Assembly: GCA_951802195.1 (NCBI GenBank) | Contig: OX637625.1 | Coordinates: 1 to 64,000 of the forward strand | Reading direction: 5' to 3' | Length of the DNA: 64,000 bases | Source of the DNA: Tausonia pullulans | Taxonomy: Eukaryota; Basidiomycota; Tremellomycetes; Cystofilobasidiales; Mrakiaceae | Shown: one piece after another, positions 1 through 64,000 of the stretch | Position numbering within the stretch: the first letter of the stretch is position 1 | How the letters are laid out: every line of letters begins with the position of its first letter | Translations under genes and position numbers: made by a program | Notes under the pieces: generated by a model | Told to the model about the DNA's origin: nothing | Seen by the model: the letters and a program-made list of their open reading frames with translations, nothing else | Database searches by the model: none

Positions 1-214
1 ACCCAACCTACCGACCCAACCTACCGACCCAACCTACCGACCCAACCTACCGACCCAACCTACCGACCCAACCTACCGACCCAACCTACCGACCCAACCT
101 ACCGACCCAACCTACCGACCCAACCTACCGACCCAACCTACCGACCCAACCTACCGACCCAACCTACCGACCCAACCTACCGACCCAACCTACCGACCCA
201 ACCTACCGACCCAA
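1..214. repeat. 13-bp tandem array, probable non-canonical telomere
   Basis: Sixteen perfect head-to-tail copies of ACCCAACCTACCG fill positions 1-208, followed by a six-base partial copy that breaks down at 215. The strand shown is C-rich with one G per unit; its complement is CGGTAGGTTGGGT, with a TTGGGT core. At a left chromosome end the C-rich strand is expected to read 5' to 3' inward, as here. The array starts at the first base of the window and is followed at once by a subtelomere-type transporter gene. There are no spacers, so this is not a CRISPR array. An internal minisatellite that happens to be cut at the window edge cannot be excluded from sequence alone. Confidence 0.75.
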
Positions 215-589
215 TCTGCGTACAAAGCAAGCCACGTCTAACAGTGGATCAGACAAGGTTTTGTCAGATACCTCCACCTCGACGCAGATCAGACCTTCGC
301 AGAGGTTCTCGCCCAACAACGGCCATCCCCGAGATTACCGCCGAGCACGCTATCCCCCCCGCCCGCCTGTTGCCGAAGCATGGCAAAGCCCAAGCCACGA
401 AAGGCGTGCCGGTTTGTGGAACTCAAGTCTATTCCTCGCACACAGACCGAAGCACGTAAGGAAGAGCGATGATAAGCCCCGGTGGCATGCTAGCTCGTGC
501 TGCCCAACCGCAGACAATAAAACCTATAAGACTGGTTGGTGCGTTTTCTCTCTGATCTAAATCATCCCATCCTTGAGAAGCTGACAGCC
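215..589. other. Subtelomeric spacer and transporter upstream region
   Basis: This unique sequence lies between the tandem array and the first gene. Small open frames here overlap each other in several frames and have no recognisable content. It is presumably the promoter and 5' leader of the adjacent MFS gene. No further telomere-like units were seen. Confidence 0.5.
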
Positions 590-3136
590 ATGGGCATTTT
601 CGAGAAGGCCAACGTCGATTACGAGCTGGAAGAGCCGCTTCGCCCGGCGAAGGGGGAGGCTGGAAGACACAAATGGATTGGGTAAGCCAGGAATTGCTCT
701 CTGAACACGGCGGTGGAGCTGACCCCCTCACCCGCCCTCCCTCTCCCCCCTCCCCTCCTCCACCCACCCATATCAAGTTATTTGTGGGACTCGGCAAACA
801 ATTCTGCTGAAGAAAGAAAATTATTATTCAAGGTCGACGCTGCGATCCTCACCATTTTCTGTGTACGTGGCCGTGCCGTTCGAGCAGGGGGACGGTATCT
901 GACAGCATTTCCAACAGCTCGGATATCTTGGGAAAGCGTTCGTTCGACTCGCTAAGCATTCAGTGGATCAATCTGACTGCGGGTTGTTCTCCCAGTCTGG
1001 TTCAATCGGACGCGAACAACGCATTCTTGAGCGGCATGAAGGAAGATCTGGGCATGTATGGCAACGAGCTTGTGCACAGTACGTCTTTTGCTCTACGACT
1101 GCGATGCTGCGATCTGTCCTTATGCTGGTCTTCCTTGTCTCCCTCCTTTCTTTAACTCCCAGGTCAAACTCTGTTCAACGTGGGATACATTCTCGGCCAG
1201 CTCCCATACACCCTTCTCCTCACCCGTTTCCCTACCCACTGGTGCATTCCCGCTCTTGAGATCCTCGTCGCAGCAATGACGATCGCCAACTACTCGGTGA
1301 AGGACGTCAAGTCGCTCTACGCGCTTCGCTTCTTGGCAGGGTTCTTCGAGGGAGGCTACTTCCCGGGAGTCATGTACATTTTGTCTAGTTGGTACACCCC
1401 GGTCGAGCTTGGGAAACGCAGTGGGCTCTTTTACGCGTCAGGCAGTTTGGTGAGTTTGTTTGCGTCTCCCTCTTGCGACTCCTCTCTTGTAACCCGGGAA
1501 CTGATCTTAGCTTATCTACAGGGTGGAATGTTCTCTGGAGTGTTCCAGAGTGCTGGTACGAACAGGTCTGGCGCTTCCTCCGTTGCAAAGCTGACGTTGC
1601 GCGCGGATTCTCAGCTCACACGAACCTGAACGGTGTCGGAGGACTCGCAGGCGTACGTCGCTTCTCTCAAAATCCGAGTATCGCCTGTTGATCATACATC
1701 CTGTGATACTACAGTGGAGATGGCTCTTCATCATCGACGGAATATACCTCTTCGGTGTAGCCCTGCTCGGACTTGTCTTTATCCCCGACATCCCCTCGTA
1801 CGTTTCACTTCTTCATCTTCTTCCTCGCTTTAACCGATCTTGACCGCACCTCCTTTTTTGATTTTGGCGTGCAGCATGGCGAAACCGAACTTCCTCATGT
1901 CACAGTCTGATATTGATCTGGCCAAAGCTCGTCTGGAGAGGATTGAGCGCGCGCCTCCGACTCCGTGGACGAAGGCAAAGTTCAGGCGTATCGTCTCCTC
2001 ATGGCAGCTCTGGCTCTTCCCGATCTGTTACGCTATGTATAACTCGGGAACGCGTGAGTCTTCAAACGCTTGCTGTTGCAGAAACTCAAAACGTGTGCTG
2101 ATGATCTCATCACCTTTTCCAGCTCAGCAAGGAATGGGTAGGACATGTTTATCCAGTCCAAGTCTGTTAACTCAGCTGACCAACTTGTTTTGGATAGGCT
2201 ACTGGCTCAAGAGCTTCAACGCGTCGAAGGGCCACCCGGCTCCGGTGCCAGGCAAATCGTACTCCATCTCTCAAATCAACTTGCGTGCGTCCTTCACGCG
2301 AGCACCTATCATATTCTCTGTGGAGTGCCAAAACTGACCTCGTTTTGCTTCGTGCCAGTTCCACTTCCTTACCTCGCCGTTGCTGCCGTGACCGGATTTG
2401 TGTTCAACCTGCTGTCGGATGGGCCTCTTGGAGGTCGGAGATGGCCTGTCGCGCTCTTCTGCAACGTAGGAAACTTCGCTGTTGCACTGGGGCTGCTCTT
2501 CATCCCACTCTACAACGACATCCCAGGTCGATTTGCTCTGTATTACCTTAATTACATCAACACTGGAGCCGCTATGGCAATTTACAGCTGGCAAGCGGAG
2601 TCTACGGCGTTCGATGTACGTTCCCAGGGTGTTCAAGCTGAGGCGGACCGCGTCTAACCCTGCTTTTGCATCACAGAGCGAGCTGCGTGCCATCGTTTCG
2701 GCTGTATCGAACATGGCTGCGTTCATCATCAACGCCATTGCGCCCAACTTCGTGTGGAAGGTGAGCAAACTCGAAGCGACACGTGGACGAAGAGCGGTGT
2801 GTTTACACTATGACTTTTTGCAGACCGTCGATTTCCCTCGTGCCCACAAAGGATACATCTTCTCCATCTCCTTGTCGGCGGTTCAGTGTGCGTACTCTCC
2901 AGTCACATCTCAGAATGGAGGGTTCAATCTGACACAAACTCGCTGAAACAGTTGTCGTTATCCCGCTCATCCTGTTCCTCGAGGCCCGCCAGAAGAAAAT
3001 CGACGCACGCGCAAAGGATGCGGAGGACAACTCTCCTCAGAATCCGAGCTCGTCATCCGAGAAGGGGGACATCGAGGATCTCGAGCCCGCCGTTATCAGC
3101 TCGCTTGGTCGCGCGCCGGATACGATTCGGGTGTAG
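590..3136 (+). CDS. MFS transporter, allantoate/nicotinate permease (Dal5-type) family
   Basis: This is a multi-exon anion:cation symporter-family MFS protein, probably plasma-membrane uptake of a small organic acid or nitrogen compound; the substrate cannot be read from sequence. The start MGIFEKANVDYELEE leads to the family pattern WDSANNSAEERKLLFKVD before TM1, then NNAFLSGMKEDLGMYGNEL, GYILGQLPYTLLLTRFP and the central NLNGVGGLAG/WRWLFIIDG block. Later exons carry LDGPLGGRRWP-like and YSWQAE segments, and the cytoplasmic tail ends in RAPDTIRV. At least ten introns of 50-100 bases are apparent. The junctions between about 860 and 1000, around TM1, are uncertain and could hide a small defect. 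Its position next to the chromosome end fits the common subtelomeric placement of fungal transporters. Confidence 0.85.
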
Positions 3137-3951
3137 GTTGGATGTGTAACAAAAGAAAATCCACGCGCGTAGTGTAGCAGGGCTTGTAGCCCTCAACTAG
3201 ATTGAATCATAGATAAGGAATGGTGGGAGACTTGGATGGGTTGTGATGTATGGATTGTTGGAAGGAGCGGTTCACGGAGACCTATGGTCTAGTAACTTCC
3301 ATCTCTTTTCTCCTGCTTAGTCAATCATCCGATGGGTCATCTATCTCTCTTCGTCTTTCTAGTACTCTCTACGCCACTCGGTAAAACCCATATAAGCGGG
3401 CAGAGTCGAGTAGCTATATCATGTAAGCTTGCATCCACATTGGACCTCAGGGGCAAACCTTGGCCTTCAACACTGTATGGGTAGCACTTAGTAATACAAT
3501 GGGATGGACTGTAGCACAAAGTGTGGGCGATCGACCAAGAGTTGAGTTCCGGATCTCATTGAATCTTCTTTCAGGATGGCTCGTCATCACTGTCTTGCAG
3601 CGGCGTGGTCTCCACAGCAGTAACGTTAAAACATCTTAAAGCAGACTTCTCAGTCCGATTGGCTTTCCCTTCCCCTTCATCAAAGTCTCAGCCAGATTCC
3701 CCCTTTTCTGACCAAACTGCGTTGGCTATCTCCACGGAACTGTTCAGATCGGTGAATAGTCTGCATACAACCTACCCCTTCTTCGTCGGCTCGCAATATC
3801 GGTGGTTCAAGCACGCTGACCTCTATCGATCGCTGCAATATCTGCGTCTTCATCGCAGATCTCCTCGACCACATTCTCATCGATAGCCTAGCATATCCAA
3901 GCAGCCTTCTGCTGCGCAACCATGAGGACCATCTCGTCCTCCAACACCATG
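3137..3951. other. Convergent intergenic region
   Basis: This region lies between two convergent genes. Short open frames are present on both strands, but none shows intron structure, family motifs or plausible composition. It presumably holds the two 3' untranslated regions. No repeats or RNA genes were recognised. Confidence 0.4.
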
Positions 3952-6710
3952 TCAGGCCTGGACAACAAAGCCTCCCACCGCCGACGTCTTCTTCCGCGCC
4001 GCTTGCGCCTCCTTGTACATCTTCCGCTGCCACAGGCTCGCCGCATGGTGTGTCCCACCAACCGGTGGGAATCTTGACTTTAGAAGTCTACACTCAACAT
4101 AGCCGTACTCTATCCAGGAATATTCCCATTTGTGCCTGTAGCGCATCTGGCGGACCTCCTCGCCAATCTCCTCCCTCAGCTCTGAGCCGACGTGAGGGAA
4201 CATCCCCTCCGCGGCAAGGGTTGTCCGAGTATTGGCGAGGAGGAGGGGTGCAAGCGCCGCCGCCGATGTGTAGTGAACGGGGAATGATCCCGCCGGGGAG
4301 AGTGTAGAGGGGACGACAGTGATGGAGATGTTGCCGGAGTGAACCTGGGAAACCATATCCCCGTCTGAGCCGTTCTCGTTGGAATGTTCCTCCTCAGGGG
4401 GGCCGAAGGGAGTCCACTCGGTGTCTTCGGCAAGGCGATTCTCCTCGTTGTCCGATGTACCCTCAAGACGATCAGGTGTCGGGGCGGAGTCACGGTGCCT
4501 CTTCCTCTCCTCCTTCTCACAGAGAAAGCGCGTCTCGACGCTGAACTCGAGAGCCGATACGAGCTGCTGGAAGGTGGTGTTGAAGGACGGAAGTCTGTCC
4601 AAAGGGCTGAACGTCCATAGAATTCATCAGTTCAAAGTTCAGCGAAAGTGAAGAGCGAAGTAGAAACTCAAGGGCTCACACTTGGAAAATAACCGAGACA
4701 GACTGCGATTTGTCTGTGATTCTCAGGAGAGGGACCCGAAGGGGGCCTTCGCTGTTCCAGAACCGGCCGTAGCTGCTGTACCTCCACAAGGGGACTTCAG
4801 AGCGGCGGCGGCGGCGCTCCTCGTGAACCTCGAGAGGGGTGACGCGCAGCAGTTCATCGAAATCAGATTGGTAGAAGGGAGATCCGGGATCGGAAGTGGT
4901 AAGGCTTGCGCCTTCCTGGGCGGATCTGGCGAAGGAGAGCGCCCAGGTAGGGACCATATTTAGGGCGCGCTTGACCATCAGGAAGGCGGGGACCTCGGAC
5001 CCGTTTTCGACCCGGCTGATGGTGATGTTCAGAGTTACATTTTGGCCTGATGGCTCGACCGGAGGCGATGCCTCATCAGTCGTTCTAGAATTGAGTTTTC
5101 GTTCAGCAGTCTTCGAAAACGCAAGCGCACCTTGAAGAAAGATGTCGCCATCAGGGAGGATCACGCTAAGACTGAAGTTGGCGCGTGAGTCGGTGTCCTG
5201 GGAGACAATGAGAAAGTTGAACATCAGGATCAATCGGTTCAACCAGCATCGAAGGACAATACGAATGCCTGACAGAAACGCACGCATTTTGGCACGTTGG
5301 ATGCCGCCGGTAGACCCCGGGCCCAGCCGTCGCTTGACCGGTTATGATCGCGAGGGTTGAAAAGAGAGATGGCAGTCTCTTCACGTTTACCCGAAGCCTT
5401 CACAGACGAGATATCGAGGTCGGTTGTGGAGAGAAAGCCAGCCCGGCCGGCAGGTCGCTCAATGATGGAGCCGTTCCTGAGAATGAGGGCAAAGTAGTAG
5501 GCCATACTGGTCTCAGACGAGGCTACCTGTATTCCGAAAGTGTTTTTCAGCCATGATTTCTGTTCATGCGTCCAGAACGAGGGAACTTGCCGACTTCTCT
5601 GCGTTTTCATGACGGATCTCTTCGTAATCGTTGACAGCGATGGGCGGGAACTAAGGCGCAGAGGGGCGGGTAACGTGGTAATTTTGAATTGGACAGGCAT
5701 GAGCAAGAGCTAGCAGCAAGCTGCTTACCTGGGTGTTGGGAACATGCACAGAGAAGGCTCGGATCGCCTCGAGCGGGATGGAGTTCGAACCTAGAGAGTA
5801 ATAGAAAGATCTTGTCAAAATACTCGAGGACATAATCACGCTTCTCCAAAGATCAATCTGAAACTCACCATCAGCAGTAGCGAGTTCGTATTTCACGTCA
5901 TAGACAACCCGCTCCGACGAATGGATTTCCCAGAAGGTCTGGCAAAGAGGCCCCACAAGATCAGGTTAGGGCGGGAGCGGGATTAGGGCTGTGCTACCAC
6001 AGACCTCATTGTTGAGCATGTCGTCTGGCAGTCGAGGATTGGAGCTTCGTCACAAGGTGATCATTGAGGGAGCAGTCGGACTCGTGAAGTCCACCTACAA
6101 TACCCGTTTACCATTTCCCCAAACCCGGTGTCACCAACGCTGTCGAACGGCCTCTGGATGATCTTGTGGCGAGATCCTTGGTTCGCCAAAGCATTCGTGG
6201 AATTCCAGACCGGCTTGGGGGGGAACTCCACGTCGAGAGCGCTGGAGGGTAGATGGATGAGAGTAAACCCCGTTCGAGTCAGCTCCATCTCGTCGGTCCT
6301 TCGATCTGATGATGGCCTTCACACTACAAACACTCACTGGAGGCGAACGTATCCCCTCTCCTGAAGCCTGAGGCCGACCTCCCATTTGACGATGTCCGAG
6401 CAATCCGATCCGTTGGCGGACAGCCTCGCCTCGGCTGGGAACACGGCCGCTGGCGAGAGGTCGGGAGCCCTAACCCAGGCGAGCAGGTCGCACTTCCAGG
6501 TATCCTCTTCCCGATCCTCCTTGTCGTCCGCTGGAAGGGCGGTTCCTTGAAGGTAAGCGACGTTTGCGATGTGGGTGTCTGTCTCAGCGGAGGCGGTGGC
6601 GAGGAAGGGGGTGGTTGGGTGGACAGGACGGTCCCGGTAGAGATGTCGTAGCCAGCTTCGGCGGTAACCGCCGCAAGGAGGGCACTGGCCAGGGCAAGGG
6701 CTATCTGCAT
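3952..6710 (-). CDS. Hypothetical secreted glycoprotein
   Basis: I do not recognise the family. The start at 6710 gives a clear signal peptide (MQIALALASALLAAVTAEA). A first intron of about 47 bases then joins GYDISTGT to TDTHIANVAYLQG. Later exons read AWVRAPDLSPAAVFPAEA, MELTRTGFTLIHLPSSALD, HEQKSWLKNTFGIQVA and ARSAQEGASLTTSDPG, and the C-terminal exon ends in VGGFVVQA. Many N-glycosylation sequons (NGS, NST, NVT, NIT, NFS) support passage through the secretory pathway. No membrane segment beyond the signal is convincing, apart from a short hydrophobic stretch near 5230 (LILMFNFLIV). The pattern VYDVKYELATADG is loosely arrestin-like, but I would not assign it. Roughly nine exons; internal borders are approximate. 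Confidence 0.6.
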
Positions 6711-7587
6711 GTTGTTGTTAGAGGAGAGGATAAGCCCTGGAGCGAGGGACGGAAGATGACTCGAAGATGTTAACCGATTGCGAGGCGCATTTGTGCCGGC
6801 GCCGGAGAGAGTATGCCGAAGACGAGAACCTCCCGGCGGAGGGACGAGGAAGGAAAGAAGAAAGGGAGAGAGTTCGACTAACAAGAGGGCCCGCGTGGGG
6901 GCAATGCCGGAGGGGAAGGTTAACGAGATGGGGTTACTTTAGTGCGCGTGATCCGAGGGACGAGAAAGCAGGTAGGGAAGGATGGCTGTCATAGACTGGC
7001 AGTTCGGCCTCACGGCTGATACAGTCACCATGTCAGGATCTCCCGGATTTGCCACCTCGGCCCTGCGCTTGTGACTCAAGAGGGTCGCGATGTGTTAATG
7101 CCGCCCCTTTCCTTTTATAAGAAATTCTCGTCCTTTGTGCTGACGTCCGGGTACTCCTCGTGAGCGGATTCTTGACGACAGGGTACTCTTGCCTGGGGTG
7201 TAGTACGCGGCGGCAAGAAGAAGACCATGCATGCGCCTTCAGCACGGACTTCTTGGCAGTCGCAACTGATGTCCAGCGAAGCAAACAGGAAGAGTGTCGA
7301 CTCCTTTGCTACTTCCAATCCTTCATAGTTCAATCAGGTATTCCTCCTACTTTCCTGCCATGGACGGACGGGCGACACAAGACCGTCAATTCGACCTCCT
7401 TCAAGCATCGGAGTTCGATCGAAACTGTGCATGCACTTGTGCCCATTCGCCGCGCCTTTTCTTCGGCCGGCCTCACCACGCCCTGCGCTCATCTCGCATT
7501 TGCGCTCATCTTGTGATGGCCCAAGGGGAGAGAACGAGACACTTTTCTTTGCCCCGGCTCCCACCATCTTCCTCCCTCAACCCAACC
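6711..7587. other. Spacer upstream of secreted-protein gene
   Basis: This is the probable promoter of the leftward secreted-protein gene. Several overlapping open frames on both strands are judged to be chance. At 7031-7071 it holds one copy of the dispersed motif beginning TGTCAGGATCTC, listed separately. Confidence 0.35.
7031..7071 (+). repeat. Dispersed TGTCAGGATCT motif, copy 1
   Basis: This is an approximately 40-base block (TGTCAGGATCTCCCGGATTT, then GCCACCTCGGCCCTGCGCTTG) closely matched at 11399-11440. Diverged versions lie inside the repeat elements near 17.3 and 22.6 kb and at 27304. It lies in noncoding sequence. Confidence 0.6.
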
Positions 7588-7810
7588 ATGGTCCCTCTCA
7601 CCGTTCTCCTTGGCGCCGCTGCTGCGCTTGCCTCCACGACCGCCTCGGCTCTCAATTTTTCCTAATGCCGGGCCAGTCCAGGTTCACTGTTATCGAGACC
7701 TCCGTCGGTGAGCCCGACCCGCCTACTCTCGTTGCTCTCCTTCGAGGGTGCTGCTCGTTGGCCAATGAGCTGACGTTGAAGCGAGTCTGCGCCAGGAGGC
7801 GGCGAGAAAA
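7588..7810 (+). pseudogene. Relic of a small secreted-protein gene
   Basis: An ATG at 7588 opens a signal-peptide-like run (MVPLTVLLGAAAALASTTAS, then ALNFS) that stops after 25 residues. Secretory-protein-like coding resumes in other frames just downstream (NAGPVQ; FTVIETSVGEPDPP). The pattern suggests the 5' end of a secreted-protein gene that has decayed. It abuts the 3' end of the leftward gene at 7814. A short genuine peptide or a missed tiny intron are alternatives. Confidence 0.25.
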
Positions 7811-7813
7811 GGT

Positions 7814-8606
7814 CTAATTTCCAAGCAAGGATGAGACAAGCGCAATAAGACCCCCAATTATAAACATTGCGACGGCGAAGCAGCCGAATGTCTTCCAATT
7901 TTGCACGTAGTAATCGGACCCTGGCGGTACAAGGGTAGGTTTTAGGGGTTTTAGACATTGCCACGCAGCGACCGAAAGTGAGGGCGAAAAGGGGGCACTG
8001 ACGTTCCTTGACCTCCTCCGGTGTATATGAGACATCGATCCTGACCGAAACGGGCTTTGAGGCGACCACGCCCGGCCAGGCCTCCTCCGTAACGCCAATG
8101 AGAGTTGGGCGGCTCATCCCGGCGGACGGGAGCGGGCCCACCAGAGGCAGTGTCGTTGAGCGATCTAGCGGTACCGAGACGAGTATGCGGTCGTTGGAAA
8201 TCGACCGAAGCTCGGGAAAGAACCTCTTGATGGCTTGAAGCGTATCCTGGGAAGGACCCGAACAAGGGAGAAGTGTAAGCAGCAGGCTCAGCTGCTTGGA
8301 CGAGAGAGATAAGATAGGAATACCGACCTCATACGATCCGAAAACGACTCCCACCACCTGTCGTTCGATCGTCTCGGGCACGATAGGCCACTCAAGGTTC
8401 AGACCGTATACCATGGTCGTCGCATGATGCTCTTGTGTCGCTATCGACGAGCTACCCGGGCCGTCTGCACGCACGCTCGGCATCGCCTCCGTGCTAGGCT
8501 GCTGATACGTTGGCGGGTCTCGCTCCTCCAGCTCTTGCACCTCGACGTCCGCGAGTAGGGGATCGGAGACTGATGTGTCATGCTTGGTGCTGGTGCTTTC
8601 GAACAT
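7814..8606 (-). CDS. Hypothetical tail-anchored membrane protein
   Basis: I do not recognise this protein. It starts MFESTSTKHDTSVSDPLL and has an acidic N-terminal region with a PPTY motif (ERDPPTYQQ), followed by a conserved-looking middle (GLNLEWPIVPETIERQ; IKRFFPELRSISNDRILVS). One intron of about 90 bases separates SYTPEEVKER from a last exon whose end is a single hydrophobic segment (FAVAMFIIGGLIALVSSLL) followed by only GN. With no signal peptide and a terminal membrane anchor, it most resembles a tail-anchored protein with a cytosolic body. PPTY near residue 33 could bind a WW-domain ubiquitin ligase, which is inference. Confidence 0.6.
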
Positions 8607-9272
8607 GGCGAGACGAAAGGGCGACAAGGTGTTTTGGTTGGAAGGAGCGGTTGTGAGGAGGCAGGAGGTGCTTTCTTGCCTCTCCTAGCAGACGGCCGGG
8701 GAAAAGCAAATAGATTGCGGGCAATCGGAGAAACGAACCTCATGACGACGATCCTCACAGCATCAGGTCAGGGCCTTCTCCCAGCAAACTCTCTTGGACC
8801 CGGATAGGACGAGCTGCCGATGGTTAGCAGATTTGACGACTCGACTGCAAGGCTGCGAGTCCTCTCTTCCTGGGCGCCTTGGGGTCGTTTGCAGAGCCTA
8901 GGCTGACCTGACTCTCGCCCGGTCGTTGCGCTCCCCCAGGTTCCAGCGGCACCTCGAACTACGCGAGGAGCTCGTCGCAGAGAAGAGCAGAAGGAGGGAA
9001 AGTCAGACCGGATTGGACCTGCATCGTGTTCGGGTGCAATTGAGTTTCCTGCGACCGAGCACACCCGTTCTTCCGCCTCATCCGCACTGCTCTCGAAATT
9101 TGTTTCCGGGCTGTAAGCGCGCCTGCCGGCCTTCGGCTTGCCCCTCATGCGTCATCAGTCTACCTCCAAACTATATATTGTCGCTCGACACAGTCTTCTC
9201 ATGTGCTCCGAACCTCGACAATCCAGTTCGTCCACATCTTCATCCTTTCATTCTCTGAATGATCCAGCAGAG
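8607..9272. promoter_or_regulatory. Divergent promoter region
   Basis: This is the shared upstream region of the leftward tail-anchored protein gene and the rightward membrane-protein gene. Open frames on both strands overlap and look spurious. I saw no clear TATA element or repeat. Confidence 0.35.
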
Positions 9273-11152
9273 ATGCAGCTTTTTGGGCACTCAGGTGCGC
9301 GTGCGAATCGCTCTCTTACACTTGCTTCCACAGCTGACCTTTCGCTCGCTCTCCCCCCCGACCTACAGCTTCTTGCATTTATCCTCGCTCTTCCGCTCGC
9401 AGAGTGGTTGGCCACTTGCATCGCCATCGATCAGGACAATGCCCTTCGCGAGGCTGCTAGGCCTCCTACAGCAACTGAGGCCGTCGCGGATACCCTCGAG
9501 CAAGCGCTTGGAGCGGCGGCGACCGACACGCTGTCGTCGAGCACGACCGTGGCTATCGTAAGAGGAGCAGAGAAACGACGAGAAGCTTTTACCTGGACAG
9601 TTTTCACCATGTATACCGGCAAGAATGGTTTCGCCATGGAGGGTAATTTTGCTACCCATGTCGTGCCTACATTTGTACTCGCCACGCTTATCTCGGTCTG
9701 GCAAGAACGGGAGAGCCTGAACTGTCTGCTCTTGAAATTTATAATCTACTCTAACGGCGTTAGTTGAAGTTGAATTCCAAATTAAATAGTGTTAATGTTA
9801 CCTGGCAGCTGACGTCGTTTCCGTAGATCAATTTCATTGGTAAGGCCCTCTCTTGGTTCATGAGCGGATCACGTGAAACTGTGGCGCGGAACGCCGCTGG
9901 TTGTATGTCGCCCGCCATCTCAGCTCACACCGCCCTTTCTGACAGAGTTTTATGCACTCTTCACAGATCCTGTATACGGTTTAGCCATCTTGCAGCCCGA
10001 GATTCACCTCCTCGCCTACGGCGCTAGCGGACTGCTCACCTACATGGCGCTCTTCCTTCACCCCGGGTCGATCTTCCTCCTCTTCCCCATGCTTTTCCTC
10101 GCCTTCACCGGGGCTTCAAGCTACGTCAGGATCTACACAATCGACCCCTCCTCAAGGAGTATGCTTCTTGGCTCATGCACGATCGTGTCCTTGTTGGCGC
10201 TCGGCTCGCCCCTTCTTTACTGGATCGCTAGATACGACGCCCCGCACAAGTCGGAGAACGGTGACGGCAACGACGATTCAGGCAGATGGAACGAATTTGA
10301 TAGTTATGCCATAGGTTAGGCTTTACCATCCTCCCAAAAGCGCCGATGCTGACGCTATCCTGACCTCGCTGGCAGTCATCAGCATGCTGATCGTGATGAT
10401 CTGTCAGCGGTTCAGTCTTCTTCAGATCTCGCCTCTTGATGCTAACACATTCTCCCTTTCCTGCTCAGCCCTGCATTCTGTCCTCATCTCCGCTCTTGCC
10501 CGCCTGGATGTCGCCTTGGCCCGCTCCAAGGCCACCCGCAGGCTGCTTTTCGTTGATCCGGCCACTTCCACAGCCTCCTACAGCACCCTCCCGCCCCTCA
10601 AACAGACCCCAGCCGGGGGAGGACCGACAGGACCGAGGCTCGTCGTCCCAGGTTTGACGCCCTCGTCCCTTCGTCTGGGCCTGTATACAGTGGTAGGCCT
10701 GCTTTCGACGACGCTGCTTGTTGTCGCAGCACCTGGACTTGAGTGGATGTTATTCGTGAGTCCTCCCCATTCCGTTCCATTCCATGCTTCCAAGTTCAGT
10801 CTGATCCGTTCCGGCCCTTCCGTTGTAGACCAATCCCAAGAGATCGGAGGCATCTCTCGCTGCGTCTCAATATGCAGCGGTGACCTTCTCCCCTCTGTAT
10901 GCAATTCTCTCTCTCTCGTCGTCTTCTTGATCTTTGCCTTACACCTCTTCGCCCTCTTGAAGTGTGTTCACCCCTCTTGTCTACCTCGCCGCCCGCTTCC
11001 GGGATGAGCTTTGTGCCGTATGGAGGCACCGTGAGCCGCGGGCGATTTTGAAGCAGGACGAAGAGCAGGAAGTGGCGGAAGCGAGCACAAGTAATCTGCG
11101 GGATAAGGCAGCTGTGGGTTTGCTTAGTGGCGGCAAGGACAACGCTGAATGA
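9273..11152 (+). CDS. Hypothetical multi-pass membrane protein
   Basis: I do not recognise the family. It starts MQLFGHSGARANRSLTLAST, with hydrophobic segments LLAFILALPLAEWLATCIAI, a cluster in the 9950-10230 exon (LLAYGASGLLTYMALFLH; IFLLFPMLFLAFTGA; GSCTIVSLLALGSPLLYWIA), ISMLIVMICQ near 10383, and LGLYTVVGLLSTTLLVVAA near 10680. About six membrane spans are therefore likely. The C-terminus is hydrophilic and acidic (EDEEQEVAE-like, ending GGKDNAE). Introns interrupt it around 9560-9950, 10316, 10406, 10756 and 10897. The stretch at 9720-9830 is clearly AT-richer than its surroundings and is probably intron. No motif suggests a transport substrate or enzyme activity. Confidence 0.55.
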
Positions 11153-11511
11153 TTTGTTTTTCTACGGCGTAAACTCATTGCGATTCACTCTTCTCGGCAC
11201 GAGGTCACCTGGCTCAATATAATAGTGCAGCTGATACGTGAGACGAACGAGCAGCGGTGGACCCGTGTCACCCTGCTCCCAGTCACAGAAGTGAGTGGGG
11301 TCCATGGCGGGAGAGCACAGATGCCTACTCAGGAAGATAGTACCTGAGCGACCGACATGCCCATCACCACCAAAGCGCCTTTGGCTTTGGTGACAAGATG
11401 TCAGGATCTCGCGGACTTGCCACCTTGACCCTGCGCCTGGCGAACGCAGCGCCAGCAAAAAAAAGCACGCTATCAGATAGAAGCAACTACAAATTAACCC
11501 AATTGGACAGA
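11153..11511. other. Convergent intergenic region with hairpin
   Basis: This lies between two convergent genes. At about 11364-11393 the 8-base stem CACCAAAG pairs with CTTTGGTG around a short loop, which could aid transcript 3' ends, although fungal terminators are not usually hairpins. It is followed at 11399 by a copy of the dispersed motif. Confidence 0.3.
11399..11440 (+). repeat. Dispersed TGTCAGGATCT motif, copy 2
   Basis: It reads TGTCAGGATCTCGCGGACTT and continues GCCACCTTGACCCTGCGCCTGG. It differs from the copy at 7031 at only a few positions and shares its orientation. It is noncoding. Confidence 0.6.
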
Positions 11512-13873
11512 CTACATGACCCAGTCAAACATCCTTCGCATGCCCGTGCTCCGCTCAGCCGATTTGGTGTTCTCCTCGGCGAGGTCGGCCTCGTGCTGTT
11601 CAACTTCGTCGATGCCGTCGAACAAGTCAATCTCGGACGGGTTCGGCGGCATGCTGCGGTGAAAGATCTTCCAGCCAACGGCCACCGCGATGAAGAAAAA
11701 CGGCGAAGCGTAGGCGAAGAGGCTTTGGCGGCCGGTAGACAGCGTCAGCAACCGATCTGTTTCGTGTTGTAGCGGAAAAGAACTCACAAGTCCGGGACAT
11801 TCCAACCGTCGGCCATGAAGCAAGTGTAACCGTTTGTGAGAATGACGATGCTACACATGATGAGCGCATAGTACGCGCCGTATGGCATAAATATTGATTT
11901 GTAAGGCAGCGTCGACCTGTCGAGGTTCTGCGCTTTGGCAGCACGGTTCCAGAAGAGAAAGGTGACGGCCATAGCCCACCACGTGACGACTTGTGACGCG
12001 GTCGATATGTTGATGAACCTGCGCCCAGTCGTAACGAAGAGGACGTCAGTGAGGGTCGAAGTTGAAGAGCAGGGTTCTGAGCACTGACCAGTCGAGGACC
12101 TTGCTGGTGCCAGCCGAGACCTGGAGGAAACTCAGGCAACCTATGGCAAGAGTGACGCAAACAGCGACGATGGGCACCCCGTTCTTGTTGGTCCCCCGCA
12201 GGAAGCGAGGGGCATATCCGTCCATGGCAAGTCCGCTGCAGAGCGAAATCAGAATCAATAAGACAGATTTAGGGGTGGTCGGCGCAGAAGCGGGAACGCA
12301 CTGCAGGGTTCGGGAGCCAGCGAAGAGGAATCCAGAGCCGGCCGAGTAGATGGACGTAGCAATACCAGCGTTCACGATGTGGGGAAGAATGCGGATCTTC
12401 ATACGGGTCATGGCGGCAACATAAGGCGAGGCACCGGCTCCCTTAGCACCACCCGCGACGGCGGCCTTCAGGATCTCATCATCGTAGCCAACCAAGATAC
12501 CAACGGCAAGGGCAGAAAGCACGAAGCTGTGTCAATAGATAAAGCGTGAGCGAAAGCCTGGCCGGGTTTAAAGGTAGAAAGTGCAACGAACAAGAAGATA
12601 AGGCGGAAGAAAACAGTTTTGAAGGCGCGAGGCATGATCTTGCGAGGGTTGATAGCTTCTCCGGCCTGCATCAGGAAAATCAAAGAGTTAGCGAGGGCGC
12701 GCTTCATGCGAGGACCAGGAGAGGATTACGCACGATGAGGGACAGGAAGTCGGGCCCAGCAACCGCGCTGAGAAAGATAGGAAGAGGTCAGCCTCGGTGT
12801 CGATGGACGACCATCACAGCACTCACAAAGCAGGGCCAAGGATGCATGCCCAGAACGAACGCAGGTAGCCGGGTCCGGTTGAGCCGTAATAGTCCGATAT
12901 GGGTCCAGGGTCCCTCCAGTTACGGAACCCGTAACGGTCCTTAATAGGATTTCCGCCCAACATTGTCACGAATGTCATCATGAAGAGAGAAAGCATGAGA
13001 ACGATCTTGCCTGCAATCAGGTGAGACGAACAGTAAGTTCACAATTAAATGGGGGGGGGGGGAGGGAGAGGAAAACTCACACATGACTATGTAGACCTCG
13101 CTTTCACCAAACCAGCGGGCGCTCCAGCAATGCAAAAGGAAGTACGAGACGAGGCAGACAGCGGGGATGATAGCAGGGTGGATGTCCTGGCGCACGAAGA
13201 TCATGTAAGCATCTTCAGGGCAGGAAGGTTGTAATAAAGCCAACTCACGGCCCAATATCCAATGACAGAGTGAAGAGCCGTGATCTCAAAGATGTAGAGC
13301 CTGAGACAGGCACAGAGGGGGGCATAAGTGCTGTTTCAACATAGTCACAAAGGCAAGGACGTACGAGCACATGGCCAGGTAGTAGTTCCACGCCGTCGCC
13401 GCGCCAAAGGCATCATCGACGTAGCGGGTGGCAAAGCGGGAGAAGGCAGCCTCAATGGGCAGACTGCATACCATGATGCCCTGACCCTCGTTCACGCAGT
13501 ACATGACCCTGAAGGCAGGGAGGAAAGAGAGAGGATTAGGTGAATAGGCCAAACGTCGAACAAAAGCCTTTACTCACGAGCACCAGATAGAGTAGCCTAA
13601 CAGGAGAAACAGGGGTCCGCCCTTCAATTGCACGTTTCCGATAGAGACCTGTATTGGAAAGGCATGCGCACGTTTTCAGTGTCAAGACTCTGACGAAGAA
13701 TGATTCATTGAGCTCACGAAGACAGCGGTTCCGATCGTTGAACCAATACTGAACAGAGTGATGTGTCTGGTCTTGAGAACGCGCTGAATTTGGTGCTTGG
13801 CCGGGGCGGCGACTTCGAGGACCACATCAGTGGTGAAATCGGCACTGCCGGCTTCATGCTTCTTTTCGTCCAT
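11512..13873 (-). CDS. YAT-family amino acid permease
   Basis: This is a plasma-membrane amino acid permease of the fungal YAT branch of the APC superfamily. It starts MDEKKHEAGSADFTTDVV, then TRHITLFSIGSTIGTAVFV (TM1 with the family's glycine-rich motif), GPLFLLLGYSIWC, and the GFRNWRDPGPI/GPGYLRSFWACILGPAL block that precedes the conserved AGEAINPRKIMPRAFKTV loop after TM6. The later half (CSGLAMDGYAPRFLRGTNKN; GVPIVAV) is the usual family sequence near TM8. The acidic cytoplasmic tail contains SEIDLFDGIDEVE. About twelve introns interrupt it; one near 13051-13062 holds a G12 run. The specific amino acid cannot be assigned. It diverges from the ureohydrolase gene at 14628. Confidence 0.88.
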
Positions 13874-14627
13874 GGTCAAGGAGGGCCGGTTTGCAGGAGA
13901 AAGGGCTTGAGGTGGATTGAAAGCAAGGTGGTAGGTGGGAGGGGAAAGGAAAGATGGGCTCGCATGACCTGGGTCTTAAATGAGGACGCTGTCGGCGATA
14001 ATGGGCTGGATCACTGTAAAAGTGAGCACCGACGCCGCCAAGCATCGTCTAAGACAAAGGCTTAAGGCTTCAAGCGCTTCGTAATGGGAGCAAATTGGAG
14101 GTGTAGGTATGTCCCAGGGGGGTCTTGCACAATAAGCGCTTGAGCGCCTAATGACCATGTCCTGATGCGCGATAGCGGCTAAAGATGGGTTCTCGTTATC
14201 GACTGATCGGGCGAGCACCTTCGCACCTCCCCATCTGCCCGCCTCTTCCACCATACTCTGCGCTCTTAACGCGCTCTCGGCGGCCACCTACACTCTCGCA
14301 CCTCGTACCGACCCTCAGTAGTGTCCTCATTTGCCATCGGCGCGCATTGACGTCGAGTAGCCTGTTTCAGAGTGGTCATCTGCTCCTGGGATTCTCGATC
14401 GCCTTCGCCTCGATTCCTTTGCCGCCAATTGACAACGATAGCAACATGGCGCCGCTTCAAAGCTTTGCCTAAACCAGCGGGCAGGTGATGAGAGCAGAAC
14501 GCGGACGGGATGTGACCTGGGACGAAGATGGGACACGCTTCTCCCCTCAGTCAACCTTCGTCCGACAGCATCAACCAGCTTGTCCACCTCTCAGCTAGCT
14601 AGTCCATCTTTGCCCTTCCCAGTCAGC
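13874..14627. promoter_or_regulatory. Shared permease/ureohydrolase divergent promoter
   Basis: This 754-base head-to-head spacer separates an amino-acid permease and a ureohydrolase. It holds three HGATAR-type sites (CGATAA at 13996, CGATAG at 14170 and 14436) of the kind bound by fungal nitrogen GATA factors. About two such sites are expected by chance in this length, so the support is weak. Confidence 0.35.
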
Positions 14628-16547
14628 ATGGTCCCCTCACTCCTGGCCCTTCTGGCCTTTACGTCGGCCGCAAAAGCACACGGCGGACATCACCACCATC
14701 AGGCATCAGCGGCGCCGTCTGACCAGCCGAACCCTTGGGCAGAGACCTATGGCAAGGTACGCTAACCCTTCTCACATATCTTGTGCGGGCACGCTGGCTG
14801 ACGTTGAGTTATTTATAGGTTGGCGACCTGTCCTTCACAGGCGTCAACACCTTTGCGCACCTCCCGAACCCCAAGTGCCTCGACGAGCCAGGACAGACCT
14901 ACGACGTCGCCATTGTGGGCGTTCCATTTGACACTGCCGTTTCGTACAGACCAGGTGCGTCCTTTCATCTTGCCCTGCTCGTGCTCAGAAAGCCCCATCT
15001 GACCGCTTATCTGTGCTGGCCAGGCGCTCGCTTTGGCCCTTACGCCATCCGTGGAGGCTCACGACGCCAGCTACCTGACCGTGGATACAACATGATGCTC
15101 GAGACGGACCCCTGGAAGTCGGGCGCCAAGTTTGTGCGTCAGTGGTCTAGGGTGCACTGCGGGAGATCAACTAACGCTTCTTCTTGAGCTGCAGGTCGAC
15201 TGCGGAGATGTGCCCGTCACTCCCTTCGATGCCTCGCTCGGTATTGAGCAGATCCAGGCTGCCTGTGATTAGGTCGGCTCACTACCTTGTTTCCTGTCAA
15301 AGACTGCTGACAAGCATGATTTATCTCGCAAGACACCTCGCTCCTTCACCATCGAACGCCACATGCCGCTGGCGAGTCAGACGTAGCCGCATCCTTCTTC
15401 CCGCAAGTTAGCAATACGAGTGGAAAAACACACCCCCGCCTTGTGTCCCTGGGGGGAGACCATACCATTGTACTTCCCATTTTGCGCTCGCTACACGAAA
15501 TTTGGGGTCCTATTAGCGTCATGTACGTCTTTCCTTCCGTTCTTGCAACAGTCCGACCTCGCCTGACGAACCGCAATATCTGCAGCCACATGGATGCGCA
15601 CATCGATACGTTCGTCATCCTTATCGTTAGAGATCCTCAGACTAAAAGCTCACCTTCGGTGTCGGTAGGTGGAACCCGGCACGTTACCCAGGCAGCTCAA
15701 CCCCTCAATCCCAGATCAATCACGGCACGTTTGTAAGCGCGAACCTACAGCCACTATGTTTTCAATCTCCTGATAATTTCGGGTCCCTCGGCAGTTCTGG
15801 AGGGCTTACGAAGAGGGACTACTGCGTCCCAAAGGCTCGATTCACGCCGGTATCCGCACGCGCCTGACTGTTCGTCCGATACTCTGCGAGCGAAGAACGC
15901 GCTCTGACAAATTGCGTAACAGGGGGTGCAAGACCTTGAAGACGACGTCACTGCGGGTTTCAAGCTTGTGCATGGCTGGGAGGTGGATAACCCCAAGGTC
16001 GGTGTGGCGGGCGTCATTCGTCAGATCAGGGAGCGAATGGGCAGCGAGGAGGAGGCCCGCCCTGTGTACTTGTCCATTGACATTGACGTCATCGACCCGT
16101 CGATGGCGCCTGGAAGTGAGTAGTTTCTCCATTGTTACAGTGCTGTTTCTTTGATGCTGAGAAAACTCGCTTTGTAGCGGGTACCCCTGAGTCTGGCGGA
16201 TGGACCACGCGCGAGCTTCGTCAGATCATTCACGGCCTCAAGGGTCTCAACATCGTCGGCGCCGACGTTGTTGAGGTTTCTCCTGGTGAGTTGGCATCTC
16301 CATCCTTATCTAAGGACGTCTTTCGCTGAGATGCTGAGAGGCTTCGCAGCGTACGACACCCAGGCCGACCTCACTGGGATTGCGGCGGCCGACGTCGGTG
16401 CGTGGATGTATTGCTCAAACAAAACTGTTGTTGCGCTGACTTCTGCTGATCTTGGTAGTCTTCGATATTCTCTCCGTTATGACCCTCGGTCAGCAAGAGC
16501 GCTCGGAAGCCGCACAGCTGACCTCCAGCCAGCGAGACGAACTGTAA
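14628..16547 (+). CDS. Secretory-pathway ureohydrolase (agmatinase/arginase family), C-terminal RDEL
   Basis: This is a manganese-dependent ureohydrolase cleaving a guanidino group to release urea, most like fungal agmatinases that carry a signal peptide. The start gives [17 protein letters not shown], then a histidine cluster (HGGHHHHQ). The metal-site motifs are all visible: [23 protein letters not shown] and the [14 protein letters not shown] block, followed by the usual [12 protein letters not shown] and VEVSP segments. [16 protein letters not shown] is the family's substrate-side loop. About nine exons. The last exon ends SSQRDEL-stop, an ER-retrieval-type tetrapeptide, which together with the signal peptide suggests ER residence. 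Agmatine versus arginine or another guanidino substrate is not decidable here. Confidence 0.85.
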
Positions 16548-16714
16548 GCTCTTGTGTTCGCCCAAAGACAATAAGTCACGTCAGTGGCTCCATGGCAACG
16601 ACAATGACTACGAGTGAGCGAAATGGCAAGAGGCGACGCATGACAGGCAGAGGGAGCGGTATTGAGGGGACGGCGTCGCGCAAGCGGCTTGATCTTATGA
16701 AAACAGTAATTCCA
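16548..16714. other. Short 3' spacer
   Basis: This is downstream sequence of the ureohydrolase gene. Nothing is recognised in it. Confidence 0.3.
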
Positions 16715-16978
16715 TTACGACGACTTCCTGCCCTTCTTGAGCTCGGCCTTGCTGGACTTCTTAAGCGCAGGCTGCTCCTTCTGCGTGGGATCAACGATGA
16801 GAGACTTGGCCTTGACGGCATCGGCGAATGGCGGGATGACCGGCTCAGCGGCGATGGGCAGGTCTGTTGGCGTCGCGCCTACAACAGCAGCCTTCTTGCG
16901 AGGCTGGATGTTGATACCCTTGGTCTTCTTCAGGTACTTACGTTGCGAGGCAACACACGGGAAGCAAGTCAGACAAGA
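16715..16978 (-). pseudogene. C-terminal piece of a lysine-rich protein
   Basis: The minus strand carries a convincing coding exon: YLKKTKGINIQPRKKAAVV, then proline-rich FADAVKAKSLIVDPTQKE, ending in KAELKKGRKSS before a stop at 16715-16717. An acceptor (AACGTAAG) precedes YLKK. Upstream, toward higher coordinates, the coding is interrupted at 16980 by the repeat element described next, so the gene appears to have lost its 5' part. I do not recognise the family; the basic tail suggests a nucleic-acid- or ribosome-associated protein. Confidence 0.35.
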
Positions 16979-16979
16979 T

Positions 16980-17423
16980 GTTAGGATTGGTCCGTCCAAG
17001 TGGCAAGAGTTGAGTAGGGTGGAAGGAGGAGAGAGGCGTAGGTAGAGAAGTGGACTGAAGTGCTGACAGCGACACAGGCTCGCTTGAAGGCCTTGGGCAG
17101 ATTTATCGAATCCAGGTTTGTCGAATCCAGGTGGCAGTCAGAGTGCAGATCAAAAAGTACGATGAACTGAACGTTTTATGAGCTAAGGATGAAAAAAATA
17201 AAGAGTGTGGGACAGTGTGGCTGAAGAGAGGCCGAAATATGGAAGCCGGGCAAATAAGGGTGATGCTATACAGACGCGGAGCCGAGGTGGCGGGTCCGCG
17301 AGATTCTGCAGCCACATAGGCGTAGAGCCTAAGTGGTGAACCCGTAAGATCCTGACACTCGGTCGCCAGCGCTCCCCTCCTCATCCATCCTCTTTTGCCC
17401 TTGATCCTTGGGCCAATCCTAAC
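16980..17423 (-). mobile_element. Non-autonomous element with inverted ends (copy A)
   Basis: The left end reads GTTAGGATTGG and the right end is its exact complement CCAATCCTAAC; a further 15-20 bases inside each end match imperfectly. AT dinucleotides flank both ends (16978-16979 and 17424-17425) and could be a 2-bp target duplication or part of the inverted ends. The 444-base body has no open frame of known type. Positions 17041-17357 match 22320-22622 almost base for base apart from a 16-base internal duplication. This fits a MITE-like DNA element. A solo terminal repeat of another class is an alternative, because an inner TGTC...GACA border also exists. Confidence 0.5.
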
Positions 17424-17433
17424 ATGCAGCACC

Positions 17434-17640
17434 TGGTGTTTTACTCAACCCGATTGCTGAGTCGCCCCTCGTCCAGCAGGAGGGCAAGAACGCGTTCCAG
17501 GCTCGGGTCGAGGGCCGTCAAGCGCCAACGTAGCAGGATTGGCTCGAGGAAAGGATCCGGCGAACGGAGGAGAGTCTCTATGACGATAGGCGGAAACTGA
17601 CCGGCATTGGCAAGGTGGAGGTAGACCTCCTGAAAAGTAA
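17434..17640 (+). pseudogene. Short coding relic
   Basis: One plus-strand frame gives NPIAESPLVQQEGKNAFQAR, then VEGRQAPT, a TAG stop, and QDWLEERIRRTEESLYDDRR with KLTGIGKVE. The composition is typical of a real helical protein, yet it carries an internal stop and lacks a start. I do not recognise the family. It lies directly beside the element with inverted ends. Confidence 0.3.
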
Positions 17641-17894
17641 GGTTGTCATATGTTTAGCGAAGTATATTTGCGTTGTGCACGATGTTAGTAAGTCGGGTCG
17701 GCAATACTCAGCTAGGCAACTGATATCCAGGGTCGCACAGTCATCGGGACCAACTCGCCACCTAAAGATTTATAGATTGAAACTGGAGCCTGAAACCAAG
17801 AAATAAAAAAAGAAGGAGGAACCCCTTTCACCCCCGAAGAACATGAACGAGGGATGAAAAGAGAAGATAAGAGGTGGAGTGGAGGTCAGCTTGA

Positions 17895-19399
17895 TCAATC
17901 GCAGCTTCTTGCCCCCCACTGCGACGGCACACTCTCAACGCGGGTGATGGCAAGCAGTGAATTGATCTCGGTGTCTGACTGAGCGGGGAGGAGGATGGGA
18001 GACAGGGGCGCGCCGGTGGTGTCGATCGTCTTGAGGGCGGTGTTGACCGTGTATTGGGTAAGGAGAAGGTGGATGGAGGAGGTAGGTCGATGGAAGGAGG
18101 CGGCAGTAGTGCGTGCGAGAGATATTGAGAAAGAAGTGAGCTGTGGTTGGGAAGAGAGAGGTGAGATCTTGTTTGGCCGGATCCGCAGAAATTAGATAAC
18201 TCACCCATTTCCCGCTCCGGTGACCATAGAGCCCTTCGCCTCACGAACCAAAAATTAGCGCATCGTCTATAGCAGGCCTAAGGATCGATAAATGACTCTC
18301 TAGCACACTGGGGGCAAGAGGGAAACACGAAAAAGACGGCGTAGGAGCCAAAGTTGATGCCGACCACTGCGCACCGAGGACTTGAGGGGATTGAGCATCT
18401 CAAAGGGGTAACCTTCTCCCCAGCCATGAGCGTTCACGTTGTCTGTACGTGAGGTGCGAGATCATTTTCGAGCGTGAAGATCCAAGAGGGAGGGATGACG
18501 AACTGGCATCATGAATCTCTAAGGCAGGGAAGAGAGAGGAAGGTCACTGTTCCGAGCCGCGTTCGGTTCTGCTTCAGTCCCTCTCGGACGACGTACAATT
18601 CCAAGCGCAGATGTATCCTTTCTCCTCAAATGACAAGGGTACTTGGAGGTCAATGAAAGGTCCTGCGAAGCCCAACGGAAAGCGAAAAGACGGGCCGGGC
18701 TGCAGAACCGCAGTGAAGCGAAAGGGACGCGTCGACGGTCAGTCATGGTGCGGACCCACGCGTCGAGAGAGTCCACGTCTAGACTGATTTCCAGGCAGAA
18801 AGATCGAAAGGGACGTGGTAGTCGAACTCCTTCCATCAGATGCTGGCGTGGTTGACCAAGAAGACGACGACGTCCGAAAGCTTGAGGAGGTTCACGTCCG
18901 ACTGGTAAGTGGAGGTCCTTCCTCGCGGCCTCCAACGTGTCAAAGGAGGTCAATCTCTCGTCTCGCAAGTTATTGAACAACGTCTCCGCCGTGGGCCTTT
19001 CCTCGGCAGCAACTTCGCTGGAACCGACTTTATCTCCGTCGGGCCGTCCGCCGACTGGGACTCGAGGAGCTGTCTCGTCTTTTCCCGCTTGCCCTCAAGC
19101 TCTTTGGCCAGATCCCATCTTAGGAAGAAACTCGCCCACCCGCTCCTCTTGGCCAGAGACGGCCGGATCGGTCGCGGGTGAGGGTTGAAAGAGAGCGAGA
19201 TGCGAGGCGGACGAAGAGACGGCCGTCGCCGCGGAGCTCTAAGATCATCTTCTGCGGACCGCGCCGGAGATGTTGGACTTGAAAGGGGAAGACGGTACGT
19301 TGATACGGGGAGGTGGTCGGGAGAAAGAAGCTGTGTGGCGGAGGTGGGGGTTGAAGGGAGACGGAGGGAGAGTGGTGCGGAAGCGCTGCCTTCGTCCAT
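17895..19399 (-). CDS. Doubtful leftward gene, possibly decayed
   Basis: Several minus-strand segments look coding but do not join cleanly. From the 5' side they are MDEGSASAPLSLRLPSTP at 19399; ERPTAETLFNNLRDERLTSF near 18970; YQSDVNLLKLSDVVVFLVNH near 18880; KEFDYHVPFDLSAWK near 18800; NVNAHGWGEGYPFEMLNPLK near 18400; VVGINFGSYAVFFV near 18330; EAKGSMVTGAGNG near 18220; and a final exon with TIDTTGAPLSPILLPAQSD ending GARSCD at 17895. The last exon is the most convincing. I do not recognise the family. It could be an intact gene with many short exons or a gene losing function. Confidence 0.3.
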
Positions 19400-19921
19400 A
19401 ATCAGTCAGGGAGAGAGGTCGGGAAATGAAGGGTCGAATTTGTCGGATTTAAGTTGCGCTGACTCGGTCGATGGTGATGGCCTGATTTCGACTTCGCGGA
19501 TGAAAAGAGACGGGAGAGGGACGGGAACAGGTCAGCACGGGAGAGTCGACGAAGGAGAAGAGACGATTCGGTTGAAAGTGAATGAGCTCACGGAAGGAAG
19601 CAAGCGAGTAGAGGACGCCGTCGAGATGACTGGAGTGGTGTGGCTGGCAGTCTGTCTAAGTTGGACGGACGAATCGACGAACCTAAGGAGGGGATTTCAG
19701 AGCTGGGTGATGGAGGCAGTGAGACCATCAGGGTGAGCTTGGTCGGTGCGATGCAGGCGGACATGTCAGCCGCCCATGATGTCGGAAGGCATGCAAGAGG
19801 GAACGATGAGCCTCTCAAGCTGTGGAGGTCCGAGAACGGCTTGAAGCTAACGTCGTCGCTGAGGGGCAGTTCCAATTGAGATGCGGAAAGATGAGCTCGT
19901 TCGTTCTCCTTCCTGACTTCC
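19400..19921. promoter_or_regulatory. Divergent upstream region
   Basis: This lies between the doubtful leftward gene and the rightward PC-esterase-like gene. Open frames run through on both strands but have low-complexity, Arg/Gly-rich shadows. No repeat or RNA gene was recognised. Confidence 0.3.
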
Positions 19922-22105
19922 ATGTCGACCGCGTCCCTCTTCTCATTCTCGTACAGACAATTCGGTCGACGTTCACGCTCTCCTCCAACCTCATCCACAT
20001 CGATCACCCTTCCTCGGAGAGTCAAGACTACGCTCGTCGCGCTCGGATCAGTCTTCGTCGTCTTCCTCCTCTTTCAGCTCATCCCCTCCGTCCCCTCCCC
20101 ACCACCTCTCTCGACTGGTTCCCACCCGTTCTCCCTCCCAGGAAACCTCACCTACGACAAGAACAACCCCTTTACCACCTACTATCGCCCACAGAATGGA
20201 GCCACACCACCGAGGCTGATGGAGAAGCTCGTCCGACGGACGAGAGGGGCAGAAAAGGACGTCGCCGACGCCATCGACCGGGCGAGGCTTGACAGGCTGC
20301 TCGTCGACGGCCAGCACTCAGACTCGGAGAAGGACGACAATCAGGACTTTGAGTGGCTCAGGGGGAGGACGATACTACTCATGGGAGACTCGCTCGATCG
20401 GTACCACCTCCTCCATTTGTGCCAGTTCCTGTCCCCAAACACGTCGCTCGTCCCTCTCGCCTGGCCATACCATGGAACGCCGAACGGCGTCCGAACCTTC
20501 ATCGACATCCACCCCATCGACAGTCCAGCCTACCCGGAACCCCTCCGTGACCTCGAGAACAAGCTGGCTGGCGAGTTCAGGGACGGGAAGCCGTTCGCGA
20601 CCGAGACGTATCGTCCATGGGTGTGCACGATCAAGCAGTTCGACGCCGTCATCGTCTGGACCTTCTTGAATGGGCTCGACGACGGGAAGACGACGCCAGG
20701 GGTGCAGGTCTACGGCGAGGAGGAGACCGAGGTCGTCGAGGGAGAGTTAGTCGGGAAGGAGGGCACGTGGGGCGACCAGGCGAAGGAGCTGCCTTTCGGA
20801 GATCGAGCGTACTGGAGTGTGAAGTGAGTCGTCTTCCTTGAAATCCTGCACACGGGACTAGCAGCAAGACTGTCTGACCGATGTCCACACTGTGTGCCTC
20901 CAGCTCCGAGCACTTCAACCCACCACTTTGCTCGGAAGATCGCGTCAAGCAGCTTGTGTTGCCCTTCCTGTCCAACATCGGCCGAGGAGGTCCTCGCAAG
21001 GTGGACATGGTTGAGGTCGGGCTCGCTGCGTGGGATCTGATGATGTTCAAGGTTCGTCGTTCTCTCCCGCGCGTCCATTCTCTACTCTTGACGCGTCTTC
21101 CCCTAAGCCCGCGCGTTCTGACCCTGTCCTCGGTTCCTCCTTTCGCAGACGCAAGACCAGATGTCTGTCGCCAATCACATCGCCTCCCTCCCTCCCGACA
21201 CCTCCCCAGTCCCCGACCTCGTGTCTCTCTCCTCGGCCCTCGCCTCCCAACCTCTCTCCGCGCCGAGACTCAACTGGTACGCGACCCGGCTCGACGCGCT
21301 CCTCTCCGACCTCGTCAAGGCCTTCCCTCCAACCGCGTCCTCCCGCTTCTCCTCGTCCTACTTGCCTCGGATCAGCGTGCGGATGCAGGCTGTGCCGGTG
21401 CGTCGACAGATTCCCCAGTCGACCCCCTTTCCCCCTTGTCCAAAAGACGCATCTCCGAGCTTCTGCGTTCTCTGTATATACAGCCCCGTCGCACGTACTT
21501 ACTCCCTTTTTACCGTCTCTTGTGTGTGTCTGACATCAGCCTCAAACGTACGGCTGGCCGTGGATCACGACAGAAAACCGAGTCCTGCAGATCGAGGAGG
21601 AGGCAAAGCGAGTCGTCAGGGAGCTCAACGAGCGCATGGAGACCGAGCGGATGAGGACGTTCGACGGCGGCCATGGGGAGGACTGGTCGGGAAGGCAGAA
21701 GAGTGGGGAAAAGAGAGCGAAGGGGAAGGGCGGTGGAATGGGAGAGGCCGTCCGGTACAACGACTGGGCGGAGACGATCCGGGGCGAAGGAGAGTGGCTG
21801 GATCACGTGCATCGTGAGTGGATCTCATGCTCGGATCAGGGAGGGGCGGTGCGAAGACGAGGGAACCGCGGATGGAGGAAGGCCCACGCATCGATTCTGA
21901 CGCAACTTTCGTCCCTCCTCCACTTTCCTCGACTCCTTCCCTCTTCAGCTGGACCCATACCGGGATCCTGGCTTTGGGCTGACATGATGCTCTACGGTAC
22001 GTCCCAACATTGCTTCTTCCCTCGGACCAGCGGTGACTCTGACTTGTCCAACTCCTCGCCCTCTCCCCCTTAGAGCTCCGGAAACGCGTGACAGGCCAGA
22101 CGTGA
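19922..22105 (+). CDS. Type II membrane protein, PC-esterase/GDSL-like
   Basis: The protein starts MSTASLFSFSYRQFGRRSRS, with one signal anchor (TTLVALGSVFVVFLLFQLIP) at about residues 36-55 and a lumenal body. The block RTILLMGDSLDRYHLLHLCQ carries the GDSxxR-type serine motif of PC-esterase/TBL/Cas1-like O-acyl-transfer proteins. The rest includes YRPWVCTIKQFDAVIVWTFL, an exon starting SEHFNPPLCSEDRVK, and a late exon with YGWPWITTENRVLQIEEEAK; it ends LRKRVTGQT. In related proteins the D-x-x-H pair completes the active site, and a likely partner lies in GEGEWLDHVH near 21790. It probably acts in the Golgi on a glycan. Five introns are apparent. The exact substrate is unknown. Confidence 0.65.
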
Positions 22106-22249
22106 TCCGCTCCGCTCGCCCCTTTCACCAAAATAAATCTAGGATGCCTCTTCCCTCTGTACACCTTTCGATCCGGACCGAACGCGACAAATTCTTTTGT
22201 CGGGTTCGCAACGATGCGAGCGACTGGCCCCGGCCCCCTTTTCTCCCTC

Positions 22250-22622
22250 GTTAGGATTGGCCCAAGGTTCAAGGGCGAAGGATGACGGGTGATAGGGGGA
22301 GGGGGGGAGGGGGGGACGTAGGTGGGATAGTAGACTGAAGTGCCGGCAGCGACACAGGCTCGCTTTGAGGTCTTGGGCAGGTTTGTCGAATCCAGGTGAT
22401 AGTCAGAGTGCAGATCAAAAAGTACGATGAACTGAACGTTTTATGAGCTAAGGATGAAAAAAATAAAGAGTGTGGGACAGTGTGGCTGAAGAGAGGCCGA
22501 AATATGGAAGCCGGGCGAATAAGGGTGATGCTATACAGACGCGGAGCCGAGGTGGCGGGCCCGCGAGATTCTGCAGCCACATAGGCGCAGAGCCTAAGTG
22601 GTGAACCCGTAAGATCCTGACA
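22250..22622 (-). mobile_element. Second, truncated copy of the inverted-end element (copy B)
   Basis: It begins with the same GTTAGGATTGGCCC end and contains 22320-22622, nearly identical to 17041-17357, including ATGAGCTAAGGATGAAAAAA-like and GGAAGCCGGGC stretches. The matching opposite inverted end is absent: similarity stops at GATCCTGACA (22622), so this copy is truncated relative to copy A. It lies 145 bases past the stop of the PC-esterase-like gene. Confidence 0.55.
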
Positions 22623-23154
22623 ACAAGCCTGTTTTGTTCCAGCTGAGATAGTAGTTTCCATCACGAGCATCTACCAGTCGCGCTGTTCTTCACGCTGAAA
22701 TATCTTTGAAGGTGTAAACGTCGATCCTCGTGTTCATCACAACTTTGTGCTTATGCCTCCCGCTAGACTTCGGCCATTACTCGAAACTTCAATTCATCGG
22801 AGCTTCTTCAGTCAATTTCACATATGATCTCTCGCTTCTTCACATCTCGTATCTCCGTTTGCGCTCAGCAGCATGTCTTGATCAGTGATACCCAAGCTCT
22901 TTCGCAAAAATGAGTGGTATCAGCGCGTTGATAAGCATATTGACGCTTCCTAAATGTTCAGAGACGAGGAAAGAAACGGCGAGACTTCAGGGCCATGATC
23001 AATCTCTCACGTACGTGTGGCAGAAGTTTGTGATTCCGCCTCTTGTCCCATCCAGTCACAATCCGTTCATTCGCCATACTATACATTGACAATCTGAAGA
23101 AATAACAAACGTAATATGAGACTGGTAGCCCATGTGTCGACCCACATCGCCAGC
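22623..23154. other. Convergent intergenic region
   Basis: This sequence lies between the repeat copy and the 3' end of the leftward secreted-protein gene. Nothing else is recognised. Confidence 0.35.
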
Positions 23155-26100
23155 TCAGTAGCCCGGAATAGTCGCTTGCAACGCCAACACGTCGCACTCC
23201 TCCACAACTCCACCCGTGATAGAATACTGGAACTCTGGCTTGAGCAGGCTGGTGAGGCCGGCGTCAATGTCCTTGACGAGGAAGATCTTGGACTCCTCGC
23301 CGTTGATGCTGCATGCGACGAGGTAGAAGGGGTTCCCGAGCGTATCGAGGGCGACGTAGATCCCAGGAGTTGCGCCATCGGCAGTGTAGTCTGTATGATT
23401 CCAAGGTTCAGCTGGGTTCTTTGAGCAACTCAAAGGATGTTCCTCTCACCAAATGGGAGTAGAGTGATCATTTGCGCAGATTTAGGGATATGGGTGAGGT
23501 CGTTGAGCCTTATTCGACTGACTCCGGTAGCGGTCCTATGTAGATAGGTCGTCAGTATATGCTTTGACAACTCCAATCCACGAAGACTCTCACATCTCAT
23601 CAGGGAAGTAGAACAAGGGATTTTCCGAGCCAGCGCCTACGACGATCTGACTGTCACTTGCCCATAGTCTCACCGCGGCGTTGTCCTTGGTGTCCAGTCC
23701 GAGGTTTCCGTTGCCCACGCTTGCCAGAATGTAGTCACCCGAGTTATCGAAGAGGGTGATGTAGTCAAAGCCATCCAAGGTCTGGGTTTTCTCTGCCTCA
23801 GCATAAGATTCCTCGATCGCCTGGCCGAACTCGTAAGAGTCAATTGTGGAAGTGGCGTTGATTCGATCGAGGAAGTCAGCTAAGGATGGGTCCAGGTCGA
23901 GAGTAGGGGGGAAGACGCCCGATGATGCGGCCGCGGTGGTCATAGTCTGCGTGGCTGAGGCAACGGGTGCAGTTTTCGACGTCAAAGACACAAGTGTTGG
24001 TGAAGTGATGTCCGACAACGTATATGAGGCAATGGTGGTGGCCACATTAGAGATAGGTGTTGTCGCAGCACCGGAAACAGAGGTGGTAGCCTCCTGGCGC
24101 GCGTAGAGGGAGCGACCGGTACCGCCATAGGTGATGTCCTCGATAGAGCTGTAATAGTCCCACACCATGTTCTTGGCGAGTGAGTCATGGCGTTCGGACA
24201 AGAGTGTAAGAGTATCGTCGATCCTGGGCGAGATATCAGAGGCGGTCTGATCTATCGACCTGGATGAGGATGGAGTGCGGCCAGGGAATCTATGAAACGT
24301 CACAAGTCATGAATTGATGTGCTGTCCCTGGCTTACAGTAGACAGTGCTACTCACAGCAGGCAATCCTGGAAGATATGCTCCTTTTTGAATACCGCGAGC
24401 TGCGAGATCTTGCCTGCAATGTCGTAGTCGATTGAATTGCTGATCCCGACATCATATGCCAATCCGTTTATGCAGTATGACTGGTCGGTCGAGTCGGAGG
24501 TTGCCCGTAGCTGTGCTGAAGCCAGCAGCCTCGGTGTGTTCCTAAGACCAACCCTCTTGTCGATCTTGATGGCAGGAATCTTGAGACCAACACCGAGCTC
24601 CGCGGGAAGACCCAGAGCGAGACTAGCCTTGACCTCACCATAAGCGTCGAAGTGCTTGTTGAACTGAGGCTGGAACCCGGTCACCCCTGAATTGGAGCTC
24701 AGAGCGTCCAGACGAGCCGCAAAATTGGGAATGCTGAGGTCGGCCCCAACAAGTAGATTGCCCTTGGCGGTGATGTCGATCTCGGCAGTGGCGTCGATGG
24801 TGCCGGCAGCTCCGACGGTCAAGAAGTTGGCAATGACGAAGCCAGCTCCGGGAATCGCAAACTCGGCCAAGTGCGCGACGGAGGTCTCGTGGTAGTACCC
24901 AGAGGCAACGATGCCGAGGTTGGCACCAGCGTAGAGAGACCCAGTCAACGAGAGGTCGGCGCGGGTGAGCTTGGGTGGGACTGTGAGTGTACGGAGGCGT
25001 CAACGAAACGATCCCACGGCGTGTGCACTCTTAGTGATACTCGCTGATTGTGTAGGTGAGGCCGCCGGCCAAGGTCGTCGACCCGTTAAATCCACAATCC
25101 ACGCAGTACATCTGGAGTGATGATCCTGACGACGTCTGACTGCCGTCTGACACGGTGGAAGAGGCCTCTGTCTTGTTGAACAGGAGGTACGCGTTTTTGC
25201 GGTTATAGTTGAAGGGACTGTATATTTGAGGCCGAGGAACTACTGCGAAGCTGAGTTTCTTGCTGAAGGGTCCGATACGGCCAAGAGCACTAAGGGTTTT
25301 GTTGACGATGGCGATGAGTTTGCGACCGACCTGGCTGGCCGCAGTGATGACCTTTTGGATTTGGGTCTTCACTACATCGCGAACGATGGAGACAACCTTG
25401 GCTTTGACTACACTAACTACCTGTGAAGCTGCATCGCCTTAGTAGGTGCGAAAGCCATGTGAGAGTTGATACCTACGGATTTGAAGGCTTTTTTGAGAGA
25501 CCATCGCTTTTGGATGAGCCCTCTCCTGCCTTTCCTAATCACCAGACTTCTCTCATTGACGTCCGAAGGTGTGAGTCCTGGGGCGAACAGTTGGGCATCG
25601 GCAGGGTCTTCCAGGTCAAAGAAGCCGATCTTGTTGTCGAGGACCTGATCAAAGTCTGGGCCACACGGAGCGGTCGGTAGGCCGAGGTATGAGTCGGGAG
25701 GGTTGAGGCAGACGGACTTGTCGGGAGTACCGGTTCCAGGAGTCCCAGTGCCGCCCGGGTTGGTGTTTCCGGGAGCGCACGTCCCTCCAGGGACGTTGCT
25801 GCTAGGGTTACCCGTGCTACCCGGCCTCCCAGTGCTTCCTGGAGTGCTGGTGGCACCGGGCGTGCTGTTGCCGCCATCAGGGGAGCCATCATTTCCGCAG
25901 GGCTCGTCCGTGCCGTTCTGGTTTCCGGAGGTCCAGGGAGTGCCGTTGTGGGGTTCATTTGTCGGGTTCACCGTTCCCCAATCAATGGAAACCTTTAAGA
26001 TTACAACACGTTGTCAATGTTAAATCGAGCGTGCATATCGACCGCCGTGCATACCTCGCTGCACGCGCTGTTGACGTCGATCTCCGAAGCGCATGCCTTG

Positions 26101-26663
26101 ACTTTCAGGCAGCCGTCTTGGTTCTCGAATTCCAGGTTTGTGACCAGCCAATATATGTGAGTTCCCGGATCAGCATCCTTGTTGCAGTGCAAGGGCTCGG
26201 TGACCATCAGAAAGTCCTCATCGGTGCAGTTCCAGTTCTCGTGGACAAACTCGGACGCCCCACGGTCGTTGAACTGTATCAGCAGGCCGTCGTCCTCACA
26301 CAACACCCAGTCGATGTAGGCAGAGTGAGGAAGGAGGACCGCTGGGTACTGGAAGGTGAGGTTGGCAATGGCGAGTAGGTGTGGTTGGGCCTTGTCGGCC
26401 TCCTCGTCGTGATAGTGAACCGTGGCCATGTGGTCGGGCAGCAATGTGTCGTAGGCGTGGGTGTCGATGTGGCGAGGGACGATGGGGCGGAGGGTCGGGG
26501 CTGCGGCATGAGCTAGGTCGATGGCCGAGTGGAGATACGGGTTGCGAGAGCTCATGTCTCCGTTGGTGCCGAAGAAGGAGATGGGGGAGCTCGCAGCGAC
26601 AATGTCAATTGTTGCGATTATCACCGAGGCAGCTGCCCAGATGATTGAGGAGGGTCCCATCAT
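23155..26663 (-). CDS. Large secreted multidomain protein of unknown function
   Basis: The start at 26663 gives a signal peptide (MMGPSSIIWAAASVIIATID). The first globular exon has VHYHDEEADKAQPHLLAIAN, WVLCEDDGLLIQFND and a cysteine-rich end (KVKACASEIDVNSACSEVC). The second exon holds a Gly/Thr/Pro/Asn linker (STPGSTGRPGSTGNPSS-like) followed by KSVCLNPPDSYLGLP. Next come a basic helix (VVKTQIQKVITAASQVGRKL), a beta-rich region (TRADLSLTGSLYAGANLGIV; ATAEIDITAKGNLLVGADLS) and a C-terminal part with LFDNSGDYILASVGNGNLG and CSINGEESKIFLVKDID. The layout recalls fungal secreted proteins with DUF7029- and DUF7223-like regions, a tentative match. Seven or eight exons. Probably cell-surface or extracellular. 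Confidence 0.65.
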
Positions 26664-26772
26664 ATCTGTGCGTTGTGTGTTTGAGGATTGATGATGGTTG
26701 GTTCTCTTGAGAACAAACGCTTTCAGCAAAGGGTGCGGGGTGTTGCGATTAGCCTGTCAAAGAGAGAGAGTC

Positions 26773-26853
26773 TGGTAGAGGACCTTCAGATCAAGTGTTC
26801 ATAAGCGGTGGCTACAAAAGGTGCGAACCTGGTAGAGGACTTCAGAACAAGTG
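26773..26853. repeat. Imperfect direct repeat in a promoter
   Basis: TGGTAGAGGACCTTCAGATC (continuing AAGTG) at 26773-26797 recurs as TGGTAGAGGACTTCAGAACA (continuing AGTG) at 26830-26853, starts 57 bases apart. Both lie just upstream of the large secreted-protein gene. They may be a paired regulatory site or a small local duplication. Confidence 0.45.
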
Positions 26854-28056
26854 AAGGTCCACTGCCAGGGAAAAATGTGGGTTTAAATAGTGTAGCTGGT
26901 TGTTAAAGAAAGGAGGCGTGTCTGTCACCTCAGGGGCGTCTCAACATTTCATCGCCGCCTCATGTTTCTTCCCTCTTTGTATCGGTCCTTGGACCAAGGA
27001 ATGACTCGATGAGAAGAATTGATGAGAAAGGCACGCAGATACAGTGCATCAGAGTGGACAGGGAAATTTAACCCCTTTACCCACCGAGAATGTGGTCTAC
27101 GCTCCTCTCGGTAATCAAACTAACGAGATCTTAACACCCTTAGCTTCCTTTCAGCAAGGACGCTGTCAGATGTGTAGGCGGCCACGTGAGCCGAGGTCTG
27201 CGAAACAGCAAGAGGGGACATGCGCGCGCCAAATCAAACGGAGGAAGGGGATTTCCGTGGCTTACTCTGCAAAGGATGGTCCTGACCAAATAAACGGCAG
27301 TGGTGTCAAGATCTCGAGGACCGCCACCTCGACTGTACGTTTGGCCACTTCCGCGTCTGTGCTCCTGCGCCTCCGACCTCACCTTTTTATTCGACATGCT
27401 TAGGATGTTCTGCATGAGTCGCAGCTGATGTTTCACAAGTTTGGCGCCCAATGTGAATTACAGAGTTTATCCTGTAACCGTATTCACAGCGACCGGCCCA
27501 TACAGTCCCGAGGAGAGCGATTACGGAGAACAGCAATGTATTGCTGGGTTGAGTTGAACAACAAACGCCCCGCGGAATGAACCCCGCGCCATATCGATCG
27601 ACGTTCCCGTGGCGGGGGCAGCTCCCGTTCCTAGTGGCGTAGAAGGTTCCTGGCAAAGCCATAGATAGGTCGTGCCAAGCTCAACACGGTCGGTGATCTA
27701 TTGGAAAGGTGACAGGAATGTCTGCCGAGCTCAACAACGGTCAGTGGCCACAGCTGCAAGGACTTGGATGACAGGCGGGCAGGTGGCCATCGCGGCCCGC
27801 AATGCATTCCTGTGGCCGAGCTTCAGGATACAGCGCAGTTACACAACCAAACCACAATGAGACAAAATGAGACAGCTGTTATTGGAAATTCACAAAAGCT
27901 AGAGAGCTAGGGGGTCATCAGCTGACATCAGGTGGCTCGGAAACGGAAGCTGGGAGTTGAGGGGAGGAGAGAGGTAGACAGTCCCCTCATCCCCTCTTCT
28001 CTTTCCTTGCCCTTAATTCTTCCTCGCATCCTAACCCTCCTGCCCGCGTCCCCCAC
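26854..28056. other. Gene-poor spacer
   Basis: I could not support any gene here. Open frames are short, overlap and lack family features. It contains a diverged copy of the dispersed motif at 27304. Confidence 0.35.
27304..27343 (+). repeat. Dispersed TGTCAGGATCT motif, diverged copy
   Basis: It reads TGTCAAGATCTCGAGGACCG then CCACCTCGACTG. It matches the copies at 7031 and 11399 in the same orientation but is more diverged. Confidence 0.4.
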
Positions 28057-28057
28057 A

Positions 28058-28602
28058 GTGTTCGCACTACGCACCCCACTAAGTACCGCCCTGCTCTCCT
28101 CCCTCGCCCTCGCACTCCCCCACCCCCTCCCTCAAGACGGCGGCGGCGCGAACCTCGTCGGTTAGTCAGTAGCGCAGTTCGTTCCAGCTTTACCACCACC
28201 CATCGGAGACTGCTGCCCACCATCGACAGCCTATGCCCGAAGCAAGCCGTCGTAGCGAACTTTGCCATCCCTGAAGTGTGAGTGCACCCGCCTCTGGCTC
28301 CTGGCGGGCCTCGTCCGTCCCCGAGCCCCACCATCATTAACACGGACATCGCCACCACCAGCTTCGGAACATGCGGCTGTGACGGCTCGAAAGCCGCGGG
28401 CTTCTGTTTCTCCGATCTCGGCAATGCCTACTGCCAGCTCGAATACCAGCCACCCGCCCGGCCCCAAAGTACAGAAACTACGCGTGCCCGGACCCCAACG
28501 GCTCCAGCGGAGCGAGACGGAGTGAGCGGACAGAAGCAGGAACGAGACTCGACCCGAGTCACAGCAGCTCCTTGGGAATCATCATCTGGGCGGTCGTCTT
28601 GA
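28058..28602 (+). pseudogene. Relic of a secreted cysteine-containing protein gene
   Basis: From 28058 a signal-peptide-like frame reads FALRTPLSTALLSSLALALP, then HPLPQDGGGANLVG, but its first codon is GTG where an ATG is expected. After a plausible donor (GGTTAGTCAG), coding-like pieces follow: IDSLCPKQAVVANFAIPE near 28220 and FGTCGCDGSKAAGFCFSDLG near 28360, continuing NAYCQLEYQPP. Cysteine spacing resembles a small secreted protein. Frames do not join neatly and no start codon is seen, so I read it as a decayed gene. A missed upstream exon is the alternative. Confidence 0.35.
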
Positions 28603-28960
28603 TCGGCTTGGAGTAGACAGTGACATTCCGGAGGACGATCTCGCGAAAGAGGGGGATATATCTGCCCCGCCAGCGCTCACTGTCAAGCATCTGCTCTGGG
28701 GTGCCCTCCCTCCCGGCGAGGCACTTGGCTTCGTCCGGCTCGTATCCGGCTGCCTTTTAGATGAAGCGGGCGTAGATGATAGCCGCAAGGTCGAACCGCT
28801 CGAGATCCAAAAGCGGCTGCTGTACTGTCGCGGTGGCCTTCTCGATGCTCATGGCGAGCGACAGGATAGGGAGAGGGAGGTTGGTGATGGTTTGGTGTCT
28901 GGAGCTGCATGGGGACGAGGGCGAAGGGGTCCGTCGAGCAAGGTTCACGTTCAGTGATAG
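28559..28960 (-). pseudogene. C-terminal relic of an enzyme-like protein
   Basis: One minus-strand frame reads SLAMSIEKATATVQQPLLD, then LERFDLAAIIYARFI, a TAA stop, and in the same frame KAAGYEPDEAKCLAGREGTP, SERWRGRYIPLFREIVLRNV and TTAQMMIPKELL followed by TGA at 28559-28561. The single in-frame TAA between two well-formed coding stretches, with no intron signals at that point, marks it as broken. I do not recognise the family. Confidence 0.4.
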
Positions 28961-29427
28961 AGACTGAGCCGGACGCGCGACCCCTCCGCCCCCGCGGCTG
29001 GCACAGGCTGCCGGCTCTCGTTGCCCCGCGTGTAGCAGTCAAGGCGGCGAGTCGTGGAACTACAGGCGTGCGCGCAGCAGCTCGCTTGCTTCCTTAACAA
29101 AGCCGAGTAGGAACAATCATTCATTGAAATCCTCGCAATAACAGTGGTGTCACGCCTTTCCCCGCCAATAGTCTATCGGCTCAGAGTCGGTGCATCGCAA
29201 GAAATCTATCCAGGCCCGCTCGAGCGAGTGTCCGAATGAGGGGTTGGCGACGGTGCAAGATGAGCGACGTCAGACAAGTCAAGGCATTCTTGTTGTCACG
29301 AAAACCCACCCCTTGATGGACGTCCTTACATCCAAAGAGTCCGGCTCATAGCGAATCGGGTCGTCGTCCGGAGCTTCGATTCGTCATTGAATAGTGACCG
29401 AAGCTGCGGTTGGACAGGATGAACTAG
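28961..29427. other. Gene-poor spacer
   Basis: Nothing supportable was found beyond short chance frames. Confidence 0.3.
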
Positions 29428-29560
29428 TCAAGGGCGAGCGTAGATGATGGAGGAGCCCACCCTGACCTCATGATGCCAAATGACACCCTTGCGGAGGAAT
29501 TTGAGCTGATCTTCCCAGTAGTTAAATTCGCTGGTGCTTTTTATGTGGCCTGTAAGCAAG
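29428..29560 (-). pseudogene. Short coding relic
   Basis: A minus-strand frame gives GHIKSTSEFNYWEDQLKFLR and KGVIWHHEVRVGSSIIYARP before a stop at 29428. The composition is protein-like and the N-terminal part is missing or scrambled. Family unknown. Confidence 0.25.
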
Positions 29561-29769
29561 TCAGCCGTCGAGCTCTTTCCCCGCGAGGTACGCCCAACGC
29601 GTCCTGAAGAGAGATTGTTAAAGTCCGCGAGCCGATCGTACGAGTCGATGCTGCGCGATAGTCCAGTACTCTTCCTCCACAAGGGACTCAGGGAGAGGAC
29701 CTACATCCAGCGGAGGTATGTCGCTCCTTCCCTTCCAATGCTTGTTCATCCCCCCACGCAACATCGATT

Positions 29770-29909
29770 TCCTTAAGTCTCCATCCTCGTTGACCAATCA
29801 CTATCCATTTCTTGGGACCCTCCGCGCTCTGAGGATCGGCAAGCCCTTTGTGGCCAAAACCTACCGACCCTTGCTTCACGTTACTGTCTCTTCTCAGCTA
29901 CAAAAATAA
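29770..29909 (+). pseudogene. Coding fragment, possibly PC-esterase-like
   Basis: A plus-strand frame reads SPSSLTNHYPFLGTLRALRI, then GKPFVAKTYRPLLHVTVS. The GKPF..(K/E)TYRP core matches GKPFATETYRPWVC of the PC-esterase-like protein encoded near 20590. The resemblance is short, so homology is only suggested. It has no start and no continuation. Confidence 0.25.
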
Positions 29910-29960
29910 TGGACCATCTCGGGTATGCTGAGGTCGTGGACACTGAAATAACCGCTGCCG

Positions 29961-29996
29961 CCACTCTATAACAATCGACCACTCTATAACAATCGA
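29961..29996. repeat. 18-bp perfect tandem duplication
   Basis: CCACTCTATAACAATCGA occurs twice in immediate succession (29961-29978 and 29979-29996) in noncoding sequence. Confidence 0.8.
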
Positions 29997-30535
29997 GGTC
30001 TCGACTCGCCGGCTTTCCACCATCCACGCCTGACGGAACGATCACCTTGTTCCCTCTACCCCGCGCCTCTCTTCAGCCTGCCTCTCGACGACCGCCAACA
30101 AATCGCCTCTCCCCCTTGGACCTGGGCTCGACCACCTCCCGTCCCTTCATTCGTTCACCTTACTCCCTATATTCTTCCCCTCGCCTGAAGCCCGCCTGCT
30201 GCGGGAGTTTCCGAGTAACTGCAGCAGCCAACGACCTCAATTCATCCCCACCCACCGTTCCAACCGGTCAGACCCTCGTTCCTCCACTCCAGCCCGACCC
30301 GCGTAATCATAGATGAATTACCGATCAGGACAATAGTTGTCATCATCTATAATAAATTATCATTCCGGCGTCTCTGCCCTCTTTTTCAGAAGAAGATCCA
30401 AGATAACAACATCTGAGACGTCATCGCCCGCAGTGTGGGGCCCGCGAATCGCTTCCGGGCGAGAACACGCTGTTCGTCATTCACCTTTCTCCCTCCTCTT
30501 TCACCTCCAGCCCCCATCTCCCTTCCCCCCATCGC
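29997..30535. promoter_or_regulatory. Upstream region of the SDR gene
   Basis: Pyrimidine-rich stretches around 30480-30530 lie just before the SDR start and resemble a fungal 5' leader. Open frames here have no recognisable content. Confidence 0.35.
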
Positions 30536-32135
30536 ATGCTCAGACGCCTCTCTCGGACTCTCGCCAGACAGACCCTTCACCCCCTCTTCCTCACTACTCG
30601 ACCTATTACTATCTCGCTCCCTCGCAGCATGGTCAGTCGTCGCCGAAACAATCCCCTCCCACCTCGTCCTGACGCCTTTTATTCCCCAGCCCTCCTACGA
30701 CGACGTTCAGCCCATCACTGCCTACGAGGCCAACCTTCCCACCAAGGCGTTCGAGCAGCCGGGCGCCGGCAAGGACTCGGAGATGCCCATCCGGGCCGAG
30801 CACACCAAGCTCGAGCACTGGGACGACGAGGGCAAGCCGTTTCTCAAAGAATACGAGGGTGCGTGGTGGTTTCCCCTGCCCTTTTCTCATGACCTCCCTC
30901 TGAACTTCTCCCTAACGATCAGGATCCGGTAAGCTCAAGAACAAGGTCGCGCTCCTCACCGGAGCCGACTCAGGTATCGGCCGTTCGGCGGCTATCATGT
31001 TTGCCCGCGAGGGCGCCGACGTCTCCATCGTCTACCTCCCTGAGGAGGAAAAAGAGTAGGTGTCATCTCCCCCACTATTCTGTCTATCATGCTGACAACG
31101 ATACCATTCGCCAGTGCACAAGAGGTTAAAGCCCACATTGAGACTTCCGCGTACTCTCAGGGTCGCAAGTGCAACCTCATTCAGGCTGACCTCCGCAAGA
31201 AGGGCGACTCGGAAGCCAAGAGGATCGTTGAGGCCCATGTCGCCACCTACGGAAAGAAGCTCGACGTCCTCGTTAACAACGCCGGCCAGCAGATCACGCA
31301 GACCGACCTCACCAAGATTGAGATGGCCGATGTGGAGAGCACGTTCCAAGTGGGTTGATGCTGGCGTCTGGCCCAAGTTCCCAGTGCTGACGAAGGTTTC
31401 CCTTCTGTAGATCAACATCATCGCCATGTTTGCGCTCACAAAAGAGTGCCTGACGCTCCTGAAAAGAGGAGGATCGATTATCAACACAACTTCGGTGACG
31501 GCCTATAAGGGGAGCGGTGGATTCGTCGACTGTGCGTGCCCTGCACACTTCATTATCGTTCATAGACTGCATTATTGTTTCACTCCTGATCCTTTTCTTC
31601 CAGACGCTGCCACTAAAGGCGCGATCCTCGCATACACGAGGTCCCTCAACGTTCAGCTTAACCCCAAGGGCATCCGCGCTAACGCTGTGTGAGCTTCAGC
31701 GTCATCTGCCCATTCGTTGGGTCTTCCTGACGCTATCTTACCTTCCCAGCGCTCCCGGTCCCATATATACCCCACTCCAGCCTGCCGCGCGCCCTGCCGA
31801 GCAGATGGACGGCTTTGGTGCTGGATCTGTTCCGTGAGTCAACCTGCAGCAGCCTGTTGATGCTCCCGACTGACTCGTCCTTGCCTGGTTGCAGCCTCCA
31901 CGGCCGCGCCGGTCAGCCTGCCGAGGTGCGCTGGAAGCGTCGACGTGAAGCAAGGCTATCGCTGACTTCCCTCCCCACTGCAGTGCGGACCCGCGTACGT
32001 ATACCTGGCATCCGCGGACTCCAACTACGTTGCTGGCAACGTAATCCATGTCAACGTAAGCAGGCTCATGTCGGTAGAGAACGCTCCCCTGCCTGACCAC
32101 GTTTTCTCTAGGCGGGCATGCTCATGCCCTCGTAG
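30536..32135 (+). CDS. NAD(P)-dependent short-chain dehydrogenase (YghA/glucose-ribitol dehydrogenase-like)
   Basis: This is a classical SDR oxidoreductase acting on a carbonyl/alcohol pair. A basic N-terminal exon ([20 protein letters not shown]) could be a mitochondrial targeting sequence. It is followed by the family-typical lead [19 protein letters not shown]. The cofactor motif is TGADSGIG, followed by LVNNAGQQI, and the catalytic set is the serine in [10 protein letters not shown] plus YAATKGAI (Tyr and Lys). The substrate loop is [12 protein letters not shown], and the end is [12 protein letters not shown] then AGMLMPS. The long pre-Rossmann extension matches YghA/GSP39-type stress dehydrogenases rather than FabG. 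About nine short exons, all junctions with clean GT...AG. Confidence 0.85.
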
Positions 32136-32162
32136 ATGGCTAGTCACGACGAATCCCTTTGT

Positions 32163-32188
32163 AACTCTAGTCTTTAACTCTAGTCTTT
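32163..32188. repeat. 13-bp perfect tandem duplication
   Basis: AACTCTAGTCTTT is repeated twice without a gap between the SDR stop and the PIG-V start. Confidence 0.75.
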
Positions 32189-32258
32189 GCATGACTTCCC
32201 TGCTGTCCCGATGCATGCGTTCTCGTTATAGTGACAGGAGACAGGTGCGCGTGCAAGC

Positions 32259-33740
32259 ATGAAGGATCGACGGCCTTCTCCGCACTCTCTCCTCTCCAAC
32301 CACCACCTTCGAATGCTGCTCTGGCTCGCCTCACTGGCCCTTCTCCATCGCCTCGTGACCACGGGTATCCTCCTCGCCTGCCAACGTCTCGTCCCCGCCT
32401 TCGACGCGAGCCCTGACCTCCTCCTTGGGCGCTCATCCTTGCCCCTCGCCGTCTTTCTCCGCTGGGATGTCGTTTGGTTCCTCGCCGTTGCCCTCCGCGG
32501 CGACTATGTGCATGAACAAGAGACGGCTTTTGGATGGGGCTGGATAGGTAGTATGCGCCTCGCAGGACGTGCCGTTGTGGCTCTGCGAGGTGGACGAGGA
32601 GGCGGCGAAGTCGCGGTCGACGACTTGCTCCTCGGGGGCGTTCTCCTCAGCTGGATAGCTGGCGTGGCAGCGAATGTCGTGTTTTACCGGTGAGTTGTTT
32701 ATACTTAACCTAATAAGCTTGACCCGATGACTGAGTCAAAACCGTCCAGTCTCACCGCCCGCCTGTCCGGCTCTCGACGTATCGCGCGCGTTGCATCGCT
32801 CATCTATCTCCTGTCTCCCTCGCCCGGCGCCCTCGTCTCGCCTTACACCGAGCCGATCTACGCCCTTTTGACCTTCACCGGAATGCTGCTCGTTGAGGAT
32901 AGTTGTAACCTGCTATCTCTCGGGGCCGCCACAGCGTGCTTCGCGGCATCTACGAGTGTCCGACCAACGGGCCTCCTCAACGGCGGCTACCTCATCTGGA
33001 AGGTGCTGGTTCAACCGTGGACCGTACATGGGCGCCCCTCGCTCTCAGCAGTAGGCATTCTTCTTTCACTTCGTCGCCCTTGAGGCCTGACTCATGCTCC
33101 TCCAGCTGGCAACCCGCGCGTTCTTCTCCGTAGCCCTTATCACAGCGGTCGCCTCGCCTTTCCTCTTCGCTCAACGCGCGCTCTTCCTCCAATTTTGCTC
33201 AAACTCAACCCCAGCCTGGTGCCTCGCCCGTTTCCCCCTCCTTTACAGCCACGTTCAGCGCGAATATTGGTGCGAAGACCCTTCCTGCGAGCGCGTCGTC
33301 CGTCCTGACTCCCGCCTTCTTCCTCCAGGGACGTCGGCTTCCTCCGCTACTGGTCGCTCGCCCAGCTGCCCAACTTTCTCATCGCCGCTCCCATCTATCT
33401 CCTCCTCATCTACGCCTCCGTGCGCCATCTCCCATCGTCCATCTCTGCCGTGTTCTTCCCCAAGCAGCCACCATCACCAGCCACCACCTTCCTCGACCGG
33501 CCGGCGCTCCTTCCATACTTGCTCCACTCGGCAGCCCTCACCGCGCTCCTCCTCTTCAACTCACACGTCCAGATCGCCCTCCGGCTCGCGCAGACGCTGC
33601 CCCTCGTCTCCTGGACGGGCGCCGAGCTGCTTCTCTCACGCGGCGGGGAGGTTCGGGTCGGCAAGGCGTTCGTCGGATGGGCGGTCGTCTGGGGCTTGGT
33701 TTCGACGGTCTGCTGGGCGGTGTTTCTCCCGCCGGCGTGA
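32259..33740 (+). CDS. GPI18: GPI mannosyltransferase 2 (PIG-V/Gpi18)
   Basis: This is an ER multi-pass dolichol-phosphate-mannose-dependent mannosyltransferase that adds the second mannose to the GPI anchor. It starts MKDRRPSPHSLLSNHHLRML. The lumenal FLRWDVVWFLAVA motif near residue 70 carries the conserved R-W-D of the family. Next come SPYTEPIYALLTF (a family segment containing the Pro-Tyr-Ser/Thr-Glu core), VRPTGLLNGGYLIW and PLLYSHVQREYWDVGFLRYW. The end holds the typical NSHVQIALRLAQTLPLVSW near the last membrane span. Three or four introns. Length, roughly 420 residues, fits the family. Confidence 0.88.
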
Positions 33741-34107
33741 AGATATATGCGATGGATACAGCCTGCCACGAGTTTCTTTCATAGAGGGCGGGCGACATAA
33801 GAGGCCCGAGCGAAATGAGGCTTTCCTGCGATCGTAACACCAGTCGGAAACGGCGGCGCGCAAGGCGAGGCGAGCCCGAGCACGTTCTTCATTAGCTCTA
33901 GACCACCACCACCTGACTGGACAGGTCCCTCTCCGAGCTCGTGCCGGCCGAGTTTCGAGAGAGACCCGGCCGGGCAAGCTTGCGCTCTTGCCCATGTCAT
34001 TGTCGTACATCCGCCATCTTGCCTGTCGGATGGATCGGAAGGCTCTTCTCCTCTTAATCGCCTCGCCTTCCTTCAGACACTTTCTGCAAACTCCATCACG
34101 AACAAAC
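33741..34107. other. Intergenic region
   Basis: This is spacer between two rightward genes; the long minus-strand open frame across it is read as a shadow. No features were recognised. Confidence 0.35.
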
Positions 34108-34759
34108 ATGTCTTCCCTCGTCACTTCCCTCCCTACAATCACCAACACCTTCGTACGTGCCAGTGCCTCCCGAAACGGCACCAGCGCTGCAACCATCACT
34201 CGTCTCGCCGGCAAATCGACGTCAACAACCCTCCGCCACCTGGGCACAGGCACGGCGTATGCGACCCGCACCCTCACAGCAACTCGCCAGCCCATATCGA
34301 CCTCCCTCAGCAAGGGGAACGGAGGTATTAGCCTAGGAACCCTCGTTGTCGTCGTCATTGCTGGACTCCTGCTCCTTGCGTCCGGCGTGGCTGTGTGGTT
34401 CCTCCGACTATCATACATGCGGAAGAGGCGCGCGATGACCTCGTCGGAAGGTGCTCGATTTCCCTGCCCCGCCCCCCCGCCCCATATCGCATGCTCGGTC
34501 GCTGATTCATAGCCCATAAATAGCACCCTCCGTTTCTTTCACCAATGCCAACGCCCTCATCTACGAGACCACCGAACGGCCGTCATCGCCCTCGCTTGAT
34601 GCTCGTGCGACGCCCAGCCTTAGGTTGCCGCCGCCCGTCGCTCAACGCCCGGGCCGACCAGCTTGGACTTGCTCATCATCGCCTCCTTCCCCTGCGGACG
34701 ACCTCATGGAACGGGGAGAGGCGTTCCCCCCGCCTGCGTACAAGGAGACCGACAACTGA
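34108..34759 (+). CDS. Single-pass membrane protein with C-terminal PPAY motif
   Basis: I do not recognise the family. It starts MSSLVTSLPTITNTFVRASA. A Ser/Thr-rich, probably O-glycosylated N-terminal part is followed by one membrane span (LGTLVVVVIAGLLLLASGVA) at about residue 90, a basic stop-transfer (RLSYMRKRRAM), and after one intron a Pro/Ser-rich cytoplasmic tail that ends FPPPAYKETDN. The PPAY next to the end is a WW-domain-binding motif of the type recognised by Rsp5/Nedd4 ubiquitin ligases. It could be a cell-surface sensor or a ligase adaptor; that is inference. It lacks a classic cleavable signal, so orientation is uncertain. Confidence 0.6.
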
Positions 34760-35432
34760 GGGGCGGAGGATGCTTGGTCTGCATCGTTTGTGTTTGTTAA
34801 TCTTGCTCGCGCCCTGAGTCCTTTCCCTCGCTTTGCCTGGTATCTACCCTAGACGCTAATGACTTGGGCTGCTGTCGAGGAGACGCCTGTCCATGGTTTG
34901 GCAAGTCCTAAAGACTGGTAAGAGAGACGGCGCGTCGCTCGCGCAGAGTCGGACTCGAATCCGAGGGAATTTCCTTGCCCAGTCAAGAAAAGGAGGTGGC
35001 AGAGAGCGCCGACGATATTCATGATGCTCTCACGGCCGAACGTGCAAAGCGCGATCCAGAGAACGAGCAAGGCGCGAACTACGAGGTGTTTCGGAGGAGA
35101 GCGAAGATCGAGAGCCAGTCAGAGATGGCGCGCACCGAGGGCGAGAGAAGGCAGCGAAGCCCAGAGTCTCACCAAAGCTTCATTGGCTTGTATAATCGGC
35201 GTCCAACAGTGATACTCCGCATCGAGACGAAAGAGACTGGAGGAAAGAAAGGCTAGAAAGAAAGGAACAAGAGGACAGGCGCGCCTCACGACACGTGCGG
35301 TCGGGCCCTCGTCGCTTCACAAACTTGAGGTTTTGAGAGGGAGGCGCGGCCTCCTCCCTTCGACCTCCACCCTTTCCCTTTCCCTCTTCTTACCTTTCCC
35401 GCTACTTCCCTCCCTCCTACCGCTCGCTCACC
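34760..35432. other. Intergenic region upstream of UTP14
   Basis: This spacer has a pyrimidine-rich run just before the UTP14 start (35350-35430). A tRNA T-arm look-alike near 34950 was examined and rejected. No gene is supported. Confidence 0.4.
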
Positions 35433-38400
35433 ATGGCCAAGAGCCACACCGGAGCGTCTAAGCCCACACGGGCCGTCTTCTCGTCCAGCTCCGGCGGGCG
35501 CAACAAGGCCAGCGGCGGCTCCTACTCCAAGCGCACGACGAACGCCTCTGGGTTTGCCCACCGCCAGTCGAAGCGGAACGCCCTGTTCGACGAAGACCCC
35601 CTCGAGGTGTTTGATCTTGTCACTCAGAAGCACAAGCGCGACAACGTTCGCTCCGAGCTCTCCCGCGACGAGGCCGGCACGGGCAAGGGTCGTCGCGACG
35701 GAGGCGACAGAGACGACGACGACGACCCGAACGACGACGATGTTCGGGCGAGGATTCAGCGCATGGTCGCGGGACAGGAAGTCGGCGTTGTCGAGGAGGA
35801 CGACGACGAGGACATTGAGAGTGACGAGGCATGGGAGGAGATGGGCGAGGACCAGAACACGTGGGGAGGCGCCTTCATGTCCAAGTTGCAGGGAGGCAAG
35901 GTGAGTGCGGGATGTCTCTCATCGCCCGTCTATTGTAGCTCAACTCTTGCCCCACCCCCAGCGCCCTCGCGTCAAAGCGGTCGAGAAGGAGATTGAGGTC
36001 GATCTCGCCGAGTCTGATGATGAGGCGCATGCCCCCGTTGCCGCCCCCGTTCGCAAGGCCCGGTTCGCGGCCCCTCCTTCCCCAGAGTATGCGTCGGACG
36101 AGGACGAAGGCTTCAACTCAGATGAAGCCGAGGAGGCCGGCGGGTTCGTCGACCTCTCGGCCATGCTCGACGGACCTGCGCCATCTGATGACGAGGCGCC
36201 CACCAAGCCGGACGCGCCGGAGGAGGAGGCCGACGAGATGTCGATGGGCGAGGACGACGACGAGGAGGAAGATGATGAAGAGGACGACGATGACGACGAC
36301 GACGACGACGATGACGAGCTCGACTTTGACGAGGAGGAGGATGGCGAGGACGACGCCATGGCTCTTGACCAACTTGGATCTTTCATCTCCAACCTCAAGT
36401 CGGGCAAGCGCAAGGCCGATGATGACGACGACAACGGACCCTTGACCGGCGGGCAGAAAGCCAAGCGACGCGTTCTCCGTGATCGTGGCGAGGACGGTCG
36501 CAAGGAGGGCGAGTTTGGAGCGCCACTGGCCAGGGGTGCGCCCAGCTTCAATCCCTGCACGCGCATTCCTCCCGTTCTGACTCTCTACTCCTTCCAGGCA
36601 CCAAGCTCTCCCTCACCGAGCTCCTCCAGCCCCTCCCGCAGACGGCTTCGCTCTCGCTCCTCAAGTCCGCCAAGGCGCTCGCCCCGGCGGCGCTGGCCGC
36701 CCCGCTGCCAACGCGGGCGCAGGAGAAGATTGACCGGGCGGCCGCGTACGAGGCGACGAAGGAAGAGGTGGATAAATGGGCGCCGGCAATGAAGCGTATC
36801 AAGGAGGTCAGCCCTGCGAGTCGGAGTAGGTTGAGTGACAGCCGCTGACTCTCCCTTCTCCTTCAGGCCGAGCACCTCAGCTTCCCCCTTCAGGCTCAGA
36901 AGAAGGCTGCCCCATCGAGTGCGTCGATGACCGCGAAGTTCAAGGTGAGTGCACGGGTTTTTCTCCATGCCTGCCCGTCACGTCAACTGACTCAACCCCC
37001 TGCTTCAGCCCTCCAATGACCTTGAATCCGCCGTCGCCAACTTGCTTGCTTCCGCACAAATGTCTGATGCTGACATCGCTAAAACCGAGGAGCTCGCGAT
37101 GAACAACCTCACGCTCGAGGAGGTTGCCGCCCGTCGAGCCGAGCTCGCGCGCGTCCGCGAACTCATGTTCCGGGCCGAGGCCAAAGCCAAGCGGGTCTCC
37201 AAGATCAAGTCCAAGGCTTACCGCAAGATCGCCAAGAAGGAGCGCGAGAGAAATGCCGAAAAGCTTGCCGACGCTGGCTTCGGCGCTGACGAAACGGAGG
37301 ACGACCAGCTCGAACGAGAGAGGAAGCGGGCGACCGAGCGGGCGACGCTCCGCCACAAGAACACGGGCAAGTGGGCCAAATCAATGCTTGGCAGGCACGA
37401 GCTGGACGTTGACCAGCGAAGGGAGCTCAACGAGCAGCTCGAGCAGGGCGACCGCCTCAAGCGCAAGATCCAGGGGCGCGGCGACGGTGGCAGCGATGAC
37501 AGCGAGTCTGATGACGAGGACGACGACGGCGATGACGACGAAGGCATCCGCCAGCGGGCGTTCGACCAGCTCGCCCAGCTCGACGCCGGCCATGACGCTG
37601 ACGAGGACGCTATCACCAAGAAGAGCGGCCTCTTCGAGATGAAGTTCATGACCGACGGCATGGCCCGCGCCCAGAAGGCGGCCGACCTTCAGGCGGCCCG
37701 GCTCCAGAGCGACCTCGTCGGCGACGGCGACCTCAGCGGCGAAGAGGACGACGACCAGCCTGGTCTAAATTACGCAAACGTCGGCGGCAACGCTGGTCGC
37801 CTCGTCTACGGTCAAAGCTCAGTGCCCGCAACCAAGAAGAATCAGTCGGCTGCCAACTTAAGCGCCAACGCTCCCCCCTCGGACGCTTCTGCCGCCTCAA
37901 CGGGTACGCTCCAGTCGTCGAATCCGCCTGTGCCGTCACCGCCGCTCGCCCAGCCGACGCCGGAGGAGAGCAACCCCTGGCTGACCGCGTCGTCGGGCTC
38001 GGCTGCCGGCAAGATCTCACGCAAAAAGAACGCCCTAGCCGGTCGCGAGGCGGTTGGCGCCGAGAAGACCGCGGTCGCGCTCAAGAAGAACTTGGCTCGG
38101 ACGGAGGACGCCCGCGAGCGCGAGCGGGACGACGCTGCGGTCGAGATCGACCCGTCCGCGCCGCTGGTCGCTGCTGCCCCGAAGGCTGAGAAGCGGGCTG
38201 GCAAGACGGGTGCTGCTGCTGCCGCGTCCAACGGCAATGCTACACAAGCCGATGCCGGCGGCGACACCTCGGACAGCGACGACGGCGAAGTGCCGAGCGC
38301 GGGGCCTATGGCCTTCCGTCAGCGGGACCTCGTCGCTCAAGCGTTTGCTGGCGACAATGTCATCGAGGTGGGCGGCCTTTCACGTTCGCTAGTGACGCTC

Positions 38401-38958
38401 ATACGCTGACCCTTGTCGACTGCCTGCCAGGACTTCGCCGCGGAGAAGCGTCGAGAGGAGGAGGCCGACGCGCCGAAGGAGGAGGACCTCACACTCCCTG
38501 GCTGGGTGCGTCCTACTTCTCTGCTGATTGTTCGACGACCCCATCGCTGACTCCGTCTCCGTCCTTGCAGGGTGCCTGGGGAGGCAAGGGCGTCAAAAAG
38601 CCGAAGAACGCGAAAAAGTTCACGCGCAAAGTCGCCGGCATCGAAGTCGCCAAGCGGCACGACTTTGGCAAGTCGAACGTCATCATCAGCGAACGCAAGG
38701 ACAAGAAGGCAGCCAAGTACCAGACCAAGGATCTGCCGTACCCGTACACGAGCGCGGCCCAGTACGAGGCGAGCCTCTCGCAGGCGGTCGGCACGGAATG
38801 GGCGACGAGGGGCACGCATCAGAAACTCACGCTCCCGCGGGTGGTCACCAAGGTACGCAGCCCTCGAGTCCTGGGAGTATGTGGGGAGCTCAGACTGATT
38901 TTGCCTTCTCTCGCAGATGGGCACCATCATCCACCCGATGGCGAAGGGCGACGCCTGA
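35433..38958 (+). CDS. UTP14: Utp14, U3 snoRNA-associated SSU processome protein
   Basis: This nucleolar factor is needed for 18S rRNA maturation; Utp14 is the activator of the Dhr1 helicase. It starts MAKSHTGASKPTRAVFSSSS. The N-terminal third includes very acidic tracts (an Asp run coded near 36280-36312). The diagnostic middle reads RVSKIKSKAYRKIAKKERER and ERATLRHKNTGKWAKSMLGR, the C-terminal block is PGWGAWGG, then DLPYPYTSAAQYEASLSQAV, and the last exon ends MGTIIHPMAKGDA. About seven exons. Lysine- and acid-rich composition is normal for this family. The start is supported by the downstream conserved N-terminus and by the preceding leader. Confidence 0.9.
36241..36345. repeat. GAC/GAG-rich low-complexity tract in UTP14
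   Basis: This is a degenerate GAC/GAT/GAG triplet tract encoding an Asp/Glu stretch, with an uninterrupted run of about ten Asp codons near 36286-36315. It is prone to length change. Confidence 0.7.
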
Positions 38959-39459
38959 TGGGCGGGCGGGCGGGCGACGCCTTCATCATCACCTTTCTGT
39001 CTTCTTCTCGTGCACTCTGGCGGCGACATCCTAGAGCCGCCATGTGTGTTTGTATATCAATGGATGCCACCCGGGAAAGAACTGTGCGCGGTAAAGGGCA
39101 AAGGCCTAGGCGTGCCCTCATTCGACGCCGTCTGCGCTCAAAAGATGCGGCCGCGCTCTGCCGCTCACGCGTGCCAAACCCACGACCAACCCAACACTCC
39201 GTTGTCTTTCCCGCGAACGCCCATCTTACCCCTCCCCGTTGTCCTTTCGTTCCTCTCCCTCTTCTCTCTTCTCTCTCTCGCTGCTCTCTTCTTCCGTCCG
39301 CCCCTTTTCCCTCGCGTCTCCTCCCTCTCTCCCCTTCGTCCATCTCACCCACGCCCACCTCTTTCCCCCTTCCCGTCGCGTCGCCTCCCATTCAACGAAC
39401 CCCCCGACCACAACCCTCCCGCTCCCTTGCCCTCCTCCTCGCCCACGCTGGACTCGTTT
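38959..39459. other. Pyrimidine-rich leader and spacer
   Basis: This is the spacer between UTP14 and the next rightward gene. Its second half (39200-39440) is strongly C/T-rich, as in many basidiomycete 5' leaders. The open frame running through it is not credible as protein. Confidence 0.4.
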
Positions 39460-42131
39460 ATGCAGCGGCCGGGCTACCACTCTAAGCCGACCGACGCCCT
39501 GTTCTCCTCCGACCGGCCCAAGTCCACCCCCCCCGCCCCGGCCTACACCCCGCCGTTGACGTCTTCCAGCTCGCTCCGTCCCAAGCAAGTCGCCCCTTCC
39601 CCCTTTGCCCGAATCGCTTCCTCGCTCCGAGGCATGATGCGCGAATCGAAGGATCCTCAGGGTCGCGGCAGCACCGCCGACGCCGACGCCGACGGCTTTG
39701 CGCCGACGGGCAGGAGCAAGGAGGGCACCATCCTCGGTGAGTCTGTCGTCCTGCGCCTATCTCTGCTGGCCCTTGCTCGTGTTTTCTCTTCTTCCCGCCC
39801 TGCCCATCTAGTGCTCAGGCACCCGGATGGACATCTCCGGGGCGAAAACGGACGCGTTCTGGCCATGTTGCTGGCGGAAGGGGACCAAAGGCGAAGGGGC
39901 GCCTCTCCTCACCCCCACGCGTCGAAGCTCTCTCTCCCTCGTCCACGGTCTCTTCGACCGCACGTTTTGATCTTCTATGCGCTCCGTCTCACCCACGTCG
40001 TCGTCACGCCTCCTGCATCGATGCTCGCTCGCTCGCTCGCTGGCTCATCCCTGGCCGTTTCTCGCTCCGCCTCGCTGACGCCAAAACACTCAATCAACCC
40101 TTCGCCTTGTCGCGGCTCCGCTCGGTGCCGCCCGCTGCTCCCCCCCTCTTTCTTTCCCTCCTTTCCTTGCCAGGCTTCCCCCCACGGCTCATTGCCTTCT
40201 TCGCCCTCCTCGTCTTCATCCTCTACCTCACAGGCGCCCTTCCCTTCTCACACATGCACCCGGCATCCCCGCTTGCGGCCTCCCCGCACGGCGGGGCCGC
40301 CCACTCGCATCTCCTCACCTCGCACGACTACCTCAACGCGTCGCTCGCCGAGCCAGCGCCCTTTGCCTTCTGCCCGATCTACGGGCCCGGAGACGAGGTT
40401 GCCCAGCGGCGAGGCCAGATCCCGCTCCTCAAGACCAAGCTCCACATGGGCACGGGCGCGAGGATGCAGAAGGTCATCCGCAAGGCGCTCTCGGGTCACC
40501 CGGTCACCATCAGCGTCCTCGGAGCGTCGGGTGAGAGAGAGCGGGAGAGCGCACGCACGCTCGTACGCTTGAGTTTAATTAGCGCGCTGCTTGTCTGACC
40601 ATCTGCCTTCGCCCTCCCCTCTCCAGTCTCCGCCTGTCATGGTGCCGGCGACGACCCCATCTCGCCCAAGTGCTATCCCTCCAAGTTCTTCCAGTGGTGG
40701 AACGACGTCTTCCCGCATCCGGCCTCGGAGCTCACCAACGGGGCAATGCGCAGGATGGACTCGGCCTACTTTGCCTTCTGCAACGCCCACCACCTCCCGG
40801 ATAAGACAGACCTCGTCATCGTCGAGTTTGACGCCGCGGACCCCAAGTGAGCCGGGCTCTCGGCTGCGTGCTCGCTCGAGTCGACTCATCTGACTCGCGT
40901 CCCACTCACTCGCCCAGCAACCCCGAGTGGATGGCCCACTACGAGCTTCTCATCCGATCGATCCTCGTTCGGCCCGACCAGCCGGCCGTCATCGCACTCG
41001 GCCACTTTTCCCCCCAGATCCTGGTCCAGCACCGCTTCGTCGGCCCTGAGGTCCTCCACAACATTGTCGCTCAATTCTACGATGTCCCGCACATCAGGTA
41101 CATGCCTCCTCCTGCCTGCCTTGGTCAATCTACCAAGTTGACACCACTCCCACTGCCACTCCCGCTTCCACAGCGTCAAGGGTCTCCTCTACCAGGACTA
41201 TATGCAAAACCCGGAGGACGTCCGCAAGGCGCACTACACTGACCCGATCCTTGCCAACGACCGGGGCCACGACCTCATCGCCGATGTCCTCATCTCATAC
41301 GTCCAGTCGCAGATCTGCGCCGGCTGGGCTGCCACCATGGGGCACAGTTTTGACGTCCCCGCCGCGGCACCCGATGCGCTCGAGCTTTCCCCCAACGGCG
41401 GACAGCCGTTCGGCGGCGTCGGTCTCCGCAAGGGCATGATTGGGCTCTCCCCGGCTCAGCAGAACAAGGACATCTTGAACGCCAACGGGCCGTACGCGGC
41501 GTACCATAGGGCGCTCAAGGTGCCCATGTCTCGACTGACGAACCACCCGAATGACCTCAAGGACTTCCGCGAGGTCGAGCCATTCTGCGTCTCAGCGAAC
41601 GACCTCATCAATCCGCTCCCGCCGAGCCACTTCTCCGGCTCGGGCTGGAGCGCCCACCACCCGAGCAAGGACAACGAGGAGGACAAGCACTACTGGTACG
41701 CCGACCAGCCGATGTCGCGGCTCCGGGTCCCCGTCAAGATTGGGTCGGGTGATGTGAGTTGGGGCGCCCTCTATCTGCTTTTGAGTGAGCCAGGCTGACC
41801 GCTGGATTCCCTCCACAGGTTGGTATCTACTTCCTCCAGGGTCCGGAGGACAGTTCCTTCGGCGAGGCGCTCTGCTGGGTCGATGACAACTTCTCCGGTG
41901 GTGTCCACCTTCATGGCACGTCTGAGGACGTCGCGGCCGTCGTGCCGACGTGAGTCTGCGAACGACGATCTTTTCCTCTTCAGGGTCGCCTCACTGACTC
42001 TGTTTCCCTCCAGCCTCATCATGATCGACACCAATGTCGGCAAGGGCTCTCACTCGGTCGAGTGCCAGCTCTTGGGCGAGGAGGGTAAGACAACGGCGCC
42101 GTTCAAGATCCTCGGCATCTTCACGACATGA
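39460..42131 (+). CDS. Type II membrane SGNH-hydrolase-like protein
   Basis: It starts MQRPGYHSKPTDALFSSDRP and has a Pro/Ser-rich cytoplasmic N-terminus. An unusually long intron (about 39736-40173, roughly 430 bases) precedes the anchor FPPRLIAFFALLVFILYLTG. The lumenal part holds a block-I-like VTISVLGASVSACHGAGDD with the nucleophile-position serine. Also visible are FFQWWNDVFPHPASELTNGA, TDLVIVEFDAADPN, and VIALGHFSPQILVQHRF. A later exon has LANDRGHDLIADVLISYVQS, where an Asp-x-x-His-like pair is plausible. The C-terminal half looks like a beta-sandwich domain (GSGDVGIYFLQGPEDS; DNFSGGVHLHGTSEDVA). Related fungal proteins are linked to surface polysaccharides; this is a family-level guess. 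Six introns. Confidence 0.65.
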
Positions 42132-42524
42132 GCGTCGGAGGGGGTCCAAACGAGGATGGAAGGAGATGGGGTGTCGACGTTGCTTTCTTTCGCTTTGTGC
42201 TTGTGGCTCTCCTCTTGCCCGCTTGCCTTTGAGCGATCTTCCTTTGGGCTCTCGTGGACGTTGTGGTTGCTTCCTGCGTTTTCCCTGCATTTTTTTTTCT
42301 CTTTCTTTTTTCGTCTTCCTCTTTTCTTTTACTCCCTCTCTTTCTCGTGCGTTTGCTATTCATTATTCCCTAGATGCAACCACTTGTTCGGGGGCAACGG
42401 AGACCACGGCGTCACCAACATCCACGTGCGGCGAGCGAGACGAGACGGCCAAGCCCGGCGCTCTCTCATCCTCCCTCCGTTCCATCCAACAAACTAACCA
42501 CCACAAACGCCGCCCATCTCCCGC
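42132..42524. other. T/C-rich spacer and leader
   Basis: This spacer contains a T-rich stretch (about 42288-42350) followed by the presumed 5' leader of the next gene. No gene is recognised. Confidence 0.4.
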
Positions 42525-45377
42525 AATGTCCGCGCTAGAGCAGCTCCTCGCACTCGGAATCCCAGAAGCCAAGGCCACCTACGCCCTCGACCGTTTCAAC
42601 GGCCGGATAGAACATGCCTCGGACTGGGTCTTCGGCGACGTGAGCGAAAGCGACGCGTCGCTCCCCGTCTCCCCAATGACCTCATTCTTATATCCTTCCT
42701 TATGTTCACCAGGGCGCAGAATGGGAGCCACCCACCCAACAGATGCCTGCTCAGCCACTCAATCTATCTACTTCCACGACGATAGGGCCCGTCCGACCTC
42801 GTTCGTCAATCGCTCCTTCCCCCCCCCCCCCCCACCGATCTGTCCCCCTTTGTCTCCCGTCCAGTTCGCGCTGACGGATGCCGACTTTTCAGCTGGCCTC
42901 GGCAGCGACGACCTCATTGACCTCGCCCGCCAGATAGACGATGACGATGCCGAGCTCTCCAAGGCCATCGCGGCCTCGATGCTCCCCGTTGACGACCCCT
43001 CCTCCTCCACCTCGTCGTTCGGGCATGCACCTCTTCACCCACCTCCTCCCCCACCTCCTTCTTCGACGTCAGCTGCGGCATCTGGAGTCACAGAGGTTCA
43101 ACAGCAGACGACAGCCATGGCGAACGTGCAAGGCAAGGACAATTCGATGGCGCTCATTCCGACAACGGTGAGTGACGACAGCGGACAACGCCGGGTCCTT
43201 CCTTTCTTTGACACACTGGACCCTCCCACCCAGCACGTCCAGGGCCTCTCACTCGACGACCAGAACCTTGCGCGTGCGATGCAAGAGAGCGTTACGGCGA
43301 GCCAGGAGCTCGCGACCGACCGGACCCACCCAGACAACGTTCCCCGCGCGTCGCCGGCTGACACGTAGGTCGCCCCATCCCGTCTGTCTCGACGTGATCT
43401 CTCGCCTGTCACTCAAACTGATGAGAATGAACGACTGCTGCAAGACCTGTTGCTCTCTACTCAAGTCACGCGTCGCTTGATTATGCCGCTGGCGTCCTCC
43501 AGGCGCTCGAGGCCGTCCCTCAGCTGCGGTCGCTCATGTTTGCCGTCGGGACGGCGACACCCAACGCCTTTGCTCCTCCGTCGTCCGAGCACGACCTTCA
43601 GCGTGAGTCATGGAGGGTGAACTTCCAAAAGAGGAAACCTGAGGGGCCCTATTCTCCTCTTCTCGCCAGGCCTCGCTCAGATCCGCGAGCTTTTCGAGGC
43701 GATGGAGGAGACGAACCTCTCCTACATCGACATCGCGACGCCTGCGGGCCCGAACGCCAGTCCGTCCCTGGGGCCTCCCGTCCGTGCTGCATCAGGTCCG
43801 TTGCTGTGTCCCTTTCCTTCTGTGTGTGTGCGCGATCATGGACTCAGACGCCTTGGCCTGCATAGAATTCATCGAGGACCTCAACACCTCATGGTTATCC
43901 GTTGTCGACTGCCTTCACTTTGAGCCTGGAACGCTCTCACCTCAGATCGAGAAGCTGCTCAAGACGCCTCGTGGGCTTCAATCGTGCGTTTCCCACTTCC
44001 TCTCCCCCCTATTGTAGTCACTCAACTCGCTTGTCATTCTCCTAAAGTCTCTTCGAGACCACCGGCGCTCCGCTCGGTCGCTCCCCGACCGAGGAACCCG
44101 ACGGCCAACCGACGCTCGAGTTCACCGTCAAGCCCAATACAAGGACAATCCACGGCTGTCTTGAGAGCGTTCTCTGGGAGGAGTCGATGCAAGCGGCGTT
44201 GGTTGACCCAGCTGAGGTGCTCGTCCTCCCGTTGACGTACCCGGGGACTGGACCGAGGGTCGCGTTCGAGGTCGCGACGGAGTTCTTTGTCGGTGAGCCA
44301 TGGTTGCGCGTGCATGCGGCCATTGTTATCGCTTACGACTTTGCTCTCTCCAGACCGCTATCTTGAGGGCAACGCGCTCTCGGTCTCCCAACTTCGTGCA
44401 GAGGAAGGTGTCCTCAAGGGTGAAGAGGAGACCCTTCAGGCCGTCCGCGCCCGTCTCACTACCATCAACGTCCGTTCCTCTACTTCATGTTGTCTTGGAT
44501 CCGCCTCCTGACTGATTTTCTTTTTCATAGGGCAAGAACGTCCGGGACACGCTCGAAGAGGTGCTTGAGCACTATGAGAAGCATGCGAAGCCCTCGAACG
44601 CGCCGTCCCCCAAGGTTCAAGTCAGTGTCTCAGGCGGATGGGAGCTCAGGCTTCGACTGTTGACGCGCGTGCGACCTTCCCAAAGCTCGAGAGGATCCGC
44701 ACCGAATTGGATGTCAAGCTGCAGTGTAAGTCTCCACGAGAGTAGAACGAACCTCAAATGCGGCCTGACTCGGCCGCTCTCCAGGCATCTCCTCCGACCT
44801 CGCCTCCATCGCCGAGAAGCGACGGGTTCTCTTTGACTCACCGGAACTGACTAAGTGCCGGGTACGTTCGCGTAGTCTCTCTCTCTCGCCCCTCCCTCTT
44901 CCTGATCGTTCTCTCCCTATCAGTACGACCTCCGCGCGATTCTTTACCACGACGGTCTCCCTGGGCTAGGCCACATCTACACCTACATCCGGGATCGCAG
45001 GGGGAACAGCAGCAGCAGCAGCAACAACAACACCGACACCGAGGCCTCCTCCTCCGATCGGTGGTTCAAAGTCTCCGAAGGCCGCGCTCTCGAGGTCCGC
45101 CCCGCCTCTTCCGCTCCCCGCTCCCCTCAAGCCTTCCCTTCCTTGCTCACCCATCCTGACACTCGCTCCACCAGGTCCCAGTCTCCCAAGCCCTCGGAGA
45201 CCACACCGGTCTCCACCTCGGCGCAGGCCCGTACATGCTCCTCTACAGCAAAGCCGAGGATTGCTGGCCGGACGAGCTACCAACGCTCGTGGAGGAGGTG
45301 GAGGAGCGGAGAAAGTCGTGGGAGAGTAGCAAGCGGAGTTCGATGATGTCGTTTGCTATGGTGGAGCCGGGGACGGG

Positions 45378-45413
<36 letters not shown>

Positions 45414-45608
45414 TGGCGAGGTGAGTGACGAAGGCATATGTCTCGGGGGTAGAGTGAAGGGCATGCGGGGGACTGACCAACGGGAATGAAGGAGCAACAC
45501 CAGCAACAGGGCCTTCCGACGACGACGGCGGCGGCGGCGGCGACGATGACCACCACGGAGGACGAATCGCCCCAGACGACGCTCATGGAGGTGGACGGAA
45601 GCCTCTAA
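42525..45608 (+). CDS. UBA-UIM-USP protein (USP25/28/Ubp2-like), probably inactive
   Basis: The start MSALEQLLALGIPEAKATYA opens a UBA-like domain (residues about 1-38). Two ubiquitin-interacting motifs follow: DDDDAELSKAIAASM and LDDQNLARAMQESV. The USP fold then begins with PVALYSSHASLDYAAGVLQA; at the position of the catalytic Cys in the usual N-x-x-C-Y-x-N-S box there is Asp (SLDYAAG). The His-box region is present (GLGHIYTYIRDRRG), as are the closing strands HTGLHLGAGPYMLLYSKAED. A helical insert with EDLNTSWLSVVDCLHFEPGT and GKNVRDTLEEVLEHYEKHAK sits between. The C-terminus has Thr and Ala repeats and ends MEVDGSL. About twelve exons; an intron near 42819 has a C15 run. It probably binds ubiquitin without cleaving it. 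Confidence 0.75.
45381..45413. repeat. (GAC)n microsatellite coding poly-Thr
   Basis: Eleven GAC/ACG triplets in a row are read as ACG (Thr) in the USP-like gene. This is a likely length-polymorphic tract. Confidence 0.85.
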
Positions 45609-45804
45609 TTTCTGGGTTATGAATGATGGAGGGACCTCATGACATAAGAAGGGAGACGTGAAGAGAAAGAAAAGAGAGTAGAAAAAACGAAAGGGGGAAG
45701 GGAACTAGAAAGACAAGGAACAGCACCGAGAGTGCCAAAGCAAACCATCAAGCCACGCACACACATACACACACCACTCGACGTCGCCCTCGTCTCATAA
45801 TACC

Positions 45805-48759
45805 TCACGAGCTCGTCAGCTCCTCGAGCGTGATGGCCCGGAGGCCGCGCTCGAGCCGCCAGCGGTTGGAGCACGCGACGAGCTCGGGCTCGATGAGCAT
45901 CCTGCGGTTCAAAGAGGGCGTAAGAAGGGGGGGGGGGGGGGGAGAAGAAGGAATGAGGTCAGAGAAGGCCAACGCAAGAGGGGAGATGCGCACGCGCGAC
46001 GACTTACGGGAAACTCCGCATGAACCTGGAGTGTTCGAGAGAGGTCGGTCAATGCACGCCGGCGCCATGCAGGAGGAAGAAGGGAGGCAAACTCACGTCT
46101 CCGATACCTCCCAAGCTTCGACCGCAAGGCAGTCCTCGCCGTGGATCGTGAACTGTCGAGTTTCAGCCGGTCAGTCGAAAACTCGCCCATCTGTCTCTCC
46201 GCGGGCCAGCCAAGGGCTCACGTTGTTGAAGAGCGAGTGCATCGCTGCGGCAAGGTCGAATCGGTCTCTGCAGCTGAAAAGCGGAAGGGGAGTCGTCAGC
46301 CAAAGAGGTGGAGAAATGAGCGCGTGGAGGAGAAACATACATGATCATGCGGTCTCGGACTGTGAGGAGAGGGCGTCAGCTTGGGGAAGGCTGCTGAAGC
46401 AGAGAACTCAACACCTACCACGCGGGAAAACGACGCCGTCGATCATGGGGTCTGCGAGAAACGGTTTCAGACCACACCACACGAAGGTGAAAGAACTGAA
46501 GGAGGAGACATACCATGAGGCACCGTACGCTGGAGCTAAAGATCCGAAGATACAGCATCAGCAGGAAAATTGAGCAAAGCAGCAAGGAACAGGGACGGAC
46601 GATCGTCGGCACAAGCGAAGGTGGGAGGTGATACGAGGGATTGGCACTAGAGTGGAGGAGGTCGCGTCAGCCCGAGGAATAGGAGCGGCCGGGAGCACGT
46701 CACGAACCGAGCGTTGGTGAGATGGTATGAGATGAGCTTGAAAAGGGGGACAGCGCCGGCGTCAGCATCCAACTACGTGCACTCCCATCGACTGAAGAGA
46801 GCGTCACCTGCAGCGCGACCTGCTTCGAAGAAGGCTGCGACTCGACCGCCGCCCGGACTTTCGGGTCCTCAAAGTATTCGAGCGAGGTCTCGCCTGGCTC
46901 CTTCATCCGGAGAGGGGGGACTCCATCCACTCCTCCAGCCGATGGAGGCGTCAAAGGGCCTGTTCCGGTGCCGAGGCCTCCGTGCATAATGGCGGGCGAG
47001 CCGGAGAATTGATCGGAGATGCCGCCCCCCTCGGACGAGCCGCTGGACGACTCCGACATGCCGCGAGATTGCGGCTGCTGCTGCTGCTGCTGCTGCTGGG
47101 GCATGCCCACTGGAGGAGGGCAAGTGAAGGCTTTGAGCGGGTTGAGCGCGTCAAGACTCGGTGGATAGTTGGAGGAAGCGTAGGACGAAAAGTCCGGGCC
47201 CGTAAGATGGTCGGGGAGCGAGCTGAGGGTCCGAGGCTCCGGCGTGGCGGAGCGTCGGCCATTGTTGGCACCAAGGTGCGGCATGGACGAGGAACTGTTG
47301 CCAGCTTGAGGAGGAGCGGTGGCTGATAGTGTCGGCGGCTGGGCAACCTGGTCCTGCTGCTCCATCGCGGGCTGCCCATTCGACCTTGATGGCCCCTTTC
47401 TCGTCGACGAAGGAGGGTTCGGAGCCGGATCCTCCGAGTCGATCGTTCTCTTCCTCTTGTTCTTCAGAGGGCCGACGAGCCCTCCACTGTACTTGGACGT
47501 CGGCATGGCCTCCCCGCCAGCCGGGTAGCCGAACCCCGTCGTGCTACTCCCCACCCCGCCTTGGCTGGTGAGCCCGAAGGCAAGAGTCGGGTCCTGTGAC
47601 GGGCCCACATGGCCCTGGAGCCGCTCTTTGGACTTGACGAACGCGTCGAGGGCGACGTCGTTGTGGCCCTTGTCGATGATCTCGTGGTAAAGGCTGTCGG
47701 ACAAGCCCATGCGAGGCTGCGAGGCACGCGGACATGTCAATCGCTGCCTTTTGAGTTGGGCACACGCCAGCATATCAGCGTACCAGGACCGATCCAAGGC
47801 CTGGGGAGGAAGAGTTTCAGGCGTCAACACGGAAGTGAAGAATGAGTCACGGACTACTCACCCTCGCCGAGGAAAGCGCCCATCGAGGAGACCATCGATC
47901 TGGTGCAAGCACGTCGGTCAGCCACGCGGACGGGACAGGCAGGCAGTAAGTCTCTCACCTGAGCTGAGTGTTCTCGTTCATGAGCGCTGAGGGAAGGCAA
48001 GTCAGCCTCTAGCGTTGTCGTGAAGAAACGCGCGCGCATCGCACCTCGCATGACATCACGGCTCAAAGAGAGAGAGGGAGAGAGTCAGCCGACGACCCAC
48101 GAGACATGCATCTAGAGATCAGACACACAGGTGGTCGTAGCGGTCATCTGTATTTGCCGACAGAACCTCGACCCTAAGAGGGCAGAGCGGGACCGAGAGG
48201 AACGGCGTCAGTCGAGAGCCGCAAGTAGCGTGGGACATAGACTAGCGCGAGACGCGAGCCAAGGACGTACCTCGTCTCGAGCTCCTTGATATACTGCTGC
48301 TTCCGTTGGCGGAACTCGCGCTGGGCGATCCTGGCGGGGGTGGGACAAATATACCACGAAGAGGGGAACGCCGAGCCGGGCGGGCAGGACGGCGAGATCA
48401 GCCGTGACACGGCGAACGGGCGGATGACGGAGCAGCCACGCTTGGCGAGCCTGTGCAGCCAGGGAGACAGGGCGGACAAGCGCACCTGTTCTGGGTCTTG
48501 CGCGAGGCGAGCGACTCGGGGTCCTTCTTGCGGCCCGTCGCCTTGGCCTTGCCCTTGGTTTCCGTCTTACGCTCCTGGCAAGCGGACGCGCAAGCGGGGG
48601 TCAGCGTGCGGCTTCGGGTCGACGGCGGCGGCCGAGGACTGGGCAGGTTGTTCGCCGGTTCTGCCTCGTGTCGCTTGGAGCGAGACGATGGAGGGAGAAG
48701 GCTCGCACCTCTTCGTCCTCGAAGAAGTCGTCGTCCGAGCCGTCGTGTTGGCTAGGCAT
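45805..48759 (-). CDS. bZIP transcription factor (Yap/Pap1-type) with DUF3425-like tail
   Basis: The start MPSQHDGSDDDFFEDEE is followed by KATGRKKDPESLASRKTQNR and, after an intron, IAQREFRQRKQQYIKELETR. This is a bZIP basic region with the N-x-x-x-Q-x-x-F-R signature of Yap/Pap1 factors, and a leucine zipper continues through short exons (NENTQLRSM). The middle is long and disordered (QPPTLSATAPPQ; poly-Gln at 47074-47099; a nuclear-type KNKRKRTIDSED). The C-terminal exons spell LISYHLTNAR, DPMIDGVVFPRGR, DLAAAMHSLFNNFTIHGEDC and LIEPELVACSNRWRLERGLR, the pattern of the DUF3425 region found in many fungal bZIPs. It ends LEELTSS. Likely a nuclear stress or metabolism regulator; target genes are unknown. 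About twelve exons. Confidence 0.8.
47074..47099. repeat. CTG/CAG microsatellite coding poly-Gln
   Basis: GCTGCTG... triplets on the plus strand read as CAG (Gln) codons on the coding minus strand of the bZIP gene, giving about eight glutamines. Confidence 0.8.
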
Positions 48760-49677
48760 GTGTGAGTGTTGGCGGGGAGGCGAAGGTGCGCGGTTGTTGT
48801 TCTGCGTTTGGCTGGAGTTAGAGTCGGGTTCGAGGGAGAAAAGATAGAGCAAGCGAGAGACGGCACGACATGAAGGGAAAGGCCGGCGGCGACGAACTCC
48901 CTTGCCCGAGGCGGGCCATGCGGCCGCCAAGGGACATCCAACATCGAGCCACCCGCAGCCAGCAAACTGGGGCCATGCCGTTTTTCGGTCGGTCTCGAGA
49001 GCCGTGCTATGTGGAGGGGGGGGGGATGCGCTAGAGAGGCGTGCAGGATGCAGGAAGAGTGGAGGCGAGCTGCCTGGCCCTCCACCGACAGCCAGAGCCT
49101 GTGCTGCCTCCACCCTGGCCGGAGACCTCGGGGATCTCACATCAGCTGCTGCTGCCCTCAGTAGACTTGCCATGGACTCGTCTTGGTCTCGCAGGATCTC
49201 TCTTGTTCTCTTTTCTTCCTCTCCTCCCCCCCCGGCAGCTTCCTTCAAGCTAGCATCCAAGCCGAACTATCGGCCATTGTCAAGCCGATTCGCGGCAAAC
49301 GTAGATTCTATCCTTCTCGCTTCGCTATTCGCCGCCGGTTCCGGGCTTCTCCGTCATCAGCCCCTCCTTCCTCTCTTCTTCCTCTGCCTCTGTCTCTTCC
49401 TTTCTTCTAGGACTATGGCTTCCGCCATCCGAGCTCGTCCTCGCCGAGTTGTTGGGTGTCGTCAATCCGGCAGCGTCACTCGTCCCGCTCGTTTTAGATG
49501 CCAAAGCGGCATTGCTGTTCCTGTCCTCCGGCTTCGACAGGCACGGTGCCGCGAAGACAAACCTGGATCCGCTGAGGACCCCACGGCACGTCGGGATGGA
49601 GACGCAGACCTGCATGGACGGGTGGAGACCGTGCCGGCCGGTGGGCGGTCAGGTCAATTCAGGTATATGCTCGCTCG
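48760..49677. promoter_or_regulatory. Upstream region of the bZIP gene
   Basis: This region lies between the bZIP start and the 3' end of the sulfite-exporter gene, both leftward. It includes a G10 run at 49016-49025. Several long open frames cross it, but they share no family features and have mixed frames; none is supported. Confidence 0.35.
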
Positions 49678-51803
49678 TCAGGTCGTACGGGAAGTGGCGG
49701 GCGGAGGGAAGGGAGGGCGGTAATGTGGTTGGGCGCGCGGGGAAGATGGTGCACGAGCTGACAAGCCGTGCAAGACTTACCCATAGAGTGACCATGGTAA
49801 AGGTGAAAATTGTCGATGTCACCTAGAGAGAAGAAAACGTCAGATACATACGAAAGCAAGAGTAAGCGCGCGCTCTCTCTCTCTCCCCTCACCTTGAAGC
49901 CAAAGCTATCGAGCTCCTGGCCGATGAGCTGCGTTGAGAGCGTGAGACTCGCAAGCGGGAACGTGAGCCCCCAGTAGCCGAGCTGGAAGAGGGCCATAGC
50001 CCCTGTCAGTCCTGTCTCTGGTTGGATCGCTCGACGATGCTGCGACTCACGTTAAAGCGCAAGTTGCCCTCCCTCGCCCGCCACGCGAACCCCGCAACAG
50101 CAATCAACCCGAACCAGACGCCCAATCCCCAGAGGAGCATGGCAAGCACGAGTCCAAACCCCCAGAGGGCGACGCCCGCAAACTCGGGAAATTGGTGGTT
50201 GGAGGAGGCGGCGCGGAGGGGGAGAAGATGGACGGCGACGGCGCCGAGCTTGAGGGCAGAGAAGCCCCCAAGGCCGGTGGGGCCTGGAGTGTAAGACAAA
50301 TGAACATGTGAGAAGGAAAGCAAGAGAGAGGAGAGAGACCCACCCAGGGGGAGGAAGGATGAAACGATCGTCTCGTTCGGCGGAATGTGGCTAGCGAAGG
50401 CAAAAACGTTAGTGGTCGAGCGAAAAAAAAGCACGTTGAGAAAATGGACAAACTGGAAGGTAAGTCGTTGAATGTAGAGAGCCATGATCATCAAGGCTGG
50501 GAGTCGTCCATCAGCACGAGGAACCAGAAGGGCGAGCGAGCGGCCTGGCAACCTCTCTCACCAAGGAGAAGCCCTGGCCCCAGGATCACGTAGGACGTCA
50601 TCCAGATATGTTGAGCGTACTCGGGGTCAACAGCGTAGAGATGGTCGGAGAGGACCGCCCCAACAGCGGCGCCTGAGGAGAGATAGGCCAGGTCAGTAGA
50701 TGTGCGTAAAGAAGAGACGTACCGCCAAGACTCACCCGTGATCAGCGGGACGATGGGGAGTATGAGACTCGCCGTCAGACTTTCGGGAAAGTTGCGGTGC
50801 GTGACGTAGGAGAGGAAGGGAACAGCTTATGAAGCAGACAATGTCAGCGCGTGACAGCAGATAGACAGAGCCGTCACCCACCTATAGCGACACCGATTGC
50901 CACAACGACCGAGATCCACCAACACACGGCCATGGCATAGACCCAGGAAAGGCCTCCGCCGAAGGCCTGGCTGACCGAGACGCCACCCTGCCCGCGTGCA
51001 AATGAGGCGATCAGTCGATGTCTGCTTGAAGGGGAAGAAATCGGACGGACCGATATGAGGGTGAAGAAGGACATGGGGAACGTCCCAATGAAGAGGGACT
51101 GGTACGGTGTTTCAGTTGGTGCTGCAGGGCAGGACGGGCCACAGACTCACGTGCGTCGCGTGCGTCCATGTTAGCGTCCAGATCCACGGCCACCGCACGT
51201 AACGGAGAACCATAAGCAAGGTGAACGTGCAGAACAGGGCGGTATCAAGGAGGAGAAATATGAGCGAGGGTATCCGCAAATGCCGGGCCCAGGGGAACGG
51301 GATAGAGAGGAGGAGTGTGGCTGGGATGCCGGTCCCCCTGCAAGTCGAGGCGCGTGAGCAAGAGGATCACACCAGCCTGACGACAGCAGCCCTCACATCG
51401 TGACGGAGAACCTGCATCGGTTGGCATCAGTAATATGTATGTAGTTAACGGGGCGGCAGCAGCAGTAACAGTAGCCGCACCATGAGGGCTAAGGCGTTGA
51501 GCGACGGAGGAATGATGGACGTAAACGATTAATTAGCCATTATCCCTGGGCTAGGAGATCTTTGACGCCTTGCGTACAGAGAAGTGCTTGATGCGGCCAG
51601 TCTGGAAGAAAGATGCGGCGGTCAGCAAATGTTGCATTGGACGCGAAGGGACCGCCGAGGTCGATCCGGACAAGACCGGCGACATGTCGACAGGCGCGCG
51701 CTCAAAGGAAGAGGGATCAGCGCACTATGCCTTTCACGACGTCCTTGGGCTCGGCTGGCAATGGCACTTCGCCCGAGACAGGCTGGGATCGTCTTCTCGT
51801 CAT
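49678..51803 (-). CDS. SSU1: TDT-family exporter (Ssu1 sulfite pump-like) with micro-exons
   Basis: This is a ten-span plasma-membrane anion channel or exporter of the SLAC1/TDT family; in yeasts Ssu1 expels sulfite. It starts MTRRRSQPVSGEVPLPAEPK. Exon 2 gives TGRIKHFS. Then an 8-base exon (CCCTCATG, plus-strand 51481-51488) and a 15-base exon (51397-51411) restore HFSPSWFSVTMGTGIP, the conserved first-span motif. Later segments are PWIWTLTWTHATHSLFIGTF, VSQAFGGGLSWVYAMAVCWW, SLILPIVPLITGAAVGAVLS and EFAGVALWGFGLVLAMLLWG, and the last exon ends PPATSRTT. The micro-exon structure is read from the conserved motif and intact splice dinucleotides. Substrate by family only. Confidence 0.8.
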
Positions 51804-52066
51804 GAAAGGAAGTGGGCGGGGCGTTAAAGGTGAGGAAAGAGACGGGCGCTGAGGACGTCAGGTGGGCCGGCCGACGGCCGGACGAGAGCCGGCTCCGTTC
51901 CGTGGCGTGCTTGCTTCGTGACCGGCGACCATCACCGTGACTCGACGATAATTGGAGTTTCATGGACAAATTTCCTGCATTCTATGAACACTATGCGACT
52001 TGAACTAAATAAGTGTGATGTCGCCACAGCTCCGGCATGTGCCAGCGCAGTAAACAAGACACCCTC
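51804..52066. other. Short upstream spacer
   Basis: This is the presumed promoter and leader of the leftward exporter gene and the 3' region of the EH-protein gene. No features were seen. Confidence 0.3.
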
Positions 52067-53313
52067 TCATGATCGTCTACCCCGTCTCCGTCTCTGCAGC
52101 TCGCCGTCGATCCTTGACATCCCATCGGCGAATGCCTCGCGACCGAGGGAGCCGTTCTCGTCCGAGTCAACGCTGGCCCTGGTGGGCGTGTACAAGGGAC
52201 AGGAATCAGCAGCTCGCTCGCTGTCGGACAAATTGTCCACAAGACCCGGACGCACCAGATCTTGCTGAGGGTCTCCGCATCGAGCCGGCTCTTCTCCCAG
52301 ACGGCCTTGACGACAACTCCGTCGAGCTTCCCCTGACTGGCACTGCCAGAGCTGCTGATGCTGACGCTCGCCCGCTTCCAGCCGGGACTGGCGGGGGCCA
52401 GTTTGCCGCCTGAAGCTCCTGCTCCAGTTGACGACGAGGCTCCCACTCCCTCCCCTCCCTTGAGGGCAGCCTGCATCGCCGCCACCCGCCGGAGAGCAAC
52501 GAGCTTTGAGAACAATGCGGTGTATCGGGCACGGGCTTCCGCCACCGCCGACGCGCTTCCCGACGCGTTCTCGCCGGACGACACATTGATCATCGATGGC
52601 CGAGGCTTCAGAGAAGGGGCGCCCGAGAAGCCGGGAGGCTTCTTCGGTGGCGTCGGCGGCATCCGACGTGTCCGAGCGGCGTAGGGGACATCGACGGCCT
52701 CGCTGCTGCCAGTCGGCGGTCGTTGGGGAAGAGGCGGCGGCGGGCCACGCGACGACGACACAACATCGAGGGAGTTCACGGAGAGCGAGCGAGGAGGCAG
52801 CTGAAGTCGAACTGTTGTCGTCGAGGAAGCGAGCTCGATCGTCTGGAACGCCGCGCTCGTGGGCGAGGAGGAGGTTGTTAACGACGAGGTAGGCGGGGTC
52901 GGTCGGGAGGGAAGTGCCGGTGGGACGCGCTGTCCGTCTGGGCTCGGCTGGATCGGAGAGAAGGCGATGAGATCCGTCGACGACGAGGAGGAAGGAGAGG
53001 ATGTTCCAGCGAGAGGAGCCTGGAGACGCGTCTGGAGCGGCGGCTTCGCTGTACGAGGAGGCGCTGGCCGAGGCGCGGGGATACCGAGTACCGCTGCTGA
53101 AGCGGGAGGAGGAGGGATACGCGATGAGGTCGGTCGGAAGGATGAGGAAGACGATGACGAAGAGGAGAAAGATGCTCTTCCGGGAGGGGTAGGCCGAATG
53201 TCTTTGCTCTCGATGTTGTTGGACGACGCGGTCACGGCCCTCTCGTCGTCTGGCTCGGCAGGGAGAGACAAGCCGGACTCGAAGGCATTGATGCGGTCCT
53301 GGAGGGATGACAT
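52067..53313 (-). CDS. EH-domain protein (Irs4/Tax4-like)
   Basis: The start is chosen at MSSLQDRINAFESGLSLPAE (53313), because this coiled lead is typical of Irs4-like proteins; a longer upstream frame to 53508 is less likely. A long disordered Pro/Ser-rich region with PPPLPQRPP and PPTPPKKPPG (SH3-type ligand motifs) follows. The C-terminal EH domain starts ARARYTALFSKLVAL and includes VVVKAVWEKSRLDAETLSKI. After an intron comes an EF-hand-like VDSDENGSLGREAFADGM-SRI-DGEL loop (Asp-x-Asp-x-Asn-Gly) and the end RRRRGRRS. EH domains bind NPF peptides; in yeast Irs4/Tax4 regulate PI(4,5)P2 turnover and autophagy. Two exons, possibly with a small third. Confidence 0.75.
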
Positions 53314-53639
53314 GGGGCGGCGGGGAACAAGCAGGGAGTGGCTCTGGCAGGCAAGGGGGTGCTGAATGGGAGTAAGAGTAACAGGGGAAAGGAAGGCAGC
53401 GCCACGCCTTGACCTCATGTCGTGTGCGCGTCGCTCAACGCCGAAGGCCTGAACCCTTGACACCATTGAAGTGCGAGTGCGGGGAAAGATGTATGTATAC
53501 CAAGCCAAACGAGAATGAGAGGTGCAAATAGAGAGAAAGGTCTGGAGAGCGAGGAAGAGAGAAGAGAGGGAAAAAGAAAAGGAAGGGAAGCTGATCGAGA
53601 GAAATAAGAAAGATTGAGGGGAAAGGAGAAAGCTGGAGC
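53314..53639. other. Purine-rich spacer (pyrimidine-rich leader on minus strand)
   Basis: This is a strongly A/G-rich plus strand (53520-53630), a C/T-rich promoter or leader of the EH-domain gene when read on its coding strand. No other feature was seen. Confidence 0.4.
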
Positions 53640-56600
53640 TCAGTTCTTGTAGAATTCTGAAGAAAAAGACGACAGAAATATCAGCTTGGTGTCAATGACA
53701 GAAAGAGACAATGCCACGCACTTCGGTTGAGTTGGTCGACGAGCTTCGTCGTGTTGAAAGTGGCGAGGCCAAGCTTGACGCTCTCCTTCCGGTCGCGCTG
53801 CCGCTCGAGAAGCTGGTGGAAGGAAGCAAAACAGGCGTCAACGAGGGTTCGGCTGCTAGAGCAACATCAGTCGCCCACTCACGTCTTGCATATTGGCGGT
53901 CGACTTGTCGACGACGGCTCGCTCGAGCCCCGGCGCAGCGAACGAGATCTCGATGTTGAAGAGGCCCGCGGCCTCGGAGGACAAGACTATCTTGATCCGG
54001 TCGTACTGCGTTGGCGGGTGCTGATCTATCGAGAGAAGGAGTCCTCGGGAAGACTAGAGAAAATAGGACTAAGTAGATCAGAGGCTGGCCAACAGATATC
54101 CACGGTAATGACGCTCGCGCACCAGCTTGGCCGCGTCGTAGATCCACGAGCCATACTCGGGCATGAGGCCCTCCTGCTGGAGACTCCGCCGGTGCCAGTA
54201 CTGCTTTGTGAGCGGGATAACCGAGGTCCGTTTGCTGAAGGAAGAGAGTTCGATCAGCCGGAACCCACGTCATTCAGGAAAAGAAACGGGATCCCACCTC
54301 TTCTTTTGCATGTTGGAAATCGACTGGGCGTTGTGAACATTCCAGAGCTCGATCTGCTCCTCAAGCGCGGCTTTCTTCTCCTCTAGGTGAGCGAGCGCAT
54401 TCTGCATCGATTTGATGTCCTTCTGCCGCTGGATCTGCTTCCTGTTCTTCGTCCGGATATCGTTGGCGATCGAGTTGAGGATTGTCTGATACCCATCCGC
54501 TTGGGAGACGACACCCCTCGTTTGAAGTCGCTGACAGGCGAGGAGAGCCTGGACCTTGACGTCGTCGTAGGGAAGACTCTTGATATCCTGCAGGCTGTAG
54601 ATCGTCTGCTGCTGGCCCGGCAAGGGAGGCAGGCTTCGTGAATCATCCTGGACCATCTGTTCCCAGAGGATCATGTGCTCCTCCTCGACGGGCGCGATTA
54701 GAGAAGACATAATGTCCTTCCCAGGCTGGACGCGCAACACGGCGAGGATCAGACGCTTGGCCATCGCCCACTCGGCTTTGGACTCGGCGTCGGGGTCTGG
54801 CAATGGGGCAGGGATCAGCAATTGTCGCTAGCGTAGCCACACGGGAAACGTCGGCACACACCTTTTATCGGCTCGGACCGGTTCATCAGCTTGAGCGAAA
54901 TCGGGCGATCCTTCTGCGTGATCTCCGATGCGAGCGGCGGACCGATGAGCTCAGTGAGGAGGCTTCGAAGAACGTTACCCTCAGGCTCCTGGAAATGAAG
55001 AGGGGCCATCGCAATGAGCGTCTCCCACGCGCACCAGAAACAAGGAGGTACGCACAATCTCGTCAATGTCCTGGGCGATAATCCGGTGGATGGCGTAGAT
55101 CTCTGACGGCGAGATGGACAGAGGCAGCGGCTCAACCGCCACGTCGATGTACTCATCGATGCCGAGATGCTCCTTAACGTCGACAACATCGGCGACTGCG
55201 ACATAACAAGCGACGTGAGCATCGCAGCAAGCTGATTTTCTAAGGCTTGCTCAACCCACCCTCGACGAGCCACTTCCGAAACGTCTTGCCCTCCTGCTGA
55301 ATGTACGCATTGAGCGCGTGCAGCCGGTGACTCGGTTCAAACTCCTGACCCGAGGAGACCTGTTCGACGAGGTCGGCGATTTCCTTGAGGTTCGCTCGTG
55401 TCTGATGGCTGATCGTCGCGGAAACGATGCCAAAGGTCTCCGGAACACTGCGGATTGCGAGGTCAGCAAGTGCCGACCGTAGATAAGAGACAGAGAGCGG
55501 ACAAGAGCACGTACAGGATGGCTGGCTTAAGGAACCGCTGGAAGACGAAGCTGCCTATGATAGGCGCCGCCTGCTCGTCCGTGATTTCCGGGTACCGATG
55601 CTGAGGGGGAGGAGCGATCGATCGATCAGCCGATACACACATCAGATGAGGCTTCCAGGCGACTCACTCGAAGCGAGAGCAAAATCTCGCGCGCAATCCA
55701 GCGGATCAGATAAGGTATCCGACCCGTCGAGGATGTGATGGCACGAACAAGCTCTTTGGCGTGATGGTGCGTCGCTTGCAGGCCTGAAGAAGACCAGGTG
55801 TGTGAGTGGCGTCACGTCAAATACACAAAAGTCGACAAGAGCACGCACGATGGATGTATTCGGCGCGAGTCTCTGGGTCCTCGATGGCCTCAAAGTGGCT
55901 GACCTGAGCGGCGCTTGCTGTCGCGTGCACTCCGGCCCGAGCGTCCCTCTCACCCTTGAAGGCGTGGTAGATCTGGGGGAGGGGACCCAGGTTAGAGAGC
56001 TGAGTCACAGCCACACCAAGGACAGGAGCCCACCTTGACGGCATCCGTGTCGAGGTTGAGGTTAAGGTCGGCGACGATGCGTCCGACGAGTGGGCCGAGT
56101 AGATCCTGAACGTATTGGACCTCTTTGGGTCGGACGTACTGAATCGCAATCTTGGCGAACGGGTAGTAGTGGTTCTGCAGGCTCTCAAAGTCTGGAGCGG
56201 CCGCGAACTGGAACCGGACAGCGCTCTGTGGGAGAGGTCGATCGGGCCCGTCAATCAATACTGCCCGCATGCCCACACGTGAGAGGAGAAGAGAGGCTCA
56301 CTTGGAAAAAGGCCATCGCCCAGTACTCCTCCCGCTTGCCCTGTCCGTAACCATAGAGCGCAAGCACAACTGACTCGACAAGCTTGCGCGTCGGATCTCC
56401 GACGCTGACGGGCAACCTCGAGCAGAGCTTGGCGAGGTACTCGACGCGCGTCTGGAGGAGGTAGAACAGCTGCTGATAAAGGTCGAGTTTGTGCTGGGCT
56501 TCGCGGCTGAGCATGGCCGTCGAGAACGGGTCGACGAACAAGGTGTCCTGCGCGCCACTGTCACCGACGCGGCCACGGGACTGAAAGGCGGCGATGTTGT

Positions 56601-59600
56601 GTGCAAAGCGGCCAATCTTTTGGTCGAGGTCCTCGACGTCCGACTCGAGAGCCTGGGTCGCTCGGAACGTCTCGACGACATCCTGGCGGAGGACGTTGAG
56701 GCGCGCCTCCTCCTCGAACTGGGCGTCCGAGTCGTCAAGGAGGTGGCCAAAATTCTTAATCGTGCTGACTCTGACGTTAGTCCCGAGCTTGATGCCGTTC
56801 CAGCCTTCGCGTGGTCCCTTGCCGCGGCGAATCGCCTGCAGCCGCACAATGGCGTCCATATTGCGGTGGAAGTGAGCGAGCCGGCCGTAGAAGACGCGGC
56901 GGGCGGCGGCCCCGCGGAAGAGCCGCTGGAGGTGGACGGCGACGAACTGGTGAGACCAGAGGTGGTCGACCCAATCCTCGTGCTGCGTTTTCTGGTACGC
57001 CCGCCTTGCCATTGCCTGGAAGCCAACAAAGTTGGGTAGAACGAACTCAACCTCCTTCTTCTGCTCGCCCTTGCGAGCCCGCGAGAGTGCCGCCCGGAAG
57101 AGCGTTTGTGAACCGACGGCGGAGGAGATCGTCTGAACGTTTGCGAGAGCCGCCGCGAGCTGCCGGTGGTTCCGACGGACGATGTTAGCCTTGGCCTGGG
57201 CCTGGAAGACGGCTAGTCCCGGGGAGATGGTCGCGAGCGTTGTCTTGATCGCCTGGACCTTGCGCCGGGCGAGCGCCGAGCGGGCGACGGCCGCAAAACT
57301 GGTGATTGTCTGGTGCGTCGTCGCGAGGTCGCGCGTGACGGTTCGCTGAGCACGACGGATGAGTGCGCCCCTTGCATGGGCAATGAAGCCCTCGAATATG
57401 TCGATGTTCGCTGCGATGTCTTCCCGGAGCGTGTCGAACGCGTCCCGAGCGAGGACGCCCCGGATCTGGCATTGGAACTTCGCAATGCCGGCGTCGCACG
57501 CCCGAAGTCGCCGCCGGGTCTCCAAGGCGCGATGCCGGACAAGCGCACCCCGAGAGAGTGTCTGGAATCCGGCGAGCGTCCGAGAGACGGGAGCGATCTG
57601 GTCGGATCGAACTGCCCGAGCGCGCTGAAAGCTGCGACGGGCGAGAACGCCGCGGGCGTGCGCCTGAAGGCCGACGGCATAGCGGCTCCCGCATCGGACC
57701 TCGTGGAGAAGCGCGCGATAGTCAGAACGGGCAATTGCGCCGGTCGCCTGGGATTGGAGTGCGACAATGGACGACTTGGCGGCCTTGAGCAGCCGGTCGC
57801 GGACTGGAAAAGAGGGAGAGCAAGTCAGCGGAGATGGCTCTTACGGGAGCAATAGACTTCTGCACTAACTCTCTTCTTCCGTCTCTGGTGGGGGAGCCAG
57901 GTTCATTTCCTTGGCGAGGTCCTTGCCAATCGAGCTGAAGTTCGGCATTGCCTGGCCATTGAGGTCCCTAGAGGCGGCCTGCAGTTGAGCGTCTGGGAAG
58001 AGGTAGCGACGTCAGGGGAAGAAGACATACAACAAGGGCAAGAGAGAAGCGCACCTGTGAACGTGAGCTTTCCCTTGAGGTTGCCCATCTTTTCGACGAG
58101 TCCACGGTTGGCGAGGACGTGACTAAGAAGAGCCATGTGAGCAAGCGCTTGAGAGCACAAGGGGCAGTGCGGACACACCTGAGCGAGTGGATGCAGAAGA
58201 TAACCTTGGGCAAATTCTTCTTCTCATAGAGGTCGATCGTCTCAAAGATAAAGTTCTTTGGGAGGCCGACCTCGGGCGACTGAGTGAACTGGAGGAAGAG
58301 GATGATATTGTCCGAATGGCGCCACTGGAGCTTGGGGTTCTGGAAAAGAACATCAGAAGAAGAATGAGAGCGAGCAACACAGGAGGGGCGGCCCACCTCA
58401 AAGATCCGCTCGCAGCCCTTGGCTCCCACCGCCTCGGCGACGCGCGCTAGAATGACGCCGTCTCGGAGCTTCTCCTCGAATTCGACGACGCCGAACCCGA
58501 GGTCCTTCTGAAGGACACCTTCGACCCACTGGAGAGCCTCGCCGACGTGGGTGAGGTACTCCTCGGCGATGATCTCCTTGCGCGTGCGCTCGATCGTCGC
58601 GGTCGAGAGCCGGAGCGAGGTCGACGTATTGAGCGAGGAGGACGCGAGTGGGAGGCGCCGGCGGCCCTTCATGCCTGAAGTAGGGAAGGGAGGAAGTCAC
58701 TATGATATATCAGTCCATAAGAGAAGTGAAGTAGCTTACCGACAACCTCGTCGCCTGCTCCGATGCCGAGAACACCCCGGCCCATGCTGCCATCGCCTCC
58801 AAGGGCGATCCCTGCCCCACGCCGGGTGCCATTCGTCACGTTCGAAGGAGTCGCCGCTGATCCGCCGCTGCCACCCGGTGTGTTCTCTTCATCATGATCG
58901 CCGAAGCCGTTGCCATCGCCACTGGCGATCCGAGGCATGTGCCTGCCAAGCCGCGCGGCTGGTCCGCGTCGAGGGCCGAGGGGAGGCTCCCGGATGGCCG
59001 GGACGCCACCCGAAAAGGACGCCAAGGCAGGGGAGGAGGGCACCGAGCCTGCGGTCGAGGAAGTCGAAGAAGAGGGCTGGTAATGGTACGTCGGGGCCGG
59101 GTTGAACTGCCTGCCCGTTGGGGAGGCAGGGGAGCTGGTTGACACACCTGTCGACGCAGCCGCTGCAGCCGCTGCTGACGAATTGTCGGCGGAGGAATTG
59201 GAGAGGAGACGGGCGTGGCGGTCTCGCATGTACTTCGAAGAGAAGAGAGGCTGTTCGGTGGACACCGAGCCTGCCGACGTAGGGAATGCGACGGAGGCGC
59301 TCGTCGGAGTCGGTGGCTCGTTGGAAAAGGTGGACGCAGGCGAGGTCCTCCCGTTAAAGCGAGACGTGATGGAGCTCGCCCGAGAGAGCGTCCTCGGCGG
59401 CGGGGTCGTAGCTGTCGCGCTCTCACTTGCAATGGGCGAGGGTAAAGATTCATAGGTCCTCGACCGCTCCATGAGCGGTACAGACGCAGTGGGCGACTGG
59501 GGCGCGTGGTTGTGGTTGTGGCGGTCACCCGTGAGCTGGGCCCGGAGCGCGGGGATGGACGAGGCGGATGAAGCGGCAGCAGAAGCGGCTGGTTGAAATA

Positions 59601-60675
59601 CAAACGTCGGCTGGGCCGAGTTGGCCCTTCTGTGCGTGCGAGAGGTCGTCATCGATGAGGTGGTGGCTGATGGCGACTGAGTCGGCGAGGCCGAGCGCTC
59701 GGACGAGGGCGGGGTCGAGCCTCCGAGGCGCGTCGTCTGCTGCTGCTGCTGTCCGACGAGCGACAGCGGGGGCGAGTACGCGGGTCCCGTCCCATTAGAG
59801 AGCGTCGAGGCTGTAGCCAGTGAGGAGCCAGAGGAGAACGAGGTGAACGCGACGGATGAGGTGTTGCCAGCATCCGAGGCGACGTCATCCGCCGTAACAG
59901 TGGAGGAGCGCGCGTCAACAGCAACAGAGGCGCCGCCCGCTCCTGTTCGACGCAGGCTCTCGCTCCTCCTACGAGCGAGTTCGACGGAGCCCCCGGCATT
60001 CAGATCGAGATCCGCCTCGGCGGCGGCGGCCTTCTCCCGCTCAGCCCAGAAGCCGCGAGTGACATCGACGCTCCTCGAGCCAGATGTGTGGCCGCGCCCG
60101 GTCGTCGCCCATCGGGCACTCCCCGTGCGGTGCAGCCCGCCGCCGCTGCCGTCATCGCTGGGGTTCCCGGTGGAAAGGGGATCTGCCCGGCCGAGAGAGC
60201 CCTTGGAGAGGAGCGAGGTCCTATGTGAGTCAGAACGGGAGAGCGAGCCGGCGCGAGACGCTCCGCCGCCCTCGAGCAGCCGGGCCTGGTAAGAGGGAAG
60301 GGCGGCGCCGTCCATCCCTAAAGTGGGCGAGTGGTAGGTGGAAAGAGAGGGAGGGAGGTGCGGCTGCTGTGGGAAGGGGTCAGCTGGCTGACGCCCGTCT
60401 TGATGTTGATCTGCCGGGGAGAGGTGGTGATGGTTGTTGGTCGCAGGGAGAGCCAAGGGTTGGATTCGCGCTCGCGCCCTTCTTGCTCGCTCGTTCGCCC
60501 CGCTGACTTCACTCGCGCGCCCTGCACCCTGCAAAAGGGGCTCATCCAGCGGCCTCCTCTCTCCATCCTCGCTCCTTTCTCCGCCTCCTTTGCCACTGGT
60601 CCCCTGTACGTCATTGGGAAATGGGATCTTCGGGTCTTGTCCCAACAGCGTCAATGTGTGAGCCCGCGGTGGCAT
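53640..60675 (-). CDS. IQGAP-family RasGAP-related scaffold (Iqg1/Rng2-like)
   Basis: This is a cytokinesis and actin-ring scaffold of roughly 2,000 residues. It starts MPPRAHTLTLLGQDPKIPFP. Exon 1 encodes about 640 residues of Ser/Thr/Ala-rich low-complexity sequence. Next comes a CH domain (58670-58090): EYLTHVGEALQWVEGVLQ, LRDGVILARVAEAVGAKGCE, NIILFLQFTQSPEVGLPKNF and IDLYEKKNLPKVIFCIHSL. A run of degenerate IQ-like repeats (57810-56830, e.g. LQAHARGVLARRSF, FQAMARRAYQKTQ) follows. The GAP-related domain includes LVESVVLALYGYGQGKREEY and SFVFQRFLKPAIL. The RasGAP C-terminal domain has VQALLACQRLQTRGVVSQAD and GLFNIEISFAAPG, and a final tiny exon completes LNRKFYKN. About sixteen exons. 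IQGAPs bind but do not activate GTP hydrolysis. Confidence 0.9.
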
Positions 60676-61432
60676 CGTACCTGGATGGTCCAACGGCGGC
60701 CGCTTCCCTGCGTCAACAGAAATCAGGCGCCTCTCCGCTTGTGCGCCTCGCTGACGTTGACCCGCCGCCGTGTTGAACGACAACCGACGCGACGAGAGTC
60801 GAGGCGTTTCTCGCGTTTGGCGGCGCTGGGTCGAAGCTGAGTTGAATGAGAAACGTCTTATGAAAACAGAGAAAAGAAAAGAAGACAACAAAATATGACA
60901 GAAGTGAAAAGCAGGACAAGACAATAGATTTTCTCTGCTGCGGATGGGAATTCAGCCAGTGTACCACGCTGAGCATGGGGCTGCTGCGCGTGGATGCGAG
61001 CCTAGCATCTTGCACGGGCCAGGGCTCATTGTCAGATTCGATTTTGTCACCTGCTTTACATAGAATACATCTTGGTCAAGCAGACTGACGCTGAGACCAT
61101 TGGTCGAACGTTAACGGAATCGATACTCGCCGTCGAACAGGCGACTATGATTTCGACCCAGTCTGTGTATATCATCACTTACTGCGTCGACGCCGTTCGT
61201 CATCGTACCTCGGGAACGGGAAATTTTCCCCCATATTGAACTCTTTTGACCACGCCCTCATCTTGCCCAAACGGTGTGAGATGTCGATGGCCTGACTTGC
61301 GGCGGATCGTTCTATGCTGTCGACTCACTCATGATGATTTCGTTACATTGGCTCAATCTCAGCATTCAAAATTGAGAGAGGCTGTATATACTGCTCTTCG
61401 CCACCTTTCGACTTCAGAGTCTCCTACACAAA
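60676..61432. promoter_or_regulatory. Divergent promoter region
   Basis: This is the shared upstream region of the IQGAP gene (left) and an unrecognised gene (right). The part around 60840-61400 is AT-richer than the flanking coding sequence. No repeat or RNA gene was seen. Confidence 0.4.
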
Positions 61433-63311
61433 ATGGTGACACAGCCGGAAGCAAGGATCCAAAGCAACGGCGCCGCGGGGCCTCCCGCCTTCGGCTCGCG
61501 TGGCTGGTCCGGCGGCGGCCTTCCCCGGCTCGCCTTCCTTCCTGTCCACTCCAACAACCATCTCCAACCCACCTTTTCCCTCCCACCCGGCATGGGCTAC
61601 AATCATGCACCCCTTCTTCGCTCACTTGTCACTCCAGCCGCATCCACGTCCGCTTCTACCTCAGCGCACGTCCTCTCGACTGAGCGATCTGATCCGACGC
61701 TCCTCCAGGTACGCCTAACGCATGCACATTTGACCCGCAAGGCGCTGGGATCCAAGTTTGACCCATCTGGGTGCTTTTTGAAGGCACTACCATCGCTCAA
61801 CCAGCTTCGCACAGAGGCGGGCCATCTTGCCGACTGGGAATATGAGAAGCAAAGGGAAGACGCCCGCAAGGAACTCGAGCTTCAGGAGGCGTTGGCTGGC
61901 AATGCTCTCCAGTCGCCACCACTTCCATCAGTTGAACCGGAACAACGCAAATGGAGTCTGCTCGATGCTATTGGGTCCAAGGCAGCTGGTGCTGGAGGAG
62001 GGAAGGGCAAGACAGAAGCAGGGGGACCCGCCAAGTATCACTCTAGCGACGTCTTCCGGTGAGTCTCCGTCGCGTGCTGGACGCGGTTGGGGGTCGAATT
62101 GAGCTTGCGCGATGAACTTATTCACTCTCACTCTGTCTTCCAGTGCCATTGATTCCAAGGACATCATGACGTTGATGGCTATCCGAGACACCCAGTTTGA
62201 CCTGCTTCTTCACAAGCCCCCGGGAGCGTCGTCTGTATTCCCCATCGTCGTGCGTCGTCGGTCACCTTATCCTTCTCTGCCCCCCCCCCCTCTCCTGCTG
62301 ACGATCTGGTTCTCCTGTAGTACTCTATGCGCTGTGGCCCGAAGTGGAGTGAGACGACGATATTGCTTGTCGGGGTGTTGAGCCGCTTCGTCAACCACCT
62401 CGATGTGCGTCTCTGCTGTGGCGATCGATCAAGACAAATTGTTCCTGATCATTCGTACTACTACACAGAGCGATGCAGAACCGAGCGCAGCGGAAAAGAA
62501 CATGCTCAAAAGTCTACGAGTCAACCTCAAGGTATGGGAGCTGTTCTATCAGTCAAGCGTCCTTGCTCACTCGCTCGCCCACTACCTTCTCTGTTCCTCC
62601 AGGCCGCCATCGATTTTGGCCTCTCGAGCTCTCAGACCGAGCGTGGGTAGTTCTTTTTCTCTAAAATTACCTTTCTTGCTGATGAAAGTAGCTCTCCGCT
62701 CAAACCAGTCATAAGCTCCTACCTACAAGTCCTGTTCGTCATCCCTCATCAACCTTAACCTCCTGCCCTTTTGCTGATCACCTGTGCTTTACAGCATCAT
62801 GAGCGAAGGCGAAAGCTTCATTCATAAGACGCTTGCGGACCTAACGCTCGCCCTCCGGTCGGGTCCCCCCGCGCGACCCGTTCGACAGGCGCGCGAGGCG
62901 GTGACGAAGTTCATGACGAAGGACCTGAGAGGTGCCCAAGGTCTTGCGGCTGTCGAAGACTAGTGAGTCTTCCATGATTGAATAGTTGAATGCATATTGA
63001 CCTCCGCAACTCGCCACTCCAGCATCGCCAACGCCACGGCCGACCTCCTCCTCCTAGGGCTCTACACGCTCCTGTCTCCGACAGGCGAAGTACTCCCACT
63101 CTACGCATTCGCTCGAGACCTCCGCATGCTCGGCCTTTTCGTCGAGGCGCGCGCCGAGCTTGCTGCGTCTGGGGCGGGTGCTGCCCGGCCGGCGAGGTTC
63201 AAGCGGCTGGCGCAAGTCTTTGTCGAGAAGATTGAAAACTCGAAGAAGAGCTTCAAGACGAGGGTCGCGGAGCTAGAAGAGGCGATCGATGGGGAACGGG
63301 GGCTCAAGTAG
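61433..63311 (+). CDS. Hypothetical helical protein
   Basis: I do not recognise the family. It starts MVTQPEARIQSNGAAGPPAF with a disordered lead. It continues SEVRLTHAHLTRKALGSKFD-like helical sequence, WEYEKQREDARKELELQEAL, and then exons SKDIMTLMAIRDTQFDLLLH, SETTILLVGVLSRFVNHLD, PLKPVISSYLQVLI and SEGESFIHKTLADLTLALRS. The last exon reads ANATADLLLLGLYTLLSPTG, and the end is helical and charged (VFVEKIENSKKSFKTRVAEL, ending GERGLK). Seven or so short introns with clean borders, and consistent codon use, mark a real conserved gene. The all-helical, partly hydrophobic composition could fit a peripheral membrane or mitochondrial protein; that is speculation. Confidence 0.65.
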
Positions 63312-63563
63312 GGGAGTCTGGCAAGAGGAAACGATCTCGACGACTTTTATGATTCTCTGGATTGTGCCTGACGTGTAAAGAAAGAGGAGAGCTCTCTCGC
63401 AGGTTCTCTCTTTGCTGGCGACGCTCAGGCCTCCTGTTCGGCTGCCTCCGAAAGGGTCTGGACTGCTCGTGGATCCTCCTCCATTCTTCCCACTTTGCAG
63501 AAACTCCCCCTCTCTTCTCCTCCCTCCCTCCGACCCTCTCAACTTTATCACCACTCTCGCACC

Positions 63564-64000
63564 ATGACCGACATCGCCCCAGCCTTCCCCTCCCCTCCCA
63601 CCTCCGCCATCGGCAGCACCGACGACCTCTTCGCCTCGCTCGACCTCCCCCCGGCCCGACCGACCGTCGTACATCAGACGATATCCTTGCCCTTCGAGGG
63701 CCTCGACAGGGACCTCAAGCTCAATGTTGATGCGGGACCAGGGTGCGGGGGGGTCGTTTGGATCGCTGGCGAGGTGCGTCGAGGGGTCGTCTGGTGTTTG
63801 CTGACTGGGTCGCAGAAGTCCGACCACGGCTGACGGATCGGACCGAATGGACTCTCTGCTCGCCAGGTCCTCTCGCGGTATTGTCTTCATCTCATGACGA
63901 TCGATAAGGACACATTTGCGGGCAAGACGATCCTGGAGCTTGGGGCGGGCACGGGTGCGTACATCCAGTGGGAGGAAATAGGCCACGGCTTGGGCGACAG
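63564..64000 (+). CDS. EFM6: Efm6-like protein lysine methyltransferase (partial, right edge)
   Basis: This is the 5' part of a family-16 seven-beta-strand methyltransferase that continues beyond the window. It starts MTDIAPAFPSPPTSAIGSTD. The block LNVDAGPGCGGVVWIAGE joins, across an intron, VLSRYCLHLMTIDKDTFAGK and then TILELGAGTG, the SAM-binding motif I. In yeast the GxGCGGxxW-x-A-G-E-VLSRY block is characteristic of Efm6, which methylates translation elongation factor eEF1A. Related family members modify other proteins, so the substrate is an inference. A second intron begins right after GAGTG at about 63957. Confidence 0.8.

Follow-up and report, generated by a model that had tools for sequence, protein, structure and literature searches.

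What kind of structure opens contig C6, and what makes its repeat? The window, a stretch of 64,000 bases comprising positions 1–64000 of that contig, begins directly with a tandem array of a 13-base unit, in which two features are distinguished:

Window 1–208, plus strand: very probable telomere of 16 perfect C-strand units ACCCAACCTACCG; the G-strand unit CGGTAGGTTGGGT lies on the minus strand with its 3′ end outward.
Window 209–214, plus strand: innermost partial unit ACCCAA, which joins unique sequence (the G-strand reads ...cagaTTGGGT, then CGG).

For window 1–214, Tandem Repeats Finder reports the unit ACCCAACCTACCG with a period of 13, 16.5 copies, 100% matches and 0% indels. Exact matching yields 16 units. 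With up to 2 mismatches, the window beyond the array holds no further copy of ACCCAACCTACCG, and 100 shuffles had a mean of 1.02 and a maximum of 4 matches, compared with 16 in the actual sequence. The preliminary description had counted 16 perfect copies running C-strand inward from base 1, and this count is confirmed. Since the window starts at the first base of C6, the array sits at the contig tip. We consider bases 1–214 to be, with high confidence, the left telomere of a basidiomycete chromosome, whose 13-base unit is most likely made by telomerase; this grading, drawn from sequence, is separate from that of the RNA locus. Next to the array, a gene for an MFS transporter (PF07690, 53.6 bits; window 1165–1449) starts within ~1.2 kb of the telomere, with a likely start codon near 590.

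The assembly comprises 23,855,473 bases in 21 contigs. For 40 contig ends we examined the terminal 3 kb, and the window provides the 41st, so that every end except the right end of C21 is covered. The unit occupies 33 of the 41 tips (33 of 40 for contigs C1–C20) with 510 full copies in total. At all 33 arrays the C-strand runs inward, while the unit in reverse orientation is absent from all 41 end stretches. Thirteen contigs carry an array on both ends and seven on one end; C21 has none at its examined end. From tip to last full unit the arrays span 125–276 bases (median 209), and none of the 33 inner junctions, read by hand, repeats the flank of another. At the opposite tip of C6 there are 17 full units, oriented as a mirror image and interspersed with irregular pieces.

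Canonical TTAGGG telomeres do not cap this genome: CCCTAACCCTAA has 0 matches on either strand of the whole assembly (bases reading N excepted). CCCCTAACCCC occurs 9 times, never at a tip, and its reversed control 26 times. Away from the tips, a core-based contig search finds the 13-base unit in short copies only, the longest of 22–25 nt, and no array. The earlier proposal that this unit serves as telomere in place of a TTAGGG type had pointed to the contig ends as the place to look, and it is supported by the 33 of 41 ends capped in telomere orientation together with the lack of any CCCTAACCCTAA. Neither of the observations named as speaking against it was made: the assembly contains no TTAGGG-type CCCTAACCCTAA, and inside the contigs the search met the unit in short copies rather than in an array.

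Eight of the 41 ends carry no array. The left ends of C17 and C20 consist of 3 kb reading N. At the left end of C3, small-subunit rRNA lies 1.9 kb from the tip, while C21, examined at its left end, is an 18.8-kb contig with three tRNAs within 1.5 kb. The left ends of C5 and C11 and the right ends of C8 and C9 finish in other sequence. Here, C11 left and C9 right have 2.1 kb in common at 97%, C5 left and C9 right 365 bases at 99.7%, and C8 right matches no other contig end. The ends that lie near rDNA (C3 left) or in sequence shared between contigs (C5 left, C11 left, C9 right) seem to be incompletely assembled and not truly bare.

A telomerase protein and a POT1-like gene are found on contig C11:

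C11 ~1156.4–1161.9 kb, minus strand: TERT gene, with its extent read and its exons joined by eye.
C11:1173772–1174032: POT1PC domain (PF16686), 40.7 bits against a cut-off of 27.2.

The RNA-binding domain of TERT is matched with 67.4 bits when the genome is searched, the alignment crossing one stop, and with 65.8 bits when a clean exon is used (cut-off 25). The exons contain the readable stretches KVDVRSCFDTM, QKSGIPQGS, RLVDDFLLVT, and WCG, which we take to be motifs A, B, C, and E, respectively. The PF02765 profile for POT1 gave no match, nor did it in the controls, which makes this negative uninformative. The TERT and POT1-like genes lie ~12 kb apart on the same contig.

Among 8000 scored candidates, 199 are TERT homologues; of the 120 of these that were listed, the closest is from Phaffia rhodozyma with 51% identity, and the others listed reach at most 44%. 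In a midpoint-rooted tree of 28 rows (27 listed proteins and the query, which fills 40% of the columns), the query and Phaffia form a group supported at 100/100, whose stem measures 1.06 changes per column. This pair falls outside the other basidiomycetes, on the ascomycete side at 81/78, a placing that probably reflects a long-branch effect. Phaffia is described as a member of the Cystofilobasidiales within the Tremellomycetes (PMC5103461). The pairing, based on one gene, thus suggests that the fungus belongs to the Cystofilobasidiales, and it is also the ground on which we treat the organism as a basidiomycete. The query and Phaffia TERT have the long stem in common, and the rapid change of TERT may be connected with the new repeat.

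The G-strand of the unit can be written as (TCGGTAGGTTGGG)n and comprises three blocks, TCGG, TAGG, and TTGGG. The perfection of the window array is not typical of all ends, as 17 of the 33 arrays are free of irregular pieces between full units. The other arrays hold 23 such pieces, 20 of which are whole blocks CGGT, AGGT, or TGGGT:

Whole-block pieces: CGGTTGGGT, six; CGGT, five; TGGGT, four; CGGTAGGT, two; AGGTTGGGT, one; CGGTCGGT, one; double CGGTTGGGT, one.
Non-block pieces (three): CGGGT; CGTAGGTTGGGT; one with TGGT.

Six further irregular pieces, at the very tips, stand outside this classing. These whole-block changes would be explained if the DNA 3′ end GGT paired with another ACC of the template. 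In this mechanism, telomerase would copy the 13-base unit from an RNA template that exceeds one unit, and occasional pairing of GGT with another of the three template ACC sites would drop or add whole blocks. The pieces between units are concentrated in the inner half of the arrays (21 of 23, p 7e-5, tip pieces left out); with the six tip pieces included and position taken by midpoint, the inner half holds 20 of 29 (p 0.06). This lends weak support to the idea that tips are trimmed and rewritten while older, varied units are kept inside. A hand tally of the 33 junctions shows starts with GGTTGGG (19), GGGT (4), GT (4), TTGGG or GTTGGG (3), CGGT (1), and AGGT (1), and one without any.

Candidates for the template were sought with three 12-mer cores followed by KK within 14 bases. 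As KK never occurs in the repeat, this search returns only array edges and stray copies. It covers stretches of at least 16 bases in every register and shorter ones partly, and it may miss copies that KK does not follow, an estimated one in ten or so. Six stray copies of at least 16 nt were found. Four are no more than 10 kb from a contig end (C1 right, 24 nt; C7 left, 22 and 24 nt; C16 right, 25 nt), and two lie far inside contigs, namely on C3 (23 nt) and on C5 (18 nt). The five perfect interstitial copies of 22–25 nt are:

L075:230–253.
L076:154–175.
L077:150–173.
L078:162–186, minus strand.
L072:2268–2290, situated 504 kb inside C3.

Such a narrow range of lengths (22–25 nt) suggests that these are binding sites or insertions made by telomerase. 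By a Markov estimate based on the window, 0.005 copies of 18 bases and 4e-6 copies of 23 bases are expected. A search of the window, of L072 and of L096 with Rfam yielded no telomerase RNA.

Shorter matches to the unit also occur. Nine internal 14–15-mers (L082, L084, L086, L087, L089, L090, L091, L092, L093) recall the telo boxes described for plants (PMC3022908), and two of them, L091 and L092, have the flank ccctttgtgR in common. The 14 start positions of such 14–15-mers compare with 1.3–1.5 expected genome-wide, a rough figure given that the registers were partly searched. Within the window, the 13 bases AACCTACCGACCC at positions 29858–29870 match the telomere unit; their flank is ttgtggccaa.

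The leading candidate for the telomerase RNA locus, to which we assign slightly less than even confidence, lies on C5:

C5:945347–945364, minus strand, far inside the contig: candidate template CCCAACCTACCGACCCAA, an 18-mer (13+5) of 1.38 units.

As a template, 5′-CCCAACCUACCGACCCAA-3′ at C5:945347–945364 (minus strand) would let TTGGG anneal to the CCCAA at its 3′ end and would direct the addition of 13 bases in each round. A formate–tetrahydrofolate ligase gene (Pfam FTHFS, 145.1 and 143.9 bits) of the same strand has its stop ~785 nt before the 18-mer, and a convergent 656-codon frame without Pfam match follows; the gap between the two spans ~1.38 kb with 52.7% GC. By position, the 18-mer thus falls into the 3′ region of a protein gene in the same orientation, and the candidate telomerase RNA may be derived from the 3′ region of the ligase transcript. 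Stop-to-stop frames of 239 and 124 codons overlap the template. As these show no coding-type codon bias, the region is probably noncoding. Downstream, an AT-rich stretch begins at +60 and an Sm-like motif AAGATTTTGAGG lies at +463; of 7 other loci, 5 also have a motif of this pattern within 1.2 kb, and 2 have an AT-rich window. The fold of the region is no better than that of shuffles (z −0.19), a hairpin adjoining the template is weak, at −0.9 kcal/mol, and a scan for H-type pseudoknots gave no convincing model. The register of the commonest junction start, GGTTGGG (19 of 33), is not one that the C5 template favours.

A second site, on C3, is an unlikely template. Here, telomerase would copy the 23-nt ACCTACCGACCCAACCTACCGAC at C3:504267–504289 (plus strand), which would leave a 10-nt annealing part. 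This copy is the longest far from a contig end, with a chance expectation of ~4e-6. Moreover, it lies in sense with an open frame that ends 6 nt upstream, AT-rich windows follow downstream, and annealing parts of 1–10 nt are on record (PMC8211666). Against it stand the four copies of 22–25 nt within 10 kb of contig ends, which indicate that the C3 copy may itself be a relic or a protein-binding site. Further, the next gene, whose resemblance to Steroid_dh is sub-threshold (E 0.21), begins ~380 nt away (start placed by eye). For the frame upstream, 8000 scored candidates yielded no homologue at E 1e-3, no Sm-like motif lies within 1.2 kb, and the fold is not clearly better than that of shuffles (z −1.16). 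Telomere variants cannot separate the C3 and C5 templates, since the three ACC sites are identical in both. The preliminary description had predicted a telomerase RNA locus with 1.3–1.5 copies of the unit. The 18-nt match on C5 (1.38 copies) agrees with this as a candidate; a rival of 1.77 copies lies on C3.

That the template is instead one of the shorter copies of 14–15 nt, annealing through 1–2 nt, appears doubtful as well. For CCTACCGACCCAACC at C14:46856–46870 (minus strand), the register fits the commonest junction start, GG followed by TTGGG, at 19 of 33 ends, and an annealing part of 2 nt is documented (PMC8211666). None of the nine 14–15-mers is singled out by length, however, and none of the six that were read in 2.4 kb of context is better than C5; the other three were read in 91–101 bases only. 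In all, a locus other than C5 and C3 is possible, with a weight below that of C5 and above that of C3.

All of these sites would serve a telomerase. A subtelomeric minisatellite maintained by recombination is, by comparison, very improbable. In its favour, near-end sequence is common to many contigs, and the arrays are short and often perfect. In contrast, the arrays sit at the tips, face outward in 33 of 33 cases and have differing flanks; the irregular pieces match the blocks expected from template slips, the search of contig interiors found no large array, and the genome encodes TERT. Least credible is an artefact of sequencing or assembly, for instance a systematic miscall of TTAGGG: the outermost bases are indeed irregular in six arrays, and coverage usually reaches its minimum there, but left and right ends are exact reverse complements of one 13-base unit across 33 ends, whereas nanopore miscalls of telomeres differ by strand, and no TTAGGG remnant pair is present.

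With telomerase as the preferred maker of the repeat, the structure is of an ordinary kind, a telomerase telomere, while the repeat itself is beyond the range found for the phylum. The basidiomycete units reported in PMC10100673 are TTAGGG, TTAGGA, TTAGTG, TTGGA, and TTAGGGGG. Other accounts give TTAGGGG for Filobasidium (PMC9210288), the C-strand TAAC(4,5) for Cryptococcus and Kwoniella (PMC11185503), TTAGGG for Rhodotorula taiwanensis (PMC5766836), and TTAAGTG for some Malassezia, where changes are attributed mainly to single-base changes of the template (PMC12506658). The step to 13 bases would need more than such a change. The telomere described here resembles those of basidiomycetes in its short terminal arrays, its G-rich 3′ strand and its TERT and POT1 type proteins. 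It differs from the units of 5–8 bases in these sources in that it has 13 bases and a G-strand without TTAGG.

Longer units had been ascribed in the preliminary description to ascomycete budding yeasts, and the literature agrees: in the Saccharomycetaceae, units extend up to 28 nt with annealing parts of 1–10 nt across the family, and 13-nt units are listed for all but one species of Torulaspora (PMC8211666). The present unit is like these in being a long non-TTAGGG repeat, with 13 nt as the likeness in length, and in those yeasts the template is described as slightly longer than the unit. Unlike them, this fungus belongs to another phylum. For Drechmeria (Pezizomycotina), a 12-base motif is described (PMC10100673). 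The unit has 26 permutations on its two strands; 12 of these were searched for, and none occurs in the open-licence PMC papers covered. The collections viral_contigs and genome_contigs, neither intended for fungi, contain no copy of the exact 26-mer.

In Ustilago and Malassezia, the telomerase RNA is reported to come from a protein-coding transcript and to carry an Sm-like site near its 3′ end (PMC11206666, PMC12506658, PMC10035886). The C5 candidate is similar in following a protein gene in the same orientation and in having AT-rich sequence and an Sm-like motif beyond it. In contrast to the cases in these reports, its neighbour is formate–tetrahydrofolate ligase, and its putative template has 18 rather than 9–11 nt. 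In Kwoniella, which belongs to the class of Phaffia, the telomerase RNA is said to be unidentified (PMC11185503).

A joint reading, tentative and on the unlikely side, would connect these observations. In the Phaffia lineage, the template would have grown to three ACC blocks, taking the repeat from 6–8 bases to 13, and the RNA would be processed from the 3′ region of the formate–tetrahydrofolate ligase messenger. The past lengthening would then be the same kind of event as the block slips of today, and the words of 14–25 bases would be sites taken over by a new telomere-binding protein.

For telomere biology, a 13-base unit in this phylum would imply that the ascomycetes are not the only group in which long, sequence-shifted telomeres arose. 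Short arrays on near-complete chromosomes make it a clean case for the joint change of template, slippage and telomere-binding proteins, for which our analysis names candidate telomerase RNA loci.
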